Shown here one piece after another: positions 1-64,000 of a stretch of DNA of 64,000 bases; position 1 is the stretch's first letter, and the number at the start of each line of letters is the position of its first letter. The notes under the pieces were generated by a model that was not told the DNA's origin, ran no database searches, and saw nothing but the letters and a program-made list of their open reading frames with translations. The translations under genes and the position numbers were made by a program. Origin of the DNA: Albibacterium bauzanense (GTDB taxonomy: Bacteria > Bacteroidota > Bacteroidia > Sphingobacteriales > Sphingobacteriaceae); the NCBI RefSeq assembly GCF_004339765.1, contig NZ_SMGO01000001.1:868001-932000 (forward strand). Direction: 5' to 3'.

Positions 1-1
1 G

Positions 2-913
2 GCAGAAGAGATTATACATTCAGATACTTCACAAAATACAAGCCATAGCTTTTTTGACATAGAAACACTTAAGGATGGAGAAGTAGCAGCCGTTTGGTTA
101 GACGGAAGGTTTAGCTCAACTGAAAAGGGATCTGCCTTGTTTTTCGCAAAAACAGAAGGTAACATCTTTGGAATAGATACTCTTTTAGATACAAACACCT
201 GCGAATGCTGCAGAACAGACATCCTCTCTGATGATATGGGTAATATCCACATCGCTTACAGAAGTATTGCTCTTCCTGGCGGTGTGTTTGGAAAACAGGT
301 TAGAGATATGGTATATCTTTCATCAAACGATGGAGGAGAATCCTTTTCAACGATAAAACCAATCAGTGCAGATAACTGGCAAGTTGAAGGTTGCCCACAC
401 ACTGGCCCAAGCCTTGCTGTAATTAATCAACAAGTTAATGCAGTTTGGTTTACTGCTGGCGGAGGTGCTGGCTTATATTATACATCTTCTCCAAATCTAT
501 CTGAAGACTTTAAAAACCGCTCTTTACTTAGCGCTAATGGAAGACATCCTCAAATGGCCACATTCGCTCAAAATAAGCTAGCAGTTGTTTATGAAGAAAA
601 TGCAGTAACTCCTTCTAATGCAATGGAAGAAAACAATGCGCATGCATCTATGAAAATGCATAATGCAAGTATGGATATGAACATGGACACGACAGAAATG
701 GTTATGGAACATTCAGCTATGGAAAAGGCTGATAAAGCACAAATAGTTCTTCAGCTAATTGAAAATGGAAATAAAACTGAAACGATAAAAGTTACCGATG
801 GAAAACAACCCAATCATCATGCAGTTATTGCTCCTATTAATAATGAGGTACTTGTAGCCTGGATACACGAAGAAAACGGAAAAGCATCAATCAACTATTC
901 TAGAATATTTTAG
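2..913 (+). CDS. Secreted BNR/sialidase-like beta-propeller protein, 3' part
   Basis: The frame is open from the first bases of the window, so the true start lies upstream and about 303 C-terminal residues are seen. An in-frame TTG at 137 is not a convincing start, because the residues before it (a VAAVWLDGR strand) fit the same fold. Repeated blocks of the type SSNDGGESF and VWLDGR resemble Asp-box/BNR beta-propeller repeats of the sialidase superfamily. Two unusual features are a CECC motif and a GCPHTGP motif, and a Met/His-rich insert (about 625-745) with MHNASMDMNMD-type spacing that looks like a copper-binding segment. No enzymatic residues of true sialidases can be assigned. I infer an exported, possibly metal-binding propeller protein. 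The class is moderately sure and the function is unknown. Confidence 0.65.
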   Translation, partial: AEEIIHSDTSQNTSHSFFDIETLKDGEVAAVWLDGRFSSTEKGSALFFAKTEGNIFGIDTLLDTNTCECCRTDILSDDMGNIHIAYRSIALPGGVFGKQVRDMVYLSSNDGGESFSTIKPISADNWQVEGCPHTGPSLAVINQQVNAVWFTAGGGAGLYYTSSPNLSEDFKNRSLLSANGRHPQMATFAQNKLAVVYEENAVTPSNAMEENNAHASMKMHNASMDMNMDTTEMVMEHSAMEKADKAQIVLQLIENGNKTETIKVTDGKQPNHHAVIAPINNEVLVAWIHEENGKASINYSRIF

Positions 914-1014
914 CAATTAAAGAATTTATACTTAAACATGGTCACATTTTATTAATTTCGTTAACGGGATCAGTTAATATATCATGCTCCCATAATCTTA
1001 TATAGAATTGTATC

Positions 1015-1905
1015 ATGCAGAAAATATACTTGAGTGATGCCGGACCAAAGGTTTCTCCAGCTATTTATGGGTTTTATAGATGGGATAAGGTAGAGAACAT
1101 TTCTTCTACCATGGAAAGAATTGTAAACTTATGTCTTGACTTAGGAATAAACACCTTTGATCATGGCGACAGCTATGGATCTTATCATTGCGAAGAGATC
1201 TTTGGAGATCTTCTTCATAAAAAAACGATAAAAAGAGACGATGTAGTTTTATTTACAAAATGTGGGTTAAAAACACCCAATGCAAATAATCCGGAAACAA
1301 GAATCAGTCACTACGATACATCTGGAGATCATATTATAAAAAGTGTTGAGTCTTCTCTTAAGAAACTAAAAACAGATTATATTGATATCTTTTTGCTCGA
1401 TCATTTAGATCCTATTTCGGACCTTGAAACAACTGCCCAAACCTTAGAAAATCTAAAGAAATCAGGAAAGATCAGAAACATTGGCGTATCCAATTTCTCT
1501 GTATTTCAACATCAATTGCTGGCAACTTATTTAAGTATTCCTATTGTAACCAATCACATTGAGCTAAATCTGTTAAATGTTAAAGCAATGGATAATGGGC
1601 AGGTAGATTATATTAAGCAACGTTATATGCGCCCATTAGCTTCTACTCCGTTAGCAGATGGAAGAATTGCAACCGGTCAAGATGAACAGGCCATCCGGGT
1701 TCGTAAGAAATTGGAAGAAATAAGTTTAAAATATAATGCTGATATCGAATCAGTTGCCGCAGCATGGCTAATCAAACTGGGTGCTCTCCCATTAATTGGA
1801 ACGAGGGATGAGAATCGTATCAAGAATATCGCAAATGCATTCAATATCGATCTTGACCATCAAGACTGGTACGAACTCTATAATACTACGCGCGGTATTT
1901 TATAA
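1015..1905 (+). CDS. Aldo/keto reductase (YdhF-like)
   Basis: This 296-residue protein has the full single-domain aldo/keto reductase barrel. The catalytic set is visible: Asp49 and Tyr54 in FDHGDSYG, Lys82 in LFTKCG, and the His in LLDHLD. It should reduce carbonyl compounds with NADPH in the cytoplasm; the physiological substrate is unknown. The pattern HGDSYGSYHCEEIFGD matches the YdhF subgroup of oxidoreductases more than the aldose reductases. The length is normal. The ATG at 1015 starts directly with the usual N-terminal strand. The gene converges with a trans-sulfuration enzyme gene and shares a hairpin with it. Confidence 0.88.
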   Translation: MQKIYLSDAGPKVSPAIYGFYRWDKVENISSTMERIVNLCLDLGINTFDHGDSYGSYHCEEIFGDLLHKKTIKRDDVVLFTKCGLKTPNANNPETRISHYDTSGDHIIKSVESSLKKLKTDYIDIFLLDHLDPISDLETTAQTLENLKKSGKIRNIGVSNFSVFQHQLLATYLSIPIVTNHIELNLLNVKAMDNGQVDYIKQRYMRPLASTPLADGRIATGQDEQAIRVRKKLEEISLKYNADIESVAAAWLIKLGALPLIGTRDENRIKNIANAFNIDLDHQDWYELYNTTRGIL

Positions 1906-1908
1906 TAC

Positions 1909-1950
1909 AATTGAGGATATTAGTTAATTGCAGAATTAATATCCTCAATT
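1909..1950. terminator. Shared terminator hairpin between convergent genes
   Basis: There is a perfect 14-bp inverted repeat (arms 1909-1922 and 1937-1950). The right arm lies inside the last codons of the minus-strand gene, so the hairpin serves the ends of both convergent genes. No long T-run follows, so the call rests on symmetry and position. Confidence 0.6.
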
Positions 1951-2987
1951 AAATCTTCTATATTCTCTAAACCAACTGAAAGCCTCAGCAAATTTCTTGG
2001 TGTCTTTGTATTCGGCCCTTCTATTGTAGCCCGATGCTCTATCAAACTTTCAACACCACCAAGGCTCGTTGCCTGCGTAAATATTTTTGTGGAATTAGCC
2101 ACTTTAGCAGCCTCTGCCTCTCCTCCTTTTACCAAAAACGATAACATACCGCCAAAGTCCGGATAGAAAACTTCCTCTACTTTTGGATTAGATTTTAGAA
2201 ACGATGTGAGCTGCTTAGCATTTTCTAAATGGCCACGCATACGATAGGGCAATGTTTTTATGCCACGCACAGTCAGGTAGCAATCAAAAGGTGACAAGAC
2301 AGCGCCTGCCAGCTCCTGTACTTTAAGTATTCTATCCCAAAATTCATTCTTTTCTTTAGTTACCAAAGCACCTCCAAGCGTATCACTATGTCCGCCCAGA
2401 TATTTGGTGGTTGAGTGCATCACCAAATCAGCGCCCAGCTTTAATGGGTTTTGGAAAATAGGAGTTGCAAAGGTATTATCGCAACAAACAATTACTTTAT
2501 GTTCTTTTGCAATATCAGTAATTGCTTTAATATCACTAAGCTTTAAAAGTGGATTTGATGGTGTTTCCAACCAAATTAACTTGGTGTTTTTCTTGATTGA
2601 ATTTCGCACTTCTTGGAGATCTGACATATCTACATAGTCGATTTCCAGAATTCCTTTATATACTACATTTAATAAGTTACGCAAACCATGATACATATCC
2701 GTTGGTGCCAAGACATGGCTGCCAGGCAACAAAGCTTGAAATACTGCTCCACCAGCTGCGTTTCCAGAAGAAAAAGCACTGGCAGCTACCCCATACTCAA
2801 GTTTAGAAAGAACGTTCTCTAAAGAAGCACGATTCGGGTTGGCAATACGCGTGTACATATACCCACTTGGGTAACCTCCATCTTCTCCTCTCTCATATGT
2901 TGTTGATAATGTGATGGGCTCAATAACTGCCCCGGTAGCTGCATCTACTCGATTTCCTGCATGGATTGCAATAGTTTCAATTTTCAT
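1920..2987 (-). CDS. Cystathionine gamma-synthase/lyase family PLP enzyme
   Basis: This 355-residue protein belongs to the Cys/Met-metabolism PLP family. The PLP lysine is K195 in HSTTKYLGGHSD, the cofactor-binding Asp lies in VCCDNTF, and the N-terminal MYTRIANPN motif that reaches into the neighbouring active site is present. It acts on cystathionine or an activated homoserine in trans-sulfuration. Gamma-synthase, gamma-lyase and methionine gamma-lyase activities cannot be told apart reliably from the sequence. It is slightly shorter than the usual 380 residues. A cystathionine beta-synthase-like gene at 26770-27747 could supply its substrate. Confidence 0.85.
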   Translation of the reverse strand: MKIETIAIHAGNRVDAATGAVIEPITLSTTYERGEDGGYPSGYMYTRIANPNRASLENVLSKLEYGVAASAFSSGNAAGGAVFQALLPGSHVLAPTDMYHGLRNLLNVVYKGILEIDYVDMSDLQEVRNSIKKNTKLIWLETPSNPLLKLSDIKAITDIAKEHKVIVCCDNTFATPIFQNPLKLGADLVMHSTTKYLGGHSDTLGGALVTKEKNEFWDRILKVQELAGAVLSPFDCYLTVRGIKTLPYRMRGHLENAKQLTSFLKSNPKVEEVFYPDFGGMLSFLVKGGEAEAAKVANSTKIFTQATSLGGVESLIEHRATIEGPNTKTPRNLLRLSVGLENIEDLIEDINSAIN

Positions 2988-3074
2988 GTTCTAATATTAA
3001 TTAGACTGTATCAGACTCTTTTATCCGATACTCAAAGATGCGAATAAAGAATAAAAAACACAGTAATCTCCATA

Positions 3075-3113
3075 AAAAAAGTAGTCATTCTTTTTCACAA
3101 TAACTACTTTTTT
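3075..3113. terminator. Catalase terminator
   Basis: Inverted repeat with 11-bp arms (AAAAAAGTAGT at 3075-3085 and its complement at 3103-3113) lies just past the catalase stop. The A/T tracts at both outer ends allow it to work on the minus strand. Confidence 0.6.
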
Positions 3114-3126
3114 ATTAAGTCTTAAG

Positions 3127-4644
3127 CTAAGGCTTTTGGACCATAAATCGTGGATTAGCTCTAAACCAATCGCATAATTCTCTGGTTACAACCTTATCAA
3201 TATCGATCCCCATAGCCTTAGTAACTCCTTCTCCATAAGCAGGGTCAGCAATATAGCAGTTTTGAGCATGTCTGATCTTAATGAACTCTTCGGCTCCATT
3301 AATAGCACGAGCGGTGTTATCAAACAACAATTGCTGTTTTTCAGGAGTCATTAATCGGAACAAGTTTCCAGGCTGTGTATAATGATCATTATCATCTTGG
3401 TAATGATCCCAATTATCAGCATCTCCCTCTAATGGCAATGCTGGTTCTTTTGCGCTCGGCGTATCATTCCAGGCACCATAACTATTAGGCTGATAGTGTG
3501 TTTTCGCACCATAATTTCCATCTACGCGCATTGCTCCATCTCTGTGGAAAGAATTAACAGGACACTTTGCCTGATTAACGGGAATCAGATTATGATTTAC
3601 TCCTAAACGATAGCGTTGAGCATCTCCATAAGAGAACAAACGCCCTTGCAGCATCTTATCTGGAGAGAAGCCAATTCCTTCAACAATATTTGCCGGGTTA
3701 AAAGCAGCTTGCTCCACTTCAGCGAAATAATTCTCCGGATTTCTATTCAATTCAAAGAAGCCAACATCAATTAATGGAAACTCTCCTTTAGGCCAAACCT
3801 TTGTTAAATCAAAAGGATTATGATAATGAGCTTTAGCCTGTTCAGTTGTCATAACCTGGATCTTCATATCCCAGCGAGGGAATTCACCTTTCTCAATACT
3901 ATAAAACAGATCTCGTTGGGCACTTTCACGATCATGACCAACCAACTCAGCAGCTTGGGCATCACTTAAATTTTCAATTCCTTGCTTCGTAACGAAGTGA
4001 AACTTCACCCATACACGTTCATTGTTTGCATTCAGCATACTATAGGTATGGCTTCCGAAACCATGCATGTAACGCATCGACAGAGGGATTCCTCTATCGC
4101 TCATTACTATGGTTACTTGATGCAGAGATTCTGGTACGGATGTCCAGAAATCCCAATTATTATTCGCACTCCGTAAGTTTGTCTTAGGATCGCGTTTTAC
4201 CGCATGGTTTAAATCTGGAAATCTTAAAGGATCCTTAAAGAAGAACACCGGCGTATTATTACCTACCAAATCCCAATTACCCTCATCGGTATAGAACTTC
4301 ATCGCAAAGCCTCTTATATCGCGCTCTGCATCGGCTGCGCCGCGTTCACCAGCCACCGTTGAAAAGCGAACAAACATATCTGTCTGCTTTCCTATTGTAG
4401 AAAATAAACTAGCCTTGGAATATTTAGTTATATCATGCGTAACAGTAAATGTGCCATAAGCACCTGATCCTTTAGCATGCATTCTTCGTTCGGGAATTAC
4501 TTCACGATCAAAATGAGCCAATTTTTCCAAAAACCAAACATCCTGTAATAAAACGGGACCTCTGGGTCCAGCGGTCTGAACATTTGTATTATCCGCAATA
4601 GGTCTTCCATTGGTGGACGTCAACCTGTCATCTCTTTTTTCCAT
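3127..4644 (-). CDS. katA: Monofunctional heme catalase
   Basis: This 505-residue small-subunit catalase disproportionates hydrogen peroxide in the cytoplasm. Heme-pocket residues are His56 ([12 protein letters not shown]), Asn129 ([13 protein letters not shown]) and the proximal heme-ligand Tyr in [12 protein letters not shown]. Length and N-terminus ([11 protein letters not shown]) fit clade 3 bacterial catalases. It is divergent from the peroxiredoxin gene at 4865, so the 220-bp gap between them probably carries shared peroxide-responsive control. I could not identify a clear OxyR or PerR site there. Confidence 0.96.
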
Positions 4645-4788
4645 AATTCTCTAAAAAGCTTCTAAACAATTAATAAATATTGATCCTAATATACAATTTT
4701 TAAGAATATGAACTAAACACAAAAAGACTCGATGATTATCTCTTAAATATTCTAAAGATTGGAACTATACAAGAAATAAAATTTATTG

Positions 4789-4796
4789 TATATTTG
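4789..4796 (+). promoter_or_regulatory. TAnnTTTG -7 element, peroxiredoxin
   Basis: TATATTTG matches the Bacteroidota -7 consensus TAnnTTTG and sits 68 bp before the ATG at 4865. No good -33 TTTG was found at the expected spacing. Confidence 0.5.
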
Positions 4797-4864
4797 AATA
4801 AATATATAGTCTATAAAATTGATAGTCTATTGGCATTAATCCATTAATCTAAAATAATTGTTTT

Positions 4865-5500
4865 ATGAGTTTACGCTTAGGGGATACGGCGCCCAATTTT
4901 AAAGCCGTTACGACAATTGGTGAAATAGATTTTTACGAATTCCTTGGAGACAGTTGGGGAGTTTTGTTCTCGCACCCTGCAGATTTTACTCCGGTTTGTA
5001 CTACAGAACTAGGAAGAACAGCGCAACTTAGCAATGAATTCAAAAAAAGAAATGTTAAAGCAATCGCTGTGAGCGTGGATTCTGTAGAAGACCACCGTGG
5101 TTGGGTTAAAGATATCAATGAAACACAAGTTACTGATGTTGATTTCCCAATTATTGCAGATAAAGATCATAAAGTAGCTGAATTATATGATATGATCCAT
5201 CCAAATGCATCTGCTACACATACTGTAAGGTCCGTTTTCATTATTTCACCAGATAAAAAGGTTCGGTTAACATTAACCTATCCTGCTTCTACAGGAAGAA
5301 ATTTCACTGAAATAATCAGAGTAATCGACTCTATGCAGCTAACTGACAAACATAGTGTTGCTACACCAGCAGACTGGAATCCAGGTGAAGATGTGATTGT
5401 TTCTAATGCTATTAAAACTGAAGATGCAACTACTAAATTTCCAAAAGGAGTTCGTGAAGTAAAACCATATTTACGTTATACTCCAGATCCTGCCAAATAA
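4865..5500 (+). CDS. 1-Cys peroxiredoxin (Prx6 type)
   Basis: This 211-residue peroxiredoxin has its peroxidatic Cys45 in HPADFTPVCTTELG, the PVCTTE form typical of the Prx6 subfamily. No resolving Cys is visible at the usual C-terminal position. The C-terminal extension (from about 165, with PADWNPGED) is also typical of Prx6. It reduces peroxides in the cytoplasm, probably with thioredoxin or another low-potential donor. It is divergent from catalase, so the two form a peroxide-defence pair. Confidence 0.93.
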   Translation: MSLRLGDTAPNFKAVTTIGEIDFYEFLGDSWGVLFSHPADFTPVCTTELGRTAQLSNEFKKRNVKAIAVSVDSVEDHRGWVKDINETQVTDVDFPIIADKDHKVAELYDMIHPNASATHTVRSVFIISPDKKVRLTLTYPASTGRNFTEIIRVIDSMQLTDKHSVATPADWNPGEDVIVSNAIKTEDATTKFPKGVREVKPYLRYTPDPAK

Positions 5501-5519
5501 AAGCAGAGATTCTAAAAAC

Positions 5520-5550
5520 AATGGGCTATTGATAATATCAATAGCCCATT
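5520..5550. terminator. Bidirectional terminator, peroxiredoxin/esterase
   Basis: Perfect 14-bp inverted repeat with a 3-nt loop (arms 5520-5533 and 5537-5550), followed by ATTTTTAAT, lies between two convergent genes. Confidence 0.85.
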
Positions 5551-5573
5551 ATTTTTAATGATAATTTTTAACG

Positions 5574-6485
5574 TTAATCAATAGTCTTGAACCATTCCAT
5601 AAAATGATCAAACCATTGATCTGTTGTTGTTTTATTATTTAATCCGAAACCATGTCCACCCTCATCGTAAACTAATAATTTCACAGGCACATGATGACTT
5701 GTAAGTGCATCCCTAAAGCGTTCACTATTTGCAATCGGTACAACTTTATCATCCTTAGCATGAACTATAAAAGTTGGAGGAGTATCATCACTAACCTGCT
5801 TATCATTAGAGAAGTTAGTTATTTGGCTCGCTGAAGGGCTCACTCCCAGTAGATTTACTTGAGATCCTTTATGCGTAATCACTGGGTCCATACTAATTAC
5901 AGGATAAAGTAAAAGCATGAAATCCGGACGTAAACTGGTGTTTTTCGGATTAGGGATCAACGCCTTTTGATAATGAGTTCCAAGTGTAGAAGCTAAATGC
6001 CCTCCTGCTGAAGAACCTACAATTCCAATCTCGTTTGTTGAAATTCCCCATTCAGCTGCCCTCTCACGAACAAGCTGTATAGCGCGCTGTGCATCTTGCA
6101 AAGGCCCTATACTTTTATCTTCCATAATTTTATCACTTGGAAGTCGGTATTTTACAACAAAAGCAGAAATACCCTCTTCATTCAGTCGTTTGGCAATAGC
6201 ATAACCCTCATGATCAATTGCCAGAACAGAATAGCCGCCACCTGGGAAAATAATAGCCGCCTTGCCCGTATTATTATCTTTTTCGGGTAAAAAGGCAATA
6301 ATCTGGGGTCTGGTAACTCCCGAAACTCGTGGGGTTCCATCATTTGCAGCAGGTGAAACTTCGACAACCTCACTGTTCCTGGAATTAGGAACCGAGCCGT
6401 CGTATAAATCAATAGTTACTTGTCCGAATACTGGAATTGATACAACTGAAATCACAGTATATAAAATTAAATTCTTAAAAATCAT
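5574..6485 (-). CDS. Secreted alpha/beta hydrolase (acetyl esterase-like)
   Basis: This 303-residue protein starts with a signal peptide (hydrophobic residues about 5-20, ending in VFGQ). The oxyanion motif is FPGGGYS, the nucleophile elbow is GSSAGGHLAS and the catalytic His is in GHGFG, with the Asp in HAKDDKVVP. This is the layout of acetyl esterases that trim sugar acetates, such as BD-FAE and Axe-type xylan esterases. I infer removal of acetyl groups from sugars or xylan in the periplasm. The substrate is not certain because no polysaccharide-utilisation genes are adjacent. It has its own -7 element at 6527-6534. Confidence 0.85.
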   Translation of the reverse strand: MIFKNLILYTVISVVSIPVFGQVTIDLYDGSVPNSRNSEVVEVSPAANDGTPRVSGVTRPQIIAFLPEKDNNTGKAAIIFPGGGYSVLAIDHEGYAIAKRLNEEGISAFVVKYRLPSDKIMEDKSIGPLQDAQRAIQLVRERAAEWGISTNEIGIVGSSAGGHLASTLGTHYQKALIPNPKNTSLRPDFMLLLYPVISMDPVITHKGSQVNLLGVSPSASQITNFSNDKQVSDDTPPTFIVHAKDDKVVPIANSERFRDALTSHHVPVKLLVYDEGGHGFGLNNKTTTDQWFDHFMEWFKTID

Positions 6486-6526
6486 CGATTCTATAATTTA
6501 GGTGGCATTTATTAGAATTGCTAATT

Positions 6527-6534
6527 CAAATATA
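6527..6534 (-). promoter_or_regulatory. -7 element, esterase gene
   Basis: CAAATATA on the plus strand reads TATATTTG on the minus strand, matching TAnnTTTG. It lies about 42 bp upstream of the esterase start and back-to-back with the element at 6557-6564. Confidence 0.5.
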
Positions 6535-6556
6535 AATTAATCTATTTAAAATACTC

Positions 6557-6564
6557 TAACTTTG
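6557..6564 (+). promoter_or_regulatory. -7 element that fixes the ABC transporter start
   Basis: TAACTTTG matches TAnnTTTG. Transcription would begin about 6571, which excludes the in-frame TTG at 6562 and makes ATG 6598 the start. Confidence 0.6.
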
Positions 6565-6597
6565 CCAAAAACTCATCGTTGGCAAAAATTCTTTTTC

Positions 6598-8364
6598 ATG
6601 AAACTACTCCTCAAGTACTTAAGTAAGTATAAGCTACTTATCTTTATAGCACTCATTTTAGCAGCCATAAATCAAATATTTTCTTTATTAAATCCTTATA
6701 TACTTGGTAACTTCTTAATTGACCCCTTTGCAAATAAAGCAGCTGAATTCAGGAATACGGGTGCCAATACCGAATTCTTTAGAGGAGTAGCCATAGGTTT
6801 ATTGATGATTATCGGTGCAGCTATGGTTTCAAGGATTGCAAAGGCATTTCAAGACTATGTAGTGAATGTTATTATCCAGAAATTTGGAGCACAACTCTAT
6901 ACGGATGGCTTGCAGCATGCTATGCGCCTACCCTACCAAGACTTTGAAGATCAACGTAGTGGAGAAACCTTATCGGTTCTCCAAAAGGCTCGTGAAGACT
7001 GCTCTAATTTTATAACTGGTTTTGTAAATGTCCTCTTTGCAACCATTGTAGGTATCGTATTTGTAACAATTGTTGCTTTCCGCTTAAGCCCTTTACTTCC
7101 TTTAATCTATTTAGTAGGAACCTTTGCATTGGCATTTCTTACCAGCTTTTTAAGCAGAAAAATAAAAGCTATTCAAAAGAACATTACCAAAGAAACAACT
7201 GCTCTTGCTGGTTCTACCACTGAATCTTTACGTAATATAGAATTAGTTAAGAGTTTAGGGCTTACCCAGCAAGAAATCCTCCGGCTTAATGGTACTACCA
7301 TGAAAATTCTTAACTTGGAATTAAGAAAGGTCAAAAGTATACGTGCTATTAGTTTTGTTCAAGGAACCTTCGTAAACTTTTTACAACAGGTAATTATGTT
7401 TGCCCTGATCTCCTTCATATTTTATGATAAAATAACTGTCGGCCAACTCATGATGATGCAGATGTATTCCTTCTTCATTTTCGGCCCCTTACAAGAATTA
7501 GGAAACATCATCATGTCTTATCGTGAGGCAGAAGCTTCTTTGATTAATCTGGAAACTCTATTTTCAAAGAAAGTTGAATATCAACCTTTGATACCAGAAA
7601 AGATTAACTCCATCACGAATCTAAGATTCAACAATGTGAAATTCCAGCATCATATTGCCAAACAACCGGCTCTCGAAAATGTATCTTTTGAAGTAGAACG
7701 TGGCGAAACAATCGCCTTTGTCGGACCTTCTGGTGCGGGTAAAACAACCTTAGTAAAACTTTTAGTAGGATTATATACACCTACATCAGGCAATATTTAC
7801 TACAACCACATTAGCGAAAACAAAGTTGATTTTGAAGGCTTAAGACATCAAATAGGCTTCGTTACTCAAGACACACAGCTGTTTTCAGGATCAATCCGAG
7901 AGAATCTCTTATTTGTAAATCCGCATGCTACTGAAGAAATGATGCTGGAGGCCTTAAGAAAAGCATCTGGCAAAAGCATCCTTGATCGTGCAGAAAATGG
8001 ATTGGAAACTGTTATTGGTGAAGGTGGACTTAAATTATCAGGCGGAGAAAGGCAGCGTCTTTCAATAGCCCGATCTTTGTTAAGACAACCCAATTTAATT
8101 ATCTTTGATGAAGCAACTTCAGCGCTCGACTCTATTACTGAAGAGGAAATATCAAATACTATTAGAAGAATTACAGCAGAAAGACAACATATAACCGTTA
8201 TGATTGCACATCGGTTATCCACCATCATGTATGCTGACCGGATCTATGTTTTAGAGAAAGGCCACATTATAGAAACAGGAAGCCATAGTGAATTGTTAGA
8301 GTTAAAAGGGCTATATTATGCCATGTGGCGCCAACAAATTGGTGAAAGAGAAGTTCTCGTATAG
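6598..8364 (+). CDS. ABC transporter, fused permease and ATPase (MsbA/MDR type)
   Basis: This 588-residue half-transporter has about six membrane segments in the first 300 residues and an ATPase domain after about 340. Walker A is GPSGAGKTT, the signature is LSGGERQR, Walker B is LIIFDEATSALD and the H-loop is IAHRLST. As a homodimer it would export a lipid, drug or peptide across the inner membrane; the substrate cannot be read from sequence. I chose ATG 6598 over the TTG at 6562 because a TAACTTTG promoter element overlaps the TTG. It is transcribed divergently from the esterase gene and is probably monocistronic. Confidence 0.93.
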   Translation: MKLLLKYLSKYKLLIFIALILAAINQIFSLLNPYILGNFLIDPFANKAAEFRNTGANTEFFRGVAIGLLMIIGAAMVSRIAKAFQDYVVNVIIQKFGAQLYTDGLQHAMRLPYQDFEDQRSGETLSVLQKAREDCSNFITGFVNVLFATIVGIVFVTIVAFRLSPLLPLIYLVGTFALAFLTSFLSRKIKAIQKNITKETTALAGSTTESLRNIELVKSLGLTQQEILRLNGTTMKILNLELRKVKSIRAISFVQGTFVNFLQQVIMFALISFIFYDKITVGQLMMMQMYSFFIFGPLQELGNIIMSYREAEASLINLETLFSKKVEYQPLIPEKINSITNLRFNNVKFQHHIAKQPALENVSFEVERGETIAFVGPSGAGKTTLVKLLVGLYTPTSGNIYYNHISENKVDFEGLRHQIGFVTQDTQLFSGSIRENLLFVNPHATEEMMLEALRKASGKSILDRAENGLETVIGEGGLKLSGGERQRLSIARSLLRQPNLIIFDEATSALDSITEEEISNTIRRITAERQHITVMIAHRLSTIMYADRIYVLEKGHIIETGSHSELLELKGLYYAMWRQQIGEREVLV

Positions 8365-8402
8365 CAAATCATTTAAATTTATATTAATCCTTAATTTAGA
8401 TC

Positions 8403-9698
8403 ATGGAACAATACATAAAGAAAGTAGTCATTGTTGGAGGAGGCTTTGCAGGTGTTAATCTTATTAAGAAACTCACAAACGATCCTCGTTTTCAGGTGAC
8501 TTTAGTAGATAAAAACAATTATCATTTCTTTCCTCCTCTATTATATCAGGTTTCTACCGCATTTATTGAAAACTCAAATATAAGTTACCCTTTCAGGAGA
8601 ATGTTCCAACACAGAAGGAATATACGTTTTCATATTGGTTCACTAATTAAAGTAAATTCAGAAGAAAATACAATCGAAACGGATACTGGTATTCTTCCAT
8701 ACGACTACCTGGTTCTAAGTTTAGGTACTGAAACCAATTACTTTGGCATGGAAAACGTAAAGCAAAATGCTTTATCCATGAAAACAATTAGAGATGCTCT
8801 TAAACTGCGCGACCACCTGTTATTGAACATGGAAAAAGCTGTTCGTGCTGTCAATAAATTTGAGAAAACCAAATACTTCAATATTGTAATCGCAGGCGGC
8901 GGCCCTACAGGTGTAGAAATTGCAGGAATGCTAGCCGAAATGGTGCACAGTATCGGAGCTAAAGATTACCCTGAAATTACCGACCGTAAGGTGAACATCA
9001 TATTAATAGATGCTTCTCCATCATTACTAGGCCCGATGAGCAAGAAGTCTCAGGAAGAAGCAGCCAATGTATTAACAAAACTAGGAGTCCAAATTAAACT
9101 GAACACACCTGTAAAAGATTATAAAGACGGGAAGGTATTATTAGGAAATGGTGAAACAATCCCTACAAACTCATTAATCTGGACCTCAGGCGTTATCGCT
9201 TGTGAGGTAAAAGGCCTGGCCCCTGAAGCTATTGGCCGTGGCAGAAGAATAATAGTTGATGAGTATAACACTGTACATTCAACACAAAATGTCTTTGCTA
9301 TTGGTGATATTTGCTTGCAAACATCTGATGAACATTATCCAGGTGGCCATCCGCAATTAGCACAAGTGGCTATTCAACAAGGAGATCTTTTAGGAGAAAA
9401 CTTAAAAAAGATGGTTGAAAACAAACCTTTGCGTGCTTTCCATTATAAAAACAAAGGAAGCATGGCCATCATTGCAAAATATAAAGCTGTAGTTGATTTA
9501 CCGAAAGGATTTTTTAAAGGATTTTTTGCCTGGTTAGTTTGGCTATTCATCCATTTAATACCTATTGCCAGTTTCAGAAATAAATTCACCTTGATGTTTA
9601 ACTGGTTCTTTGCCTTTGCGACAAACGATCCTACTCTGCGTTTAATTATCAGCAAAGAGAAGAAAAAGGGAGAAGAAGTCAAGAAAGAACTGACTTAA
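8403..9698 (+). CDS. ndh: Type II NADH dehydrogenase-like flavoprotein
   Basis: This 431-residue protein carries two dinucleotide-binding motifs: VIVGGGFAGVNL near residue 10 for FAD and IAGGGPTGVEIAG near 165 for NAD(P)H. The FAD-contacting VFAIGDIC motif is near 300. A hydrophobic C-terminal stretch (about 375-395) fits membrane association. The family transfers electrons from NADH to quinone without pumping protons. The gene follows the ABC transporter by 38 bp, but the two roles are not obviously linked. Symbol by family resemblance. Confidence 0.88.
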   Translation: MEQYIKKVVIVGGGFAGVNLIKKLTNDPRFQVTLVDKNNYHFFPPLLYQVSTAFIENSNISYPFRRMFQHRRNIRFHIGSLIKVNSEENTIETDTGILPYDYLVLSLGTETNYFGMENVKQNALSMKTIRDALKLRDHLLLNMEKAVRAVNKFEKTKYFNIVIAGGGPTGVEIAGMLAEMVHSIGAKDYPEITDRKVNIILIDASPSLLGPMSKKSQEEAANVLTKLGVQIKLNTPVKDYKDGKVLLGNGETIPTNSLIWTSGVIACEVKGLAPEAIGRGRRIIVDEYNTVHSTQNVFAIGDICLQTSDEHYPGGHPQLAQVAIQQGDLLGENLKKMVENKPLRAFHYKNKGSMAIIAKYKAVVDLPKGFFKGFFAWLVWLFIHLIPIASFRNKFTLMFNWFFAFATNDPTLRLIISKEKKKGEEVKKELT

Positions 9699-9702
9699 AA
9701 TA

Positions 9703-9737
9703 AAACATCCTTACATTAAGTTAATGCAAGGATGTTT
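9703..9737. terminator. Terminator hairpin after the NDH-2-like gene
   Basis: Inverted repeat with 15-bp arms (9703-9717 and 9723-9737, one mismatch) followed by ATTAAATTTTTAT, between convergent genes. Confidence 0.75.
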
Positions 9738-9758
9738 ATTAAATTTTTATTCTATCAA

Positions 9759-10529
9759 TTAATAATTAGAATAATCCGTTGGATATAAAAACAACGTTAC
9801 ATTCTTTGACACATTATGTTGGTATTGAGGTAATTTACTTACCGGTGCATATTCTGGTGAAAATGCTTTCCAATGCTCATCTCTATCAGTCTTATTATTA
9901 AAGGTTGTCATGTACATCAAGTTAGGCATTGTACCACCAGAAATTACCTTTCCGTAAAATACTGCGTTAAAGTTTAGCTTGGTAAATATATCTAACTCAG
10001 CAAAATTAAACATATCAACTTTATTATCAGCCAGCTTCTCTGTTGCACTTTCATAACTGCGCAACTCATAGATCCGCTCACTTTTAGGTGAAGTTAGATT
10101 AGGTATAGCTGGTTTTAACATTCCCTCAAACGCCTTCATAATAATTGTTTCAATCCTTGTATAAGGTGCGTTATTATAAGCAGCATTTAAATAAGGAGCT
10201 CCAGCAGATTGAAATTGACTATCCTTTGCTAAGGTATTGTCAATATTTAAAAGCTGTTCAAACTTAGCTACCGGAGTGAATACATAGATCCGCTGATCTG
10301 CTGTATCTTGCACAACAGGTTTAAAAACACCGATTGCCGGAATACCTGCCCGGTGCATCGCCGGAATATAAGCATCCTTTAAAAACTGATCAACCTGCGC
10401 CTCTTGAGCTGCTGTTTTAAAATGGTAGATCTTCAATTGATAATAATAACCTTTGTCGCGGCTATATGCCAACGATGACATTAACATGCAAAATACCAAG
10501 GCTACTATTGGTAATAATTTAGGTTTCAT
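9759..10529 (-). CDS. Secreted NIPSNAP family protein
   Basis: This 256-residue protein has a signal peptide (about residues 1-23) and two NIPSNAP-type ferredoxin-like domains. The first starts at YYYQLKIYHFK and the second at RIYELRSYES, near residue 146. NIPSNAP proteins form dimeric alpha/beta barrels; no catalytic mechanism is established for the bacterial secreted ones. It converges with the flavoprotein gene. The function is unknown. Confidence 0.8.
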   Translation of the reverse strand: MKPKLLPIVALVFCMLMSSLAYSRDKGYYYQLKIYHFKTAAQEAQVDQFLKDAYIPAMHRAGIPAIGVFKPVVQDTADQRIYVFTPVAKFEQLLNIDNTLAKDSQFQSAGAPYLNAAYNNAPYTRIETIIMKAFEGMLKPAIPNLTSPKSERIYELRSYESATEKLADNKVDMFNFAELDIFTKLNFNAVFYGKVISGGTMPNLMYMTTFNNKTDRDEHWKAFSPEYAPVSKLPQYQHNVSKNVTLFLYPTDYSNY

Positions 10530-10669
10530 ATAGATTATATTTTGATTTGCCGTAAAAGTAATAATAAAATGACATGAATTTAAAATTCTTTCACCGAGTT
10601 TTTCATTAGGCTTACCGATTATTTAATTCAGCCTACCTAATTCATATTGTCTATTTATAGCGATGCTTA

Positions 10670-10677
10670 TAGTTTTG
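10670..10677 (+). promoter_or_regulatory. -7 element that fixes the start of the barrel gene
   Basis: TAGTTTTG matches TAnnTTTG. It lies downstream of the upstream in-frame ATG (10663), so translation most likely begins at ATG 10693 or 10696. Confidence 0.6.
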
Positions 10678-10695
10678 GATCAAATAATTAAAATG

Positions 10696-13158
10696 ATGAA
10701 AAAAATTACAACCCTAAAACTACAAACGAATGTTTTCCTTGCATTCTTTTATCTCATCCTTCTTGGTGGAACAGCAAATACAGTATTTGCCCAAGATTCG
10801 GCAGGAAAAATAAGCGGAAAGGTTATTGACGAAACTGGCAAAAACATGGACTATGCCACCGTAAGCCTTATTAAATCGTCCGACTCTTCAACTGTAAAAG
10901 TATTATTCTCTGATGAACAAGGTAATTATACATTTGATCAAATCAAGAATGGCAGCTACTTCGTTCAGGCAGAATTACTTGGATATAGTAAAAGCAACAG
11001 CGAAAGCTTTCAATTACAGGAAGGCAAGCAGACTATTAAAATAAAAGATATTAAACTTTCGGTAAACAATAAAGAGTTAGAGACGATTGTGATTACCGCC
11101 AGAAAACCTCTTATTGAACGAAGAGCAGATATGCTTGTAGTTAATGTTGAAAATTCAACTCTTGCAGCTGGCAATAACGCCCTCGAAATATTAGAACGCT
11201 CACCCGGCATCACTGTAGATAAAGATGATAACATTAGCTTAAACGGAAAGCAAGGTATCATGGTTATGATTGATGGTAAAGAAACCCATCTGTCGTCTAC
11301 GCAATTGGCTAATTTACTTCGCTCTACAGATGGAAATACATTACAATCAGTAGAAATCATCAATAACCCATCTGCAAAATACGATGCAGCAGGAGGTTCT
11401 GGCATCATCAACATTAAATTAAAGAAAAACAAAATTGCCGGAACTAATGGAACCTTCAACTTAGGTGGAGGACGTGGAAATGGTTATAAAGGCAATACTT
11501 CATTAAACATTAACCACAAGAAAGATAATGTAAGCTTGTTTGGAACCTACTCTTATCAAACCAACGATCGGACAGACTTAATGGATATTAACCGAATAGT
11601 AGAACAAGATGCTGACTTCACCAGCTTTGCACAAAACAATATGATGAACAGCCAATATGGTAGTCACTCTTTAAGAACAGGAGTTGACGTGCAAACTTCT
11701 GAAAAGAACACCATCTCTCTTCAGGTAAGTGGACTATTAAATAACTCTGAGGACAATAATACCAGTAATGTACAAATTGGCTCGCATGAATCACCATTAG
11801 ATTCTACTCTCGCTGCCACATCGCAATTTGATAATGAATTTAAAAACTACTCTATTAATCTAAACAATACTTATAACATCGATACCCTGGGAAGTAAAGT
11901 AAGCGCAGATGTAGATATCTCTGCATTCTTTGAAGACAATTCAGCCGATTATGGCAACTTCTTCTACAATAAGGATGGCTCTGTAATGCATGATCCACTT
12001 CTTCTTAAAAGCGATATGCCATCAACAATCCATATTCAATCTTTTAAAACAGACTATACTCGTCCATTCAATGAAAATTCAGGATTTGAAGCCGGATTAA
12101 AATATGCTAATGTAAAAACAGACAACAACTTAAAGTTCTCTGAATTTATAAATGAAGATTGGGAAAATGTAGCCAATAGAAGTAATCACTTCGTTTATAC
12201 GGAGAGAGTAGCTGCAGCTTATATAAATTACCATACTAAATTTAAGAAGATTGGCATACAAACTGGTTTAAGAACAGAATACACTACTTCTAATGGAAAT
12301 TCTATCACATTGGGCAGTGAAGTTAAACGTGACTATGTTGATTTCTTCCCAAATATATCATTGAGCTATGATCTATCAGACAATAATCAATTTAGCTTAA
12401 GCTACTCAAAACGAATTAACAGACCTAATTATGGTGTATTAAACCCTTTCAACTATTTCTTAGATAAATATACCTATCAACAAGGTAACCCTTACTTACA
12501 ACCAGAATATATACATGCTTTCGCTTTAAATTACACCTTGATGAAACGTTTTAACTTTTCGACAGGCTATGAAATAAGAAAAGATGCGATCGTAGAGATC
12601 ATGAAACAAAACGATGTTGATAAAACAACACTGGTTACCAATGAAAACATTGCACAGCAAAAACAGTGGTTCTTAAATGTAAATGCACCCGTTAAATTCA
12701 CCAAATTCTGGAGTTCAAACACCAATGCTACAACATTCTACTTAGGATTCGAATCAAATCAAGCGGAATCTCCGATTAGCTACGGCCAACTAGCATTTCA
12801 AGGAACAAGCAATCATACATTCCAACTATTATCTACTTTAAGTGCTGATGCAACTGTAAACTACCAATCCGGATTGCGCTATAGCATTTATAAGATCGGA
12901 CAATCGTGGAGCATGGACCTGGGTATCAACAAATCGTTCAAAGACAAACGGGCAAATGTTAAACTAGCTGTATCAGATATCTTCAACACCCGATCACAGC
13001 ATGTAAGCACAGAATACGCTAACTTAAACACCTCCATAGATCAGAAAAGAGAAACACGTGTAGTTAGATTATCTCTTAGCTACAGCTTTGGAAATACCAA
13101 GATCAGCGGTCCGAAACAAAATGTTAAAAGTGATGAAGAGAACAGAGTGGGGAAATAA
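10696..13158 (+). CDS. Outer-membrane beta-barrel protein with carboxypeptidase-like plug domain
   Basis: This is a TonB-receptor-like protein of 820 residues. It has a signal peptide ending near FAQDSAG, then a carboxypeptidase D regulatory-like beta-sandwich (about 25-110, KISGKVIDETGKN), a plug-like region (about 115-225, ITARKPLIERRADMLVVNVE) and a C-terminal barrel of the OMP_b-brl_3 kind. The end is SLSYSFGN, a typical last barrel strand, followed by a short polar tail. It may take up a peptide or other ligand across the outer membrane, but no SusD partner is adjacent. An upstream ATG at 10663 is rejected because a -7 element sits after it; ATG 10693 is an equal alternative. Confidence 0.88.
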   Translation: MKKITTLKLQTNVFLAFFYLILLGGTANTVFAQDSAGKISGKVIDETGKNMDYATVSLIKSSDSSTVKVLFSDEQGNYTFDQIKNGSYFVQAELLGYSKSNSESFQLQEGKQTIKIKDIKLSVNNKELETIVITARKPLIERRADMLVVNVENSTLAAGNNALEILERSPGITVDKDDNISLNGKQGIMVMIDGKETHLSSTQLANLLRSTDGNTLQSVEIINNPSAKYDAAGGSGIINIKLKKNKIAGTNGTFNLGGGRGNGYKGNTSLNINHKKDNVSLFGTYSYQTNDRTDLMDINRIVEQDADFTSFAQNNMMNSQYGSHSLRTGVDVQTSEKNTISLQVSGLLNNSEDNNTSNVQIGSHESPLDSTLAATSQFDNEFKNYSINLNNTYNIDTLGSKVSADVDISAFFEDNSADYGNFFYNKDGSVMHDPLLLKSDMPSTIHIQSFKTDYTRPFNENSGFEAGLKYANVKTDNNLKFSEFINEDWENVANRSNHFVYTERVAAAYINYHTKFKKIGIQTGLRTEYTTSNGNSITLGSEVKRDYVDFFPNISLSYDLSDNNQFSLSYSKRINRPNYGVLNPFNYFLDKYTYQQGNPYLQPEYIHAFALNYTLMKRFNFSTGYEIRKDAIVEIMKQNDVDKTTLVTNENIAQQKQWFLNVNAPVKFTKFWSSNTNATTFYLGFESNQAESPISYGQLAFQGTSNHTFQLLSTLSADATVNYQSGLRYSIYKIGQSWSMDLGINKSFKDKRANVKLAVSDIFNTRSQHVSTEYANLNTSIDQKRETRVVRLSLSYSFGNTKISGPKQNVKSDEENRVGK

Positions 13159-13174
13159 GAATGTTTTAAACAGG

Positions 13175-13200
13175 AAGAGAGCTCGCGACGGAGCTCTCTT
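13175..13200. terminator. Terminator hairpin between convergent genes
   Basis: Perfect 10-bp GC-rich inverted repeat (AAGAGAGCTC and its complement) around a 6-nt loop lies just past the barrel gene. Confidence 0.7.
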
Positions 13201-13225
13201 TAGTCATAATTAGGTTATCAATAAA

Positions 13226-13882
13226 TTATTTTAGGAATGGCAAAAGGTTATCAGCAACTAATTTATTGCCAAGCTCATTCAAATGAACACCATCTGAAGT
13301 AAGCACACCTTTTTCCAAGTCTGTTGTATTATGTTCTTTTTCGTAATTAGTAAATAGAGTGCGCAGGTCGCATAGAGGTAAATTATTCTTTGTTGCTAAC
13401 TCTCTAATTGCACCGGCAAATTTATCCAGGTTTTCATCCATAGGATTTACACCATTCTTCTTCTCGCCAATAACAGTTGGAGTACACAATATTACTTTAC
13501 TGCCTGTATTTTCTATTTTAGTAATAATAGCCTGATAGAATTTTATAAACTTATCATAATCTGTTCCCGTACCTTGCAAGCGATGCCAAACGTCATTGAT
13601 ACCAATATAGATAACAACTACATCTGGTTTCTTCAATAAAACATCTTCTTCCATCCGTAAATACAGATCGTATACTTTGTTACCGCCAATTCCGGCTCCG
13701 ATAAGTTCATAGTTTGGCATTTTCAGTGAATTACCCAATTGCGTAATATAACCATCTGGTTTTACACCTGCCTGAGTTATTGAATCACCAAAAAATATAA
13801 TGCGTTTAGGTTTCTGCTGCTCTATTGCAGAGGTCAGAACAACGACACATAAGATAATAAGAAAGTAAAGTTTTGCTCGCAT
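13226..13882 (-). CDS. Secreted SGNH/GDSL hydrolase
   Basis: This 218-residue protein has an N-terminal signal peptide and the four SGNH blocks: catalytic Ser in FFGDSITQ, the Gly block in GAGIGGNKV, the Asn block in YIGINDVWH, and the Asp/His pair in TSDGVHLNE. It is an esterase or lipase, probably periplasmic, acting on acylated sugars or lipids. The exact substrate cannot be read. It is monocistronic and faces the barrel gene. Confidence 0.88.
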   Translation of the reverse strand: MRAKLYFLIILCVVVLTSAIEQQKPKRIIFFGDSITQAGVKPDGYITQLGNSLKMPNYELIGAGIGGNKVYDLYLRMEEDVLLKKPDVVVIYIGINDVWHRLQGTGTDYDKFIKFYQAIITKIENTGSKVILCTPTVIGEKKNGVNPMDENLDKFAGAIRELATKNNLPLCDLRTLFTNYEKEHNTTDLEKGVLTSDGVHLNELGNKLVADNLLPFLK

Positions 13883-14200
13883 ATTTAAATTCCAAAGATT
13901 AAATGTAGTATTATTTTTTAATTATCAAAAATTATTACAATTAACAAACAATTAATATTTAGATAATCTTCGTTTAACATCTAATAATTATAAGAACAAC
14001 ATGCTTATATACTAAGAACATTTTTCGGACATTATAGGTATTTACCTCTAAGGTCCCTCCCTGGAAGGTACTTATAACGTTCCTATAAAATTCCTAAATA
14101 GAGGTATTATCAGTTTTAAACAAAACTGATAATATAGTATTAAACAAAAAAGCCTAAAGTAATACTTTAGGCTTTTAAATTATTTGAATTTATCTAAGAA
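13883..14200. other. 318-bp intergenic stretch with hairpins
   Basis: No coding region is seen. It lies between the start of the SGNH gene and the end of purL, both on the minus strand, and is AT-rich up to about 14030. It holds a perfect 11-bp inverted repeat (14107-14117 and 14122-14132), the purL terminator (14148-14176), and an 8-bp pairing of TACCTCTA (about 14042) with TAGAGGTA (about 14098). The region 14030-14110 could fold as a structured leader of the SGNH gene or a small RNA; I cannot decide. Confidence 0.5.
14148..14176 (-). terminator. purL terminator
   Basis: Perfect 13-bp inverted repeat (arms 14148-14160 and 14164-14176) followed on the minus strand by a T-tract. It lies 25 bp past the purL stop. 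Confidence 0.88.
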
Positions 14201-16423
14201 TTAATCTCCCAGGTAATTGTGAAACACGTTGTCGTAAATACTTTTTGCATGCGCAGTAGTATCGTACATTTCATCATCAACCACATTTCCTGAAGAAGTT
14301 ACTACTCCCAGGTAGGAGAATTCTGTTTCAGATGTTGCCATTGATTCAATAAACGCAGCTTGTTGTTCTGGCTTTACAGATACAACTACCCTTCCTTGTC
14401 CTTCACCAAATAAGAATGCGTCTTTTCTGATTTCGCTATCAGTCTCTATCGCAAATCCGAAATTATTTGGCATTGCAGATTCTAATAAGGTAATATATAA
14501 ACCACCATCAGATACATCATGAGCAGAAACGATTAACTTATTAGCAATTAACTGCTTTACGGTTTGTTGCATGGTGTATTCCTTTTCTAAATCAAAATAA
14601 GGTGCTGGAGAAGCAGCAATTTTATGATAAGAAGCAAGATATTCAGATGAAGCGATATCATTAACAGACTCACCAATCAAGTAAATAAGATCGTCAGTAG
14701 CTTTAAAATCCAAGGTCATCATATCAGCAGCATTTTCTAAAACACCTAACATTCCGATGGTTGGTGTTGGAAAAACAGCACCTTCATCAGATGATTGGTT
14801 ATAGAAACTAACGTTACCGCCTGTTACAGGTGTTTCAAACTTCAAACAAGCTTCGCTCATTCCTTTGATAGCACCCACAAACTGCCAATAAACTTCCGGA
14901 TTATAAGGATTACCAAAGTTTAAACAGTTTGTAATAGCAGAAGGCTCGCCACCAGCACATACAATATTACGGGCAGCTTCTGCTACTGCGATAGCTGTTC
15001 CTACATGCGGATCTGCATATACATAACGTCCATTACAATCAACCGTTAACGCAATTGCCTTATTTGTACCTTTTACGGCTACCACTGCAGCATCACTCGG
15101 ACGGTTATCTGTCATGGTAGCTGTTCCAACCATTGAATCATACTGATCAGATACCCAACGTTTAGATGCAATATTTGGATGAGCAATTAAATGCTGTGCA
15201 ACTTCACGTAAATCTTTAGGAAGTGGAACATCATCTATATTAAATTTCTTGAATTCTTGGAAATAAGCAGGTTCTCTATACTCGCGGTGATATACCGGAG
15301 CTCCGCCACCCAATACTAAATCATCAGCAGGAACGTCAGCCACTAACTCACCTTTAGCATAATATTGTAGACGTTCGGTATCAGTTACTTCACCGATAAT
15401 GGCACAATTTAGATCCCATTTATCGAAAACTGCCTCTACCAAAGCTTCTTTACCTTTTTCTACCACAATAAGCATACGCTCTTGTGATTCAGATAATAAG
15501 ATTTCATAAGGCTTCATGTTTTCCTGACGAACAGGTACCTTATCTAAATCGATCCGCATACCGTGTTTACCTTTTGCAGACATCTCTGAGTTTGAGCAGA
15601 TAATACCTGCAGCACCCATATCCTGCATACCGATAACAGCACCTGTTTTTATAACTTCAAGTGAAGCTTCTAAAAGTAATTTCTCCTGGAATGGGTCACC
15701 CACCTGTACAGCAGGCAAATCATTTACAGAATCTTCTGTAATATCTTTTGATGCAAATGCTGCACCATGAATACCGTCTTTACCAGTAGCAGAACCAACA
15801 ATATAAACAGGGTTTCCTACTCCATACGAAGTTGCGGAAACTGTTTCTCCTGCTTTTACGATACCTGCCGACATGGCGTTTACCAATGGATTAATTTGAT
15901 AACATTCATCAAAGAATACTTCACCACCTACGGTTGGAACTCCGAATGCATTTCCATAATCGCCAATTCCTTTAACTACACCTTTTAATAACCACTTGGT
16001 ACGGTCATTTTCAATGCTACCAAAGCGAAGTGAGTTTAATTGTGCGATCGGACGTGCACCCATGGTAAAAATATCACGGTTTATACCTCCAACTCCGGTT
16101 GCAGCACCTTGATAAGGTTCTAAAGCTGATGGATGGTTATGCGATTCAATTTTGAAGCAGCAACCCAAACCATCACCGATGTCTACTAAACCTGCATTTT
16201 CCTCACCGGCTTCAGCCATTAAGTGAGCACCTTTATTTGGTAATTTCTTTAACCAAACGATGGAGTTTTTATAAGAGCAGTGTTCACTCCACATTACAGA
16301 GAATATAGATAATTCTGTAAAGTTGGGAGTCCGTCCTAAAATTTCCTTGATGCGATCGTATTCTTCAGGGATCAACCCGAGCTCTTTAGCAGTCTCTAAA
16401 GTACTTAATTCTTGATTTTCCAA
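14201..16423 (-). CDS. purL: Phosphoribosylformylglycinamidine synthase subunit PurL (short type)
   Basis: PurL carries out the ATP-dependent amidation of FGAR to FGAM in purine synthesis. At 740 residues this is the short form, which needs separate PurS and PurQ partners; neither is in the window. Motifs include SEHCSYKNS near residue 46, the ESHNHPSAL block and the [14 protein letters not shown] linker between the two halves. The purM gene for the next step lies at 18960-20135 on the other strand. A -7 element is at 16455-16462. Confidence 0.96.
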
Positions 16424-16454
16424 TGTATCGTTTTAACGTAATAAACTAGGTATG

Positions 16455-16462
16455 CAAAAATA
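16455..16462 (-). promoter_or_regulatory. purL -7 element
   Basis: CAAAAATA on the plus strand reads TATTTTTG on the minus strand (TAnnTTTG). It lies about 32 bp before the purL start codon. Confidence 0.5.
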
Positions 16463-16673
16463 AGAATAATTACTGATTTGGCAATTTTTATGACACGAGA
16501 GCGCATAGAACTCATAATACGAGAATCAATGTAATTATTTTTAGCAAATTAGATTATTCACATAAAAAATTATAAATTACCTCAATAAAATTATGTATTT
16601 GTGATTTTTTTTAATGAATTTTGCGCAAACACTAATTTAATTACAAAAAAGCACCCCTAATAATCAGCAAAAA

Positions 16674-18860
16674 ATGAATAATCTCAGGTTTGATGCGGTG
16701 GAAACCGTTTTATCTAGAAAAAAGAAATCAACGTCTACTCCGGAAGGTAAGCCCTCTACATTTTTTGGTAAGAACGTTTTCGGAATTAAGAAAATGAAAG
16801 AGTACCTGCCAAAGAATGCTTACGAAAAACTGGTAACTATTATTGACACCGGGGAAGTAATTGACAGAGAATTAGCAGAACATATCTCTCAGGCTATAAA
16901 AAGCTGGGCAATTTCGAACGGAGCAACACATTATTCTCACTGGTTTCAACCATTAACAGGCAGCACTGCTGAAAAGCACGATGCTTTCTTTGAACCTGAC
17001 AATAATGGCTTACCAGTAGAAAAATTCACAGCAGATTCATTGATTCAACAAGAGCCTGATGCATCAAGCTTCCCGAATGGAGGAATAAGAAATACTTTTG
17101 AAGCCAGAGGATATACTGGTTGGGATCCATCATCTCCTGTTTTCCTTTTTGAAACAGCTGCTGGCAAAACACTTTGTATACCTACTGTATTCCTTTCTTA
17201 TACAGGAGAAGCGCTTGATTATAAAGCACCTTTACTTAAAGCTATTAACGCGCTTGATAAAGCAGCAGTTGATGTTTGTCAGTATTTTGGGAAAAGCGTT
17301 ACTCGTGTAGCCGCATCGCTAGGAATTGAGCAAGAATACTTTTTAGTTGACTTAGCTTTATACAATGCTCGTCCGGATTTACTTTTAACCGGAAGAACAC
17401 TTTTTGGACATATGTCTGCAAAAGGCCAACAATTAGAAGATCATTATTTCGGGTCAATACCTGAGCGCGTAATGGCTTTTATGGTTGACCTTGAAAATGA
17501 ATCGTTAAAACTGGGTATTCCTTTAAAAACCAGGCATAATGAAGTTGCACCTTCACAATTTGAATGTGCACCGATGTTTGAAGAGATGAATTTAGCAATT
17601 GACCATAATCAACTGTTGTTGAATATCATGGAACAAATAGCTTTACGTCATAACTTTAAGGTGCTGATCCATGAAAAACCTTATGCCGACATTAATGGTT
17701 CAGGAAAACATAACAACTGGTCTTTAATTACCAACACAGGAATCAATTTGTTAGCTCCGGGAAAAACTCCTAAAACTAATTTAATGTTCCTTACTTTCTT
17801 TGTAAACACCATTAAAGCTGTTTATGAGCACGCTGATTTATTGCGCGCATCCATAGCATCTGCAAGTAATGATCACCGTTTAGGAGCAAATGAAGCACCT
17901 CCGGCAATTATTTCAATTTTCTTAGGAAGTCAGTTAAATGATGTTTTAGACGAGATAGAAACTCCTAGAATTGCGAAGATCGTTAAATCAGAAAGCATGC
18001 TTTGGCATGGTATCCCTAAAATTCCTGAGTTAAACTTAGATAATACAGATCGTAACAGAACTTCTCCATTTGCATTTACAGGTAATAAATTTGAATTCAG
18101 AGCGGTAGGTTCTTCTGCCAACAGTGCGAGCTCAATGACCGTTTTAAATGCAATTGTTGCTGAACAATTAATACAGTTTAAAACTGACGTTGATAAATTG
18201 ATTGCAAAAGACACCAAGAAGGATTTAGCGATCTTAAATGTTATCCGTAAATATCTTAAACAATCCAGAGCTATCCGCTTTGAAGGAAATGGATATAGTA
18301 AAGAGTGGGAAATAGAAGCAGAAAGCCGTGGATTATCTAATATAAAAACAACTCCAAAAGCGCTAGACGTATATACAAGCGATAAGTCACTGAAGCTTTT
18401 TGAATCATTGGGTATCTTAAACAGAAGAGAATCTCATGCTCGTCATGAAATATTACTGGAAAGCTATTTCAAAAAGATTCAGATAGAAGCTCGTGTTATC
18501 GGTGAGATTGTAAACAGCATGCTTGCTCCGGCTTCCATCACTTATTTAAATGAGCTTGTTGAAAATGTAAGAGGATTAAAAGACTTAGGGTTGCCTAAAG
18601 AATCATACAGCTCGCAGCTTAATTTGGTGGAACGTATTTCTACGCTTATCAATGAAATATTAGAAAATACAGAAGCAATGCGTCAGGAACGTAAGAAAGC
18701 GAATAACATTGAAGATATCCGCGATAAAGCCATTGCTTACGATGAAAAAGTACGCGTTTATTTTGATAAGATACGCTACCATATTAATAAATTGGAACAG
18801 ATTGTTGACGATAACAAATGGCCTGTACCAAAATTAAGAGAGCTATTATTCGTAAATTAA
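16674..18860 (+). CDS. glnN: Glutamine synthetase type III
   Basis: This 728-residue enzyme makes glutamine from glutamate, ammonia and ATP. Length and motifs fit GSIII, the form typical of Bacteroidota: an N-terminal block with WFQPLTGSTAEKHDAF (the ammonia/Glu-site region), the metal site in GIEQEYFLVD, the TRHNEVAPSQFE block, and NGSGKHNNWSL with SNDHRLGANEAPP. The C-terminal 130 residues are helical, as usual in this type. It ends in a strong terminator and is probably monocistronic. No PII gene is nearby. Confidence 0.96.
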   Translation: MNNLRFDAVETVLSRKKKSTSTPEGKPSTFFGKNVFGIKKMKEYLPKNAYEKLVTIIDTGEVIDRELAEHISQAIKSWAISNGATHYSHWFQPLTGSTAEKHDAFFEPDNNGLPVEKFTADSLIQQEPDASSFPNGGIRNTFEARGYTGWDPSSPVFLFETAAGKTLCIPTVFLSYTGEALDYKAPLLKAINALDKAAVDVCQYFGKSVTRVAASLGIEQEYFLVDLALYNARPDLLLTGRTLFGHMSAKGQQLEDHYFGSIPERVMAFMVDLENESLKLGIPLKTRHNEVAPSQFECAPMFEEMNLAIDHNQLLLNIMEQIALRHNFKVLIHEKPYADINGSGKHNNWSLITNTGINLLAPGKTPKTNLMFLTFFVNTIKAVYEHADLLRASIASASNDHRLGANEAPPAIISIFLGSQLNDVLDEIETPRIAKIVKSESMLWHGIPKIPELNLDNTDRNRTSPFAFTGNKFEFRAVGSSANSASSMTVLNAIVAEQLIQFKTDVDKLIAKDTKKDLAILNVIRKYLKQSRAIRFEGNGYSKEWEIEAESRGLSNIKTTPKALDVYTSDKSLKLFESLGILNRRESHARHEILLESYFKKIQIEARVIGEIVNSMLAPASITYLNELVENVRGLKDLGLPKESYSSQLNLVERISTLINEILENTEAMRQERKKANNIEDIRDKAIAYDEKVRVYFDKIRYHINKLEQIVDDNKWPVPKLRELLFVN

Positions 18861-18890
18861 GAATATTTTAATTTGTGAATTAATTATTTC

Positions 18891-18915
18891 AGAGGGCTGG
18901 CTAAACCAGCCCTCT
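18891..18915 (+). terminator. glnN terminator
   Basis: Perfect 10-bp GC-rich stem (AGAGGGCTGG and its complement) with a 5-nt loop, followed by TTCTTTTTT. This is a classical intrinsic terminator 30 bp past glnN. Confidence 0.93.
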
Positions 18916-18946
18916 TTCTTTTTTACTCTTTCTCAATTCTTATCCT

Positions 18947-18954
18947 TATTTTTG
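18947..18954 (+). promoter_or_regulatory. purM -7 element at a near-leaderless start
   Basis: TATTTTTG matches TAnnTTTG and ends only 5 bp before the purM ATG at 18960. Transcription would begin at or next to the start codon, giving a leaderless or near-leaderless mRNA. Confidence 0.5.
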
Positions 18955-18959
18955 TCGCA

Positions 18960-20135
18960 ATGTCTGATTTAAAATACAACCAGCGCGGGGTTTCCGCAGG
19001 AAAAGAAGATGTGCATAATGCCATCAAGAATATTGATAAAGGAATATTTCCTCAAGCATTTTGCAAGATTATCCCTGATATTTTAGGAAATGATAGCTCG
19101 TATTGCAATATAATGCATGCAGATGGTGCAGGTACAAAATCTTCTCTTGCCTATATTTATTGGAAAGAAACCGGCGATGCAAGTGTTTGGAAAGGAATTG
19201 CACAAGATGCTATCATCATGAACTTGGATGACCTGTTATGCGTTGGTGCTACAGATAACATTTTGCTTTCTTCAACTATAGGCAGAAATAAGAACTTAAT
19301 ATCAGGCGAAGTAATCGCTGAAATCATCAACGGCACGGAAGAAATTCTTGCCGAGTTACGAGAAATGGGGATTGGCATTTACTCAACAGGTGGTGAAACT
19401 GCCGATGTGGGTGATTTGGTACGAACTATTATTGTTGATTCTACGGTTACCTGCAGAATGAAGCGTGAGGATGTGATTTCCAATCATCGTATTCAAGATG
19501 GAGATGTGATTGTAGGTTTGGCTTCTTTCGGGAAAGCCACTTATGAAAAAGAATATAACGGCGGCATGGGATCTAACGGATTAACTTCTGCCCGTCATGA
19601 TGTATTTAATAAATTTATTGCTGATAAATACCCTGAAAGCTTTGATTCGGCAGTACCGGAAGATCTGGTATTTGCAGGAAGTAAATCTTTAACTGACACC
19701 ATTGATATTGGCAATGGGGAATTGATAACTGCCGGTAAGCTGGTTTTATCACCAACGCGCACCTATGCTCCTGTAATTAAAAAAGTATTAGACAGCTACC
19801 GCTCAAAAATACACGGAATGGTGCATTGCAGTGGAGGTGCGCAAACTAAAGTATTACACTTTGTTGAGAACCTTCATATTATAAAAGACAATTTATTTCC
19901 GATTCCTCCCCTTTTCAAACTGATTCAACAAGAATCAGGAACAGATTGGCAAGAGATGTATAAAGTATTTAATATGGGCCATCGGATGGAAATTTATGTT
20001 TCGCCAGAAGTTGCAGAAGATATTATACGTATTTCAAAAAATTTTGGAATAGACGCTCAAATCGTTGGTCGTGTAGAAGCTACAGAAAGCAAGAAAGTTA
20101 CTATTCACTCTGAGTTCGGGACATTCGAATATTAA
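18960..20135 (+). CDS. purM: AIR synthase (phosphoribosylformylglycinamidine cyclo-ligase)
   Basis: This 391-residue PurM-fold enzyme converts FGAM to AIR, the step after PurL. It has the N-terminal YNQRGVSAGKEDVHNAI segment, the HADGAGTKSSLAY substrate block, and the GIYSTGGETADVGD motif. It is longer than the E. coli enzyme (345) and matches the roughly 390-residue form found in Bacteroidota. It is preceded by the glnN terminator and its own promoter element. The zinc-protease-like gene follows 9 bp later and may be cotranscribed. Confidence 0.92.
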   Translation: MSDLKYNQRGVSAGKEDVHNAIKNIDKGIFPQAFCKIIPDILGNDSSYCNIMHADGAGTKSSLAYIYWKETGDASVWKGIAQDAIIMNLDDLLCVGATDNILLSSTIGRNKNLISGEVIAEIINGTEEILAELREMGIGIYSTGGETADVGDLVRTIIVDSTVTCRMKREDVISNHRIQDGDVIVGLASFGKATYEKEYNGGMGSNGLTSARHDVFNKFIADKYPESFDSAVPEDLVFAGSKSLTDTIDIGNGELITAGKLVLSPTRTYAPVIKKVLDSYRSKIHGMVHCSGGAQTKVLHFVENLHIIKDNLFPIPPLFKLIQQESGTDWQEMYKVFNMGHRMEIYVSPEVAEDIIRISKNFGIDAQIVGRVEATESKKVTIHSEFGTFEY

Positions 20136-20144
20136 GCTAAACGC

Positions 20145-20576
20145 ATGAAGACAATTGGCTGGAAGGAATTAGTTGATTTCATCGACTTCGGCATCTCAGA
20201 TGTACCAGCAAAAATTGATACTGGAGCTAAGACTTCTGTTTTGCATTGCGACCATATTGAATTAATTAAAAAAGGGAGAAAACAATTTGTTAAGTTTATT
20301 CCTTTAAGTGAAAGTTATTCTTCAGGAAAGGTTTTTATACTCCCCTTTCACAAAGAAAGAAAGATTAAAAATTCGTTCGGACTAGAAGAGAACCGCTATA
20401 TAATTCATACACAGATTAAAATGTTTGGTGAAACTCATGGGATTGAGATATCTTTAAGAGATCGATCTAATATGGAATTTCCAGTGTTATTAGGCAGAAG
20501 CTTTATCCGCAAGAAATTCTTAGTCGATGTAAGCCGCTCAAACCTATCATCCAAGCGCACATCAGTAAAAAAATAA
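20145..20576 (+). CDS. Retropepsin-like protein of the RimB/ATP-dependent zinc protease family
   Basis: This 143-residue protein has an aspartic-protease-like motif, [10 protein letters not shown] near residue 23, and a C-terminal [10 protein letters not shown] block. Both are typical of the family annotated as putative ATP-dependent zinc protease (RimB-like, PF05618 by resemblance). Genes of this family often lie beside rimK-type ligases, as here: rimK begins 31 bp downstream. A role in trimming or handling RimK-made glutamate tails is an inference. It is probably cytoplasmic, since no signal peptide is seen. Confidence 0.82.
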
Positions 20577-20607
20577 TAAAGGATTAACCTTTAAAACCCC
20601 ACAGCAA

Positions 20608-21537
20608 GTGAAAATTGCAATCCTGTCAACTAATAGAAATCTGTATTCTACCAAAAAGCTCTATGAAGCTGCTTTAAAGCGTGGACATGATTGTGTGGTT
20701 TTAGACCACCGAAAATGCTATGTAGGTATTAAACAAGGTAAGCCAAGTATTCATTATAATGGACAAGATGTGTCGGATATCGATGCTATTATTCCAAGAA
20801 TTGGTGCTTCAGTAACCTTTTACGGTTCTGCTATTGTTCGCCAATTTGAAGTAATGGGTGTAGTATCAGCCAATCCGAGTCAAGGTATTACTCGCTCACG
20901 GGATAAACTTCGGTGTATGCAAATTCTATCAGGCGCCGGAATTGGCCTGCCGGTAACCGGCTTCGCCAAAAACACGCATGATGTTGATGATTTAATCAAG
21001 ATGGTTGGCGGTGCTCCCTTAGTAATTAAATTATTAGAAGGGACACAGGGTATCGGAGTAGTGTTAGCAGAAACCAAAAAAGCGGCAAGCTCTGTAATAG
21101 AAGCTTTCTTTGGTTTGGGCAACAATATCCTGATACAGGAGTTTATTAAAGAGTCGAAAGGAACTGATATTCGCGTACTAGTGGTAGATGGAAAAGTAGT
21201 AGGTGCCATGAAAAGAATTGCCAAAGAAGGTGAATTCCGATCCAACCTACATCGCGGTGGTACAGCCGAATTAATTAAGTTAAGTAAGGCTGAAAGAGAA
21301 ACAGCTTTGAAAGCTTGTAAAGAATTAGGCCTAACAGTTTGTGGTGTAGATATGCTACCTTCAGATCGAGGACCGCTGGTATTAGAGGTAAATTCGTCTC
21401 CCGGATTAGAGGGGATTGAAAAGGCTACCGGAAAAGACATTGCATCCAAGGTTATCGAATTCCTTGAGAAGCAATATGCCACTAAAATGCAGAATTCGCA
21501 TATTTCACGCAAGTCTTCAGCAGGGCATAAATTATAA
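20608..21537 (+). CDS. rimK: RimK-type alpha-L-glutamate ligase
   Basis: This 309-residue ATP-grasp ligase adds glutamate residues to a protein C-terminus, in E. coli to ribosomal protein S6. ATP-grasp features are the pre-ATP-grasp fold (MKIAILSTN), the [13 protein letters not shown] loop, the [15 protein letters not shown] block and the metal site [13 protein letters not shown]. The start is a GTG at 20608, which gives the exact MKIAILS opening of RimK. It lies downstream of the retropepsin-like gene and 37 bp ahead of the helicase gene. The target here is not proven to be S6. Confidence 0.92.
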
Positions 21538-21574
21538 TTTTGTAACTTTAACCTTTAAAAAAAGAGGTACAAAT

Positions 21575-23848
21575 TTGGACTATTTACAAGGATTAAACAC
21601 TTCACAACGAGCTGCAGTAGAGCAAATAAAAGGACCGGTAATGATTGTTGCCGGAGCCGGATCAGGAAAAACACGAGTAATTACCTATCGCGTAGCGCAT
21701 CTTATAAATAATGGGGTTGACCCCTTTAATATCTTGGTGCTAACTTTTACGAACAAGGCTGCAAAAGAAATGCGGGAACGTATTACCAAAGTGGTTGGTG
21801 GCGAGGCAAAGAATATATGGATGGGTACTTTCCACTCGGTATTTGCAAAAATATTAAGAGTTGAAGGGCATCATCTGGGCTACCCAAGCAATTTCACTAT
21901 TTACGATACAGATGATTCTAAAAGCCTGATCCGCACCATCTTAAAGGAAATGCAATTAGATGACAAGTTGTATAATGCCAACTTTGTATATAACAGAATA
22001 TCGTCAGCTAAGAATAACTTGATCTCCGCTGCTGAATATCAAAAGAACGAGCATATTCAAGCAGAGGACCGTTCATCGGGCAGACCTCATTTAGGAACTA
22101 TTTATCAAACTTATTCACAGCGATGCTTCAAAGCCGGAGCAATGGATTTTGATGATCTTCTATTCAACACCAACGTTCTGATGAAAAACCATCCGGATGT
22201 GTTGTATAAGTATCAGAATAAGTTCAAATATCTAATGCTTGATGAGTACCAGGATACAAACTTTTCGCAATATATCATTGTGAAGAAACTGGCTGCCATC
22301 CATGAAAACTTATGCGTTGTTGGTGACGATGCTCAAAGTATTTATGGCTTCAGAGGGGCCAATATTCAGAATATATTAAACTTTGAAAAGGATTACCCGG
22401 ATTTAAATATCTTTAAGCTTGAACAGAACTATCGTTCAACTCAGAATATTGTAAATCTGGCCAATAGCATCATCGCCAAGAATGAACATCAACTGAAAAA
22501 GGACGTCTTTTCTACCAATGAAGTGGGCGATAAGATTAAAATATTCCGTGCATTCAGTGATAATGAAGAGGGAAAGATTGTAGCAGAAAACATTGCTCAA
22601 AAGCGCTCACTTTCAGGATCTCCTTATCAAAGCTTTGCGATTCTCTATAGAACAAATGCGCAATCCAGGGCAATGGAAGAAGCGCTGAGGAAAATCGGAA
22701 TTCCTTATAAAATTTATGGAGGAACCTCCTTCTACCAAAGGAAAGAAATTAAAGATTTAATAGCTTATTTTCGTTTAACGTTTAATCCGAACGATGAAGA
22801 AGCATTAAAGCGTGTAATAAACTATCCGCGCCGTGGTATCGGAAATACTTCCATTGAGCGTATCATGATATCCGCTAACGAGCATAATATTTCTTTATGG
22901 GACGTTATTAGTAATGCAGAGAATTATCTTGATTCAAGAACTGCAGTAACGGTTGCTCCTTTTAGCCTTTTAATTAAGAGCTTCCAGGCAGCGGCTGCTA
23001 CCAATACAGCTTTTGACAGTGCCATGCACATCGCTCAACATTCAGGCTTATTAAAAGACCTTTATGAGGATAAATCGATTGAAGGCTTAAGCAGATATGA
23101 AAACATACAAGAGTTGCTCAACGGAATTAAAGAATTCAGCGATCGCGAAGACATAGAAGAGAAAGGCTTGGATGTTTTTATGCAGGATATAGCTTTACTT
23201 ACAAATGAAGATAACGACAAGGACCCGAATGCAGATACGGTTTCATTGATGACCATACATGCATCTAAAGGCCTGGAGTTTCCTTTTGTTCACATTGTAG
23301 GTTTGGAAGAAAACTTATTTCCTTCTCAACGATCCTTAAATTCGCGAGACGATTTAGAAGAAGAACGTCGTTTATTTTACGTAGCTTTAACCCGCGCTGA
23401 AAAAAACATCTATATTTCTTATGCTACCTCACGGTATCAATGGGGTAATTTAAATAACTGTGAACCCAGTCGTTTTATAGATGAGCTAGACCCTCAATAC
23501 CTGGATCTGGATTTCAGGCCAAAATCAAACAGTTCTGATTCTTCTTCCTTTGAAAATGAAAGAAGTTCTTGGCAGCCTCTAGATACTTTTTCTAAGCCGA
23601 AACCACAAACAAGTAGGCCAAAAACCACTTCCATTTTACCTAAAGCTCACGTCCCTTCTTCTGGTTTTACACCTTCAGATACTAAAAACTTACAGGTAGG
23701 AATGGAAGTTGAGCACGAGCGGTTTGGTTATGGAAAGGTAGTAAATATGGAAGGAAAGAGCCCTGATTTAAAGGCAACTATTTTCTTTAAAGAATTAGGA
23801 CAGAAGCAATTGTTGCTTAAATTTGCAAAACTTAGAATTATAGAATAA
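21575..23848 (+). CDS. pcrA: PcrA/UvrD-type superfamily 1 DNA helicase
   Basis: This is a 3'-5' DNA helicase of 757 residues, used in repair and clearing of replication obstacles. Motif I is AGAGSGKT, motif II is DEYQDTN, motif III GDDAQSIYGFRGA, motif V TIHASKGLEF and motif VI VALTRAEKN. A Ser/Pro-rich linker leads to a C-terminal Tudor-like end (VGMEVEHERFGYGKV), as in PcrA. I chose TTG 21575, which gives MDYLQGLN as in homologues and has AAAGAGG about 8 bp upstream. The frame is open further up, to 21416 inside rimK, but that stretch does not look like helicase sequence. Confidence 0.93.
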   Translation: MDYLQGLNTSQRAAVEQIKGPVMIVAGAGSGKTRVITYRVAHLINNGVDPFNILVLTFTNKAAKEMRERITKVVGGEAKNIWMGTFHSVFAKILRVEGHHLGYPSNFTIYDTDDSKSLIRTILKEMQLDDKLYNANFVYNRISSAKNNLISAAEYQKNEHIQAEDRSSGRPHLGTIYQTYSQRCFKAGAMDFDDLLFNTNVLMKNHPDVLYKYQNKFKYLMLDEYQDTNFSQYIIVKKLAAIHENLCVVGDDAQSIYGFRGANIQNILNFEKDYPDLNIFKLEQNYRSTQNIVNLANSIIAKNEHQLKKDVFSTNEVGDKIKIFRAFSDNEEGKIVAENIAQKRSLSGSPYQSFAILYRTNAQSRAMEEALRKIGIPYKIYGGTSFYQRKEIKDLIAYFRLTFNPNDEEALKRVINYPRRGIGNTSIERIMISANEHNISLWDVISNAENYLDSRTAVTVAPFSLLIKSFQAAAATNTAFDSAMHIAQHSGLLKDLYEDKSIEGLSRYENIQELLNGIKEFSDREDIEEKGLDVFMQDIALLTNEDNDKDPNADTVSLMTIHASKGLEFPFVHIVGLEENLFPSQRSLNSRDDLEEERRLFYVALTRAEKNIYISYATSRYQWGNLNNCEPSRFIDELDPQYLDLDFRPKSNSSDSSSFENERSSWQPLDTFSKPKPQTSRPKTTSILPKAHVPSSGFTPSDTKNLQVGMEVEHERFGYGKVVNMEGKSPDLKATIFFKELGQKQLLLKFAKLRIIE

Positions 23849-23859
23849 ATTCATCTTAT

Positions 23860-24540
23860 ATGGAATTTGATTATAACAGCACACGAAGCCATCTTATTTT
23901 AGCAGAATACGGTCGGAATGTGCAAAACATGGTAGATTATATATGCACGCTACCAACTCGTGAGGAACGTAATAAATATGCTCAAGTGGTAATTGATTTA
24001 ATGGGATTTTTAAATCCCCATTTAAGAGATGTTGCTGATTTTAAGCATAAATTATGGGACCATCTATTCATCATTTCTGGCTTTAAAATAGATGTTGATT
24101 GTCCTTATCCAAGACCCGTAGAAGGATCTATTCGTTCCAAACCAGAAATATTAGCTTATCCACAGAACCGCATTAAGTTTAAACATTACGGTAAAACCGT
24201 AGAAAAAATGATTAATGCAGCCAAGGCTATAGAAGATCCGCAACGGAAAGAACATATGATTCTATCTATAGCAAATTTCATGAAAATGGCTTATGTTACC
24301 TGGAATAAAGATTCGGTTATTGATGAGACTATCATCAACGATTTAAAAGAACTTTCTAATGGTGAACTGCAGGTTAGTGATGATCTTAGTTTAGCAAAGG
24401 TTGAATTTAAAACTCCGCCTCCGGGAAGTCGTACACGTACAGCCCAAAACACAAAAGGGAGAAGCAATGGTTCCAACAATAAAAATCAAGGCCAAAGCAA
24501 CGGGTACAATAAAAAGAGAAACACAGGGAAACGATACTAA
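23860..24540 (+). CDS. DUF4290 family protein
   Basis: This 226-residue protein has a conserved N-terminal part (EYGRNVQNMVDYICTLP, then FLNPHLRDVADFKHKLWDHL) that matches the DUF4290 family of Bacteroidota. The last 40 residues are a low-complexity Asn/Gly/Lys/Arg tail, which could bind nucleic acid. There is no signal peptide. It lies 11 bp after the helicase gene and 61 bp before murA, and this DUF4290-murA order is common in the phylum. The function is unknown. Confidence 0.85.
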   Translation: MEFDYNSTRSHLILAEYGRNVQNMVDYICTLPTREERNKYAQVVIDLMGFLNPHLRDVADFKHKLWDHLFIISGFKIDVDCPYPRPVEGSIRSKPEILAYPQNRIKFKHYGKTVEKMINAAKAIEDPQRKEHMILSIANFMKMAYVTWNKDSVIDETIINDLKELSNGELQVSDDLSLAKVEFKTPPPGSRTRTAQNTKGRSNGSNNKNQGQSNGYNKKRNTGKRY

Positions 24541-24601
24541 TATAATTCTAATACATAACCATTTCTTTCTACAAGATTGAATCGGCTAATTTTTTAAATC
24601 A

Positions 24602-25927
24602 ATGATCAAAAATTCTTTTGAAATTATCGGCGGGAAACCTCTTAAAGGTGAGATAATACCTCAAGGTGCCAAAAACGAAGCCTTACAAGTTATATCAGCC
24701 GTTTTATTAACGAAAGAAAAAGTTACCATCAGCAATATTCCGGATATAAAAGATGTTAACAAACTAATAGAGCTTTTAATAGCATTGGGGGTTGAAGTAA
24801 ATAGAATTAACGACGACACTTATACCTTTGAAGCTGCAAACATAGATATCGAATACTTCAAAACTGAAGAATTCAGAACAAAAGGTGGTGGACTACGGGG
24901 CTCTATTATGATTATAGGTCCATTATTGGCTCGTTTTGGCAAGGCAGCCATTCCTAAACCTGGTGGTGATAAAATTGGTCGTCGTCGACTAGATACTCAT
25001 TTTATCGGTCTTGAAAAACTAGGTGCTAAATTCGTTTACAACCCAGAAACACACTTCTTTAATATTGATGCTACTCATTTAACAGGAACTTATATTCTTC
25101 TTGATGAGGCTTCTGTAACCGGAACTGCCAACATTGTTATGGCAGCAAGCCTAGCTCATGGAACAACAACGCTTTATAATGCAGCGTGTGAACCCTATTT
25201 ACAACAGCTATGTAAAATGCTGAATCGCATGGGCGCAAACATAACCGGTGTCGGTTCTAACTTACTTACTATCCATGGAGTTGAATCTTTGGGAGGTACA
25301 GAACATAGAATGCTGCCCGATATGATCGAAATTGGCTCATTTATCGGATTGGCAGCAATGACTGGTTCTGAGATTACTATCAAAGATGTTCATTTCAATG
25401 AATTAGGAATTATTCCTTCCGTTTTCTCACGTTTAGGAATCAAATTTGAACTTCGAGGTGATGATATATATATCCCTAGCCAATCAAACTATGAAATTGA
25501 AACATTCATAGATGGCTCTATACTTACTGTGAGCGATGCTCCATGGCCGGGTTTTACGCCCGATCTGTTAAGTATCATCCTGGTAACTGCCATTCAGGCG
25601 AAAGGGAATGTGCTAATCCATCAAAAGATGTTCGAGAGCCGCTTATTCTTTGTAGATAAACTGATTGATATGGGCGCTCAAATAATCTTATGCGATCCCC
25701 ACCGGGCAACTGTGATCGGTTTAAATAACGAAGTTAAACTGCGTGGAATTGAAATGTCATCACCTGATATCCGTGCAGGTGTATCCTTACTAATCGCTGC
25801 TCTTTCAGCTCAGGGAAAATCTACTATCCATAATATTGACCAAATCGAAAGAGGATATCAACATATTGAAGAACGTTTAAAAGCTTTAGGAGCTGATATT
25901 AAGCGTGTTAATACGAATGTAGGGTAA
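24602..25927 (+). CDS. murA: UDP-N-acetylglucosamine 1-carboxyvinyltransferase MurA, Asp-type
   Basis: MurA transfers enolpyruvate from PEP to UDP-GlcNAc, the first committed step of peptidoglycan synthesis, in the cytoplasm. The protein is 441 residues, slightly longer than the E. coli enzyme (419). The N-terminal Lys lies in QGAKNEALQ. The catalytic loop reads PKPGGDKIGRRRLDTH, with Asp123 where E. coli has Cys115. In other bacteria this Cys-to-Asp form is active and insensitive to fosfomycin. The arrangement with the DUF4290 gene suggests a helicase-DUF4290-murA operon. Confidence 0.96.
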   Translation: MIKNSFEIIGGKPLKGEIIPQGAKNEALQVISAVLLTKEKVTISNIPDIKDVNKLIELLIALGVEVNRINDDTYTFEAANIDIEYFKTEEFRTKGGGLRGSIMIIGPLLARFGKAAIPKPGGDKIGRRRLDTHFIGLEKLGAKFVYNPETHFFNIDATHLTGTYILLDEASVTGTANIVMAASLAHGTTTLYNAACEPYLQQLCKMLNRMGANITGVGSNLLTIHGVESLGGTEHRMLPDMIEIGSFIGLAAMTGSEITIKDVHFNELGIIPSVFSRLGIKFELRGDDIYIPSQSNYEIETFIDGSILTVSDAPWPGFTPDLLSIILVTAIQAKGNVLIHQKMFESRLFFVDKLIDMGAQIILCDPHRATVIGLNNEVKLRGIEMSSPDIRAGVSLLIAALSAQGKSTIHNIDQIERGYQHIEERLKALGADIKRVNTNVG

Positions 25928-26016
25928 ATAGCAATAATGTTACCCTATTAGCATATCGAAGTAGAATATAATTTGTTTTCTTTGGAGTTAATTACTCACT
26001 TATAAAAATTACGACA

Positions 26017-26661
26017 ATGAAAATGAAAACTGCTTTGGCCCTACTTGGTGTTACGACAATCCTTTTGGCCTCCTGCGTTAGTAATCCTGAAGGAGAACGA
26101 GCTGCAACTACCGATGCAATTGAAACAAATGCTGTTGCTGATGGAACAACCCTAGCTATTGACACAAGCGCATCCCAAGTAGTATGGCATGCAAACAAAG
26201 TATCTAAAGAACATTTTGGTGAAATTAGTCTTACTTCAGGTAATATTAATGTCTCTAGTGAAGGTAAAATAACTGGAGGAAATTTTACAATCGATATGAA
26301 TAGCATCGATGTTCAAGATTCTGAAGGAGAAAGCAGAGATAAATTAACCGGACACCTAAAAAACGAAGATTTCTTTGATGTACCAAAATACCCAACAGCT
26401 ACTTTTGAAATAACGTCAGTTACTGAAGGTGCAACAGCTAGTGATCTTGTAATTGCAGGAAATCTAAATATGCATGGAGTTACCAAGAACATCACTTTTA
26501 ATGCGAAAGTAACTGAATCTACACCAGCATCTGTTGTTGCTGATGCAGATTTCAATGTTGCCCGCGAAGATTGGGGAATTACCTATACAGGAAAAGCTGA
26601 TGATTTAATCAGTAAAGAATTTAATCTTAAGATTAAAATAGTAGCTAAAAACCAAGCATAG
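26017..26661 (+). CDS. YceI family lipoprotein
   Basis: This 214-residue protein has a lipoprotein signal (LLASC, Cys20), then a Thr/Ala-rich linker and a YceI domain from about residue 45 to the end. YceI proteins are lipocalin-like and bind isoprenoid chains. Typical strands are visible: SQVVWHANKV, GGNFTIDMNSI, YPTATFEI, and MHGVTKNITF. It should be anchored at the inner or outer membrane. It has its own promoter region and ends in a very strong shared terminator. Confidence 0.9.
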   Translation: MKMKTALALLGVTTILLASCVSNPEGERAATTDAIETNAVADGTTLAIDTSASQVVWHANKVSKEHFGEISLTSGNINVSSEGKITGGNFTIDMNSIDVQDSEGESRDKLTGHLKNEDFFDVPKYPTATFEITSVTEGATASDLVIAGNLNMHGVTKNITFNAKVTESTPASVVADADFNVAREDWGITYTGKADDLISKEFNLKIKIVAKNQA

Positions 26662-26700
26662 AATAATTGCTGAGCCAAGCATAATAATTATATTAATACT

Positions 26701-26748
26701 TATAAAGAGAAAGCCCTTCATTCATGAATGAAGGGCTTTCTCTTTATA
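26701..26748. terminator. 48-bp perfect palindromic bidirectional terminator
   Basis: Two 24-bp arms (26701-26724 and 26725-26748) are exact complements with no loop sequence between them. It ends in CTTTATA on both strands and separates the convergent yceI-type and cystathionine beta-synthase-like genes. Confidence 0.9.
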
Positions 26749-26769
26749 GATACTTAACCTATTGCAGAT

Positions 26770-27747
26770 CTAGTCTAAGTATCCCATTTCTTTCAACCAG
26801 TCTTCATTAAACATCTTGCCCATGTACCTGGAACCATGATCATGAAAAACAATCACCACAACATCATCTTCTTTTAATTGATCCTTCAATTGAAGCACTC
26901 CGGCCACCGCAGCACCAGCTGAATTTCCAACAAAAATTCCTTCCTGAAGCGCAATTTCACGAGTCATTAAGGCAGCGTCCTTATCCGTTACTTTTTCAAA
27001 GTAATCAATGATATCAAAGTCAACATTGCCAGGCAGAAAATCTTCACCAATACCTTCTGTTACATAAGGATAGATTTCATCTTTATCAAAAATGCCTGTT
27101 TCCTTGTATTTTTTAAATACCGACCCATAAGAATCAATACCCCATACTTTAATATTAGGATTCTTTTCTTTCAGAAATTTTCCTGCCCCACATATTGTTC
27201 CTCCCGTCCCTACTCCTACTACTAAATGTGTAACCTTTCCTTCTGTTTGTTCCCAAATCTCTGGTCCGGTTTGTTCATAATGAGCCTGAGTATTCGATAA
27301 ATTATCATACTGATTTGGCTTCCATGAATTAGGAGTTTCGCGTACTAAACGGCTTGAAACCGAATAATATGAACGAGGATCTTCAGGTTCAACATTCGTC
27401 GGACAAACAATTACTTCTGCTCCAAAAGCACGTAATGCATCAAATTTCTCCTTTGACTGCTTATCGGTAGTTGTAAAAATACATTTATAGCCTTTTATAA
27501 CCGCAGCCATAGCAAGGCCCATTCCTGTATTTCCAGAGGTTCCTTCAATAATAGTTCCTCCTGGTTTAAGAAGTCCGGCTTTTTCTGCATCTTCAATCAT
27601 CTTAACCGCCATTCGATCTTTAATTGAATTTCCCGGATTGGTTGATTCAATCTTGGCTAAAATAGTAGCAGGTATCTCTTTCGTTATCTTGTTTAATTTA
27701 ACTAGTGGCGTGTTACCAATCGTCTCTAATATATTATTATACCACAT
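26770..27747 (-). CDS. PLP-dependent cystathionine beta-synthase-like enzyme
   Basis: This 325-residue fold-type II PLP enzyme has its PLP lysine K43 in NPGNSIKDRMA, the phosphate loop in EGTSGNTG and the GTGGT block near residue 190. The segment TEGIGEDFLPGNVDFDIID matches cystathionine beta-synthases better than bacterial cysteine synthases. There is no C-terminal CBS pair and no heme-binding N-terminus. It probably makes cystathionine from serine and homocysteine, or acts as a cysteine synthase. Only 6 bp separate it from the AMP nucleosidase gene, so the two form an operon. Confidence 0.85.
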   Translation of the reverse strand: MWYNNILETIGNTPLVKLNKITKEIPATILAKIESTNPGNSIKDRMAVKMIEDAEKAGLLKPGGTIIEGTSGNTGMGLAMAAVIKGYKCIFTTTDKQSKEKFDALRAFGAEVIVCPTNVEPEDPRSYYSVSSRLVRETPNSWKPNQYDNLSNTQAHYEQTGPEIWEQTEGKVTHLVVGVGTGGTICGAGKFLKEKNPNIKVWGIDSYGSVFKKYKETGIFDKDEIYPYVTEGIGEDFLPGNVDFDIIDYFEKVTDKDAALMTREIALQEGIFVGNSAGAAVAGVLQLKDQLKEDDVVVIVFHDHGSRYMGKMFNEDWLKEMGYLD

Positions 27748-27753
27748 TTATTA

Positions 27754-28575
27754 TCAAAATTTAAGATGTTTGACAGTTAGTTTGTTGTGAATTAATTGTT
27801 GAAGTGAATCGATCCCTATTTTCAGGTGCATTTCGACAAAGTTAGCAGTTACGTGCGAATCACTTTTGTCTGTTTTTACACCTTCAGGTTCCATAGGCTG
27901 ATCAGATATCAATAATAAAGCTCCGGTAGGAATCTTATTGGCAAAACCCACAGAAAAGATAGTTGCAGTTTCCATATCTACTACCATTACCCGGGCATCT
28001 TTTAAATATTTCTTAAATTGTTTATCGTGTTCCCATACCCTTCTATTAGTCGTATAAACTGTTCCGGTCCAATAATCCATCTCATTATCACGTATAGAAG
28101 TTGATATCGCCTTTTGCAAAGCAAAAGCAGGTAATGAAGGAACCTCCGGAGGGAAATAATCATTGGAAGTACCCTCCCCACGAATAGCAGCAATTGGAAG
28201 CACCAAATCGCCTATTTTATTCTTCTTTTTAATACCTCCTGCCTTACCTAGAAATAGAACAGCACTTGGTTTAATGGCCGATAACAGATCCATAATGGTT
28301 GCTGCTACCGAACTTCCCATTCCGAAATTTATGATAGTTATTCCATCGGCAGTAACGCTTTGCATGGGCTTATCCAATCCAAGTATAGGCGCATTATCAT
28401 GCCATTTGGAAAACATTTGCAGATAATTTGAAAAGTTTGTCAACAGTATATACTTTCCAAATTCATCCAAAGGTCTGCCAGTATACCGGGGAAGCCAGTT
28501 TAAAACAATCTCTTCCTTGGTCTTTAATCCTATCTTAATCGGACTACTATTTTCTTCCTTTTCTTTTTCCTTCAT
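27754..28575 (-). CDS. amn: AMP nucleosidase
   Basis: This 273-residue protein belongs to the short, single-domain AMP nucleosidase group of the nucleoside phosphorylase superfamily found in Bacteroidota. It hydrolyses AMP to adenine and ribose 5-phosphate. Conserved blocks are NFGMGSSVAATIMDLL, FLGKAGGIKKK and the base-binding VVDMETATIFS. It is shorter than E. coli Amn (484), which has an extra N-terminal domain. It lies upstream of the trans-sulfuration gene, with which it may be cotranscribed. Confidence 0.9.
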   Translation of the reverse strand: MKEKEKEENSSPIKIGLKTKEEIVLNWLPRYTGRPLDEFGKYILLTNFSNYLQMFSKWHDNAPILGLDKPMQSVTADGITIINFGMGSSVAATIMDLLSAIKPSAVLFLGKAGGIKKKNKIGDLVLPIAAIRGEGTSNDYFPPEVPSLPAFALQKAISTSIRDNEMDYWTGTVYTTNRRVWEHDKQFKKYLKDARVMVVDMETATIFSVGFANKIPTGALLLISDQPMEPEGVKTDKSDSHVTANFVEMHLKIGIDSLQQLIHNKLTVKHLKF

Positions 28576-28614
28576 AATTTAAAGGCTAACAACCATTTGA
28601 ATAAATATAAAAAA

Positions 28615-28637
28615 AATCCCCGCAATAAGCGAGGATT
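28615..28637 (-). terminator. clpX terminator
   Basis: 9-bp stem (AATCCCCGC with its near-complement GCGAGGATT, one mismatch) around a 5-nt loop, followed on the minus strand by a run of Ts. Confidence 0.85.
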
Positions 28638-28643
28638 CCTTTA

Positions 28644-28665
28644 TGCTTAAGAATATTCTTAAGCA
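28644..28665. repeat. 22-bp palindrome over the clpX stop
   Basis: TGCTTAAGAAT and its complement form a perfect palindrome that overlaps the clpX stop codon, just before the terminator at 28615-28637. It makes a tandem hairpin at the mRNA end. Confidence 0.7.
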
Positions 28666-29900
28666 GCTTTTAATTTATCTATATCAGATTTCATTAGTTT
28701 ATCTTGTGCATATTCCAATGTTACCTGCAACTCCATCATCGTTTTATGTTTCTTTGATGGCATTTCATACATCGCATCTAACATAATAGCTTCACAAATA
28801 GCACGTAAACCTCTTGCACCTAAGTTGAATTCCATTGCTTTATCAACAATGTAATCAAAAACCTCTTTGTCAAATTCAAGCTTCACATTTTCATATTCAA
28901 ATATCTTCTGATATTGTTTAATCAATGCATTCTTTGGATCTGTCAGGATATTTAATAATGTATCTCTATCCAATGGATTCAAATGAGTTATCACCGGAAG
29001 CCTTCCGATCAGTTCAGGAATTAACCCAAATGATTTAAGATCAAGCGGAGTCAGATATTTATGTAAATTATCCTCGTCAATCATCCCTCCATTGGTTTGC
29101 ATTTTATAACCAACAGTTTGCGTACGCAATCTTTTAGCGATTCGTTTCTCAATACCATCAAATGCTCCACCACAGATAAATAAGATATTCGATGTGTTTA
29201 CAGGAATCATTTTCTGATCCGGATGCTTACGTCCTCCTTGAGGTGGAACGTTCACAATAGTTCCTTCCAAGATCTTAAGCAAAGCTTGTTGAACACCTTC
29301 ACCTGAAACATCCCTGGTAATGGAAGGATTATCACTCTTACGGGCTATTTTGTCAATCTCATCGATGTATACAATGCCCTGCTCTGCAGCAGTTACATCA
29401 TAATCTGCAGACTGTAAAACCCGCGTTAAAATGCTTTCAACATCCTCACCCACATAACCGGCTTCTGTTAATACAGTTGCATCAACAATGCTGAAAGGAA
29501 CATTTAAAATCTTCGCAATCGTTTTAGCCAATAACGTTTTTCCTGTCCCGGTCTTACCCACCATAATGATGTTTGACTTTTCAATCTCAACACCGTCTTC
29601 ATCAACCTTTTGGCTCAAACGTTTGTAATGGTTATATACAGCTACAGACAATACCTTTTTAGCTTCATTTTGTCCGATGACATATTGATCCAAATGATCT
29701 TTAATTTCAATCGGCTTTAAAAGCTTTAAAGCAGTTTGTACACTTTTACTTTTGCGCAGATCTAACTCTTCGTTTAAAATCTCTTTAGCTTGTGATACGC
29801 ACTGATCACATATATGTGCATTATCACCTGCTATTAGCATCAATGTATCCTTTTTTGGCCTTCCGCAAAAGGAACAAGTTATCTCCTTACTTTTTGTCAT
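28659..29900 (-). CDS. clpX: ClpX ATPase, unfoldase of ClpXP
   Basis: This 413-residue AAA+ unfoldase feeds substrates to ClpP. The N-terminal zinc domain has CSFCGRP and CDQCV cysteine pairs, followed by Walker [12 protein letters not shown], Walker [11 protein letters not shown], the pore loop and the ELIGRLPVI region. I chose ATG 29900 (MTKSKEITC), since the upstream ATG 29918 adds only a Lys-rich extension. Even so, clpX overlaps clpP by 14 nt, which implies translational coupling. Confidence 0.96.
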
Positions 29901-30597
29901 CTTCTTTTTTCTTTCCAATCAACACTTCATCAACCATCCCGTGTACTTTTGCTTCATCTGATGTCATCCAGAAATCTCTGTCAGATGACTTCTCAACCCA
30001 TTCAAAAGACTGTCCGGAGTGTTCCGAAATTATATTGTAAAGTTCTTTCTTCAATTTCAACATTTCACGAAGGTTAATCTCCATGTCAGTTGCCACACCT
30101 TGCGCGCCACCAGAAGGCTGATGAATCATTACACGAGAATGTCTTAAAGCAGCACGTTTACCTTTAGCACCTGCAACCAATAGAACTGCGCCCATTGAAG
30201 CTGCCATTCCAGTACAAATGGTTGCTACATCAGGAGATATATACTGCATGGTGTCATAAATTCCTAAACCGGCGTATACACTACCGCCCGGAGAATTTAT
30301 ATATATCTGAATGTCACGCTGAGCGTCAGCAGACTGAAGGAACAATAACTGAGCTTGGATAATATTAGCAACTTGATCGCCAATTGCATCACCCAAAAAT
30401 ATAATACGGTCCATCATTAAACGTGAAAACACATCCATTTGAGCCACATTCAATTGTCTTTCCTCAATAATATAAGGGGTCATTGAACTAGGTACATGAA
30501 TATTCTCAACTCTTGAAATAAAACCATCAACATGTTGACTGCCAATGTGGTGATGCTTTACAGCATATTTTCTAAATTCATTTTTATCGATACTCAT
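29887..30597 (-). CDS. clpP: ClpP protease subunit
   Basis: This serine protease of 236 residues forms the barrel of ClpXP. The catalytic triad shows Ser134 in TGMAASMGA and His159 in VMIHQPSG, 25 residues apart as in E. coli. The N-terminus is about 35 residues longer than mature E. coli ClpP, suggesting a propeptide or an extra axial segment. It is upstream of clpX with a short overlap. The trigger factor gene precedes it, but a terminator separates them. Confidence 0.96.
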
Positions 30598-30733
30598 ATT
30601 ATTTTTAATTTATTGTATATGACGAATATAGGGAATAAGGTTATCATTATAAAGATACAGAGATTGCAAAAATTGCGCCATCTGTTATATTGATAAATAA
30701 CTGACAAATTGCCCGATTATGGGAGACATAAAA

Positions 30734-30765
30734 AAATGTCATATCGGTTATCCAATATGACATTT
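30734..30765 (-). terminator. Trigger factor terminator
   Basis: Perfect 11-bp inverted repeat (arms 30734-30744 and 30755-30765) followed on the minus strand by TTTTTTATG. It lies 26 bp past the trigger factor stop. Confidence 0.85.
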
Positions 30766-30790
30766 CCTTATCGCAAGGTTTACGAATATC

Positions 30791-32131
30791 TTATTTTAAT
30801 TCAAGAAACTCATTGTAAGGAATTTCTTTTTTCTCAATCTTAACCAAGCCTTTTAAGTAATCAAAAACCTTCAAAGCTTTCACTTCTTCAAATAATCGAT
30901 TAGCCTGCTCTTTATCTTGTAAAAGTTGCATTGCATATTGGTTTAATTGCTCTTCAGGCAATTCTTGCTGACCGTACATTTTAAATTGAGCCAATAAACG
31001 ATCTTTCGCTGTAGCAACTACCTCTTCGTATTTAATTTCCAATGCATTATCATTGATAATTTTATTTTCGATTAAAGTCCAGCGTAGGTTCTTAGCGAAG
31101 TCATCATAACCTTCCTGAATTTCTTCATCAGTTAATTTCTCATTGGTTGCCTTTAACCAGCGTTTCAAGAAATCATCAGGAAATGCTGCCTTAACACGAT
31201 CCATTCCTAAAGTATACAAGTCATTCTGAAGTTTCTGATCAGCGTTCTGAACAAACATCTCTTCAATCTCTTTCGCAACACGAGCTCTGAACTCTTCTTC
31301 AGTTTTCACTTCATCTTCACCGTAGATCTTGTTAAAGAATTCCTGATCCAATTCTGCTTCTTCCAAACGGTTAACATTTTCAACAGTTAACTGAAACAAA
31401 GGGCTAAGAGCTTCTACCTGATCTTCTTCAATTTCCAGGATTCTTGCAACCGTACTATTATCATAAGCTTTTTTCAAGTCGATAATCACTGTATCGCCTT
31501 TCTTCAAGCCAACTAAGCTTTTCTTGATCTTCTTAACATCAATAATGTCAGTACGAAGAGAAGCTGTTTTTACAATTCCACCTTCAACAACTTCATTCTT
31601 ATCATCTACTTGTTTTAATTCTCCGTAGATAACATCGTTCTCTTCTGATACTTCAGGATTTGAACGTTTACCATAGCTTTTACGAAGATTCGAAACTCGT
31701 GAGTTCAATGTTTCTTCATCAGCCTTTATTGTATATTCAGTTAAGGTATCTTTATCAGAGAAAGGAACCTCTACTTTCGGTGCTAAACCAATTTCGTATT
31801 GAAATTTAAAATCTTCACTAAAGTCCCAGGCATACTCTTTACCTTCTTCTTCCTTTGGAAGAGGCTGACCTAAAATCTCAAGCTTATTTTCGGAAATAAA
31901 GTTGTTTAAACCGTCTCCAACAATCTTATTTATCTCATCAATTAAAATAGCCTTACCATACGTTCTTCTGATATGAGAAGCAGGTACCATTCCTGGGCGA
32001 AAACCTGGTAATTTAGCTTTTTTTGCCTGACTTTTAATTACACTATCAACTTGACTTTTATAATCTTCCGGGGTTAACTCGATATTGATTATTGCATTCA
32101 AATCATCAATGTTCTCTTGAGAAATATTCAT
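30791..32131 (-). CDS. tig: Trigger factor
   Basis: The 446-residue ribosome-associated chaperone has the usual N-terminal ribosome-binding domain. The signature loop is near residues 43-50 (PGFRPGMVP rather than GFRxGK), which differs from E. coli but is common in Bacteroidota. The peptidyl-prolyl isomerase region follows (about 145-240), and then the helical C-terminal arm, rich in Gln/Glu. It acts on nascent chains at the ribosome exit. It lies upstream of clpP and clpX in the usual tig-clpP-clpX order. Confidence 0.9.
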   Translation of the reverse strand: MNISQENIDDLNAIINIELTPEDYKSQVDSVIKSQAKKAKLPGFRPGMVPASHIRRTYGKAILIDEINKIVGDGLNNFISENKLEILGQPLPKEEEGKEYAWDFSEDFKFQYEIGLAPKVEVPFSDKDTLTEYTIKADEETLNSRVSNLRKSYGKRSNPEVSEENDVIYGELKQVDDKNEVVEGGIVKTASLRTDIIDVKKIKKSLVGLKKGDTVIIDLKKAYDNSTVARILEIEEDQVEALSPLFQLTVENVNRLEEAELDQEFFNKIYGEDEVKTEEEFRARVAKEIEEMFVQNADQKLQNDLYTLGMDRVKAAFPDDFLKRWLKATNEKLTDEEIQEGYDDFAKNLRWTLIENKIINDNALEIKYEEVVATAKDRLLAQFKMYGQQELPEEQLNQYAMQLLQDKEQANRLFEEVKALKVFDYLKGLVKIEKKEIPYNEFLELK

Positions 32132-32176
32132 AGCTATTATTGCTTTTACTTTGTTTTTTATATCGTTTTAACAAAA

Positions 32177-32204
32177 ATTCCCCCCGGTTGTTGCCGGGAG
32201 GAAT
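32177..32204 (-). terminator. Terminator after tRNA-Leu(UAG)
   Basis: GC-rich stem (arms 32177-32187 and 32194-32204, one mismatch) followed on the minus strand by TTTTTGTT, directly past the tRNA 3' end. Confidence 0.85.
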
Positions 32205-32208
32205 CAAG

Positions 32209-32290
32209 TGCGGAAGAAGGGACTCGAACCCCCACGCCGTGAAGCGCCAGATCCTAAGTCTGGTGCGGCTACCAATTACGCCACTTCCGC
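32209..32290 (-). tRNA. tRNA-Leu (anticodon UAG)
   Basis: The minus strand folds as a class II tRNA. The acceptor arm GCGGAAG pairs with CTTCCGC, the anticodon stem CCAGA/TCTGG encloses CTTAGGA (anticodon TAG, reads CUA codons), and the T-arm loop is GGTTCGAGTCC. The length is 82 nt with a variable arm. The 3' CCA is not encoded. Confidence 0.96.
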
Positions 32291-32463
32291 AGGTATTTAT
32301 TATTAATTATGGATTGCAAAGGTACCTTTTTTACTGAAACCAACAAAATGATTTTTAATTTATTTTAATAATATTTCATAAGGCATTAATATAGGCTACT
32401 TTAACTCCTAATATCCATATAATGATTGTTTTTCGTAATTTTGATACTTAATTACATTCTCTT

Positions 32464-33105
32464 ATGAAAACAGTTTATTCCTTACTCCTGAGCCTTCTTT
32501 TTTTATCAGCCTGTACCAATGATAAAAAAGCAACCGTAGAGGAAGAAGAAAAGAAAGACTCTATCGCTATACAGCAAGATAGCATCCCTGTTATAGAAAA
32601 GGAAGAGATAAGTATAAGCGATTTAACTCAAACAATCCTTAAACAAATTAAAAACAAGGATTATCCTTCATTAATTCAATACATTAAGCCCGATTCAGGC
32701 TTACGCTTTAGTCCATACGGCTATGTTAATACCAATACAGATATCGTTCTTAAACCAAACCAGTTCCGTTCCATGATAAACGATTCAACTAAGTTAGTTT
32801 GGGGACACTATGACGGATCTGGCGACGATATTAACCTAAATTTCAGAGAGTACTTTGAAAAGTTTGTTTATAATGTAGATTTCTTAAACGCAGAAAAAGT
32901 ATCCATTAATCAATCAGCAGCTAAAGGAAACAGCCTGAATAACATTATGAAGGTTTATCCGAATGCGGAATATACGGAGAGCTACTTCTCTGGCTTTGAA
33001 AAGAAATACGCAGGAATGGACTGGCAGGCACTCCGTTTAGTTTTTGCAAAAGAAGGCGATAAATACTACCTGATAGGAATTGTCCATGATCAATGGACTA
33101 TCTAG
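32464..33105 (+). CDS. Hypothetical lipoprotein
   Basis: This 213-residue protein has a lipoprotein signal with Cys17 in LFLSAC, then a charged linker and a globular part from about 50. No known domain is recognised. The C-terminal region (RLVFAKEGDKYYLIGIVHDQWTI) resembles small NTF2-like or DUF-type lipoproteins of the phylum, but not enough to name. It is likely monocistronic, with a TAATTTTG -7 element at 32436-32443. Confidence 0.75.
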   Translation: MKTVYSLLLSLLFLSACTNDKKATVEEEEKKDSIAIQQDSIPVIEKEEISISDLTQTILKQIKNKDYPSLIQYIKPDSGLRFSPYGYVNTNTDIVLKPNQFRSMINDSTKLVWGHYDGSGDDINLNFREYFEKFVYNVDFLNAEKVSINQSAAKGNSLNNIMKVYPNAEYTESYFSGFEKKYAGMDWQALRLVFAKEGDKYYLIGIVHDQWTI

Positions 33106-33183
33106 CTAGCATTTCAAAATTTTATATGCTATAAAATGTAACCCTTTTCAATTTGGGTACTCTATTTTAAATAAAACAGTTCC

Positions 33184-33837
33184 ATGAATTCAGCCAATCT
33201 AATAAATAGCACATTAAGTGATGAGGAAATCGTGACAGAGATACTAAATGGAGAAACGCATTTATACGAAACGCTAATCCGAAAATTCAATTCGCGCTTA
33301 TATAGAATTAGCATGTCTATCGTTAACGACGATAAAGAAGCCGAAGATATTATGCAAATCTCTTACCTCAATGCTTACCGGCAGCTAGCTAGTTTTAAGC
33401 ATGAATCAAGCTTTAGTACCTGGCTCATTAGAATACTAATTAACGAAAGCCTATTGCATAAAAAAAGACAGCAAAGATTAGAAAAAAGGCGAATAGAAAG
33501 TCCCTATAATGATTATCATAGTGAAACACCTTTAGATAACCTTATGAATAAGGAATTAAAATTGATACTGGAAAAAGCAGTATTTACATTACCTGAAAAA
33601 TACAGGATTGTATTTGTTATGCGAGAAGTACAAGGCATGAGCACCCATGAAACAATGGAAGCATTGGACTTAGGAGAATCAAATGTCAAAATCAGATTAG
33701 CTCGCGCCAAAGAAATGCTTCGTACTGAATTAAAAACTTATTGGCAACCAGAACAGCTTCTGGAGTTTAACCTGATACGCTGCGATGTGATTGTTAACTA
33801 TGTAATGACAGAAATAAATAAAATAACCAGGGCCTAA
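33184..33837 (+). CDS. ECF-type RNA polymerase sigma factor
   Basis: This 217-residue protein has region 2 (YRISMSIVNDDKEAEDIMQISYLNAYRQL, about residues 40-70) and region 4 (TLPEKYRIVFVMREVQGMS, about 138-160, with a helix-turn-helix after it). It would direct polymerase to stress-type promoters. No anti-sigma gene is seen next to it, and the flanking genes are a lipoprotein and a convergent cupredoxin. The last 30 residues after region 4 are atypical. It ends at a strong terminator. Confidence 0.92.
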   Translation: MNSANLINSTLSDEEIVTEILNGETHLYETLIRKFNSRLYRISMSIVNDDKEAEDIMQISYLNAYRQLASFKHESSFSTWLIRILINESLLHKKRQQRLEKRRIESPYNDYHSETPLDNLMNKELKLILEKAVFTLPEKYRIVFVMREVQGMSTHETMEALDLGESNVKIRLARAKEMLRTELKTYWQPEQLLEFNLIRCDVIVNYVMTEINKITRA

Positions 33838-33856
33838 TACCAGCGCGTTAAACATA

Positions 33857-33893
33857 AAAAGGGTGACCTCTTTCATTAAGAGGTCACCCTTTT
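33857..33893. terminator. Bidirectional terminator after the sigma factor gene
   Basis: Perfect 16-bp inverted repeat (arms 33857-33872 and 33878-33893) with flanking A/T tracts, between the convergent sigma and cupredoxin genes. Confidence 0.93.
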
Positions 33894-33902
33894 CTGTACA
33901 AA

Positions 33903-34241
33903 TTAATTTAATACTATCTTACCCTTCATAACAACATGAATACTGCAATAGTAATCGGCTGCTTCTGTTACAGTCATTTTCCATGATCCACCAGCTGGAA
34001 TTACAGATGAAGTCCACGCTTTCGAGGTTTCTTCTGTCACATCATGGGGCATTATATCTCTATTTATCCATATAATGGTATCTCCTTTATTAACAGTAAT
34101 ACTCTCTGGCACAAACTTCATATCTTTAATTTCAACTGTATGTGTTTTAGGATCTGCCTGGGCAGAAGCACAGCTATAGACCACAAAGGAAATTAATAGC
34201 GAACAAATGCAGCTACTTAAAACAAATACAGCCCTTTTCAT
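33903..34241 (-). CDS. Secreted cupredoxin-domain protein
   Basis: This 112-residue protein has a signal peptide and a plastocyanin/azurin-like domain. Type I copper ligands are visible: the His in MPHDV, and the C-S-I-H-V-V-M cluster (Cys, His and Met) near residues 97-105. It should carry electrons in the periplasm or bind copper. Its start ATG shares one base with the preceding TAA stop (TAATG), so it is translationally coupled to the DUF4142 gene. Confidence 0.9.
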   Translation of the reverse strand: MKRAVFVLSSCICSLLISFVVYSCASAQADPKTHTVEIKDMKFVPESITVNKGDTIIWINRDIMPHDVTEETSKAWTSSVIPAGGSWKMTVTEAADYYCSIHVVMKGKIVLN

Positions 34242-34780
34242 TATTTAAGATCTTTTTGCACCATTTCTGCATGAGCAAGGTGAGTATTTAATGCAGGCAA
34301 AACTTTTTCCAGCAAACCCTTAAGTTCAGCATTCTGACTTTGAGGAATTAATAAACCTGATACCGCTGCAATAACAGCCTTATGATAAGCCACCTCATTA
34401 TCGATGTATGCTTTATCAAAAGCTTTTCCTGATTTTGCACGGAGGGCTTTTCCTGTCTCTGCAGCATCAGATAGTAATTTTTGACTTACTGCATTACCCT
34501 TCGGAGTAACCTTCAATCTGGTAACTAAAGCTACAGCCTGTGCAATAACCGCTTTGTGGTCATTGGTCATTGTTTCAGCAAACTTCAATACCTCTGCATT
34601 CTTAGATTTCTCTTTTGCAATAACAGCATAATCGATATCAATTTGATTAGCTGTTACAGCTACTGAAGCTATTTCCGGATCAGTCAGCTTAGGATTTTGA
34701 GCAAACGAATCAATATTAAACACAGTAATGAAAGCCAAAGCGATCATTGAAGAATACACTAATTTTTTAAAGTTTTTCAT
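34241..34780 (-). CDS. DUF4142 domain protein
   Basis: This 179-residue secreted protein has a signal peptide and a DUF4142 ferritin-like helical domain. The motifs SKNAEVLKFAETMTNDH and DNEVAYHKAVI are typical of the family. No catalytic role is established. It is the first gene of a two-gene unit with the cupredoxin, so a metal or redox role for the pair is a fair inference. The HTH gene lies upstream on the same strand. Confidence 0.88.
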   Translation of the reverse strand: MKNFKKLVYSSMIALAFITVFNIDSFAQNPKLTDPEIASVAVTANQIDIDYAVIAKEKSKNAEVLKFAETMTNDHKAVIAQAVALVTRLKVTPKGNAVSQKLLSDAAETGKALRAKSGKAFDKAYIDNEVAYHKAVIAAVSGLLIPQSQNAELKGLLEKVLPALNTHLAHAEMVQKDLK

Positions 34781-34783
34781 ATT

Positions 34784-34845
34784 AACCTTTTTTAAAAATG
34801 ATTTTGAATTTATACCTATTAGAGATAGGCTTTTAAAAAAGGGTT
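34784..34845. repeat. Hairpin between HTH gene and DUF4142 gene
   Basis: Outer arms AACCTTTTTTAAAA (34784-34797) and TTTTAAAAAAGGGTT (34831-34845) pair with one bulge. An inner CCTAT/ATAGG pairing lies at about 34814-34829. It may terminate the HTH transcript or shape the DUF4142 leader. Confidence 0.5.
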
Positions 34846-34856
34846 ACAATATTTAC

Positions 34857-35258
34857 TTAATCATTAGAAGGCTTTTTATTAACCTTCGTAGATTTTGTTG
34901 AAGCCAATTGGTTATTCAACAAACTATTACATTTTTCTAAAATATTTATGTATTTATCTTTCCAATATCTTCTTTCATCCAGAAGCTCAGAATAACTTTT
35001 AGGAGAGCTGTAATTCACCGGAGGTTCTTGTATTGCCTGAATAACTTCAGGAAAGAACGGCGACATATCTTTATTGATCACTTTGCCTATCTTCAATAAA
35101 AAATCAATTGGGATATCTGCCTTATCAAACATTCGGTAAATAGTTGACCTATTAACGCCCATTTGCTTTGCTATCCTACTAATAGGGATATCTCCTTTCC
35201 CTATTAACTTTTTTAATATTTCCCCATCGTGTCTCAACATGTTGCAAACATTCAACAT
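34857..35258 (-). CDS. Small helix-turn-helix regulator
   Basis: This 133-residue protein has an HTH near residues 22-45 (PISRIAKQMGVNRSTIYRMFDKADI) and a Lys/Asn-rich tail. The DNA-binding unit looks like a Cro/C1 or resolvase-like HTH. There is no sensor domain, so the signal is unknown. An alternative start is 18 bp in (MLRHDG). The neighbouring DUF4142-cupredoxin unit could be a target, but nothing proves this. Confidence 0.75.
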   Translation of the reverse strand: MLNVCNMLRHDGEILKKLIGKGDIPISRIAKQMGVNRSTIYRMFDKADIPIDFLLKIGKVINKDMSPFFPEVIQAIQEPPVNYSSPKSYSELLDERRYWKDKYINILEKCNSLLNNQLASTKSTKVNKKPSND

Positions 35259-35291
35259 AATTCGTCTTATTTATATCACACTAAATCGGGA

Positions 35292-35398
35292 TTAGTTCTA
35301 TTAAAACAATCAGTTTGATGCTCCCCCGCCACACAAAGACTCTCTATGCAAACACCAAACTAATTGTTTCACAAACAAGGATTAATTAATAGAACTAA
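35292..35398. repeat. Nested inverted repeat in intergenic DNA
   Basis: Outer arms TTAGTTCTATTAA (35292-35304) and its exact complement (35386-35398), then inner arms AACAATCAGTTTG (35305-35317) and CAAACTAATTGTT (35356-35368, one mismatch). The loop (35318-35355) is C-rich on one side. It overlaps the stop of the next minus-strand gene. Confidence 0.65.
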
Positions 35399-35910
35399 CG
35401 CTTCCCTTTACCATTAGCAGCTCCCCTGCCTCTACCATTCCCTTTATTATTATTATTTCCATTTGAATATACCTTCTTGGCTTGTCCAGGAGGCATTCCA
35501 TGTGGATGACCCTTAATTACATAATACCGCGGATCATTACTATATCTGATAGCCCTTTGGTTATGTACTTTCTTATATTTTGCATATCGAATTCTGTCAT
35601 TATTAATGTTCAGATATGCATTCCTTCCATTAACTACTACTTTGTAACCTCTATACAGATCATATCCTCTATATCTGGACGGCAAAGATGCTGAAAAGAT
35701 CCATCTCCCATTACTCAGATAAACAAACTGTCTTTCAGGCACATAATAATAGCTCTCAATTTCAGGTAAGTAATAGTAATCCACATAATCATAACCAACA
35801 GGACCCCATAAAGGCTGCGATCCTATATTTACGTTTATACTAACTTGTGCCGAAGAGCGTAAGGAAACAAGGCTAAATACAACGAAAAATGTTACTATTA
35901 TTTTTTTCAT
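35395..35910 (-). CDS. Secreted basic Tyr-rich protein with PPGQAKK motif
   Basis: This 171-residue protein has a signal peptide. The middle is rich in Tyr, Arg and Asp (YYLPEIESYYYVPERQFVY), and the C-terminus is a GN/GR/GK low-complexity tail that follows the HPHGMPPGQAKK motif. This motif is found in several uncharacterised Bacteroidota envelope proteins. It is probably periplasmic or surface-exposed. The function is unknown. Confidence 0.75.
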   Translation of the reverse strand: MKKIIVTFFVVFSLVSLRSSAQVSINVNIGSQPLWGPVGYDYVDYYYLPEIESYYYVPERQFVYLSNGRWIFSASLPSRYRGYDLYRGYKVVVNGRNAYLNINNDRIRYAKYKKVHNQRAIRYSNDPRYYVIKGHPHGMPPGQAKKVYSNGNNNNKGNGRGRGAANGKGKR

Positions 35911-35952
35911 GATCTCTGTCGATTTACTACATATATAAATAGATGTTCTGAA

Positions 35953-36756
35953 TTACTCTGCTTCTAGTGTAACGATACCTAAACTGGTATTTTGACCTAG
36001 TTCAACATTTACATCCGTGATGGTACTATCTCTGTAACCTTCAACAGGAACAAATTTTACTGAATAATTTCCTTCAGCAAGACCACCCACTGTAAACTGA
36101 CCGGTAAGTGGATCAACCACTGTACCCACTGTGTCGGCTCCTTCAATAACCAATACTTCAGGATGACTCAATAAAGGCATAACTGTTCCAGATATTAAAC
36201 CTGATGTAGCTGCGGTAAGGCCTCTTACTACTGGTTTAAGCAAATATTTACCATTACCCGCACTTACAATAGATTTTGCGGCATCAAAGTCAAGTACCAA
36301 AGAATAAGTTACTCCAGGCACCAATGAAGGGTTCTCTTCAAGTTTAACTTTCCAACCAGATGATTGTCCGCTAGGAGTTGTAAGCTCTTGTGAAACACCG
36401 TCAACAACAATCGTATTTCCAGAATCATCCAATACTAACCTAACTTCAGTAATTTCACCACTTGGCATCTCTCCGGAAGCTACCAATATATCAGGATTAC
36501 TGGTTCCAATTCTAAAATCTAAAATATTAAAGATGTCTGCATCTGCAGTAAAAGTATAAGATTCCTCACCAGAGAATAATACGATCTCCTTAACATTCAG
36601 GTTAATTTCATCAAAATTTCCAGGGGCATCAGTCATTCTGACTTCTACCTTGGTTGTTCCTTCTGCAGAACCAATATTCTCTTTTTCGCATCCAGAAAGA
36701 ATAACAAGTCCTGTAAAAAACAAGGCTACTCCTGAATACATAATTGCATTTTTCAT
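35953..36756 (-). CDS. DUF4382 domain lipoprotein
   Basis: This 267-residue protein has a lipoprotein signal (LSGC, Cys23), a DUF4382 domain (VEVRMTDAPGNFDEINLNV and following, about 35-170) and a C-terminal beta-sandwich of the carboxypeptidase regulatory type (about 190-267). The biochemical role of DUF4382 is unknown. It is divergent from the PK-rich/two-component operon. The promoter at 36795-36802 and the boxes in 36809-36874 suggest control by the response regulator encoded there. Confidence 0.88.
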   Translation of the reverse strand: MKNAIMYSGVALFFTGLVILSGCEKENIGSAEGTTKVEVRMTDAPGNFDEINLNVKEIVLFSGEESYTFTADADIFNILDFRIGTSNPDILVASGEMPSGEITEVRLVLDDSGNTIVVDGVSQELTTPSGQSSGWKVKLEENPSLVPGVTYSLVLDFDAAKSIVSAGNGKYLLKPVVRGLTAATSGLISGTVMPLLSHPEVLVIEGADTVGTVVDPLTGQFTVGGLAEGNYSVKFVPVEGYRDSTITDVNVELGQNTSLGIVTLEAE

Positions 36757-36794
36757 AGTTTTTAGTTTAAATGAATATTCATATTTTCATTACT

Positions 36795-36802
36795 CAAAAC
36801 TA
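36795..36802 (-). promoter_or_regulatory. -7 element of the DUF4382 gene
   Basis: CAAAACTA reads TAGTTTTG on the minus strand (TAnnTTTG), about 39 bp before the start codon. Confidence 0.55.
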
Positions 36803-36808
36803 AAGCGG

Positions 36809-36874
36809 GAACATGAAATCAACATGAAATTCTGGATTTATTAGGCCTCAGAATTTCATCTTAATTTCATGTTC
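36809..36874. promoter_or_regulatory. Four 11-bp-spaced operator boxes
   Basis: On the plus strand AACATGAAAT begins at 36810 and again at 36821. On the minus strand the same core lies at 36864-36873 and, as ATGAAAT, at 36853-36859. Each pair repeats every 11 bp as OmpR/PhoB-type sites do, and the two pairs face each other. The -7-like motifs CAAAACTA (36795-36802, minus) and CATCTTTG (36881-36888, plus) lie about 7 bp outside each pair. Confidence 0.65.
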
Positions 36875-36966
36875 AATACTCATCTTTGTTATTATAATAC
36901 AGATACTGAATAGAATTCAATTGTATATCCTCGATTTTATAAAACAAACTTATTTATATTTACGTA

Positions 36967-37302
36967 ATGGACAGATCATTCATTTTTAAGGCATTATTAA
37001 GCTCCATCCTGCTGTTGGTACTGTTTCCACCAGCTTGGGCAAATTCTCTAGAGGGGAAAACCGTTGCCGGCTATTACTTAAAAAACAACCTTACACCTTT
37101 AATTGTTGAGAGTGAGTATTTACAACAAGACGATAAACAAATTAAAGGCAAGGAGAAACCAGGCAATAATCAAAAGCCCCAACAACCAGATATTAAAACT
37201 GTGCCTAAAGCTCGTAAACAGCCAAGGCCAACTGTGGTAGCTAAGCCCAAGGTTAAACCAAAACCGGTTAAAGTTGTTCGTCCTAAGATTAAAAAACCAT
37301 AA
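36967..37302 (+). CDS. Small secreted Pro/Lys-rich protein
   Basis: This 111-residue protein has a signal peptide (residues about 1-25, ending PAWAN). The C-terminal half is a low-complexity basic stretch of PKVKPKP-type repeats, and no known domain is seen. It lies 10 bp before the barrel gene and in the same operon as a response regulator and histidine kinase. The basic tail could bind peptidoglycan, LPS or DNA; this is inference only. Confidence 0.65.
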   Translation: MDRSFIFKALLSSILLLVLFPPAWANSLEGKTVAGYYLKNNLTPLIVESEYLQQDDKQIKGKEKPGNNQKPQQPDIKTVPKARKQPRPTVVAKPKVKPKPVKVVRPKIKKP

Positions 37303-37306
37303 GGAG
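37301..37306 (+). promoter_or_regulatory. Shine-Dalgarno-like site deciding the barrel start
   Basis: AAGGAG lies 6 nt before ATG 37313. It is unusual in this sequence, and it supports this start over the in-frame ATG at 37274 inside the previous gene. Confidence 0.6.
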
Positions 37307-37312
37307 CATTCT

Positions 37313-38155
37313 ATGAGGTTCACATCCCTATTAATCTTATTTTTTATGGTTTATATGAGGGTGCAGGCTCAGCAAAACAGCGCACAAAAAACGACATTGA
37401 CATTAGCCACCCTCTATGGTAGTAACGTTAGTTACTATGGACAGGTTACGAATGAGAAGCTCCCTTATATATTAGCGAATGCAACAATCAGGTTTCCAAT
37501 CGGATTCTACCTCTCTGCAGGTTCTTACAAGCTATTAAACTACGGACCCGGATTATCCGAAACAGATATTGGCGGCGGTTTTGATTACGATTTTAATGAC
37601 AGGTTTACTACAGGAGTAGCCTATACACGCTCTTTTTTTCCAGCAAACTCACCATTATTACAAGCCTCTAATGAAAACAATGTAAATTTATCAGCCGGAT
37701 ATACTTGGAACTGGCTCGAAAGTTCATTAAGTGCCGATTACGCTTTTGGCGAACAAGAAGATGTTTTCCTTAGCCTTAGCCATTCAAAGGAGATTGATAT
37801 TGGCTATCTCTTTAATGAAAAAAACTCACTCTCACTAGAACCTGCAATTGAATTATCGGCAGGTACCAGGCATTTTTATACAACCTACATCATAGAAAAA
37901 GGGAAGCGTGACCAAGCTAAGGGAATAATACAAAAACCTAATCCGCCAGGAAATCCAAACTCATCAACTACCACCACTATTGCCTCTAACAACTTCGACT
38001 TGCTGTCTTATAACTTTAAACTTCCACTTAGTTTTAGCCGTGCAAATTATATTGCCGAAATTAGTTACCAGCTATCTATTCTGGGACCAAAAGCTGAAGC
38101 TGAATTAAAACGTCAACAATCGCTTTTTGGACTAGCATTTTACTATCAACTTTAA
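37313..38155 (+). CDS. Predicted outer-membrane beta-barrel protein
   Basis: This 280-residue protein has a signal peptide (cleavage near VQAQ) and alternating hydrophobic strands ending in FGLAFYYQL, a typical last barrel strand. No known family is recognised. I chose ATG 37313 because it has an AAGGAG site and gives a clean signal peptide; an in-frame ATG at 37274 would start inside the previous gene. It lies 5 bp before the response regulator gene and is probably in the same operon. Confidence 0.75.
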   Translation: MRFTSLLILFFMVYMRVQAQQNSAQKTTLTLATLYGSNVSYYGQVTNEKLPYILANATIRFPIGFYLSAGSYKLLNYGPGLSETDIGGGFDYDFNDRFTTGVAYTRSFFPANSPLLQASNENNVNLSAGYTWNWLESSLSADYAFGEQEDVFLSLSHSKEIDIGYLFNEKNSLSLEPAIELSAGTRHFYTTYIIEKGKRDQAKGIIQKPNPPGNPNSSTTTTIASNNFDLLSYNFKLPLSFSRANYIAEISYQLSILGPKAEAELKRQQSLFGLAFYYQL

Positions 38156-38160
38156 TTCTA

Positions 38161-38835
38161 ATGAAAGTATTAATTATTGAAGACGAAAAAACACTGGCCT
38201 ATGAAATGGAAGCTTTCCTGAAAAAAAGCTTTTACCTGTGTGATCTTGCACATAATTTCAGAACAGGATTAGAACAGCTAGAACTAAACAAATACGACTT
38301 CATATTAATAGATTTAAATTTACCCGATGGCGATGGGCTTGATATTTTAAAAAGCGCAAAAAAAAGCAATCCGGATGCAGCATACATTATCATTACTGCC
38401 AGAACTAACTTAAAAGACCGGGTTAATGGGTTGGATTTAGGCGCCGACGATTACCTCGCAAAACCATTCTACCTTTTAGAACTGCAATCAAGAATGCAAG
38501 CCATTACCCGCCGCAAATTTAGCATCACAGAAGAACTATTGCCTATCGGCGAATTCAATGTCGACCTCCAAAAAAGGCTGGTTATATTTAAAGAACAACA
38601 GATCGAACTTTCACGCAAAGAATTTGATCTCTTTAGCTACCTTTTACTGCATAAAAACAGGGTATTAACACGAGTTCAGCTTAGCGAACATATTTGGGGT
38701 ACCTTTGTAAACGACGATTACGATTCAAACTATATCGATGCACATATCAAGAATATCCGTAAGAAATTAAATACATGGGCAGATACTGAATGGCTCGAAA
38801 CGGTACGTGGTGTAGGCTATAGAATCAAAAAATAG
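38161..38835 (+). CDS. OmpR/PhoB-family response regulator
   Basis: This 224-residue regulator has a receiver domain with the acidic pair near residue 7 (IEDE), phosphoacceptor Asp near 50 (LIDLNLPDGD) and the Lys in DYLAKPF. The C-terminal winged helix covers about 125-222 (VRGVGYRIKK). It should bind tandem 11-bp-spaced sites, like those at 36809-36874 upstream of its operon. The kinase gene begins one base after its stop. Confidence 0.95.
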   Translation: MKVLIIEDEKTLAYEMEAFLKKSFYLCDLAHNFRTGLEQLELNKYDFILIDLNLPDGDGLDILKSAKKSNPDAAYIIITARTNLKDRVNGLDLGADDYLAKPFYLLELQSRMQAITRRKFSITEELLPIGEFNVDLQKRLVIFKEQQIELSRKEFDLFSYLLLHKNRVLTRVQLSEHIWGTFVNDDYDSNYIDAHIKNIRKKLNTWADTEWLETVRGVGYRIKK

Positions 38836-38836
38836 C

Positions 38837-40153
38837 ATGAAATTATCTACTAAACTCACGCTTTTTATTACCGGGTCAAAATTGGCCATTGTATTATTAT
38901 TCGTTTTAGCACTACCGTTCTTAATTAAACAAATCGCTTCGCAGTACACTAACTATACCTTAAATCAGCAGCGACAAAAAGTACTCGATATCGTAAGCAG
39001 AAATGGCTTAGACTACTATTTTCAGGGCGATGACAGCTATGGCAGCTATACCATGCTTAAAGAAGAATTTATAGCCCTGTTACCTGTTGAGCCCAGCCTT
39101 AAAATGGATACCATTAAAGATTCTCAACGTCTTATAGAGAGCGACACGCTCAATTACAGAGTTTTAAGCTATACTTTTAACAATGACAATAAAAACTATT
39201 TACTAGAAATCGGTAAAACCACAGATAGCATCAATCAGTATAATAAACCCTTACAACAGTTTGCTTTATTTGTGTTGATCACCTTAATTGTCCTAACCAT
39301 ATTGATAGACCTTACCTTTGTTCGTATTTTGGTTCGTCCGCTTGCAAAGATCATAGGAACCAAGTTAACAAACAGGAGATTCCCCTTTAAAGACAAGCAA
39401 GAGCAAATTCAAACCAGTACTACCGACTTCAAATATCTCGATGAATCATTAATCCTTTTGATGAATCAGATCAATGAAGCCTTCTATAAGGAAAGAGAGT
39501 TCACATCCAACGCTTCCCACGAACTGATGACGCCCATTAGTATTCTTCAAAATAAACTGGAGAATCTGCTTAGCGACGAAAATCTCGACGGACCAACCTC
39601 TCTGGCTTTAATAGAGATGATGAAAACTGTAACCAGGCTAAAGAACATTACGAAATCACTGTTATTAATTTCAAGAATCGAAAATGAACAGTATATTAGA
39701 GATGACGAAGTTAAACCACTATTACTTTTTAATGAGATCATTGAGGAGATCGACCATCGGTTAGAAGAAAAACACATCAAGATCTTCTTAAACATCTCTC
39801 CCGATAGCTCATTAAAAGGAATGAATAAGGATCTGCTATTTCAATTGTTCTTTAACTTGGTTCACAATGCCATTAAGTTTAACCGGGATAAAGGTGAGAT
39901 CTTTATAAACGACAAATATCTAAACAACGGCGCCTACGAAATCACGATCACAGATACCGGCATCGGGATTCCAAAAGATGATTTAGCCTCTATTTTTGAT
40001 CGCTTTAAGAAAACAAACCTGCAAGAAGATGTAGGCTATGGATTAGGACTAGCCATCGTGAAAAGCATTAGCATGTATCATCAATTACAAATTAATGTTC
40101 AATCGGAGATTGGAAAGGGTACTACCTTTACCATAACATTCCCAAACAATTAA
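38837..40153 (+). CDS. Membrane histidine kinase
   Basis: This 438-residue kinase has two membrane segments (about 10-30 and 145-170) around a small periplasmic domain. The dimerisation/phosphoacceptor helix contains NASHELMTPIS and the ATPase domain has the N box (NLVHNAIKFN), DTGIGIPKDD and GYGLGLAI. It is the partner of the preceding response regulator. The signal is unknown. Stop and start are separated by one base, which indicates coupled translation. Confidence 0.95.
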   Translation: MKLSTKLTLFITGSKLAIVLLFVLALPFLIKQIASQYTNYTLNQQRQKVLDIVSRNGLDYYFQGDDSYGSYTMLKEEFIALLPVEPSLKMDTIKDSQRLIESDTLNYRVLSYTFNNDNKNYLLEIGKTTDSINQYNKPLQQFALFVLITLIVLTILIDLTFVRILVRPLAKIIGTKLTNRRFPFKDKQEQIQTSTTDFKYLDESLILLMNQINEAFYKEREFTSNASHELMTPISILQNKLENLLSDENLDGPTSLALIEMMKTVTRLKNITKSLLLISRIENEQYIRDDEVKPLLLFNEIIEEIDHRLEEKHIKIFLNISPDSSLKGMNKDLLFQLFFNLVHNAIKFNRDKGEIFINDKYLNNGAYEITITDTGIGIPKDDLASIFDRFKKTNLQEDVGYGLGLAIVKSISMYHQLQINVQSEIGKGTTFTITFPNN

Positions 40154-40194
40154 TATACCTCAAAGTAATCTGCTATTAGTTTCTTCTGTACTCC

Positions 40195-40210
40195 CTCAGT
40201 GATCACTGAG
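40195..40210. repeat. 16-bp palindrome
   Basis: CTCAGTGATCACTGAG is a perfect palindrome in the gap between the kinase gene and ku. A related GGATCACT motif recurs at about 40255. Confidence 0.6.
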
Positions 40211-40275
40211 TAGTATCTGTGTTGAAACAGCCTAATAAACGTAGACTTAACGGAGGGATCACTCGCTCATAACTC

Positions 40276-40314
40276 AATTACGTAATACAAGTTCTTTACT
40301 TGTATTACGTAATT
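40276..40314 (+). terminator. 17-bp inverted repeat upstream of ku
   Basis: Arms 40276-40292 and 40298-40314 are perfectly complementary around a 5-nt loop. The stem is AT-rich and is followed by TATATAAAAG, not a T-run. It may be the two-component operon terminator or a structure controlling ku-ligD. Confidence 0.55.
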
Positions 40315-40441
40315 TATATAAAAGTGCTGATTGTATTAATATAAGCATTTATTTCATAAAATAAATCATAACAGGCATTGATGTCTGTATGTTTCAAACA
40401 ATCACTCCATAACCGACGTTTATAAATCAAATGGTTTGATT

Positions 40442-41215
40442 ATGAGATCGATTTGGAAAGGTTCTATAGGTTTTGGATTGGTAAATATTCCTGTTAAGTT
40501 GTATTCTGCTGTGCAGAACAGCAACCTGGATTTAGATATGCTTGATAGCCGTGATCATGCGAAAATCAAGTTCCAACGTATTAATGAGGATACACGAAAA
40601 GAGGTTCCCTATGATAAGATTGTAAGAGGCTACTTCTTAGACGATAGATACATTATTCTGGATGAGCATGATTTTGAGGAGGCAGCGCCAGAGAAAACTA
40701 AAGTAATTGAGTTAGAGAATTTTGTAGATATCGAAGAGGTAAATCCTATCTATTATGAAACTTCGTATTATTCAGAACCAGAAAAACAAGGAGAAAAAGC
40801 CTATGGCCTTCTTTTGAAAGCTTTGGTTAAATCAAAAAAGGCCGGTATCGGTCGTTTTGTATTACGTAATACAGAAAACCTGTGTGTAATTCATCCAATG
40901 GAAGATGTTATCGTCATTACTAAAATCAGGTTTCAAGAAGAAATCAGAGATCTATCTGATATTAAGAAAGTAAACGATAAAACTATTTCTACTAAAGAAA
41001 TGGATGTAGGCTTAGCCTTGATTAAACAATACAGCTCTGATTTTGACATATCAGCGTTTAAGGACACCTATAGTGATGAACTCCTTAAGATTATTAAAGC
41101 CAAGGCAAAAGGTAAACGGGCGGTTGTTAAAAAACTTAAACCTCAAAAAGCATCCAGTGATAACCTATACGATCAATTAATGCAAAGTTTAGCAGGCCCT
41201 AAGAAAAGAGCTTAA
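40442..41215 (+). CDS. ku: Ku protein (bacterial NHEJ)
   Basis: This 257-residue protein forms the Ku homodimer that binds DNA double-strand ends. It starts with RSIWKGSIGFGLVNIPVKLYSA, the family hallmark, and has the DERYIILDEHDFEEA-type core. The C-terminus ends in a short Lys/Arg-rich tail. ATG 40442 is chosen over the in-frame TTG at 40436. It is followed 35 bp later by ligD, the standard Ku-LigD pair. A 285-bp gap with inverted repeats precedes it. Confidence 0.95.
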   Translation: MRSIWKGSIGFGLVNIPVKLYSAVQNSNLDLDMLDSRDHAKIKFQRINEDTRKEVPYDKIVRGYFLDDRYIILDEHDFEEAAPEKTKVIELENFVDIEEVNPIYYETSYYSEPEKQGEKAYGLLLKALVKSKKAGIGRFVLRNTENLCVIHPMEDVIVITKIRFQEEIRDLSDIKKVNDKTISTKEMDVGLALIKQYSSDFDISAFKDTYSDELLKIIKAKAKGKRAVVKKLKPQKASSDNLYDQLMQSLAGPKKRA

Positions 41216-41250
41216 CCGCGTCTTTTGATTGCTACTATAATGAAATAAGC

Positions 41251-43914
41251 ATGGCACTTGAAAAATACAAACAAAAGAGGGACTTTTCGAAAACTAAAGA
41301 ACCGAAAGCTGGTAGAAGTAAAGATAAGAATAAATTGATGTTCGTTATCCAGAAGCATGATGCCTCTCGCTTGCATTATGATTTCAGGTTGGAAATGAAT
41401 GGTGTGCTAAAAAGCTGGGCGGTACCCAAGGGCCCAACCTTGGATCCGAAGGTGAAACGCCTGGCTATGATGGTAGAAGACCACCCTTTTGACTATCGGA
41501 ATTTTGAAGGAATAATTCCCAAAGGCGAATATGGTGGAGGAACAGTAATTGTATGGGATCAAGGCTGGTATGAGCCAATTGATTCTATTAAGGGCAAAGA
41601 AGCACAAGAAAAATACTTGCTGAGCGAACTTAAAAAGGGCTCGGTAAAAATGAAACTGCATGGTGAAAAACTTAATGGAGAGTTTGCACTGGTAAAAACG
41701 CAAGGCATGGGTGAAAACGCCTGGCTATTGATCAAACATGATGATGAGTTCTCTTCGAAGAAAGACGTTACTAAACTAGATTCTTCTATCCTTTCTGGCA
41801 AAACCATTGAGATGATGGAAAAGAGCAGTGAAAAAGTTTGGCATAGTAACCGGGAGGAAAAAGTTACTAAACCAGACACTGCCGGCATACTGAAAAAGGC
41901 ACCAAAATCTGCAATTTTAAAGAATATAAAACCAATGCTCGCCACCTTGGTAGATCATCCTTTTGACGACTCGGACTGGCAATATGAAGTAAAATGGGAT
42001 GGTTACCGCGCACTAGCCTTTATGAACAAAGGAAAAGTGGAATTGCTTTCGCGTAACAATAAATCATTTAATGATAAATTCTACCCTATTTATCAATTAC
42101 TTTCCGGACTAAAGTTGAATGCTGTAATCGACGGAGAGATTCTGATATTAAATGAAAAAGGGGTTTCCAATTTCAGTACGTTACAGAACTGGCGAAGCGA
42201 GGCTGATGGAGATTTGGTATTCTATGTATTTGATATCCTTTGGTATGAAGGAAAAGACCTTACCGGACTGCCTTTAATAGAAAGACAAGCGGTTTTAAAT
42301 GAGATTTTGCCAATAGAGGATGATAGAATGAGGATTTCACGGGTTTTTGATGCCAGTGGAATTGATTTTTTTGCTGCAGCTGAACGTATGGGCTTAGAGG
42401 GAATTATAGCCAAAAGGAAATCAAGCATCTATATGCAAGGCAACCGTTCTAAAGATTGGCTCAAGATTAAAATCTCGCATAGACAGGAAGTGTTAATTGC
42501 CGGATTTACAAAAAACAAGGACACATCTAAACTGTTCAGCTCTTTGATACTGGCGGTCTGGGAAAAGGATGTATTGACCTATGTAGGAAAGGTTGGAACT
42601 GGCTTTTCTGATTCTGATCAGAAAGAAATGATGAAACAGTTTAAACCTCTTATCATTTCCAAAAGTCCATTTAAACTGGTTCCGGATGTCAACAAGCCTT
42701 CCAGATTTCGACCTCAGCAAATGAATGCGCAAGCCACCTGGATGAAACCAGAGCTGGTATGTGAGATTGCCTATACCGAAGTAACCCAGGATGGAGTTTT
42801 TCGCCATCCTTCTTTTAAAGGAATGAGAATAGATAAAAACTCAAAAGATGTAGTACGTGAAACTGCAAAAGATGCAGACGAGATTGTGGAGGAAATAAAA
42901 ACAGAAATCTCTACAGAAACAAAAGCCTCGACCAATGACAAGCTTTCAGATGCTGTTCGACCATCAAAGGCAACTGCTCCAAAAACACTTTTAAATCCAA
43001 AAGACGAAACCCAAGTAAGAAAGGTAAATGGAAAGGAGTTGAAATTTACAAACCTGAGCAAGGTTTATTGGCCAGAAGATGGTGTAACCAAAAGAGAAAT
43101 GTTTAACTATTATTACCAAGTAGCAGACTTCATCCTACCCTATTTAAAAGACAGGCCTCAATCGCTAAACCGTTTTCCTGGAGGCATACATGGCGAAAGC
43201 TTTTATCAGAAAGATGTGAAAGGTAAAGCGCCCGATTGGGCAAAAACCTTCCCCTATACGACAAGTGACGGTGAGCCAAAGGAATACTTGGTTGGTGATG
43301 ATGTAGCTACACTTTTATGGATGGCCTCTTTAGGTTGTATAGAAATCAATCCTTGGTTTTCGAGGGTGCAATCTCCAGATTATCCGGATTATTGTGTAAT
43401 TGACCTTGATCCTGACAAGCAACATTTTGACCAGGTGATTGACGTGGCACTCGTTATAAAGAAGGTATTAGACTCTATTGATGTGCCCTGCTTTCCGAAG
43501 ACCTCTGGCTCTACCGGAATTCATATTTATATCCCGACAAACGCTAAATATACGTATGATCAGACACAGCTTTTTGCCCGGATTATAGTAGGTATTGTGA
43601 ACCAACAGCTGCCTGATTTAACTTCTTTAGAACGAACAGTCTCTGCCCGTAAAGGAAAAATGTACTTAGACTTTTTACAAAACAGGCCAGGTGCAACCAT
43701 TGCAGGGCCTTATTCTTTAAGGCCTAAGATTGGTGCTACGGTTTCGATGCCTTTAGACTGGAAAGAGGTGAAACCAGGACTTAAGATGAAGGATTTTACC
43801 ATTTTCAATACCATGGAAAGATTAAAGAAAAAGGGAGATTTATTTAAGTCGGTTTTAGGTAAAGGAATTGATCTTGAGAAAGCAATTAAAAAAGCAAAGG
43901 AGCTATATCCTTAA
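41251..43914 (+). CDS. ligD: Multifunctional DNA ligase LigD (PE-Lig-Pol)
   Basis: This 887-residue protein carries three NHEJ activities in the order phosphoesterase (residues about 1-185, HDASRLHYDFRLE and IIPKGEYGGG), ATP-dependent ligase (about 225-540, adenylated Lys in EVKWDGYRAL, plus the OB fold) and polymerase/primase (about 590-880, with DLDPD, HIYIP and GPYSLR). The polymerase is C-terminal here, whereas Mycobacterium has it N-terminal. Two low-complexity linkers (about 190-215 and 545-580) join the domains. It works with Ku at double-strand breaks. Confidence 0.95.
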   Translation: MALEKYKQKRDFSKTKEPKAGRSKDKNKLMFVIQKHDASRLHYDFRLEMNGVLKSWAVPKGPTLDPKVKRLAMMVEDHPFDYRNFEGIIPKGEYGGGTVIVWDQGWYEPIDSIKGKEAQEKYLLSELKKGSVKMKLHGEKLNGEFALVKTQGMGENAWLLIKHDDEFSSKKDVTKLDSSILSGKTIEMMEKSSEKVWHSNREEKVTKPDTAGILKKAPKSAILKNIKPMLATLVDHPFDDSDWQYEVKWDGYRALAFMNKGKVELLSRNNKSFNDKFYPIYQLLSGLKLNAVIDGEILILNEKGVSNFSTLQNWRSEADGDLVFYVFDILWYEGKDLTGLPLIERQAVLNEILPIEDDRMRISRVFDASGIDFFAAAERMGLEGIIAKRKSSIYMQGNRSKDWLKIKISHRQEVLIAGFTKNKDTSKLFSSLILAVWEKDVLTYVGKVGTGFSDSDQKEMMKQFKPLIISKSPFKLVPDVNKPSRFRPQQMNAQATWMKPELVCEIAYTEVTQDGVFRHPSFKGMRIDKNSKDVVRETAKDADEIVEEIKTEISTETKASTNDKLSDAVRPSKATAPKTLLNPKDETQVRKVNGKELKFTNLSKVYWPEDGVTKREMFNYYYQVADFILPYLKDRPQSLNRFPGGIHGESFYQKDVKGKAPDWAKTFPYTTSDGEPKEYLVGDDVATLLWMASLGCIEINPWFSRVQSPDYPDYCVIDLDPDKQHFDQVIDVALVIKKVLDSIDVPCFPKTSGSTGIHIYIPTNAKYTYDQTQLFARIIVGIVNQQLPDLTSLERTVSARKGKMYLDFLQNRPGATIAGPYSLRPKIGATVSMPLDWKEVKPGLKMKDFTIFNTMERLKKKGDLFKSVLGKGIDLEKAIKKAKELYP

Positions 43915-43918
43915 GATA

Positions 43919-43945
43919 ATACCATTAATCTGCTTTTAATGGTAT
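43919..43945. terminator. Terminator over the ends of ligD and the kinase
   Basis: 10-bp inverted repeat (arms 43919-43928 and 43936-43945) overlaps the last codons of the convergent kinase gene and lies just past the ligD stop. Confidence 0.65.
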
Positions 43946-45289
43946 AAAAACGAAAAAGCTGGAACCAAGCCCCAAATGACTTTCAAAACCTATCCTGCCA
44001 CCTTGTCGCTCTATAAATTCCTTACACAAAACCAGGCCTAAACCAACTCCTCTTTCATTGTCTGTGCCAAACTCGGGATCTGACTTAATGGAAAAAATAT
44101 TTTCTTGTTTATCTTGTGAAATACCTCTTCCATTATCACTAACGGTTATCTTACATTCATTCAATATCAATTGAGCATCAATATTAATATGTCCTCCATG
44201 CAGAGTAAATTTCACAGCATTGCTAATTAGGTTACGCACCACCAGTTGAAGCATATCAACATCAGCAATAACCATTAACTGAGGTGGAATGCTATAGTTT
44301 AAGGATATATCTTTCTTCAATGCATGTATTTTTTCCATCTCCAATGTATCTTCTAACACTGAGAAAAGGTTTACTTCTATTAACTGTACACGAGAACCTT
44401 CCATTTGTGATTTCGTCCAATGCAATAAGTTTGAAAACATATCTACGGCATTATTAGTAGATTTGAGCAAAGCTTTCTCTAATACAGGGCGCATTTCACT
44501 GTCTATTTCATTTTCATTTAACAATACCAGATAGCTTTGTATATTCAACAACGGTGCTCGCAGATCATGCGATATAATAGACATTAATTTGCTTTTTTCC
44601 TGGTTGCTTTCCTCCAACTGATTTTTTTGCAACAAAATCTGCGCATTACTTATTTCAACAGCTATTGTCTTTTCTTCAGCTGCTTTTCTTTCCTTATCAT
44701 AGCTCCGCCTCATAAAATTAATGATGATGTAAACTGCCACAACAGGCATGGGAAATGCAGTAACACGATCAATAAACTGTCCTTTGCCTGCACTAAAAGG
44801 ATGTTTTATCAGAAAAGGATAGTAATATTCAACAGTATGCAATATTAAAAAGCACAACAAATATACGATCAGCCATTTGATATGCTGATGGTAAGGAGAA
44901 ATTGCAAATACAAGTAACAGATAAGCGGGCCATATAAGATCGGTAGATCCGCTGATGCCTGAATTAGAAAAATAATTAACTCCGAAGATTATAATACCTG
45001 CTAAACCAAATAATGTACTATTATGCAGTCTACCATGAATCCTGGAATAATAATACTGCTGAAAAAAAAACAAACCAAATATAAGAGCAGACAAGGAGCC
45101 AATATATAGTCCGGCAAATAAATTATAAGGAACGTATATTGCGGCTATGATAATCATACCGATACTAAGAGAATGAAAGATCCTGCTCTCTAAAGAAAAC
45201 ATTGACGGACTCCCTATCAGTGCTAACCAAAAAGTATTTTTTTCTTTTAAAGGGTGACCGTTAGGAAGCTGGAAGTTGAATTTGGACAT
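43925..45289 (-). CDS. Membrane histidine kinase with multi-pass sensor region
   Basis: This 454-residue kinase starts with about six membrane segments (residues 30-190) and no clear periplasmic domain. A coiled-coil then leads to the HisKA helix, ISHDLRAPLLNIQSYL. The ATPase domain shows the N box NLISNAVKF, DNGRGIS and GVGLGLVLCKE. It is a 5- or 7-TM-type sensor kinase. No response regulator is adjacent, so it is an orphan whose partner lies elsewhere. It converges with ligD and borders the AT-rich accessory stretch. Confidence 0.92.
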   Translation of the reverse strand: MSKFNFQLPNGHPLKEKNTFWLALIGSPSMFSLESRIFHSLSIGMIIIAAIYVPYNLFAGLYIGSLSALIFGLFFFQQYYYSRIHGRLHNSTLFGLAGIIIFGVNYFSNSGISGSTDLIWPAYLLLVFAISPYHQHIKWLIVYLLCFLILHTVEYYYPFLIKHPFSAGKGQFIDRVTAFPMPVVAVYIIINFMRRSYDKERKAAEEKTIAVEISNAQILLQKNQLEESNQEKSKLMSIISHDLRAPLLNIQSYLVLLNENEIDSEMRPVLEKALLKSTNNAVDMFSNLLHWTKSQMEGSRVQLIEVNLFSVLEDTLEMEKIHALKKDISLNYSIPPQLMVIADVDMLQLVVRNLISNAVKFTLHGGHINIDAQLILNECKITVSDNGRGISQDKQENIFSIKSDPEFGTDNERGVGLGLVLCKEFIERQGGRIGFESHLGLGSSFFVFIPLKAD

Positions 45290-45910
45290 GAATAATATGA
45301 TCGTAATCTATTGTCTTTGTAGGGAGTGAGGTAATAATAGATCTCAAATTTAATGTTATTTTTTCAAAAAGATTCTAGCCTAGTTTAATAGTATTTAGAT
45401 TTTATTGAGAGACCTTTATTGAAAATGCTAAATGTGTTAATATCTCTCATTATAAGAATCTATCTTTATTGCGAGAAGTAAAACCTGATGTACCGCATAT
45501 TACCAATATTCAGCCCAAGAATCCAAAGCCCGACGATATTTTACAGGGACACGTTTCGCCACTACTGTAGCTGATGTTAAAGTAATGACAGTTGATACTG
45601 AGATAATATCAACTATTACTACAAATAAAATCAAGTTAGTCATAATCAACTTTAACTTTGGACAACCTCACGGTATCAAAGGAATACTGATGAACAAATC
45701 TCTTCGATTTTGAGCTTAGAACTATTATTCTGATATAAAAATCGAAAAACAAAAATTTTCTTAGTAGATGTTTTTACCATGTATAATTCACTTAAACATC
45801 TACTATCATATTTATTATGCATAAAGTAAAAAAAAACATTTAACTTGTTTCATAACTAATATAATCAAAGTTGTATATACCATACATTTATAAGTATATT
45901 TTTATTATAA
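45290..45910. other. 621-bp AT-rich gap with decayed coding remnant
   Basis: No intact gene is seen. The base composition is AT-rich, and a broken coding segment lies at 45409-45713 (listed separately). The first 110 bp may hold the promoter of the minus-strand kinase gene, and 45714-45910 may hold the promoter of the GHKL module. No clear TAnnTTTG or terminator was found. Confidence 0.5.
45409..45713 (+). pseudogene. Possible frameshifted coding remnant
   Basis: Frame 1 is open from 45409 to TAG 45568 and reads REVKPDVPHITNIQPKNPKP. Another frame continues without a stop to TGA 45711 and reads FTGTRFATTVADVKVMTVD. The join near 45540 looks like a single -1 shift. I do not recognise the protein. 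The base composition and codon pattern look like decayed coding DNA rather than random spacer, but this is uncertain. Confidence 0.3.
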
Positions 45911-47113
45911 ATGAAAAAAATGCCTCTAATGAATAAAATAATTGTGCCTAGCAAATTAGATGATAAAGTTTTAGAAGGGCTATTTTTGACATTTGTAAAT
46001 ACTCCAAAAGATTTGGATTTGGAGTTACCATTAGAAATTAACTACAGAGGATTTGGTATTTTGCCCAAATTATTTCTTGTAATATTCACTTGGGTTAGAA
46101 ATAAAAACGGAAAACTCATAATTCCTATTGATATAAACAATGAATCAACTCTTTCAGAATTTGCTCAAAGCTATTTTGGCTATATTGTGCTATTAACAGT
46201 TTGGAAAGATTGTGATATAGAAAATCCATTAGGAGAATCCTTAAAAAGAGCCTTACGTCCATATACATCCCAATTTCATAACAAAATTGATTTTCTTAAA
46301 GGATTGCCAAACGATGCCATTCTAATCCCGAATTTTGATCATTATTCAAAATCACAAGGCTACTCTCATTGGTTTTATACTTTAAATTACGATTTTTTCG
46401 AAGTACCATCAGCATTGAATAATACAGTATATCGTGTTTTTGAATGTTTAAGTATAAATCTTAAAAGTAAAATCATTAATTCTAATAGTGGAATAATCGA
46501 AGATCTCCAATCAATCTTATGGGAATTAATGCGAAATACACATGAGCATGCAATCAAAGATCACTTAAATCAAATTAACATATCTCCAAATACACGTGGA
46601 GCATATTTTAGGATTCAACGAAGTTCTAAGAGAAACTTTATTAAAGAAGCTAAATCTCATAAAGGCTTAATTTCCTACTACGAAAACGCTCTGGAAGAGG
46701 GTGATAATTTCATGTTAGAGGTTTCTGTATTCGATAGTGGCCCTGGTTTAGTAAAGAGATTTTTAGGAGCGAAATGGGAAGATAATCTAAATATTCGAGA
46801 TGATGTTAATACGATTAAGCAATGTCTGATTAAGGGACAAACTTCGGTAGTTACATCTAAGGGGTTAAGTAAAGGTTTTGGATTGGACCATGTCCTTAAA
46901 CTGTTAAGCAAAAAACATGGTTTCTTAAAAATAAGAACTGGACGAGCCAGTTTATACCGTGATTTGATTAAAGCACCTTATTTTAAAACTCAGGATTTAT
47001 CAGAAGTGGTATTAAATGATTGGATAAACAGTTCTAATAGTTCATACGTCAACATGAATAACACTGAAGGAGCGATGATTACTATGGTGTATCCTATAAA
47101 TGAAATCAAATGA
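45911..47113 (+). CDS. Stand-alone GHKL ATPase, first gene of an unknown module
   Basis: This 400-residue protein has a histidine-kinase-like ATPase domain (about 195-400) with no kinase phosphoacceptor helix. The N box is ELMRNTHEHA (E205, N209), G1 is DSGPG (D275, G277, G279) and G2 is SKGLSKGFGL (G322, G324). The N-terminal 190 residues match no family I know and have no membrane segment. Its stop overlaps the next ATG by 4 nt (ATGA). It is AT-richer than its core neighbours, consistent with transfer. ATG 45929 is an alternative start. A regulatory or defence ATPase is inferred, not shown. Confidence 0.75.
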   Translation: MKKMPLMNKIIVPSKLDDKVLEGLFLTFVNTPKDLDLELPLEINYRGFGILPKLFLVIFTWVRNKNGKLIIPIDINNESTLSEFAQSYFGYIVLLTVWKDCDIENPLGESLKRALRPYTSQFHNKIDFLKGLPNDAILIPNFDHYSKSQGYSHWFYTLNYDFFEVPSALNNTVYRVFECLSINLKSKIINSNSGIIEDLQSILWELMRNTHEHAIKDHLNQINISPNTRGAYFRIQRSSKRNFIKEAKSHKGLISYYENALEEGDNFMLEVSVFDSGPGLVKRFLGAKWEDNLNIRDDVNTIKQCLIKGQTSVVTSKGLSKGFGLDHVLKLLSKKHGFLKIRTGRASLYRDLIKAPYFKTQDLSEVVLNDWINSSNSSYVNMNNTEGAMITMVYPINEIK

Positions 47114-49500
47114 AGAAATGCTACATATTTAGTTTCATCCATGATATCATTATCTCCGATCAGGGTGAAAAGAAAATTAATACCTTGGTTTTATTTTTTC
47201 CTTATAAAAATATCGAAAGGGATACAGAAGATGTTCAACTCCAACTAAGAGAATATTTCTATAAGAATATACCACCAGATAAAATAACAATTATATGCCC
47301 TGAATTTAACCAGGTTGAAGTCACAAAGATATTCAAAAAGGGATCTACAATTTATTCTTATATACCACATTTTGAAGGTGATGGTTTCAATGATAATATA
47401 AGTGCAATATCAATAAATAAATATGGTGTATTTAAAACATTCATAGGTACCGAAGTTAATATTGATCATATAGATGAAATTTACAATCGTGGTTTAATTA
47501 AGATATTTAATGCAAACGGTGGTTTAATAATCTCTAAATCGGCCCATCATTTTGTTTTCCCATCAGGAAAGCATTGTGATCGGTTTTTAAGGACAGGTAA
47601 CGTTTTGATACACGGTTCAGAAATACTGTTTATTGTATCAGCCCTAATTAAAAAATTTAAAAACAAAAGGTTCGAAAATATCTATTGCGATACTTCATCT
47701 ATCAATTCACTAGCTTATTCCTATATAACATTTCTTAAGGAACTAGATAATGACTATAATGCGTGCGTTAGAGTTGAGAGCTTTGGAAGCTACAAGTTAT
47801 TTGAGGAATCAAAGTTTACAACTGAAAGAGGTAGTTTATTTTTAATTTCAAGTAGTACGTCAGGTAGTATTATCAGAAGAATGACTGAGGATAAGCGGAG
47901 AAATATCGAATTAGAAAATATAGCAATTATATATGGACTGAGTGTAGATGACAGCTTTAATGGTCAAGTAATTTGTGACTTGACTATTGATCCCATTCAC
48001 AACCCAGATGGGTTAACTGAATTTAAAAGCTATAATCCATTAAAAGGAAAGTCTTGTAATCTCTGTAAAGACGCTTCAAAACCTATTGAAGTTCAGGGTG
48101 ATGTATTCTTATTAGAAAAACCGAATGTAGTTGGACAATTGATTTCTAAACTTGATGCTCCTTCCTTTCTAAATAAAATAGGATCGTTTTATGAAAAATC
48201 TAAAGACTCTAAAAATGCAGTGCTAAAATGTTACTTCAAGGATGATGGAGATGAAAAAAAGTATGATGTGTATATTGATATAGCCGAAATCCTCGGTGAG
48301 TGGGAAAATCGAAACAATAACAAGGCTCTATATAGTAAGGTATTTGAAAAGTTAGAGAAATATGTCCTGCAAAACATTCCCGCTTCATTGAAATATATGA
48401 TTGTTTTATCAGACGAGGCCTCTACAACTTTAGCAGAAATTATTTCTGAAATATTAAATCAAAACGGACTTCCTTTTAATAATAATAATATAATAAAAGA
48501 TTATGACCTTAAGAAAATTGATAAGAAGAAAAAAGGAACTATTGCTGTCATAAGTTCTTCTATTGTGTCAGGAAGAAACCTATTGTTTTTGGGTAGAGCC
48601 CTTCGGGATTTTGAATTAACTTATCAAAAGATGTTTTTTACATTTATCAATCGGACACAAAATCCAAAACACTGTGAATTTTTGGAATCAAATTTAGGGT
48701 TAGGTGAGTTTGGTAAAAACACGAATAGGATTATTAGCGTGGAAAAAATATACTGCTCTGACCAAGCTTATAAAACTTCATGGCATATGGAGTTAGATTA
48801 TGTTAAAGAAATAGAACAATATTGTGATTCCAAAGAAGATGAGTTTCCTAAAACATTAAAACACTGCAGAGAAAGAGAAGTAATATTAAACGAAAGCGGT
48901 CTAACGAATGGATTAATAGATAATTTATTTTTCCCCTCTACAGTAGATGACAAACCTTTAAAAATTCGTAAAGGTTTTGCATTCGCCCCAAATATTAAGT
49001 ACTTTATTGCTCGATCTACTCAATCAGAAATCTACTTTATAATTTCTTGCATAATTAACGAATTAAGGATTCAAGGACGATTAGATCAAAGCGAATATGT
49101 TCGAAATGTTTTAGATCCTGGCAATTTTATTAGATACAATGATGGTATCATACAAGCATGTTTATTAAGAGCGGCTACCACTGAAGAATTAAGATATGAT
49201 CTAACAGATGAAATGGGTTCTCAAATGAAACGAGTTCTTGGAGATATGATAATTCACTATGGTGACAACCACTCTGAAGGGTTAAATGAATTCTTCTATG
49301 CAATTGCCATTAAAAAGCTGCGATTAAAAGAGAATATTATTCAAGAATGCATAGACTTACTTGAAGATCAAAAAGCATACTTACATGGAGATTCTATACT
49401 CAAAGGGCTTATTGGCTTTATAAAGGACAAAGTTTTGATTCCAAAAAATATCACTGAAGACTTTATGAAATTCAGCGAAAAGCAAATAATAGTTGAATAA
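47110..49500 (+). CDS. Large protein with two phosphoribosyltransferase-like segments
   Basis: This 796-residue protein is coupled by a 4-nt overlap to the GHKL gene. Segment 1 (about 145-290) has FPSGKHCDRF followed by FLISSSTSGSII, resembling the orotate-PRTase N-terminus and a degenerate PRPP loop. Segment 2 (about 425-540) has MIVLSDEASTTLAEII and IAVISSSIVSGRNL, the same pattern. A CNLC pair (C316, C319) lies between them and could be part of a metal site. Both PRPP loops lack the usual acidic pair, so catalysis is doubtful. The 250-residue C-terminus (about 545-796) is unrecognised. The fold calls are by eye. Confidence 0.65.
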   Translation: MKKCYIFSFIHDIIISDQGEKKINTLVLFFPYKNIERDTEDVQLQLREYFYKNIPPDKITIICPEFNQVEVTKIFKKGSTIYSYIPHFEGDGFNDNISAISINKYGVFKTFIGTEVNIDHIDEIYNRGLIKIFNANGGLIISKSAHHFVFPSGKHCDRFLRTGNVLIHGSEILFIVSALIKKFKNKRFENIYCDTSSINSLAYSYITFLKELDNDYNACVRVESFGSYKLFEESKFTTERGSLFLISSSTSGSIIRRMTEDKRRNIELENIAIIYGLSVDDSFNGQVICDLTIDPIHNPDGLTEFKSYNPLKGKSCNLCKDASKPIEVQGDVFLLEKPNVVGQLISKLDAPSFLNKIGSFYEKSKDSKNAVLKCYFKDDGDEKKYDVYIDIAEILGEWENRNNNKALYSKVFEKLEKYVLQNIPASLKYMIVLSDEASTTLAEIISEILNQNGLPFNNNNIIKDYDLKKIDKKKKGTIAVISSSIVSGRNLLFLGRALRDFELTYQKMFFTFINRTQNPKHCEFLESNLGLGEFGKNTNRIISVEKIYCSDQAYKTSWHMELDYVKEIEQYCDSKEDEFPKTLKHCREREVILNESGLTNGLIDNLFFPSTVDDKPLKIRKGFAFAPNIKYFIARSTQSEIYFIISCIINELRIQGRLDQSEYVRNVLDPGNFIRYNDGIIQACLLRAATTEELRYDLTDEMGSQMKRVLGDMIIHYGDNHSEGLNEFFYAIAIKKLRLKENIIQECIDLLEDQKAYLHGDSILKGLIGFIKDKVLIPKNITEDFMKFSEKQIIVE

Positions 49501-49714
49501 AGATAAATAATTAGTTTTCGAAAGCCTATTTTCTGTTCTGTGTCATTAATTATAAATTTTGAGTCGTAAACCGTTTTTAAGTAAATTATCCTCGGCTTCA
49601 ATTAGATCTTCGATCAATATATAATTGAAGAAAGTGTTTTAAGGATAGAGGAATAATATGAGTTTTTACTCAACTTAAAGTGACAAGATTTTTAAAGAGA
49701 TTTAGTAAACCAAT

Positions 49715-50524
49715 ATGAAACAATCATTAAGAGGAAAATTTTATGGACAGACCAATAGAACTATTAGTCTGAACGGAATAACACTTACTGATACAGTTTA
49801 TACACACAATAAAGTAGATTGGCATTATCATGAGCATGCTTATTTCACTTTCATTCTCGAAGGTAACGTTATAGAAGGAAATAAAAAGGAAATTTATAAT
49901 TGTGCACCCGGAAGCTTACTTTTTCACAACTGGCAAGAACCACATTATAATATCAAAAATAAGGGATTTACCAGAGGATTTCATCTAGAGATTGATAAAA
50001 AATGGTTTGATAATTTAGCATTATCCTGCGATGGTCTGCAAGGAAGCACCAATATTTTAAATCCAGATATTAAGCTCCTAATGTATAAGGTTTTTAGGGC
50101 TACGAAAATCGATGACATGTGTATAGATATTTCCATTCAAAGCTTACTAATAGAAATGTTATCAAAAATGAATTGCAATACTCAGTCAACGTTACATAAG
50201 ATGCCCAGGTGGGTATTAATGATTGATGAAATCCTCCATGACCAATTCGCAGAAACAACCACTTTGGATGAATTGTCGAGGATGCTAGATATTCATCCAA
50301 TTCATCTTTCACGCGATTTTTCAAAATATTTTAACTGTAATTTAGGGGAATATATTAGAAAATTAAAAGTTGAGAAAGCTTTATCCTTAATAGCACTACA
50401 AAATAAATCATTCACTGAAATTGCTTACGAATGCGGGTTTTCTGATCAAAGTCATTTTACGCGATGTTTCAAGGAATTTAATGGATTGAACCCTTCAAGA
50501 CATCGAAAATTGCTTTTTACATAA
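49715..50524 (+). CDS. AraC-family transcriptional regulator (cupin sensor)
   Basis: This 269-residue regulator has an N-terminal cupin-like sensor (WHYHEHAYFTFILEG, about 35-50) and a C-terminal pair of HTH motifs (about 170-265), ending in GFSDQSHFTRCFKEFNGLNPSRHR, the AraC signature. It should control genes by small-ligand binding; the serine hydrolase gene directly downstream on the same strand is a plausible target. The intergenic 214 bp to the previous gene shows nothing distinctive. Confidence 0.9.
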   Translation: MKQSLRGKFYGQTNRTISLNGITLTDTVYTHNKVDWHYHEHAYFTFILEGNVIEGNKKEIYNCAPGSLLFHNWQEPHYNIKNKGFTRGFHLEIDKKWFDNLALSCDGLQGSTNILNPDIKLLMYKVFRATKIDDMCIDISIQSLLIEMLSKMNCNTQSTLHKMPRWVLMIDEILHDQFAETTTLDELSRMLDIHPIHLSRDFSKYFNCNLGEYIRKLKVEKALSLIALQNKSFTEIAYECGFSDQSHFTRCFKEFNGLNPSRHRKLLFT

Positions 50525-50570
50525 ATAGCCTGATGTTAATCTCATACAATTTTTAAAATACTTAGCATCG

Positions 50571-50578
50571 TAGTTTTG
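50571..50578 (+). promoter_or_regulatory. -7 element of the serine hydrolase gene
   Basis: TAGTTTTG matches TAnnTTTG and lies 25 bp before the ATG at 50603. Confidence 0.6.
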
Positions 50579-50602
50579 CATTTAAATTTATAACGTTAAA
50601 CT

Positions 50603-52261
50603 ATGAAAAATATCTTTTTGTTAATTTTAATTAACCTAGCTAATTTTATTGCCTCTGCCCAAATTCCCGATCTCTACAAAACAGATGGAATTGTTGGAGA
50701 ATTACACAGATCTAACATTGGAAGAGTCACTTTTATGAATGAAAATATCCCATTAAACGAATATCAAAGTTCTGACTTTTTGAAATCCTTTGAACTGACT
50801 CATAATTCAGACCTAAATATTAGGGTCTTTATGGATAATTCAGTAGCAAATTATTTACACCGATTGGCTCCGCACTTGTCCGCAGAAGAACTTTTGAAGG
50901 CCGGCAATCTCCAATTTACTTTCTATGTCGACAATAAATTTATTTATCAAGAAAATATTGATCAAGGATGCAATTTTGGTTCAGGAGGGAGTAAAAACAC
51001 TTCAACAATATTTAGAGTTCCCCTGACCAGTTCAAAAGGAGAAGATTGGTGGGCGATGTATATGTGGGAAAGGTTTAAACTTAATGGAGGAGAAAAAGCA
51101 TTGACTGATGGTAATCATCAACTCAAAATTGAAATCAGACCCTACATAAAAATAGATGAAACTATTAAGGTCGGCAGTCTTATAGCAGATGGTCAGATTA
51201 AACTAATCATAAAAACACCTAAACTAACAGCAGAGGATATTAGAATCCAGCCTATTCAACCAAACAGCGGTTGGGTGATTTCGAATTTTCAATTTGACAA
51301 AAAGAAAATTGAAATGCTTAATGCCGCAATTGCTAGCTATAGCCTAAAGGATATAACAAGTGTTGTCGTCATCCATGATGGAAAATTAATGCTTGAAGAG
51401 TATTTTAACGGTGCTAAAAGGAGTACACTGCATGACACCCGCTCGGCTGGAAAATCTTTTACATCAACGCTAATGGGAATAGCTATCAAAGATGGATATA
51501 TCAAAAACGAATACCAAACGCTTAACACATTTTATAATTTAAAACAATTTGCAAATTACGAAGCAAAAAAAGACAGTGTAAGAATTAAAGATTTACTTAG
51601 CATGAGTTCTGCATTTAATGGTTCTGATGCAAATAGTGATTCACCCGGCAATGAAGAAAATATGTACCCTACAAATAACTGGGTGAAATTTACTTTGGAC
51701 TTACCTATGGATAAAGCTAAAACAAACGGTGGAAAATGGGATTACTTCACTGCTGGCGTGGTAGTATTAGGTGATCTTCTAAATAAAAATATTCCTGAAG
51801 GTCTAGAAAAATATGCTGATGAAAAACTTTTTAAGCCATTAAATATAACGAATTACCAATGGCAATATACTCCACAAAAAGTTGTAAATACTGCTGGAAG
51901 CTTACAAATGACATCTTTAGATTATGCAAAATATGCACAATTGTATAAGAACAATGGTGTTTGGAATGGTAAGCAGATAATTCCAAGTGAATGGGTTCAA
52001 AAGACTCTCACGCATCAAATCCAAATTCAGGAACGTGATAATCAATTTTATGGTTATTTGTTTTGGAATAAAAGTCTTCTTTTCAATGGCGTAAATCATG
52101 AAATTTATTATTGCGCTGGAAATGGTGGAAATGAATTTCTAATTTTCAAAGATCTACCCCTTGTCATTATCATAACCTCAAAAGCCTTTAATAAACCATA
52201 CGGGCATCCTCAGGCTGATAAAATTATAGTAGATTATTTATTGCCTGCAATATTGAACTAG
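50603..52261 (+). CDS. Serine hydrolase, class C beta-lactamase fold, with N-terminal extension
   Basis: This 552-residue exported protein has a signal peptide, an unassigned N-terminal half of mostly beta character (about 20-215), and a serine beta-lactamase/DD-peptidase-like domain from about 225. The catalytic SxxK is S281-A-G-K284, with a Tyr motif near 381 (DYFTAG). It may act as an esterase, peptidase or beta-lactamase in the periplasm; resistance should not be assumed. Its own -7 element and the AraC gene upstream suggest regulated expression. Confidence 0.85.
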   Translation: MKNIFLLILINLANFIASAQIPDLYKTDGIVGELHRSNIGRVTFMNENIPLNEYQSSDFLKSFELTHNSDLNIRVFMDNSVANYLHRLAPHLSAEELLKAGNLQFTFYVDNKFIYQENIDQGCNFGSGGSKNTSTIFRVPLTSSKGEDWWAMYMWERFKLNGGEKALTDGNHQLKIEIRPYIKIDETIKVGSLIADGQIKLIIKTPKLTAEDIRIQPIQPNSGWVISNFQFDKKKIEMLNAAIASYSLKDITSVVVIHDGKLMLEEYFNGAKRSTLHDTRSAGKSFTSTLMGIAIKDGYIKNEYQTLNTFYNLKQFANYEAKKDSVRIKDLLSMSSAFNGSDANSDSPGNEENMYPTNNWVKFTLDLPMDKAKTNGGKWDYFTAGVVVLGDLLNKNIPEGLEKYADEKLFKPLNITNYQWQYTPQKVVNTAGSLQMTSLDYAKYAQLYKNNGVWNGKQIIPSEWVQKTLTHQIQIQERDNQFYGYLFWNKSLLFNGVNHEIYYCAGNGGNEFLIFKDLPLVIIITSKAFNKPYGHPQADKIIVDYLLPAILN

Positions 52262-52357
52262 CACAATTTAATATTCCAATACCTCTAATACTTATTTAGA
52301 AATCGAAGAATCTTCACTAACACAAGCTCATGGTCAACTTATTTGATAGAGATCAGA

Positions 52358-53185
52358 CTATAATTGAAACTTCAGATACTCTAATGGTGTTTTTCCGGTA
52401 TAGGCTTTAAAATCTTTCAGAAAATGATTTGAATCGTAGTATCCGTTTGATATTGCGATTCGCATCAAATCAACCTTCTCACTTCCAACCAATTCAAGGT
52501 ATGCATGAATAAAACGTTGAAGCTGAATGTACTCTTTGGGTAAGAGTCCAATATTTTTCACGAAACTTCTCTCTAACCACTTATAGTTTACGCCTGCATT
52601 ATTGCTTACATTTTGTACAGTGCTGTTCCCTTTTATTTTATGGATGTAGTCTAATGTATTTTGTAAAGTTTTAGGGATGCCAGTCTTCATAAAAGAATTC
52701 TGAACATATGTTTCGACAAATGCTATTTTTTCTTCAATTAAATTGTATCCAAAAAATTCTTCTATACTGAAATTACTATCCTTAGCAATATATTCAAATG
52801 GAATAATTGGACTATTCCTAAAATATTGAGCGTCTAAACCAAACAACTGATAGAAAGCACTTGGATAGAATCGAACTATAAAGATCTGATCTGTATTATT
52901 ATTATATTTTACATAAACATTTTTAATTGAGCCAGCACTTGCCCATGCAGCTTTAATTTCGAATGCATTGTTTTCTTCTGTTACCGCTATTGTGTCTTCG
53001 CAGCTTTGTAAAAATACAAGCACAGGAAAGCCATCGTTAAAAACAAGATGTGTATCCTTATTTGTTTCTCTGGAGAAAACATAAAACCCCTCGATAACAG
53101 ATTCAATTTCTATTGATGGGCTAATTGTATAAGCTTCCTCATTAAATTCTCCTAATTGTATCTTCTTCAGATAATTTATTGGCAT
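52358..53185 (-). CDS. AraC-family transcriptional regulator
   Basis: This 275-residue regulator has an N-terminal sensor-like region (about 1-140, mixed alpha/beta, unassigned) and a C-terminal AraC DNA-binding part (about 185-272, with NGYYDSNHFLKDFKAYTGKTPLEYL). It is divergent from the methionine aminopeptidase gene; the -7 element lies at 53190-53197, so the mRNA would be leaderless. Target genes are unknown. Confidence 0.88.
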   Translation of the reverse strand: MPINYLKKIQLGEFNEEAYTISPSIEIESVIEGFYVFSRETNKDTHLVFNDGFPVLVFLQSCEDTIAVTEENNAFEIKAAWASAGSIKNVYVKYNNNTDQIFIVRFYPSAFYQLFGLDAQYFRNSPIIPFEYIAKDSNFSIEEFFGYNLIEEKIAFVETYVQNSFMKTGIPKTLQNTLDYIHKIKGNSTVQNVSNNAGVNYKWLERSFVKNIGLLPKEYIQLQRFIHAYLELVGSEKVDLMRIAISNGYYDSNHFLKDFKAYTGKTPLEYLKFQL

Positions 53186-53189
53186 GCAG

Positions 53190-53197
53190 CAAATTTA
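53190..53197 (-). promoter_or_regulatory. -7 element of the AraC gene, near-leaderless
   Basis: CAAATTTA reads TAAATTTG on the minus strand (TAnnTTTG) and lies only 4 bp upstream of the start codon (53185). Confidence 0.5.
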
Positions 53198-53266
53198 CGG
53201 GAAATGTTAATGACTCGAAAATAATACCCTGTCTAATATTTACTATGAGCACCATTTAAATACCCA

Positions 53267-53274
53267 TAGCTTTG
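53267..53274 (+). promoter_or_regulatory. -7 element of the MetAP gene
   Basis: TAGCTTTG matches TAnnTTTG, 23 bp before the ATG at 53298. Confidence 0.55.
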
Positions 53275-53297
53275 TGCAGAACTGAGTGATACTGCTT

Positions 53298-54056
53298 ATG
53301 ATTGTTAAAACAGAAGAAGACTTACAGGGTATAAAGAAAGTGAGTGAGGCTGTTGCACTTACCTTACGAAAAATGAAAGCATTTGCCCAGATAGGTATGT
53401 CTACAAAAGAAATTGATGAATACGGAAGACAAAACCTAGAAGCTCTTGGTGCAAGATCTGCTCCATTCGAAACTTATGGTTTTCCTGGATATAGCTGCAT
53501 CAGCGTCAACAATGAGTTTGCTCATGGCATTCCATCAGACAAGGTCATTCTGAAAAACGGTAACATTATTAACATTGATGTATCTGCAGAGCTAGGTGGT
53601 TATTGGTCTGACAATGGATGCTCATTTGTTGTTGGTGAAGATATTCAAGGTTTACAACATTTGATAGATACTTCAAAAGAAATATTACTGGATGCAATCT
53701 CTCATATTAGCGGAGGAGTAAGAATTTCTGATATTGGAAAACAGATAGAAACCAAAGCTAAAAAAGCAGGATATACTGTTATCCGAGATCTGGGTGGTCA
53801 TGGAGTCGGACGAAGTTTACATGAAGAACCAGACGCGATAATGAATTACTATGACCGTTATGATAAAAGGCGATTTAGAAAGGATTCTATTGTAGCTATT
53901 GAAACATTTATCTCCACCAAATCCACATTTATTAAAACAGCGTCGGATGATTGGGCCTTTTTAGGCGATAAAGGTGGATTTGTAGCTCAACATGAACACA
54001 CAATATTGATAACGCACGACAAACCAATAATCTTGACAGCAGCGAATGGGATATAA
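53298..54056 (+). CDS. map: Type I methionine aminopeptidase
   Basis: This 252-residue metalloenzyme removes N-terminal Met from nascent proteins. The metal ligands are present (D94, D105, H168, E202, E233), along with His76 at the substrate site. The sequence around E202 (IETFIS instead of the usual IEP) is unusual. ATG 53298 is chosen over the in-frame GTG at 53286. It stands in an accessory neighbourhood, so it may be a second copy or specialised paralogue; the housekeeping copy in this phylum usually sits with ribosomal genes. Confidence 0.9.
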   Translation: MIVKTEEDLQGIKKVSEAVALTLRKMKAFAQIGMSTKEIDEYGRQNLEALGARSAPFETYGFPGYSCISVNNEFAHGIPSDKVILKNGNIINIDVSAELGGYWSDNGCSFVVGEDIQGLQHLIDTSKEILLDAISHISGGVRISDIGKQIETKAKKAGYTVIRDLGGHGVGRSLHEEPDAIMNYYDRYDKRRFRKDSIVAIETFISTKSTFIKTASDDWAFLGDKGGFVAQHEHTILITHDKPIILTAANGI

Positions 54057-54093
54057 GTATATATTTTAAAGTTAAAGCTATATACTTATATCC
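54049..54093. terminator. Terminator hairpin after the MetAP gene
   Basis: Perfect 15-bp inverted repeat (arms 54049-54063 and 54079-54093). The left arm overlaps the last codons of the MetAP gene, which converges with the hydrolase gene. Confidence 0.65.
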
Positions 54094-54126
54094 TCCGATG
54101 ACACATGCACTTATATCAATTACCTT

Positions 54127-55050
54127 CTAAGGCATATTCTTTTTCTCGAACCTCCAGTTTGAATTCTTTGCAAGTCCGGCTGGCTCGCCTGTAAACATCT
54201 TACCAGCTTCTACATCGTCCATTAACTGCCATTTATACCACGCTGTGGCAAGCTTAGCGAATTCGCCGCCATGCGGCTGACCGTAAGTACCACCATGTCC
54301 TACATCCATATTGGCAACAAAAACCGGGACATGATTTATTTGTCGGTAATCATCTATTCCATTCGCATAAGCGATGTCTTCTTCTCCTCCAAGCATATAC
54401 AATGTTGGCGAATGAATTTTCTTAAGGTTCTCTTTCGTGAGGTTCGGCATATTACTTATACCGTTTCCAGGAGTATTAAAAATACCACTATTATAAACGA
54501 CTACGGTGCTAACACGTGGATCGGAAGCAACTTCCAGCGTTTGCAAACCACCGCAAGACATACCGCTCACTGCTACGTTCTCTATATCAATTTTATTGTA
54601 ATAAGGACTATTCTTATCTCCATTCTGAGCAATAGCCCAATTAATTGCATCGGTTAGTTGTGTCGATGTTGATCTTCCACTTCCCTTCTCTCCTTCCATT
54701 GGCATAGGACCAATTGCAACTACAAGAAAACCATAGGATGAAACTTCAGATAAAAAATTTACATGTTCCCATGGGGAGTTTGCACAAGCACCGTTACCCC
54801 ACGCAATTATTGGCAGCTTTTGGTTATTGCCGAAAGAGCTCAAATCTTTTGGCCGAAAAACTGTATGACTGGGCAATGTAGCTTCTGAAAGCATAATGGC
54901 ATTATAGGGGCCAGTTCCGCCATCCTCAATCACTCTTGAAGAAGTTCGAATAGGATCTGCCGTCTGTTGTGCATATACCGGAGTTAAAACGCTCAATAAG
55001 GAAACGCAAAAAAGCGTGAAGATTGTAATTTTCTTAATCATAAGGTTCAT
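54127..55050 (-). CDS. Secreted alpha/beta hydrolase
   Basis: This 307-residue protein has a signal peptide (residues about 1-28, ending VYAQQ). The nucleophile elbow is GMSCGG, with a candidate His in VGHGGTYG and Asp in EEDIAYANG. The layout is that of dienelactone-hydrolase or PET-hydrolase-like esterases, but the substrate is unknown. The Ser-Cys-Gly-Gly elbow is slightly unusual. It is monocistronic and converges with the MetAP gene. Confidence 0.82.
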   Translation of the reverse strand: MNLMIKKITIFTLFCVSLLSVLTPVYAQQTADPIRTSSRVIEDGGTGPYNAIMLSEATLPSHTVFRPKDLSSFGNNQKLPIIAWGNGACANSPWEHVNFLSEVSSYGFLVVAIGPMPMEGEKGSGRSTSTQLTDAINWAIAQNGDKNSPYYNKIDIENVAVSGMSCGGLQTLEVASDPRVSTVVVYNSGIFNTPGNGISNMPNLTKENLKKIHSPTLYMLGGEEDIAYANGIDDYRQINHVPVFVANMDVGHGGTYGQPHGGEFAKLATAWYKWQLMDDVEAGKMFTGEPAGLAKNSNWRFEKKNMP

Positions 55051-55154
55051 TTTGTATTATAATTGATATTTATTTCTCAATGAGAATTTTATCAGTTGGG
55101 TAACTAACTGTCATTCTCAATTGCACAAAATACAATTTTTTAAGAAGTTTTTTC

Positions 55155-56130
55155 TTATACTTCGTTTGCAACCCTGGCAAATTTATCTCTGTACTCAATT
55201 GGAGTAAGCCCTGTAATTTTTTTAAAGATATCCCTAAATGCTTTCGTATCAGTATAACCCACATTAAACATAATTTCCGATACATTCTTTCTCGAGCCCT
55301 CAAAGGAAAGTTTAGCAGCTTCGATTCTCACTCTTTGTATATACCCTACAGGAGTGTTGTTGGTAGCCTCTTTAAATCTCCGTTCAAAAGTTCTACGGCC
55401 AGTATTGATTAAGCTTGCCAACTTTTCTATTGTTATTTTATCATCATAGTGCTTTTCAATATAATCTTGCACTATTTGAATATCTGCATCCCCATGGTTT
55501 CTTTGACCTCTGAATATAGCAAATTGAGATTGGCTATCCCTCCCAATATCTAAAGCGAAGTATTTTGCAATCATTATAGCCACCTCTCTGTCAGCAAACT
55601 TTTCTATCAAGTATAATATTAAATTCCATAAACTACTTGCTCCGCCACTGCTGTAAATATTATCATGCTCTGTTATAATAGCTCCGTCTTCTACTTCTAC
55701 ATCCGGATATCTTTCTCTAAACTCATTGATATGTGCCCAATGTGTAGAACATTTTTTACCGTTCAATAAACCTGTTTCAGCTAATAGAAAGGCGCCAATA
55801 CACAAACTGGCTAAGCTCGAACCATTCTCATGTAATCGTTTAAAATAAGGTATTGCCTCTGCATTGGCCAATATTCCCTTGGAGGTATCGCCAAATGTAG
55901 GAGGTAAAAAGTAAATCCGTTGTAATTACGTCTTTCAATAACCTATCGGTTTTTATGGTGTATTCACCATTATTAGCCGGTACATATTCATTTAAGCCTA
56001 CGTACTCTACCTCAAAAATGGGCTTTTTACCAAATGTTGTTAAAAACTCATTAGCTGTATGAAAGCTTCTAAATGGTGGAGTAACGGCTTCAATTACTCC
56101 AAATTCTGGCACAAAGACTGAAATTCGCAT
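55155..56130 (-). pseudogene. GlxA-type AraC regulator with frameshift
   Basis: Two overlapping reading frames make one protein. The N-terminal part (56130-55840) starts MRISVFVPEFG, a DJ-1/PfpI-like beginning. The C-terminal part (open to 55871 by a weak TTG) has the Cys elbow SLCIGAFLLAE and an AraC DNA-binding end (GYTDTKAFRDIFKKITG). The frame breaks at the T-run at about 55904-55911 on the minus strand. A 1-nt insertion or 2-nt loss restores DLLF..PPTFGDTSKG. It is either a true pseudogene or a homopolymer sequencing error. Confidence 0.85.
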
Positions 56131-56229
56131 ATCAATTGATTTCTATACTATAAATATATTAAAATAGATTGTCATAATAACCCCTTAAGGTTGTCGCTTT
56201 TACAACCTGTGAAATTTTAAATCCTATCG

Positions 56230-56237
56230 TACTTTTG
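56230..56237 (+). promoter_or_regulatory. -7 element of the DoxX-like operon
   Basis: TACTTTTG matches TAnnTTTG and lies 37 bp before the ATG at 56274. Confidence 0.6.
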
Positions 56238-56273
56238 AATAGTAAAATTGTTATCAATTAAAAAACGAAAGAA

Positions 56274-56648
56274 ATGAAAAAGAATAAAACAATCTTTTGG
56301 GTGGCAACTGGTATTATAATACTTTGGGAAGGTATCATGCCACTTAGCACCTTATTATTTACACCAGAATATGTAAATATGGGCACAAAACCTCTGGGCT
56401 ATCCAGATTACTTTGCCCAAACACTTATCATCTGTAAAGCACTTGGTGTTTTTGCTATCGCATATCCTAAAACACCAGCCACGCTGAAAGAATGGGCATA
56501 TGCAGGGCTCACATTTAATTTAATCTTTGCATTTATTAGTCATGCCTATGTAGATCAAAATATTGGGTATATGCTCCTGCCTCTTGTGGTGTTGGGCATT
56601 CTCGCTATTTCTTATGTTTATAATAGAAAAATTCAGCATCATGGCTAA
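56274..56648 (+). CDS. DoxX-like membrane protein
   Basis: This 124-residue protein has four predicted membrane segments (about 7-25, 45-62, 75-95, 100-118). The arrangement and the NMGTKPLGYPDYF and AKALGVFAIAYPK-like blocks match the DoxX-like family. The function of this family is not settled; members often sit with SRPBCC proteins. An SRPBCC gene follows 51 bp later, so a small operon is likely. The divergent regulator gene next to it is broken. Confidence 0.85.
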   Translation: MKKNKTIFWVATGIIILWEGIMPLSTLLFTPEYVNMGTKPLGYPDYFAQTLIICKALGVFAIAYPKTPATLKEWAYAGLTFNLIFAFISHAYVDQNIGYMLLPLVVLGILAISYVYNRKIQHHG

Positions 56649-56699
56649 GTCCTGTTACAAAAAACAATTAAATTAATCACAAATCTAAATTCAATAAAA

Positions 56700-57146
56700 A
56701 TGGCAAATTCAGTTTCATTACACAGGGTAATTAAGGCAAGTCCCGAAAAAGTATTTCGGGCATTTTCAGACCCTACAGCACATTCCACCTGGCTGCCGCC
56801 TTATGGCTTCGTATGTACCGTACAACAAATGGATTTTAAAGTGGGTGGTCAATATAAAATGACCTTTATCAATTTCAGTACAGGTAACGGACATTCTTTT
56901 GGTGGACAGTATATTGAAATCAAACCCAATGAATTGATTAAATACAACGACAGGTTTGACGATCCTAATTTACCCGGAGAGATGACCACAACTGTATGGT
57001 TGAAAAAAGTAATAGGCGGTACAGATCTTAAAGTACTGCAAGAAGGAATTCCTGAAGCAATACCAGCTGAAATGTGCTATTTAGGTTGGCAAGACTCGCT
57101 TGAGAAATTGATAAAATTGGTAGAGCCTGAAATTCCGGATGCTTAA
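56700..57146 (+). CDS. SRPBCC (AHSA1-like) domain protein
   Basis: This 148-residue protein has the SRPBCC/START-like fold, with HRVIKASPEKVFRAFSDP at the start and a long C-terminal helix (WQDSLEKLIKLVEPE). The AHSA1-like group binds hydrophobic ligands; the ligand here is unknown. It follows the DoxX-like gene and is followed 8 bp later by a VOC gene. This trio is common in Bacteroidota. Confidence 0.88.
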   Translation: MANSVSLHRVIKASPEKVFRAFSDPTAHSTWLPPYGFVCTVQQMDFKVGGQYKMTFINFSTGNGHSFGGQYIEIKPNELIKYNDRFDDPNLPGEMTTTVWLKKVIGGTDLKVLQEGIPEAIPAEMCYLGWQDSLEKLIKLVEPEIPDA

Positions 57147-57154
57147 TATACAAT

Positions 57155-57556
57155 ATGATTGAGCATCTCCACGATAAATTAATCAATGCAGTTTTCGTAA
57201 CCTTTTCCGGAAATTGTAAACAGGCTCTCACATTCTACCAAACCTGCTTTGGGGGCCTGTTGCAATTTGAAACTTTCGAAAAAGAATTACCGGGTTGCAC
57301 AGAGCTTCCTGTTGTTAGCGGCTCTTTAGTATCAGAAAGGATAATTATTCATGGTTCTGATCTGGTGCATAATGAAGGAAGAAAGATCGGGAACTATATT
57401 TCTATTTATTTGCAGTGCGAGAACAACTATGATAGAAGGGAGCTAATTAAAAAACTGGAATCGGGTAAAAAGAGTCTTTCACTTAGCAATAGAGAGGAAC
57501 AGCAGCTGATTGAAGTTACCGATATTTTTGATGTGAGGTGGGTATTTGGTGTTTAG
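57155..57556 (+). CDS. VOC (PhnB/glyoxalase-like) protein
   Basis: This 133-residue protein begins with FVTFSGNCKQALTFYQTCFGG, the first beta-alpha-beta unit of the VOC superfamily in the PhnB-like group. It likely forms a dimer. The usual metal ligands are not all visible, so it may bind a ligand without catalysis. Only 8 bp separate it from the SRPBCC gene, so they are cotranscribed. Confidence 0.85.
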   Translation: MIEHLHDKLINAVFVTFSGNCKQALTFYQTCFGGLLQFETFEKELPGCTELPVVSGSLVSERIIIHGSDLVHNEGRKIGNYISIYLQCENNYDRRELIKKLESGKKSLSLSNREEQQLIEVTDIFDVRWVFGV

Positions 57557-57592
57557 CAACTTCATACAAACATTGAACTAATAGTAAACAAA

Positions 57593-58165
57593 ATGAGAAA
57601 AATCAGAATATTTGAACATATCTCGCTGGACGGAGTAATCGAACAAGGCAAAGACTACGTAAATGGCGAATGGACGGCATCATATAGAAGTCCGGCTGGG
57701 CTAGAGGCCGTCATCGAGGCACAAGGCACAAATTTTGATCTGCTACTTGGTCGCCGCACCTACGATATTTGGGCCGGATATTGGCCAAAAGCTGGGGATA
57801 ATCCGATAGCCAACAGTATAAATGCTGCAACGAAATACATCGCGACTCACAGACCTGACAGTCTTGAATGGGCGCCAGTTGAAGGCTTGGGCGAGGATAT
57901 CATAAAAGACATTCGCGATCTAAAATCAACAGATGGACCTGACCTGATCGTTTGGGGAAGTTCAACGATAACCTCCTTGTTACTACTTGAGCAGGGACTA
58001 GTCGACGAAATTGTATTGATCGTTTACCCAGTTTTGCTTGGTCAGGGAAAACGCTTCTTTTCTGATATCGCTCACCCACGCGAACTCGCTCTCGTCAGCA
58101 CGAAAACCATATCTACGGGTGTGCTCATCAACACTTATCGACACATCGGACCGCTGCAAACTTAA
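57593..58165 (+). CDS. RibD C-terminal/dihydrofolate reductase-like protein
   Basis: This 190-residue protein has the DHFR fold of the RibD C-terminal domain: MRKIRIFEHISLDGVIEQG at the start, LLGRRTYDIWAGYW near 62, and VWGSSTITSLLLLEQGLVDEI near 130. It should bind NADPH; the substrate is unknown. It follows the VOC gene by 36 bp, forming the last gene of the DoxX-SRPBCC-VOC run. It is more GC-rich than its neighbours. Confidence 0.85.
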   Translation: MRKIRIFEHISLDGVIEQGKDYVNGEWTASYRSPAGLEAVIEAQGTNFDLLLGRRTYDIWAGYWPKAGDNPIANSINAATKYIATHRPDSLEWAPVEGLGEDIIKDIRDLKSTDGPDLIVWGSSTITSLLLLEQGLVDEIVLIVYPVLLGQGKRFFSDIAHPRELALVSTKTISTGVLINTYRHIGPLQT

Positions 58166-58201
58166 CCCTAATATCCATAATCATCACGTCTGAAAAAAAC
58201 A

Positions 58202-58231
58202 AAAGCCCTGATACATTCGTATCAGAGCTTT
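58202..58231 (-). terminator. Terminator after tRNA-Leu(CAA)
   Basis: 13-bp stem (arms 58202-58214 and 58219-58231, one mismatch) with a 4-nt loop, followed on the minus strand by TTTTGTTTTTTT. It lies directly past the tRNA 3' end. Confidence 0.85.
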
Positions 58232-58232
58232 G

Positions 58233-58312
58233 TACCCAGCGCCGGAATCGAACCGGCACAGTTTCCTATCGGTGTTTGAGACCGACGCGTCTACCAGTTC
58301 CGCCAGCTGGGC
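58233..58312 (-). tRNA. tRNA-Leu (anticodon CAA)
   Basis: The minus strand folds as a class II tRNA of 80 nt. The acceptor GCCCAGC pairs with GCTGGGT, the anticodon stem TCGGT/ACCGA encloses CTCAAAC (anticodon CAA, reads UUG), and the T-arm loop is GGTTCGATTCC. The 3' CCA is not encoded. It lies 59 bp past the rseP stop and may be cotranscribed with that operon. Confidence 0.96.
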
Positions 58313-58371
58313 ATTGTTTGTTAGGGATGCAAATGTATTTATTAATCGCCCAACAACAAAATTTATTTCAA

Positions 58372-59694
58372 CTATTTTTGAATCAGTTTAAAAATATCAT
58401 TCCCCATTACAAAGACCATCAGAGCAACAATTATCACAAAGCCCACCAACTGAGCTGTCTCCATAAATTTATCACTCATAGGCTTCCCTTGTACCATCTC
58501 TATCAAAAGAAACATGGTATGACCACCATCCAAACCTGGAATTGGCAATAAATTCATTAAAGCCAATGCCATAGAAAGCAAACCAACCAATGTCCAGAAA
58601 CGAACCCAGTTCACTTCTGCACCAAACATTTCTGCTATTCCAACCGGTCCAGATAAAGCCTTTGTCGCTTTCACTTGTCCCGTTGCTACCTTTCCAAGTC
58701 CTTTTGCATTATCAACTAATGAACCCCAAGCTCTTGAAGCACCAATTGGTAAAGACTGTAAAAAGCTATATTGAACAGTTTCAATAGGCAAATTAAATGG
58801 TATACTAACTCCTAAAGTTCCATCTTCCGGAACTTTAACCTGAAGGTTGATCTCTTGCCCTTTACGGTTAACTAAAACACCGACTTCTTTATTCTTATTC
58901 GCAGCTAATGTAGCTTGAAATTCATCAAAATACTTTACAGGTGTACCTGCTAAAGTCAAAATACTATCTCCAGCTAAGAATCCTGCCTGGTCAGCAGCAC
59001 CACCTTCTTGAACGTTAGCAATCCCATTCAAATAAACCCGCTCTGTAATAAACTCATCCCTGCCAAAATCTGCAATATCATTCAATACATCGTTTGGAAC
59101 TGCAATATGCTTTATTGCCCCATCACGTTCTACAGTAAGATCAACACCTCCCATTAAAACTTTTGAGCTCAATAGTTCATCAAAACGAACTACTTTCTCA
59201 CCATCTACCTCTGTAATTCTATCTCCTGCAACCAGACCAATATCCTTTCCGATAGATCCGGGAACAATACCTTGAATCAGCTTATCATTACTGATAAATG
59301 CTTCGCCATATTTAAAAGTCATCATCCAGAAGATGAAAATACCCAGAACTATATTTACAAAAATACCACCTAGCATTACGATTAACCGTTGCCAGGCTGG
59401 TTTTGATCTAAACTCATGTGGTTGTGGCGGACCTGCCATTTGTTCAGTATCCATCGATTCATCAATCATTCCGGCAATTTTCACATAACCACCCAATGGC
59501 AGCCATCCAATTCCATATTCACAACCTTTATAATTAAACTTAAATAACTTCACTCCCCAGGCATCAAAAAAGAGATAAAACTTCTCTACTTTAATACCAA
59601 AAGCACGTGCAGCCAAAAAGTGACCTAATTCATGCAACACTATTAATATTGATAGGCCCAGAATTAACTGTCCGGCCATTATCAAACCATCCAT
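58372..59694 (-). CDS. rseP: Site-2 intramembrane protease RseP
   Basis: This 440-residue RIP metalloprotease cleaves membrane-bound anti-sigma factors and signal peptides. The zinc motif is HELGH (H21, E22, H25) in the first membrane segment, and NLLPIPGLDGGH near residue 385 supplies the third ligand. Two PDZ-type domains lie between about 120 and 290. It lies 5 bp downstream of dxr in the same operon, a common pairing in the phylum. Confidence 0.96.
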   Translation of the reverse strand: MDGLIMAGQLILGLSILIVLHELGHFLAARAFGIKVEKFYLFFDAWGVKLFKFNYKGCEYGIGWLPLGGYVKIAGMIDESMDTEQMAGPPQPHEFRSKPAWQRLIVMLGGIFVNIVLGIFIFWMMTFKYGEAFISNDKLIQGIVPGSIGKDIGLVAGDRITEVDGEKVVRFDELLSSKVLMGGVDLTVERDGAIKHIAVPNDVLNDIADFGRDEFITERVYLNGIANVQEGGAADQAGFLAGDSILTLAGTPVKYFDEFQATLAANKNKEVGVLVNRKGQEINLQVKVPEDGTLGVSIPFNLPIETVQYSFLQSLPIGASRAWGSLVDNAKGLGKVATGQVKATKALSGPVGIAEMFGAEVNWVRFWTLVGLLSMALALMNLLPIPGLDGGHTMFLLIEMVQGKPMSDKFMETAQLVGFVIIVALMVFVMGNDIFKLIQK

Positions 59695-59699
59695 ATATT

Positions 59700-60887
59700 T
59701 TATTTAAAATTTGTACTTGATATAGTTCTTTTTCTCTTTACAGACTCTTCTGCATACATCCTACTTACTTGGTCAATCTCCAAAAAATCTGATAAACCTG
59801 GTTCTTTAATAAAATTGGTTTTTGTCATTATCTCAGCAATAACATCACTCATTTCAAGAAATCCAATCTCTTGCTTCAAAAATGCTGCCACTACTACTTC
59901 ATTGGCAGCATTCAACACACATGGCATTGATCCGCCAACCTCCAATGCCTTATAAGCCAAATCTAAATTAGCAAAAACTTCTCTATCTGGCTTCTCAAAA
60001 GTCAATTGCGAGAAATGGTCAAAATCAAGGCGTGGATGGTTATTTTCAACCCTATTTGGATAAAAAAGCGCATACTGAATAGGCAATTTCATATCAGGTA
60101 AACCCAACTGCGCCTTAACAGATCCATCCTTAAATTGCACCATAGAATGAATAATTGATTGTGGATGGATCACTACGTCAATTTGGCGTACATCCACATT
60201 AAAGAGCCATCGAGCTTCAATAACTTCCAACCCTTTATTCATTAACGATGCTGAATCGATCGTAATCTTATCTCCCATTTGCCAATTAGGATGTTTCAAT
60301 GCCTGCTTTGATGAAGCAGTCGATAAAAACGCGCGATCCTTTCCAAGGAAAGGTCCACCAGATGCCGTCAAAATTATCTTTTCTACTGCTGAACTCTGTT
60401 CCCCTACCAGGCATTGAAAAATAGCAGAATGCTCAGAATCAACAGGTAAGATCTTAACATTATTTTCTTTAGCAGCTCTCGTTATAAGGGCGCCGGCAAC
60501 CACCAATGTTTCTTTATTGGCTAAAGCAATTGTCTTTCCTTCTTTTATAGCTGCAAGGGTTGGCTCTAACCCTGAAAAACCAACCAACGCTGTTAAAACA
60601 ACATCAATTGATGATATTTTAACAACCTCTACTAAAGCCTCAGCACCTGTATAAACCTGAATTCCGATGGCATGTAATGCCTCATTTACAACTGAATAAT
60701 ATTTCTCATTCGTGATAACAACGGCCAATGGTTTATACTTTCTGGCCTGCTCTATCAATAACACGTAATTATTAGCGGCAGTTAGAACCTGTACCTGGAA
60801 CAAGTCAGGGTATTCACTTATAACTGAAAGAGTTTGCGTTCCAATACTTCCTGTAGAACCTAGTATTGCTATATTCTTTTTAATCAC
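59700..60887 (-). CDS. dxr: 1-deoxy-D-xylulose 5-phosphate reductoisomerase
   Basis: This 395-residue enzyme converts DXP to MEP, the committed step of the non-mevalonate isoprenoid pathway. The NADPH motif is ILGSTGSIGTQTL at the N-terminus, and the metal and substrate residues lie in PVDSEHSAIFQC and DSASLMNKGLEVIEA. Length and order are standard. It is the target of fosmidomycin. It is flanked by the GH3-family gene (1 bp) and rseP (5 bp), one operon. Confidence 0.96.
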   Translation of the reverse strand: MIKKNIAILGSTGSIGTQTLSVISEYPDLFQVQVLTAANNYVLLIEQARKYKPLAVVITNEKYYSVVNEALHAIGIQVYTGAEALVEVVKISSIDVVLTALVGFSGLEPTLAAIKEGKTIALANKETLVVAGALITRAAKENNVKILPVDSEHSAIFQCLVGEQSSAVEKIILTASGGPFLGKDRAFLSTASSKQALKHPNWQMGDKITIDSASLMNKGLEVIEARWLFNVDVRQIDVVIHPQSIIHSMVQFKDGSVKAQLGLPDMKLPIQYALFYPNRVENNHPRLDFDHFSQLTFEKPDREVFANLDLAYKALEVGGSMPCVLNAANEVVVAAFLKQEIGFLEMSDVIAEIMTKTNFIKEPGLSDFLEIDQVSRMYAEESVKRKRTISSTNFK

Positions 60888-60888
60888 A

Positions 60889-62382
60889 TCAATATTTTTC
60901 TAATTCATCTGCGATCTTCCGATCATTAGCCAAACGAGGTAATTTATTCTGGCCTCCTAACTTCCCATTTGAACGCATATAATCAATAAATGCACCCTTT
61001 TTCATACTCCTCATCTTTAAGGGTTGAAGAACCTTGCCCTCAATCAAGTCAAAATAATAAGGATTCTTCTTTTGTAAAGCCTTATCTACCTCTAACCTAA
61101 AAGCATCTAAATCATACGGTGCTTTATTAAATTCAACAAACCACTCATGATAAGGCAACTCACCATCCTCTGGCGTTACTTGCGGTGCAACGGTAAATTC
61201 AACAATCTCTAATCCCTCCTTTTTAGCCACCGATAATAAAGCATGTTCAACCTCCTCACCAATTACATGTTCGCCAAATGCCGAAATGAAATGCTTAATC
61301 CTTCCACTTACAATAATACGATAAGGATTTAAAGAAACAAACTTTACTGTATCTCCTAAACTATAACCCCAAAGACCGGCATTTGTATTTAAAATAAGTA
61401 CATAGTTAACTCCTAATTTAACCTGTCCTAAAGATAAACGTGTAGGGTTTTCATTAAAATACTCATCTGCAGGAATAAACTCATAGAATATTCCTGAATC
61501 AGGAAGCAGCAACATCCCCTTCTCTCCTTGTACATCCTGAAAAGCGATAAAGCCTTCTGATGCCGGATATGTTTCTATAGAATCAACCCTTTTACCGATA
61601 CTCTCTTCTAATTTAGCACGATAGGGTTCATAATTTACTCCCCCATAAACAAAAAGACTAAAGTTTTTAAAGATATCCTTTATCTTCTTCCCGTCAGCTT
61701 TGGTAGAAAGTCGATCAAAATACATTTGAATCCAAGGTGGAATACCAGAGATTAACCTTAAATCCTGGTCAATCGTCTCATCTACAATGGCATCTATTTT
61801 TGTTTCCCAATCTTCGATACAATTCGTTTCAAAAGAGGGTAAGCGGTTCTTTTGTAAATATTCAGGAACATGATGGGCTACAATTCCGGAAAGTCTTCCA
61901 AAATCAATGCCTTTCTTTTTTTCCAATAAAGGACTTCCTTGAATAAATATTATTTTTCCGTTCACAAAATCATTGTTACCAGTTTCATGAATATAATTTA
62001 ATAAAGCGTCTCTGGCAGCAGTAATTTGTTCAGGAAGAGAAGCTTTTGTTAAAGGGATGTATTTTACTCCTGATGTGGTACCAGAGGTTTTGGCTAAATA
62101 GACTGGTTTACCCGGCCATAATACATTAGATTCGCCAGCAATAACTCTATCGATGTATTTTCTCAGTCCTTCATAATCCTGAACGGGCACCCTGCTTTTA
62201 AAATCATCATAAGATTTAATTTCATCAAAATGATGATCCTTCCCGAAGGCCGTTTTCCTTGCAGAATGTATTAATTCACTAAGTACTTTATTTTGAATTG
62301 ATACAGCATCTTTGCGCCAACGCGTAATCTTCTTTGCATTAACAGCTGCATAGACTTTACTTAATGATGCTTTTAGACCCAT
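60889..62382 (-). CDS. GH3-family protein
   Basis: This 497-residue protein belongs to the GH3 auxin-responsive family of the adenylating superfamily. The ATP-binding motif is AKTSGTTSGVKYIPLT near residue 108, and YPASEGFIA and YSLGDTVKF are conserved blocks. In plants the family joins acids to amino acids; bacterial members are common in Bacteroidota but their substrates are not established. It is cotranscribed with dxr and rseP, which may suggest a lipid or isoprenoid link, but this is not proven. Confidence 0.88.
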   Translation of the reverse strand: MGLKASLSKVYAAVNAKKITRWRKDAVSIQNKVLSELIHSARKTAFGKDHHFDEIKSYDDFKSRVPVQDYEGLRKYIDRVIAGESNVLWPGKPVYLAKTSGTTSGVKYIPLTKASLPEQITAARDALLNYIHETGNNDFVNGKIIFIQGSPLLEKKKGIDFGRLSGIVAHHVPEYLQKNRLPSFETNCIEDWETKIDAIVDETIDQDLRLISGIPPWIQMYFDRLSTKADGKKIKDIFKNFSLFVYGGVNYEPYRAKLEESIGKRVDSIETYPASEGFIAFQDVQGEKGMLLLPDSGIFYEFIPADEYFNENPTRLSLGQVKLGVNYVLILNTNAGLWGYSLGDTVKFVSLNPYRIIVSGRIKHFISAFGEHVIGEEVEHALLSVAKKEGLEIVEFTVAPQVTPEDGELPYHEWFVEFNKAPYDLDAFRLEVDKALQKKNPYYFDLIEGKVLQPLKMRSMKKGAFIDYMRSNGKLGGQNKLPRLANDRKIADELEKY

Positions 62383-62400
62383 AAATATTTACAGTTTTTT

Positions 62401-63186
62401 TTAAATTATATTTTCCATGATAGATGGATCTGCATCCCCACGATAATCACGCACCATTTTTCGATAAGCGATTATAAAGGCTACACTTGATAGAGGAACT
62501 ATAACGAAAGAATTTACCATACTTAATCCACTTGAGATTACTGCATATCCGCGGTAGCTGAAGTATAAATATAGTGAGCCAAATAAGGCAAAGAATGCCA
62601 ATAGTAAAACGATCCTTATAAAGTTACCTCTGGTAGTTGCCAAGCTTAATCGGATTGCCTTAAAAGGTTTCACTCCTTTATCTAAAATAAAGAATGGGAA
62701 GAAAGCAATTCTCAAAAACATACAGAAAGCTAACACAAAGGTTATAAAGTAAACAATCTGCACCATTACCTCTACCGATATCAAATAAATCAATGGAAAA
62801 AAGACAACAGAAATTAAAAGGTAGGTTATAAATGCACCTAACAGTATTGAAATAACACAAGCAAAAAAGTAAATCATTTCTTTCAGAGTAGGGATACTAT
62901 CCCGCCACCGAATATCATCTTGTTTACGATCAAGAACCTGAAAAATATGCTTAAATAATGCTAATTGAATCCCGAAATAAAGAACCAAGAATAAGAGTGC
63001 CATGAATACACTCAGAAAAATGCTGATGCTGTTCAGATACATTGCCAATATTCCTGAAACATTGGAAACAACAAATAACAAAAAACAAATGCCGGCAATC
63101 GCGAAATAACGTTTTTTCAAAACATCCCAAGCGTCGCTGATAACATCGTTAATTACGAAAGTGCTTTCTTTTAGGTATTCAATCAT
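62401..63186 (-). CDS. Hypothetical multi-pass membrane protein
   Basis: This 261-residue protein has about six membrane segments (roughly 30-60, 65-85, 105-130, 135-165, 190-210, 225-245). I recognise no family, though the layout resembles DUF4013- or glycerophosphoryl-diester-type membrane domains. It is the first gene of the minus-strand operon with the GH3 gene, dxr and rseP. A TATCTTTG -7 element lies at 63212-63219. Confidence 0.7.
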   Translation of the reverse strand: MIEYLKESTFVINDVISDAWDVLKKRYFAIAGICFLLFVVSNVSGILAMYLNSISIFLSVFMALLFLVLYFGIQLALFKHIFQVLDRKQDDIRWRDSIPTLKEMIYFFACVISILLGAFITYLLISVVFFPLIYLISVEVMVQIVYFITFVLAFCMFLRIAFFPFFILDKGVKPFKAIRLSLATTRGNFIRIVLLLAFFALFGSLYLYFSYRGYAVISSGLSMVNSFVIVPLSSVAFIIAYRKMVRDYRGDADPSIMENII

Positions 63187-63211
63187 GAATTTACTTGGAA
63201 AATTTTGTTTA

Positions 63212-63219
63212 CAAAGATA
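63212..63219 (-). promoter_or_regulatory. -7 element of the membrane protein/GH3/dxr/rseP operon
   Basis: CAAAGATA reads TATCTTTG on the minus strand, matching TAnnTTTG, 26 bp before the start codon. Confidence 0.55.
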
Positions 63220-63316
63220 GAAAAATAGGAGATAACAAAGATTAGTTTAATCAATAAAACCATACCTTTAGCAATATATTTACAGAACATTTTTAAAATC
63301 CCATTGTTTTAAACAT

Positions 63317-63613
63317 ATGAGTAAATTTTCAGAGATAATCAATGCAGACAAGCCCGTTTTAGTCGATTTCTCCGCAGAATGGTGCGGACCCTGCAAAATG
63401 ATGGTGCCGATTTTAGACGATGTTAAAAAAACGGTAGGCGATCGGGCAACCATCCTAAAAGTGGATATAGATAAGAACCCGGCTGTAGCCAGATCTTATA
63501 ATATTCAAGGTGTACCTACTATTATTATTTTCAAAAAAGGTGAATTAAAATGGCGACAAAGCGGTGTGCGAACAGCTAATGAACTCACTACAGAACTTTT
63601 AAAATTAAGCTAA
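63317..63613 (+). CDS. trxA: Thioredoxin
   Basis: This 98-residue protein is a single thioredoxin domain with the active site WCGPCK (Cys23, Cys26), the cis-Pro motif GVPTIIIF near residue 68, and no signal peptide. It reduces cytoplasmic disulfides and could serve the peroxiredoxin. It is slightly shorter than E. coli TrxA (109) and begins directly at the second strand. The rhodanese lipoprotein gene follows 2 bp later. Confidence 0.93.
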
Positions 63614-63615
63614 CA

Positions 63616-64000
63616 ATGAATATAAAACTTTTTAATGCAATAAGTGCAATAGCAATAGTATGCTTGATAAGCAGCTGCTCTGTGTTTAAAAAAACTCCTG
63701 AAAAAACAACAACAGCTGTAAGTGCTGCTCCTCCTGCCAGTGAAGTTGAGAACACAACAACAGCAAGTTCAAGCGGGCAAATACAAACCATAAATGCTGA
63801 ACAATTCAATAAGCTTTTGGTATTGGATGAGGTACAGCTGGTTGATGTTCGTACACCTGAAGAATTCCAAAGCGGCCATATCAAAGACGCAGAGAACATT
63901 GACTATAACAATGAAAATTTTAAATCTAAAGCAAGCAGCCTTGATAAGAGCAAACCTGTTTTAGTTTACTGCAGATCTGGTAAACGAAGTGCAAGTGCTG
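63616..64000 (+). CDS. Rhodanese-domain lipoprotein, 5' part
   Basis: The frame starts at ATG 63616, two bases after the thioredoxin stop, and runs off the window end, so at least 128 residues are seen. A lipoprotein signal (LISSC, Cys21) precedes a Thr/Ser/Ala-rich linker (about 30-55). A rhodanese domain follows with LVDVRTPEEFQSGHI and the active-site loop YCRSGKRS. It may handle sulfane sulfur in the periplasm. The thioredoxin-rhodanese pairing suggests a thiol-redox role. Confidence 0.88.
   Translation, partial: MNIKLFNAISAIAIVCLISSCSVFKKTPEKTTTAVSAAPPASEVENTTTASSSGQIQTINAEQFNKLLVLDEVQLVDVRTPEEFQSGHIKDAENIDYNNENFKSKASSLDKSKPVLVYCRSGKRSASA

What the first reader, a model, noticed from the sequence alone, without database searches (positions are those of the whole stretch)
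45911..49500. Unrecognised two-gene module: GHKL ATPase coupled to a tandem PRTase-like protein
The sequence shows a stand-alone GHKL ATPase (N box, DSGPG and KGFGL all present, no phosphoacceptor helix) overlapping by 4 nt a 796-residue protein with two degenerate phosphoribosyltransferase-like segments (OPRTase-like SGKHCDRF, then LISSSTSGS; and VISSSIVSGRN) and a CNLC pair. Coupled genes, AT-rich composition, a decayed remnant upstream and accessory genes downstream fit a mobile conflict or defence cassette, with the ATPase as sensor/switch and the PRTase-like protein as effector or nucleotide-binding partner. I know no named system with this make-up. The defence role is inference.
Basis: partly seen in the sequence, partly recalled or inferred. 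Interest (0 to 1): 0.85.

Follow-up and report, generated by a model that had tools for sequence, protein, structure and literature searches.

The report
ATPase plus dead-PRTase defence-candidate gene pair
Two overlapping bacterial genes, an energy-using switch protein and a partner built from two apparently disabled nucleotide-making enzyme folds, form a portable pair that is often found near anti-virus genes and may help bacteria resist viruses, though this has not been tested.

Summary
ORF A (45911-47113) is a stand-alone GHKL ATPase with all motifs intact. ORF B (47110-49500) carries two phosphoribosyltransferase (PRTase) folds and a conserved C-terminal domain without a consistent Pfam match. 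The pair is not unrecognised: PADLOC lists it as phage-defence candidate PDC-M65 (E 4e-123 and 7e-262); one paper calls the PDC series unpublished, and my searches found no paper naming PDC-M65.

New here:
(1) A lies directly upstream of B in 76 of 81 fetched loci; in the other five B lies at a contig edge.
(2) A and B distances correlate at 0.96 over 68 pairs.
(3) PRTase-1 descends from Thermus-type orotate PRTase (TIGR01367) and keeps its His-His-Cys-Cys residues, while the acidic pair of the PRPP motif is absent from both PRTases in 88 of 88 sequences.
(4) Nearest neighbours match 321 PADLOC models, an equal random set 7.
(5) Distribution is patchy: 5 of 395 genomes sampled from the phylum.

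Best reading: an anti-phage module coupling an ATP-driven GHKL switch to a pseudo-PRTase nucleotide sensor. Defence and mechanism are inference. In this window no defence island surrounds it.

The parts
45911..47113 (+). gene A: stand-alone GHKL ATPase, PDC-M65A
   Evidence: PADLOC PDC-M65A E 4.3e-123; AF2 pLDDT 92.4; GHKL fold, SpoIIAB Z 8.3
46523..46537 (+). A: N box E205-x3-N209
   Evidence: E and N in 69 of 69
46733..46747 (+). A: G1 box D275-x-G-x-G279
   Evidence: D, G, G in 69 of 69
46874..46885 (+). A: G2 box G322-x-G-L325
   Evidence: G, G, L in 69 of 69
47110..49500 (+). gene B: tandem pseudo-PRTase protein, PDC-M65B; ATGA overlap with A
   Evidence: PADLOC PDC-M65B E 7.4e-262; AF2 pLDDT 90.3; overlap
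47110..47457 (+). B: N-terminal alpha/beta domain, residues 1-116, fold not tested alone
   Evidence: AF2 secondary structure
47458..48099 (+). B: PRTase-1 (residues 117-330), derived from Thermus-type orotate PRTase
   Evidence: VIA Z 12.1 to 4rv4, 11.6 to 4paw; hhalign to pyrE_Therm 82.4%, E 9.9e-6
47548..47574 (+). B: HF..PSGKH motif, H147 and H155
   Evidence: H147 75 of 75 and H155 71 of 75; corresponding motif in the consensus of 30 Thermus-type PyrE
47845..47865 (+). B: PRTase-1 degenerate PRPP-type loop (ISSSTSG); acidic pair absent
   Evidence: 0 of 88 with D/E
48055..48066 (+). B: CNLC (C316, C319), counterpart of the CPLC of Thermus-type PyrE
   Evidence: C316 70 and C319 71 of 75; 28 of 30 PyrE have CxxC near the end
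48157..48777 (+). B: PRTase-2 (residues about 350-556)
   Evidence: VIA Z 12.1 to 4fym and 11.7 to 6mxb; fold evidence only
48553..48573 (+). B: PRTase-2 loop SSSIVSG; SS stands at the acidic pair
   Evidence: 0 of 88 with D/E; register from a weak local hhalign to PyrE
48778..49449 (+). B: C-terminal helical domain (residues 557-780) with R675, D678, G679, I681, Q682, A683, L686, R687 and E727 invariant
   Evidence: those residues 75 of 75; no Pfam family matched by more than 3 of 38 members; in 395 genomes found only inside full B

Best explanation
The pair is a member of the uncharacterised phage-defence candidate family PDC-M65 and most likely works as an ATP-gated sensor-effector complex. 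A is a GHKL ATPase that binds and hydrolyses ATP through the E205/N209 site and changes conformation, probably as a dimer. B is its obligate partner. Its two PRTase folds lack the acidic residues that hold PRPP in catalysis, but PRTase-1 keeps strictly conserved pocket residues, so they probably bind a nucleotide or ribose-phosphate ligand whose level changes during phage takeover. Ligand state and ATP state together release or activate the strictly conserved C-terminal domain of B, which carries out the damaging step (abortive infection). Shown by computation: the pair, the ATPase motifs, both PRTase folds, absence of the PRPP acidic pair, origin of PRTase-1 from Thermus-type orotate PRTase, co-inheritance, and company of defence genes. 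Inferred: physical complex, ligand, trigger, effector step, and defence itself.
For: PADLOC models of both genes. A adjacent upstream of B in 76 of 81 fetched loci; in the five without A, B begins within about 510 nt of a contig edge. Median spacing -4 nt over 73 single-ORF pairs. A/B distance correlation 0.957 in 68 pairs; highest of 2000 permutations 0.161. ATPase residues 69 of 69. PRTase folds. Acidic pair 0 of 88 against 30 of 30 in Thermus-type PyrE. Nearest neighbours: 133 proteins match 321 PADLOC models at 1e-10, 133 random proteins match 7. Named neighbours: Qat, TIR proteins, multiubiquitin/ThiF genes, type I restriction and bSEFIR. Patchy: B in 5 of 395 genomes of the phylum (two pyrE hits removed). 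Copies on plasmids and beside apparent conjugation genes (L016, ORF list; the conjugation label is my reading of the sequences, not a search).
Against: No experiment. In this window the 53 other proteins scanned show no defence island: the 25 of 49 matching models displayed are helicase models (GajB, RTasHel) and one mad3, each matched by one protein. The effector step is a guess: the C-terminal domain has no named relative. PRTase-2 rests on fold alone: hhalign to PyrE sets was under 3%, and no PRTase family of Pfam matched any of 25 PRTase-1 members. Z 8.3 for A is only just above what unrelated models often reach (note). The neighbour comparison counts models, not genes, is inflated by many type I restriction models, and its control is one phylum only while the loci span five. 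PADLOC probably chose its candidates by neighbourhood (recalled, from no call), so that evidence is partly shared. No match in 50,697 phage records; one locus in 2.9 million viral contigs.
Confidence: 0.45

Rival explanations
1. B is a live enzyme with changed chemistry: the PRTase-1 pocket (invariant D194, S227, Y228, S247) attacks a nucleotide or NAD-like substrate without PRPP, and A controls access. The toxin is the PRTase-derived site, not the C-terminal domain.
For: D194, S227, Y228 and S247 are 75 of 75, more than a mere scaffold needs; PRTase-like effectors are reported for type III retrons (PMC12548924, passages read).
Against: The canonical PRPP acidic pair is absent in 88 of 88. C-terminal residues are at least as conserved.
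Confidence: 0.22
2. Partner switch: A is a SpoIIAB/RsbW-like protein kinase or clamp that phosphorylates or holds B; the module regulates a stress or mobile-element programme rather than blocking phage.
For: The best structural match of A is SpoIIAB (Z 8.3), with the ExxxN glutamate 69 of 69.
Against: Histidine kinase EL346 (7.7), CheA (7.3) and CckA (7.3) lie within about 1 Z of it and topoisomerase VI follows at 6.8, so the order is a near tie; no third gene family recurs with the pair.
Confidence: 0.15
3. An accessory nucleotide-metabolism sensor (PurR/PyrR-like use of a PRTase fold) that is mobile for other reasons and not a defence system.
For: B also matches PurR and PyrR structures; thyX directly precedes the pair in 3 rhizobial/agrobacterial plasmid records and dgt follows it in one.
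Against: Matches to defence models are far commoner beside the pair than in the random set; Pfam shows no DNA-binding domain in the window's A or B.
Confidence: 0.13

Closest known systems
PADLOC phage-defence candidate PDC-M65 (PDC-M65A/B)
   Same: Both genes match over nearly the full profiles (positions 1-395/398 and 1-759/763).
   Different: Nothing that I could measure differs; the model entries carry no description of function, and the domain content, PyrE ancestry and absence of the PRPP acidic pair are additions of this report.
Thermus-type orotate phosphoribosyltransferase (TIGR01367 pyrE_Therm)
   Same: PRTase-1 keeps counterparts of the GHF..SG.HS hood and the CPLC near the C-terminus; profile match 82.4%, E 9.9e-6.
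   Different: Scores 12.0 bits against a cut-off of 150.25; acidic pair absent 88 of 88; joined to a second PRTase; paired with an ATPase. The host genome has its own pyrE elsewhere.
Type III retron PRTase effector
   Same: A PRTase-like protein in an anti-phage system (PMC12548924, passages only).
   Different: Retrons need a reverse transcriptase and ncRNA; no PADLOC model other than PDC-M65B was listed for B at E up to 1.
Shedu VcSduA with GHKL N-terminal domain
   Same: A GHKL ATPase proposed to control a defence effector (PMC12137116, passages read).
   Different: There the effector is a fused PD-(D/E)xK nuclease; here the partner is a separate pseudo-PRTase protein.
SpoIIAB anti-sigma kinase (GHKL)
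   Same: Best fold match of A, Z 8.3 over 132 residues.
   Different: A has an extra N-terminal region of about 130 residues, and its conserved partner gene is B.

Membership tests
PDC-M65 (PADLOC candidate) | protein A matches PDC-M65A over its length | tested here: met
   E 4.3e-123, positions 1-395/398
PDC-M65 (PADLOC candidate) | protein B matches PDC-M65B over its length | tested here: met
   E 7.4e-262, positions 1-759/763
PDC-M65 (PADLOC candidate) | the two genes adjacent | tested here: met
   ATGA overlap; 76 of 81 homologous loci
anti-phage defence system | protects against phage | not testable with these tools
   needs plating assays
anti-phage defence system | neighbourhood rich in defence genes | tested here: met
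   for the family: 321 against 7 PADLOC models; not so in this window
GHKL ATPase superfamily | N, G1 and G2 boxes and fold | tested here: met
   69 of 69; Z 8.3, rmsd 3.3, 132 aligned; Pfam HATPase_c is matched by only 7 of 69 members at E up to 0.1, best 0.0075
sensor histidine kinase | HisKA/DHp phosphoacceptor helix | tested here: not met
   no HisKA match in the window protein at E up to 1, and HisKA absent from the 17 families listed for the 69 members
type I phosphoribosyltransferase (fold) | PRTase fold | tested here: met
   two domains, Z 12.1 each
active type I phosphoribosyltransferase | acidic pair in the PRPP-binding loop | tested here: not met
   0 of 88 in both domains, neighbouring registers also counted
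Thermus-type orotate PRTase (TIGR01367) | curated score cut-off 150.25 bits | tested here: not met
   12.0 bits, E 0.12, first of the two families listed
Thermus-type orotate PRTase (TIGR01367) | GHF..SG.H hood and CxxC near C-terminus | tested here: met
   counterparts H147, H155, C316, C319 together in 78 of 88; PyrE consensus and 28 of 30 CxxC
type III retron | reverse transcriptase and ncRNA with PRTase effector | tested here: inconclusive
   no retron model listed for B; no ncRNA search was run

The most novel reading that the evidence does not exclude
A new class of immune sensor: a housekeeping pyrimidine enzyme (Thermus-type PyrE) was joined to a second PRTase, disarmed, and rebuilt as a nucleotide-pool sensor that a GHKL ATPase reads out, so that the cell dies or arrests when a phage shifts its pyrimidine or PRPP pools.
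Probability: 0.25. Interest if true: 0.85.

Novelty: new member of a known kind. Interest (0 to 1): 0.55.

Why it matters
PDC-M65 is a catalogue entry for which I found no described mechanism. This analysis gives it testable parts: an intact ATPase, a pseudo-enzyme of traceable ancestry, a possible His-His-Cys-Cys metal site, and a conserved C-terminal domain without a named family. If the sensor reading holds, it would show bacteria turning a biosynthetic enzyme fold into an infection alarm coupled to a GHKL switch.

Tried and rejected
A scan of genome contigs with the window protein alone found no relative; the alignment query then gave 129 relatives of 131 stretches, of which 80 were kept. 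Phage records: none. E. coli genomes by distant blastn of a Pantoea copy: none, a weak test at that divergence. Foldseek on A gave no match at E 0.001 or better; its top row was CheA P4 at E 0.061. Sequence-only search of solved structures: none for B, one implausible match for A. Pfam: no match above cut-off for the window's A or B; among 69 A members 7 match HATPase_c, best E 0.0075; among 38 C-terminal domains no family is matched by more than 3 (best E 0.0018, one member); among 25 PRTase-1 domains each of 14 listed families is matched by one member only and none is a PRTase. hhalign of PRTase-1 and PRTase-2 with ordinary PyrE was negative (0.45% and 2.9%); PRTase-1 against PRTase-2 gave 15.5%, E 0.0017 over 143 columns, suggestive only. 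Thermus-type PyrE matched PRTase-1 (82.4%), with controls PRTase-2 0.44%, C-terminal 1.57%, N-terminal 0.19%. One search gave 88.7% on a set of which only 16 of 30 were cleanly extracted, so supersedes it; one motif regex was mis-written and returned 0 of 30, so the hood motif is quoted from the consensus line (upper case = 90% or more) instead. The co-loss of H155 with CxxC (7 of 7) is weak as covariation: on the tree, CxxC loss needs only 3 changes, at least 2. Two of the 7 phylum hits of model B were PyrE and were removed. Two of the 7 phylum hits of model A (G051, G382; E 4.4e-4 and 8.7e-4) had no B hit and were taken as chance or generic GHKL, not examined further. Empty-site test: too little synteny to define one. 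Seven of 140 nearest neighbours were left out for size. The ten neighbours were hand-picked; 4 of 10 matched at 1e-30, one of them only to helicase models.
Full report
OBSERVATION. Two ORFs of 400 and 796 aa lie at 45911-47113 and 47110-49500 on the + strand and share an ATGA overlap. Their GC is 0.309 against 0.366 for the rest of the window. PADLOC identifies them as PDC-M65A (E 4.3e-123) and PDC-M65B (E 7.4e-262); no other PADLOC model was listed at E up to 1. NCBIfam and Pfam give no match above their cut-offs. Searches for 'PDC-M65', 'PDCM65' and 'PDC M65' in the paper library found nothing. A paper on Bacillus cereus defence calls the PDC-x series unpublished candidates from Payne et al. 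2021 (PMC11811056, passages). The neighbouring entry PDC-M66 is described as similar in architecture to the validated system DS-6 (PMC12548924, passages).

THE PAIR IS REAL AND OBLIGATE. A scan of named genome contigs with an alignment of B gave 129 relatives, 80 of them kept, and a scan of viral contigs one more. Gene A lies directly upstream of B in 76 of these 81 loci; in the five others B begins within about 510 nt of a contig edge. Spacing is -176 to +29 nt, median -4, over the 73 loci with both genes as single ORFs. A and B distances correlate at 0.957 over 68 pairs; the highest of 2000 permutations was 0.161. In plasmids, 11 records hold B; in 10 a full-length A lies upstream, and the eleventh (Caballeronia) is a C-terminal remnant. 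Two R. leguminosarum records gave an A hit without a B hit; in the one that I opened, about 60 residues of B follow A and then IS-rich DNA.

DISTRIBUTION. In 395 genomes drawn from the window's phylum, model B rang in 7, of which two are PyrE, leaving 5 including the window's own. Model A rang in 7, of which 5 are the same genomes. The phylum is Bacteroidota by inference: contig G304:C1 and a Croceitalea dokdonensis contig have the same length, 794,410. Among 60 relatives only the window's genome has a full A; one other has an 80-residue fragment. Named loci span Bacteroidota, Pseudomonadota, Acidobacteriota, Verrucomicrobiota and Planctomycetota; the B tree needs 6 phylum changes where 4 is the minimum, so transfer between phyla is rare or, given MAG binning errors, unproven, while the patchy spread within the phylum points to frequent gain or loss.

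PROTEIN A. AlphaFold confidence is 92.4. VIA places SpoIIAB first (Z 8.3, rmsd 3.3, 132 aligned), close to histidine kinases and CheA. N, G1 and G2 boxes, including the base-type glutamate E205, are invariant in 69 of 69. No histidine phosphoacceptor domain was matched. The first 130 residues were barely tested by the fold search (note).

PROTEIN B. AlphaFold confidence is 90.3. Foldseek finds UMP synthase and orotate PRTases, then PurR and PyrR (best E 1.5e-5). VIA finds two separate PRTase domains: 117-321 (4rv4, Z 12.1, rmsd 5.0, 179 aligned) and 354-548 (4fym, Z 12.1, rmsd 4.3, 167 aligned). PRTase-1 also aligns with 4paw (HP1257) over 124-328 at Z 11.6.

ANCESTRY OF PRTase-1. The two stray phylum hits of model B are PyrE of TIGR01367 (pyrE_Therm), at 210.6 and 225.1 bits. 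In NCBIfam, TIGR01367 is the first of two families listed for the window's PRTase-1, though only at E 0.12. A search of 198 genomes with a PRTase-1 profile gave 20 weak matches (E 0.003 to 0.08) outside B; 14 of them lie in genomes that were also searched for TIGR01367, and 13 of those 14 sit on a pyrE_Therm match above the cut-off (the fourteenth, G098:C53, could not be matched to the listed rows, and the other 6 were not examined). hhalign of PRTase-1 with 30 pyrE_Therm sequences gives 82.4%, E 9.9e-6; PRTase-2, C-terminal and N-terminal domains give at most 1.6%; ordinary PyrE against pyrE_Therm gives 95.8%; but PRTase-1 against ordinary PyrE gives 0.45%. Searching 1,894 ORFs of the fetched loci with the pyrE_Therm profile ranks the two pyrE genes first (each present in two overlapping loci) and then 34 B entries, some from overlapping loci, before any other ORF (E 0.022). 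The family consensus GHFxLTSGrHS and CPlC corresponds to H147, H155 and C316/C319 of B; all four are kept in 78 of 88 B proteins. That they bind a metal is inference.

ABSENCE OF THE CATALYTIC PAIR. The acidic pair of the PRPP loop, present in 30 of 30 pyrE_Therm sequences, is absent in both PRTases of all 88 B proteins, whichever of the neighbouring registers is taken. Yet D194, S227, Y228 and S247 are 75 of 75, which suggests a kept binding pocket. The C-terminal domain holds W558, E561, R589, R675, D678, G679, Q682, A683, R687 and E727 in 75 of 75, has no Pfam family matched by more than 3 of 38 members, and in 395 genomes occurs only within full B (5 genomes).

CONTEXT. The nearest ORF on each side of the pair (133 of 140 proteins from 77 loci; seven were left out for size) matches 321 PADLOC models at 1e-10; 133 of 198 ORFs from 13 arbitrary stretches of the window's phylum match 7. 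These are counts of models, not of genes; the output shows only the first 25 families, and type I restriction models inflate the first count (at most 6 of 133 members for any one family). Individual examples: Qat genes on a Pseudomonas aeruginosa plasmid, TIR proteins and multiubiquitin/ThiF genes on rhizobial plasmids, type I restriction subunits and bSEFIR. Other plasmid copies lie among metabolic genes. No neighbour family recurs in more than 6 of 77 loci, so the module is two genes. The window itself shows no defence island among 53 other proteins.

MECHANISM. The most likely picture is an ATP-gated GHKL switch bound to a pseudo-PRTase ligand sensor whose C-terminal domain acts on the cell. 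Everything after the domain facts is inference. The three rivals are a live enzyme of changed chemistry, a SpoIIAB-like kinase partner switch, and a nucleotide-metabolism sensor without a defence role.

NOVELTY. The pair is a member of a catalogued candidate, so it is not a new kind of locus. The domain anatomy, PyrE ancestry and absence of the PRPP acidic pair were not seen in the listings of searches, nor in the passages read of four papers; that library lacks most subscription journals and holds no bioRxiv preprints. The DefensePredictor paper mentions a PRTase and a HATPase in figure legends without details (PMC13092281: passages, figure legends, abstract and outline), so an overlap there cannot be excluded.

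Noticed in passing
L012:7538-8476, L014:7534-8472, L024:6745-7683: A thyX gene (FAD-dependent thymidylate synthase) lies directly upstream of the pair in the three rhizobial/agrobacterial plasmid records opened that hold both genes in full; in L014 a dgt gene follows. A possible link to nucleotide pools.
   Followed up: no
L022:10454-10786 (minus): A same-family genome carries a 110-aa ORF whose second part matches only about the first 80 residues of A, next to a PIN-like ORF (my reading of its start): a decayed copy or reuse of the N-terminal region of A.
   Followed up: partly
L010:7594-8010 and 8007-9920: In a Spirosoma plasmid, B is split into two ORFs near residue 140.
   Followed up: partly
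L028:9422-10815: In a Rhizobium leguminosarum plasmid, A is full length but B is cut to about 60 matching residues before IS-rich DNA.
   Followed up: partly
L055 and L056: Maribacter aquimaris carries two copies of the pair on two contigs with nearly the same scores and lengths.
   Followed up: no
window 50603-52261: Beta-lactamase-fold protein whose best NCBIfam match is 3-succinylated cholic acid synthase (E 5.7e-28, 97.6 bits, far below the cut-off of 800).
   Followed up: no
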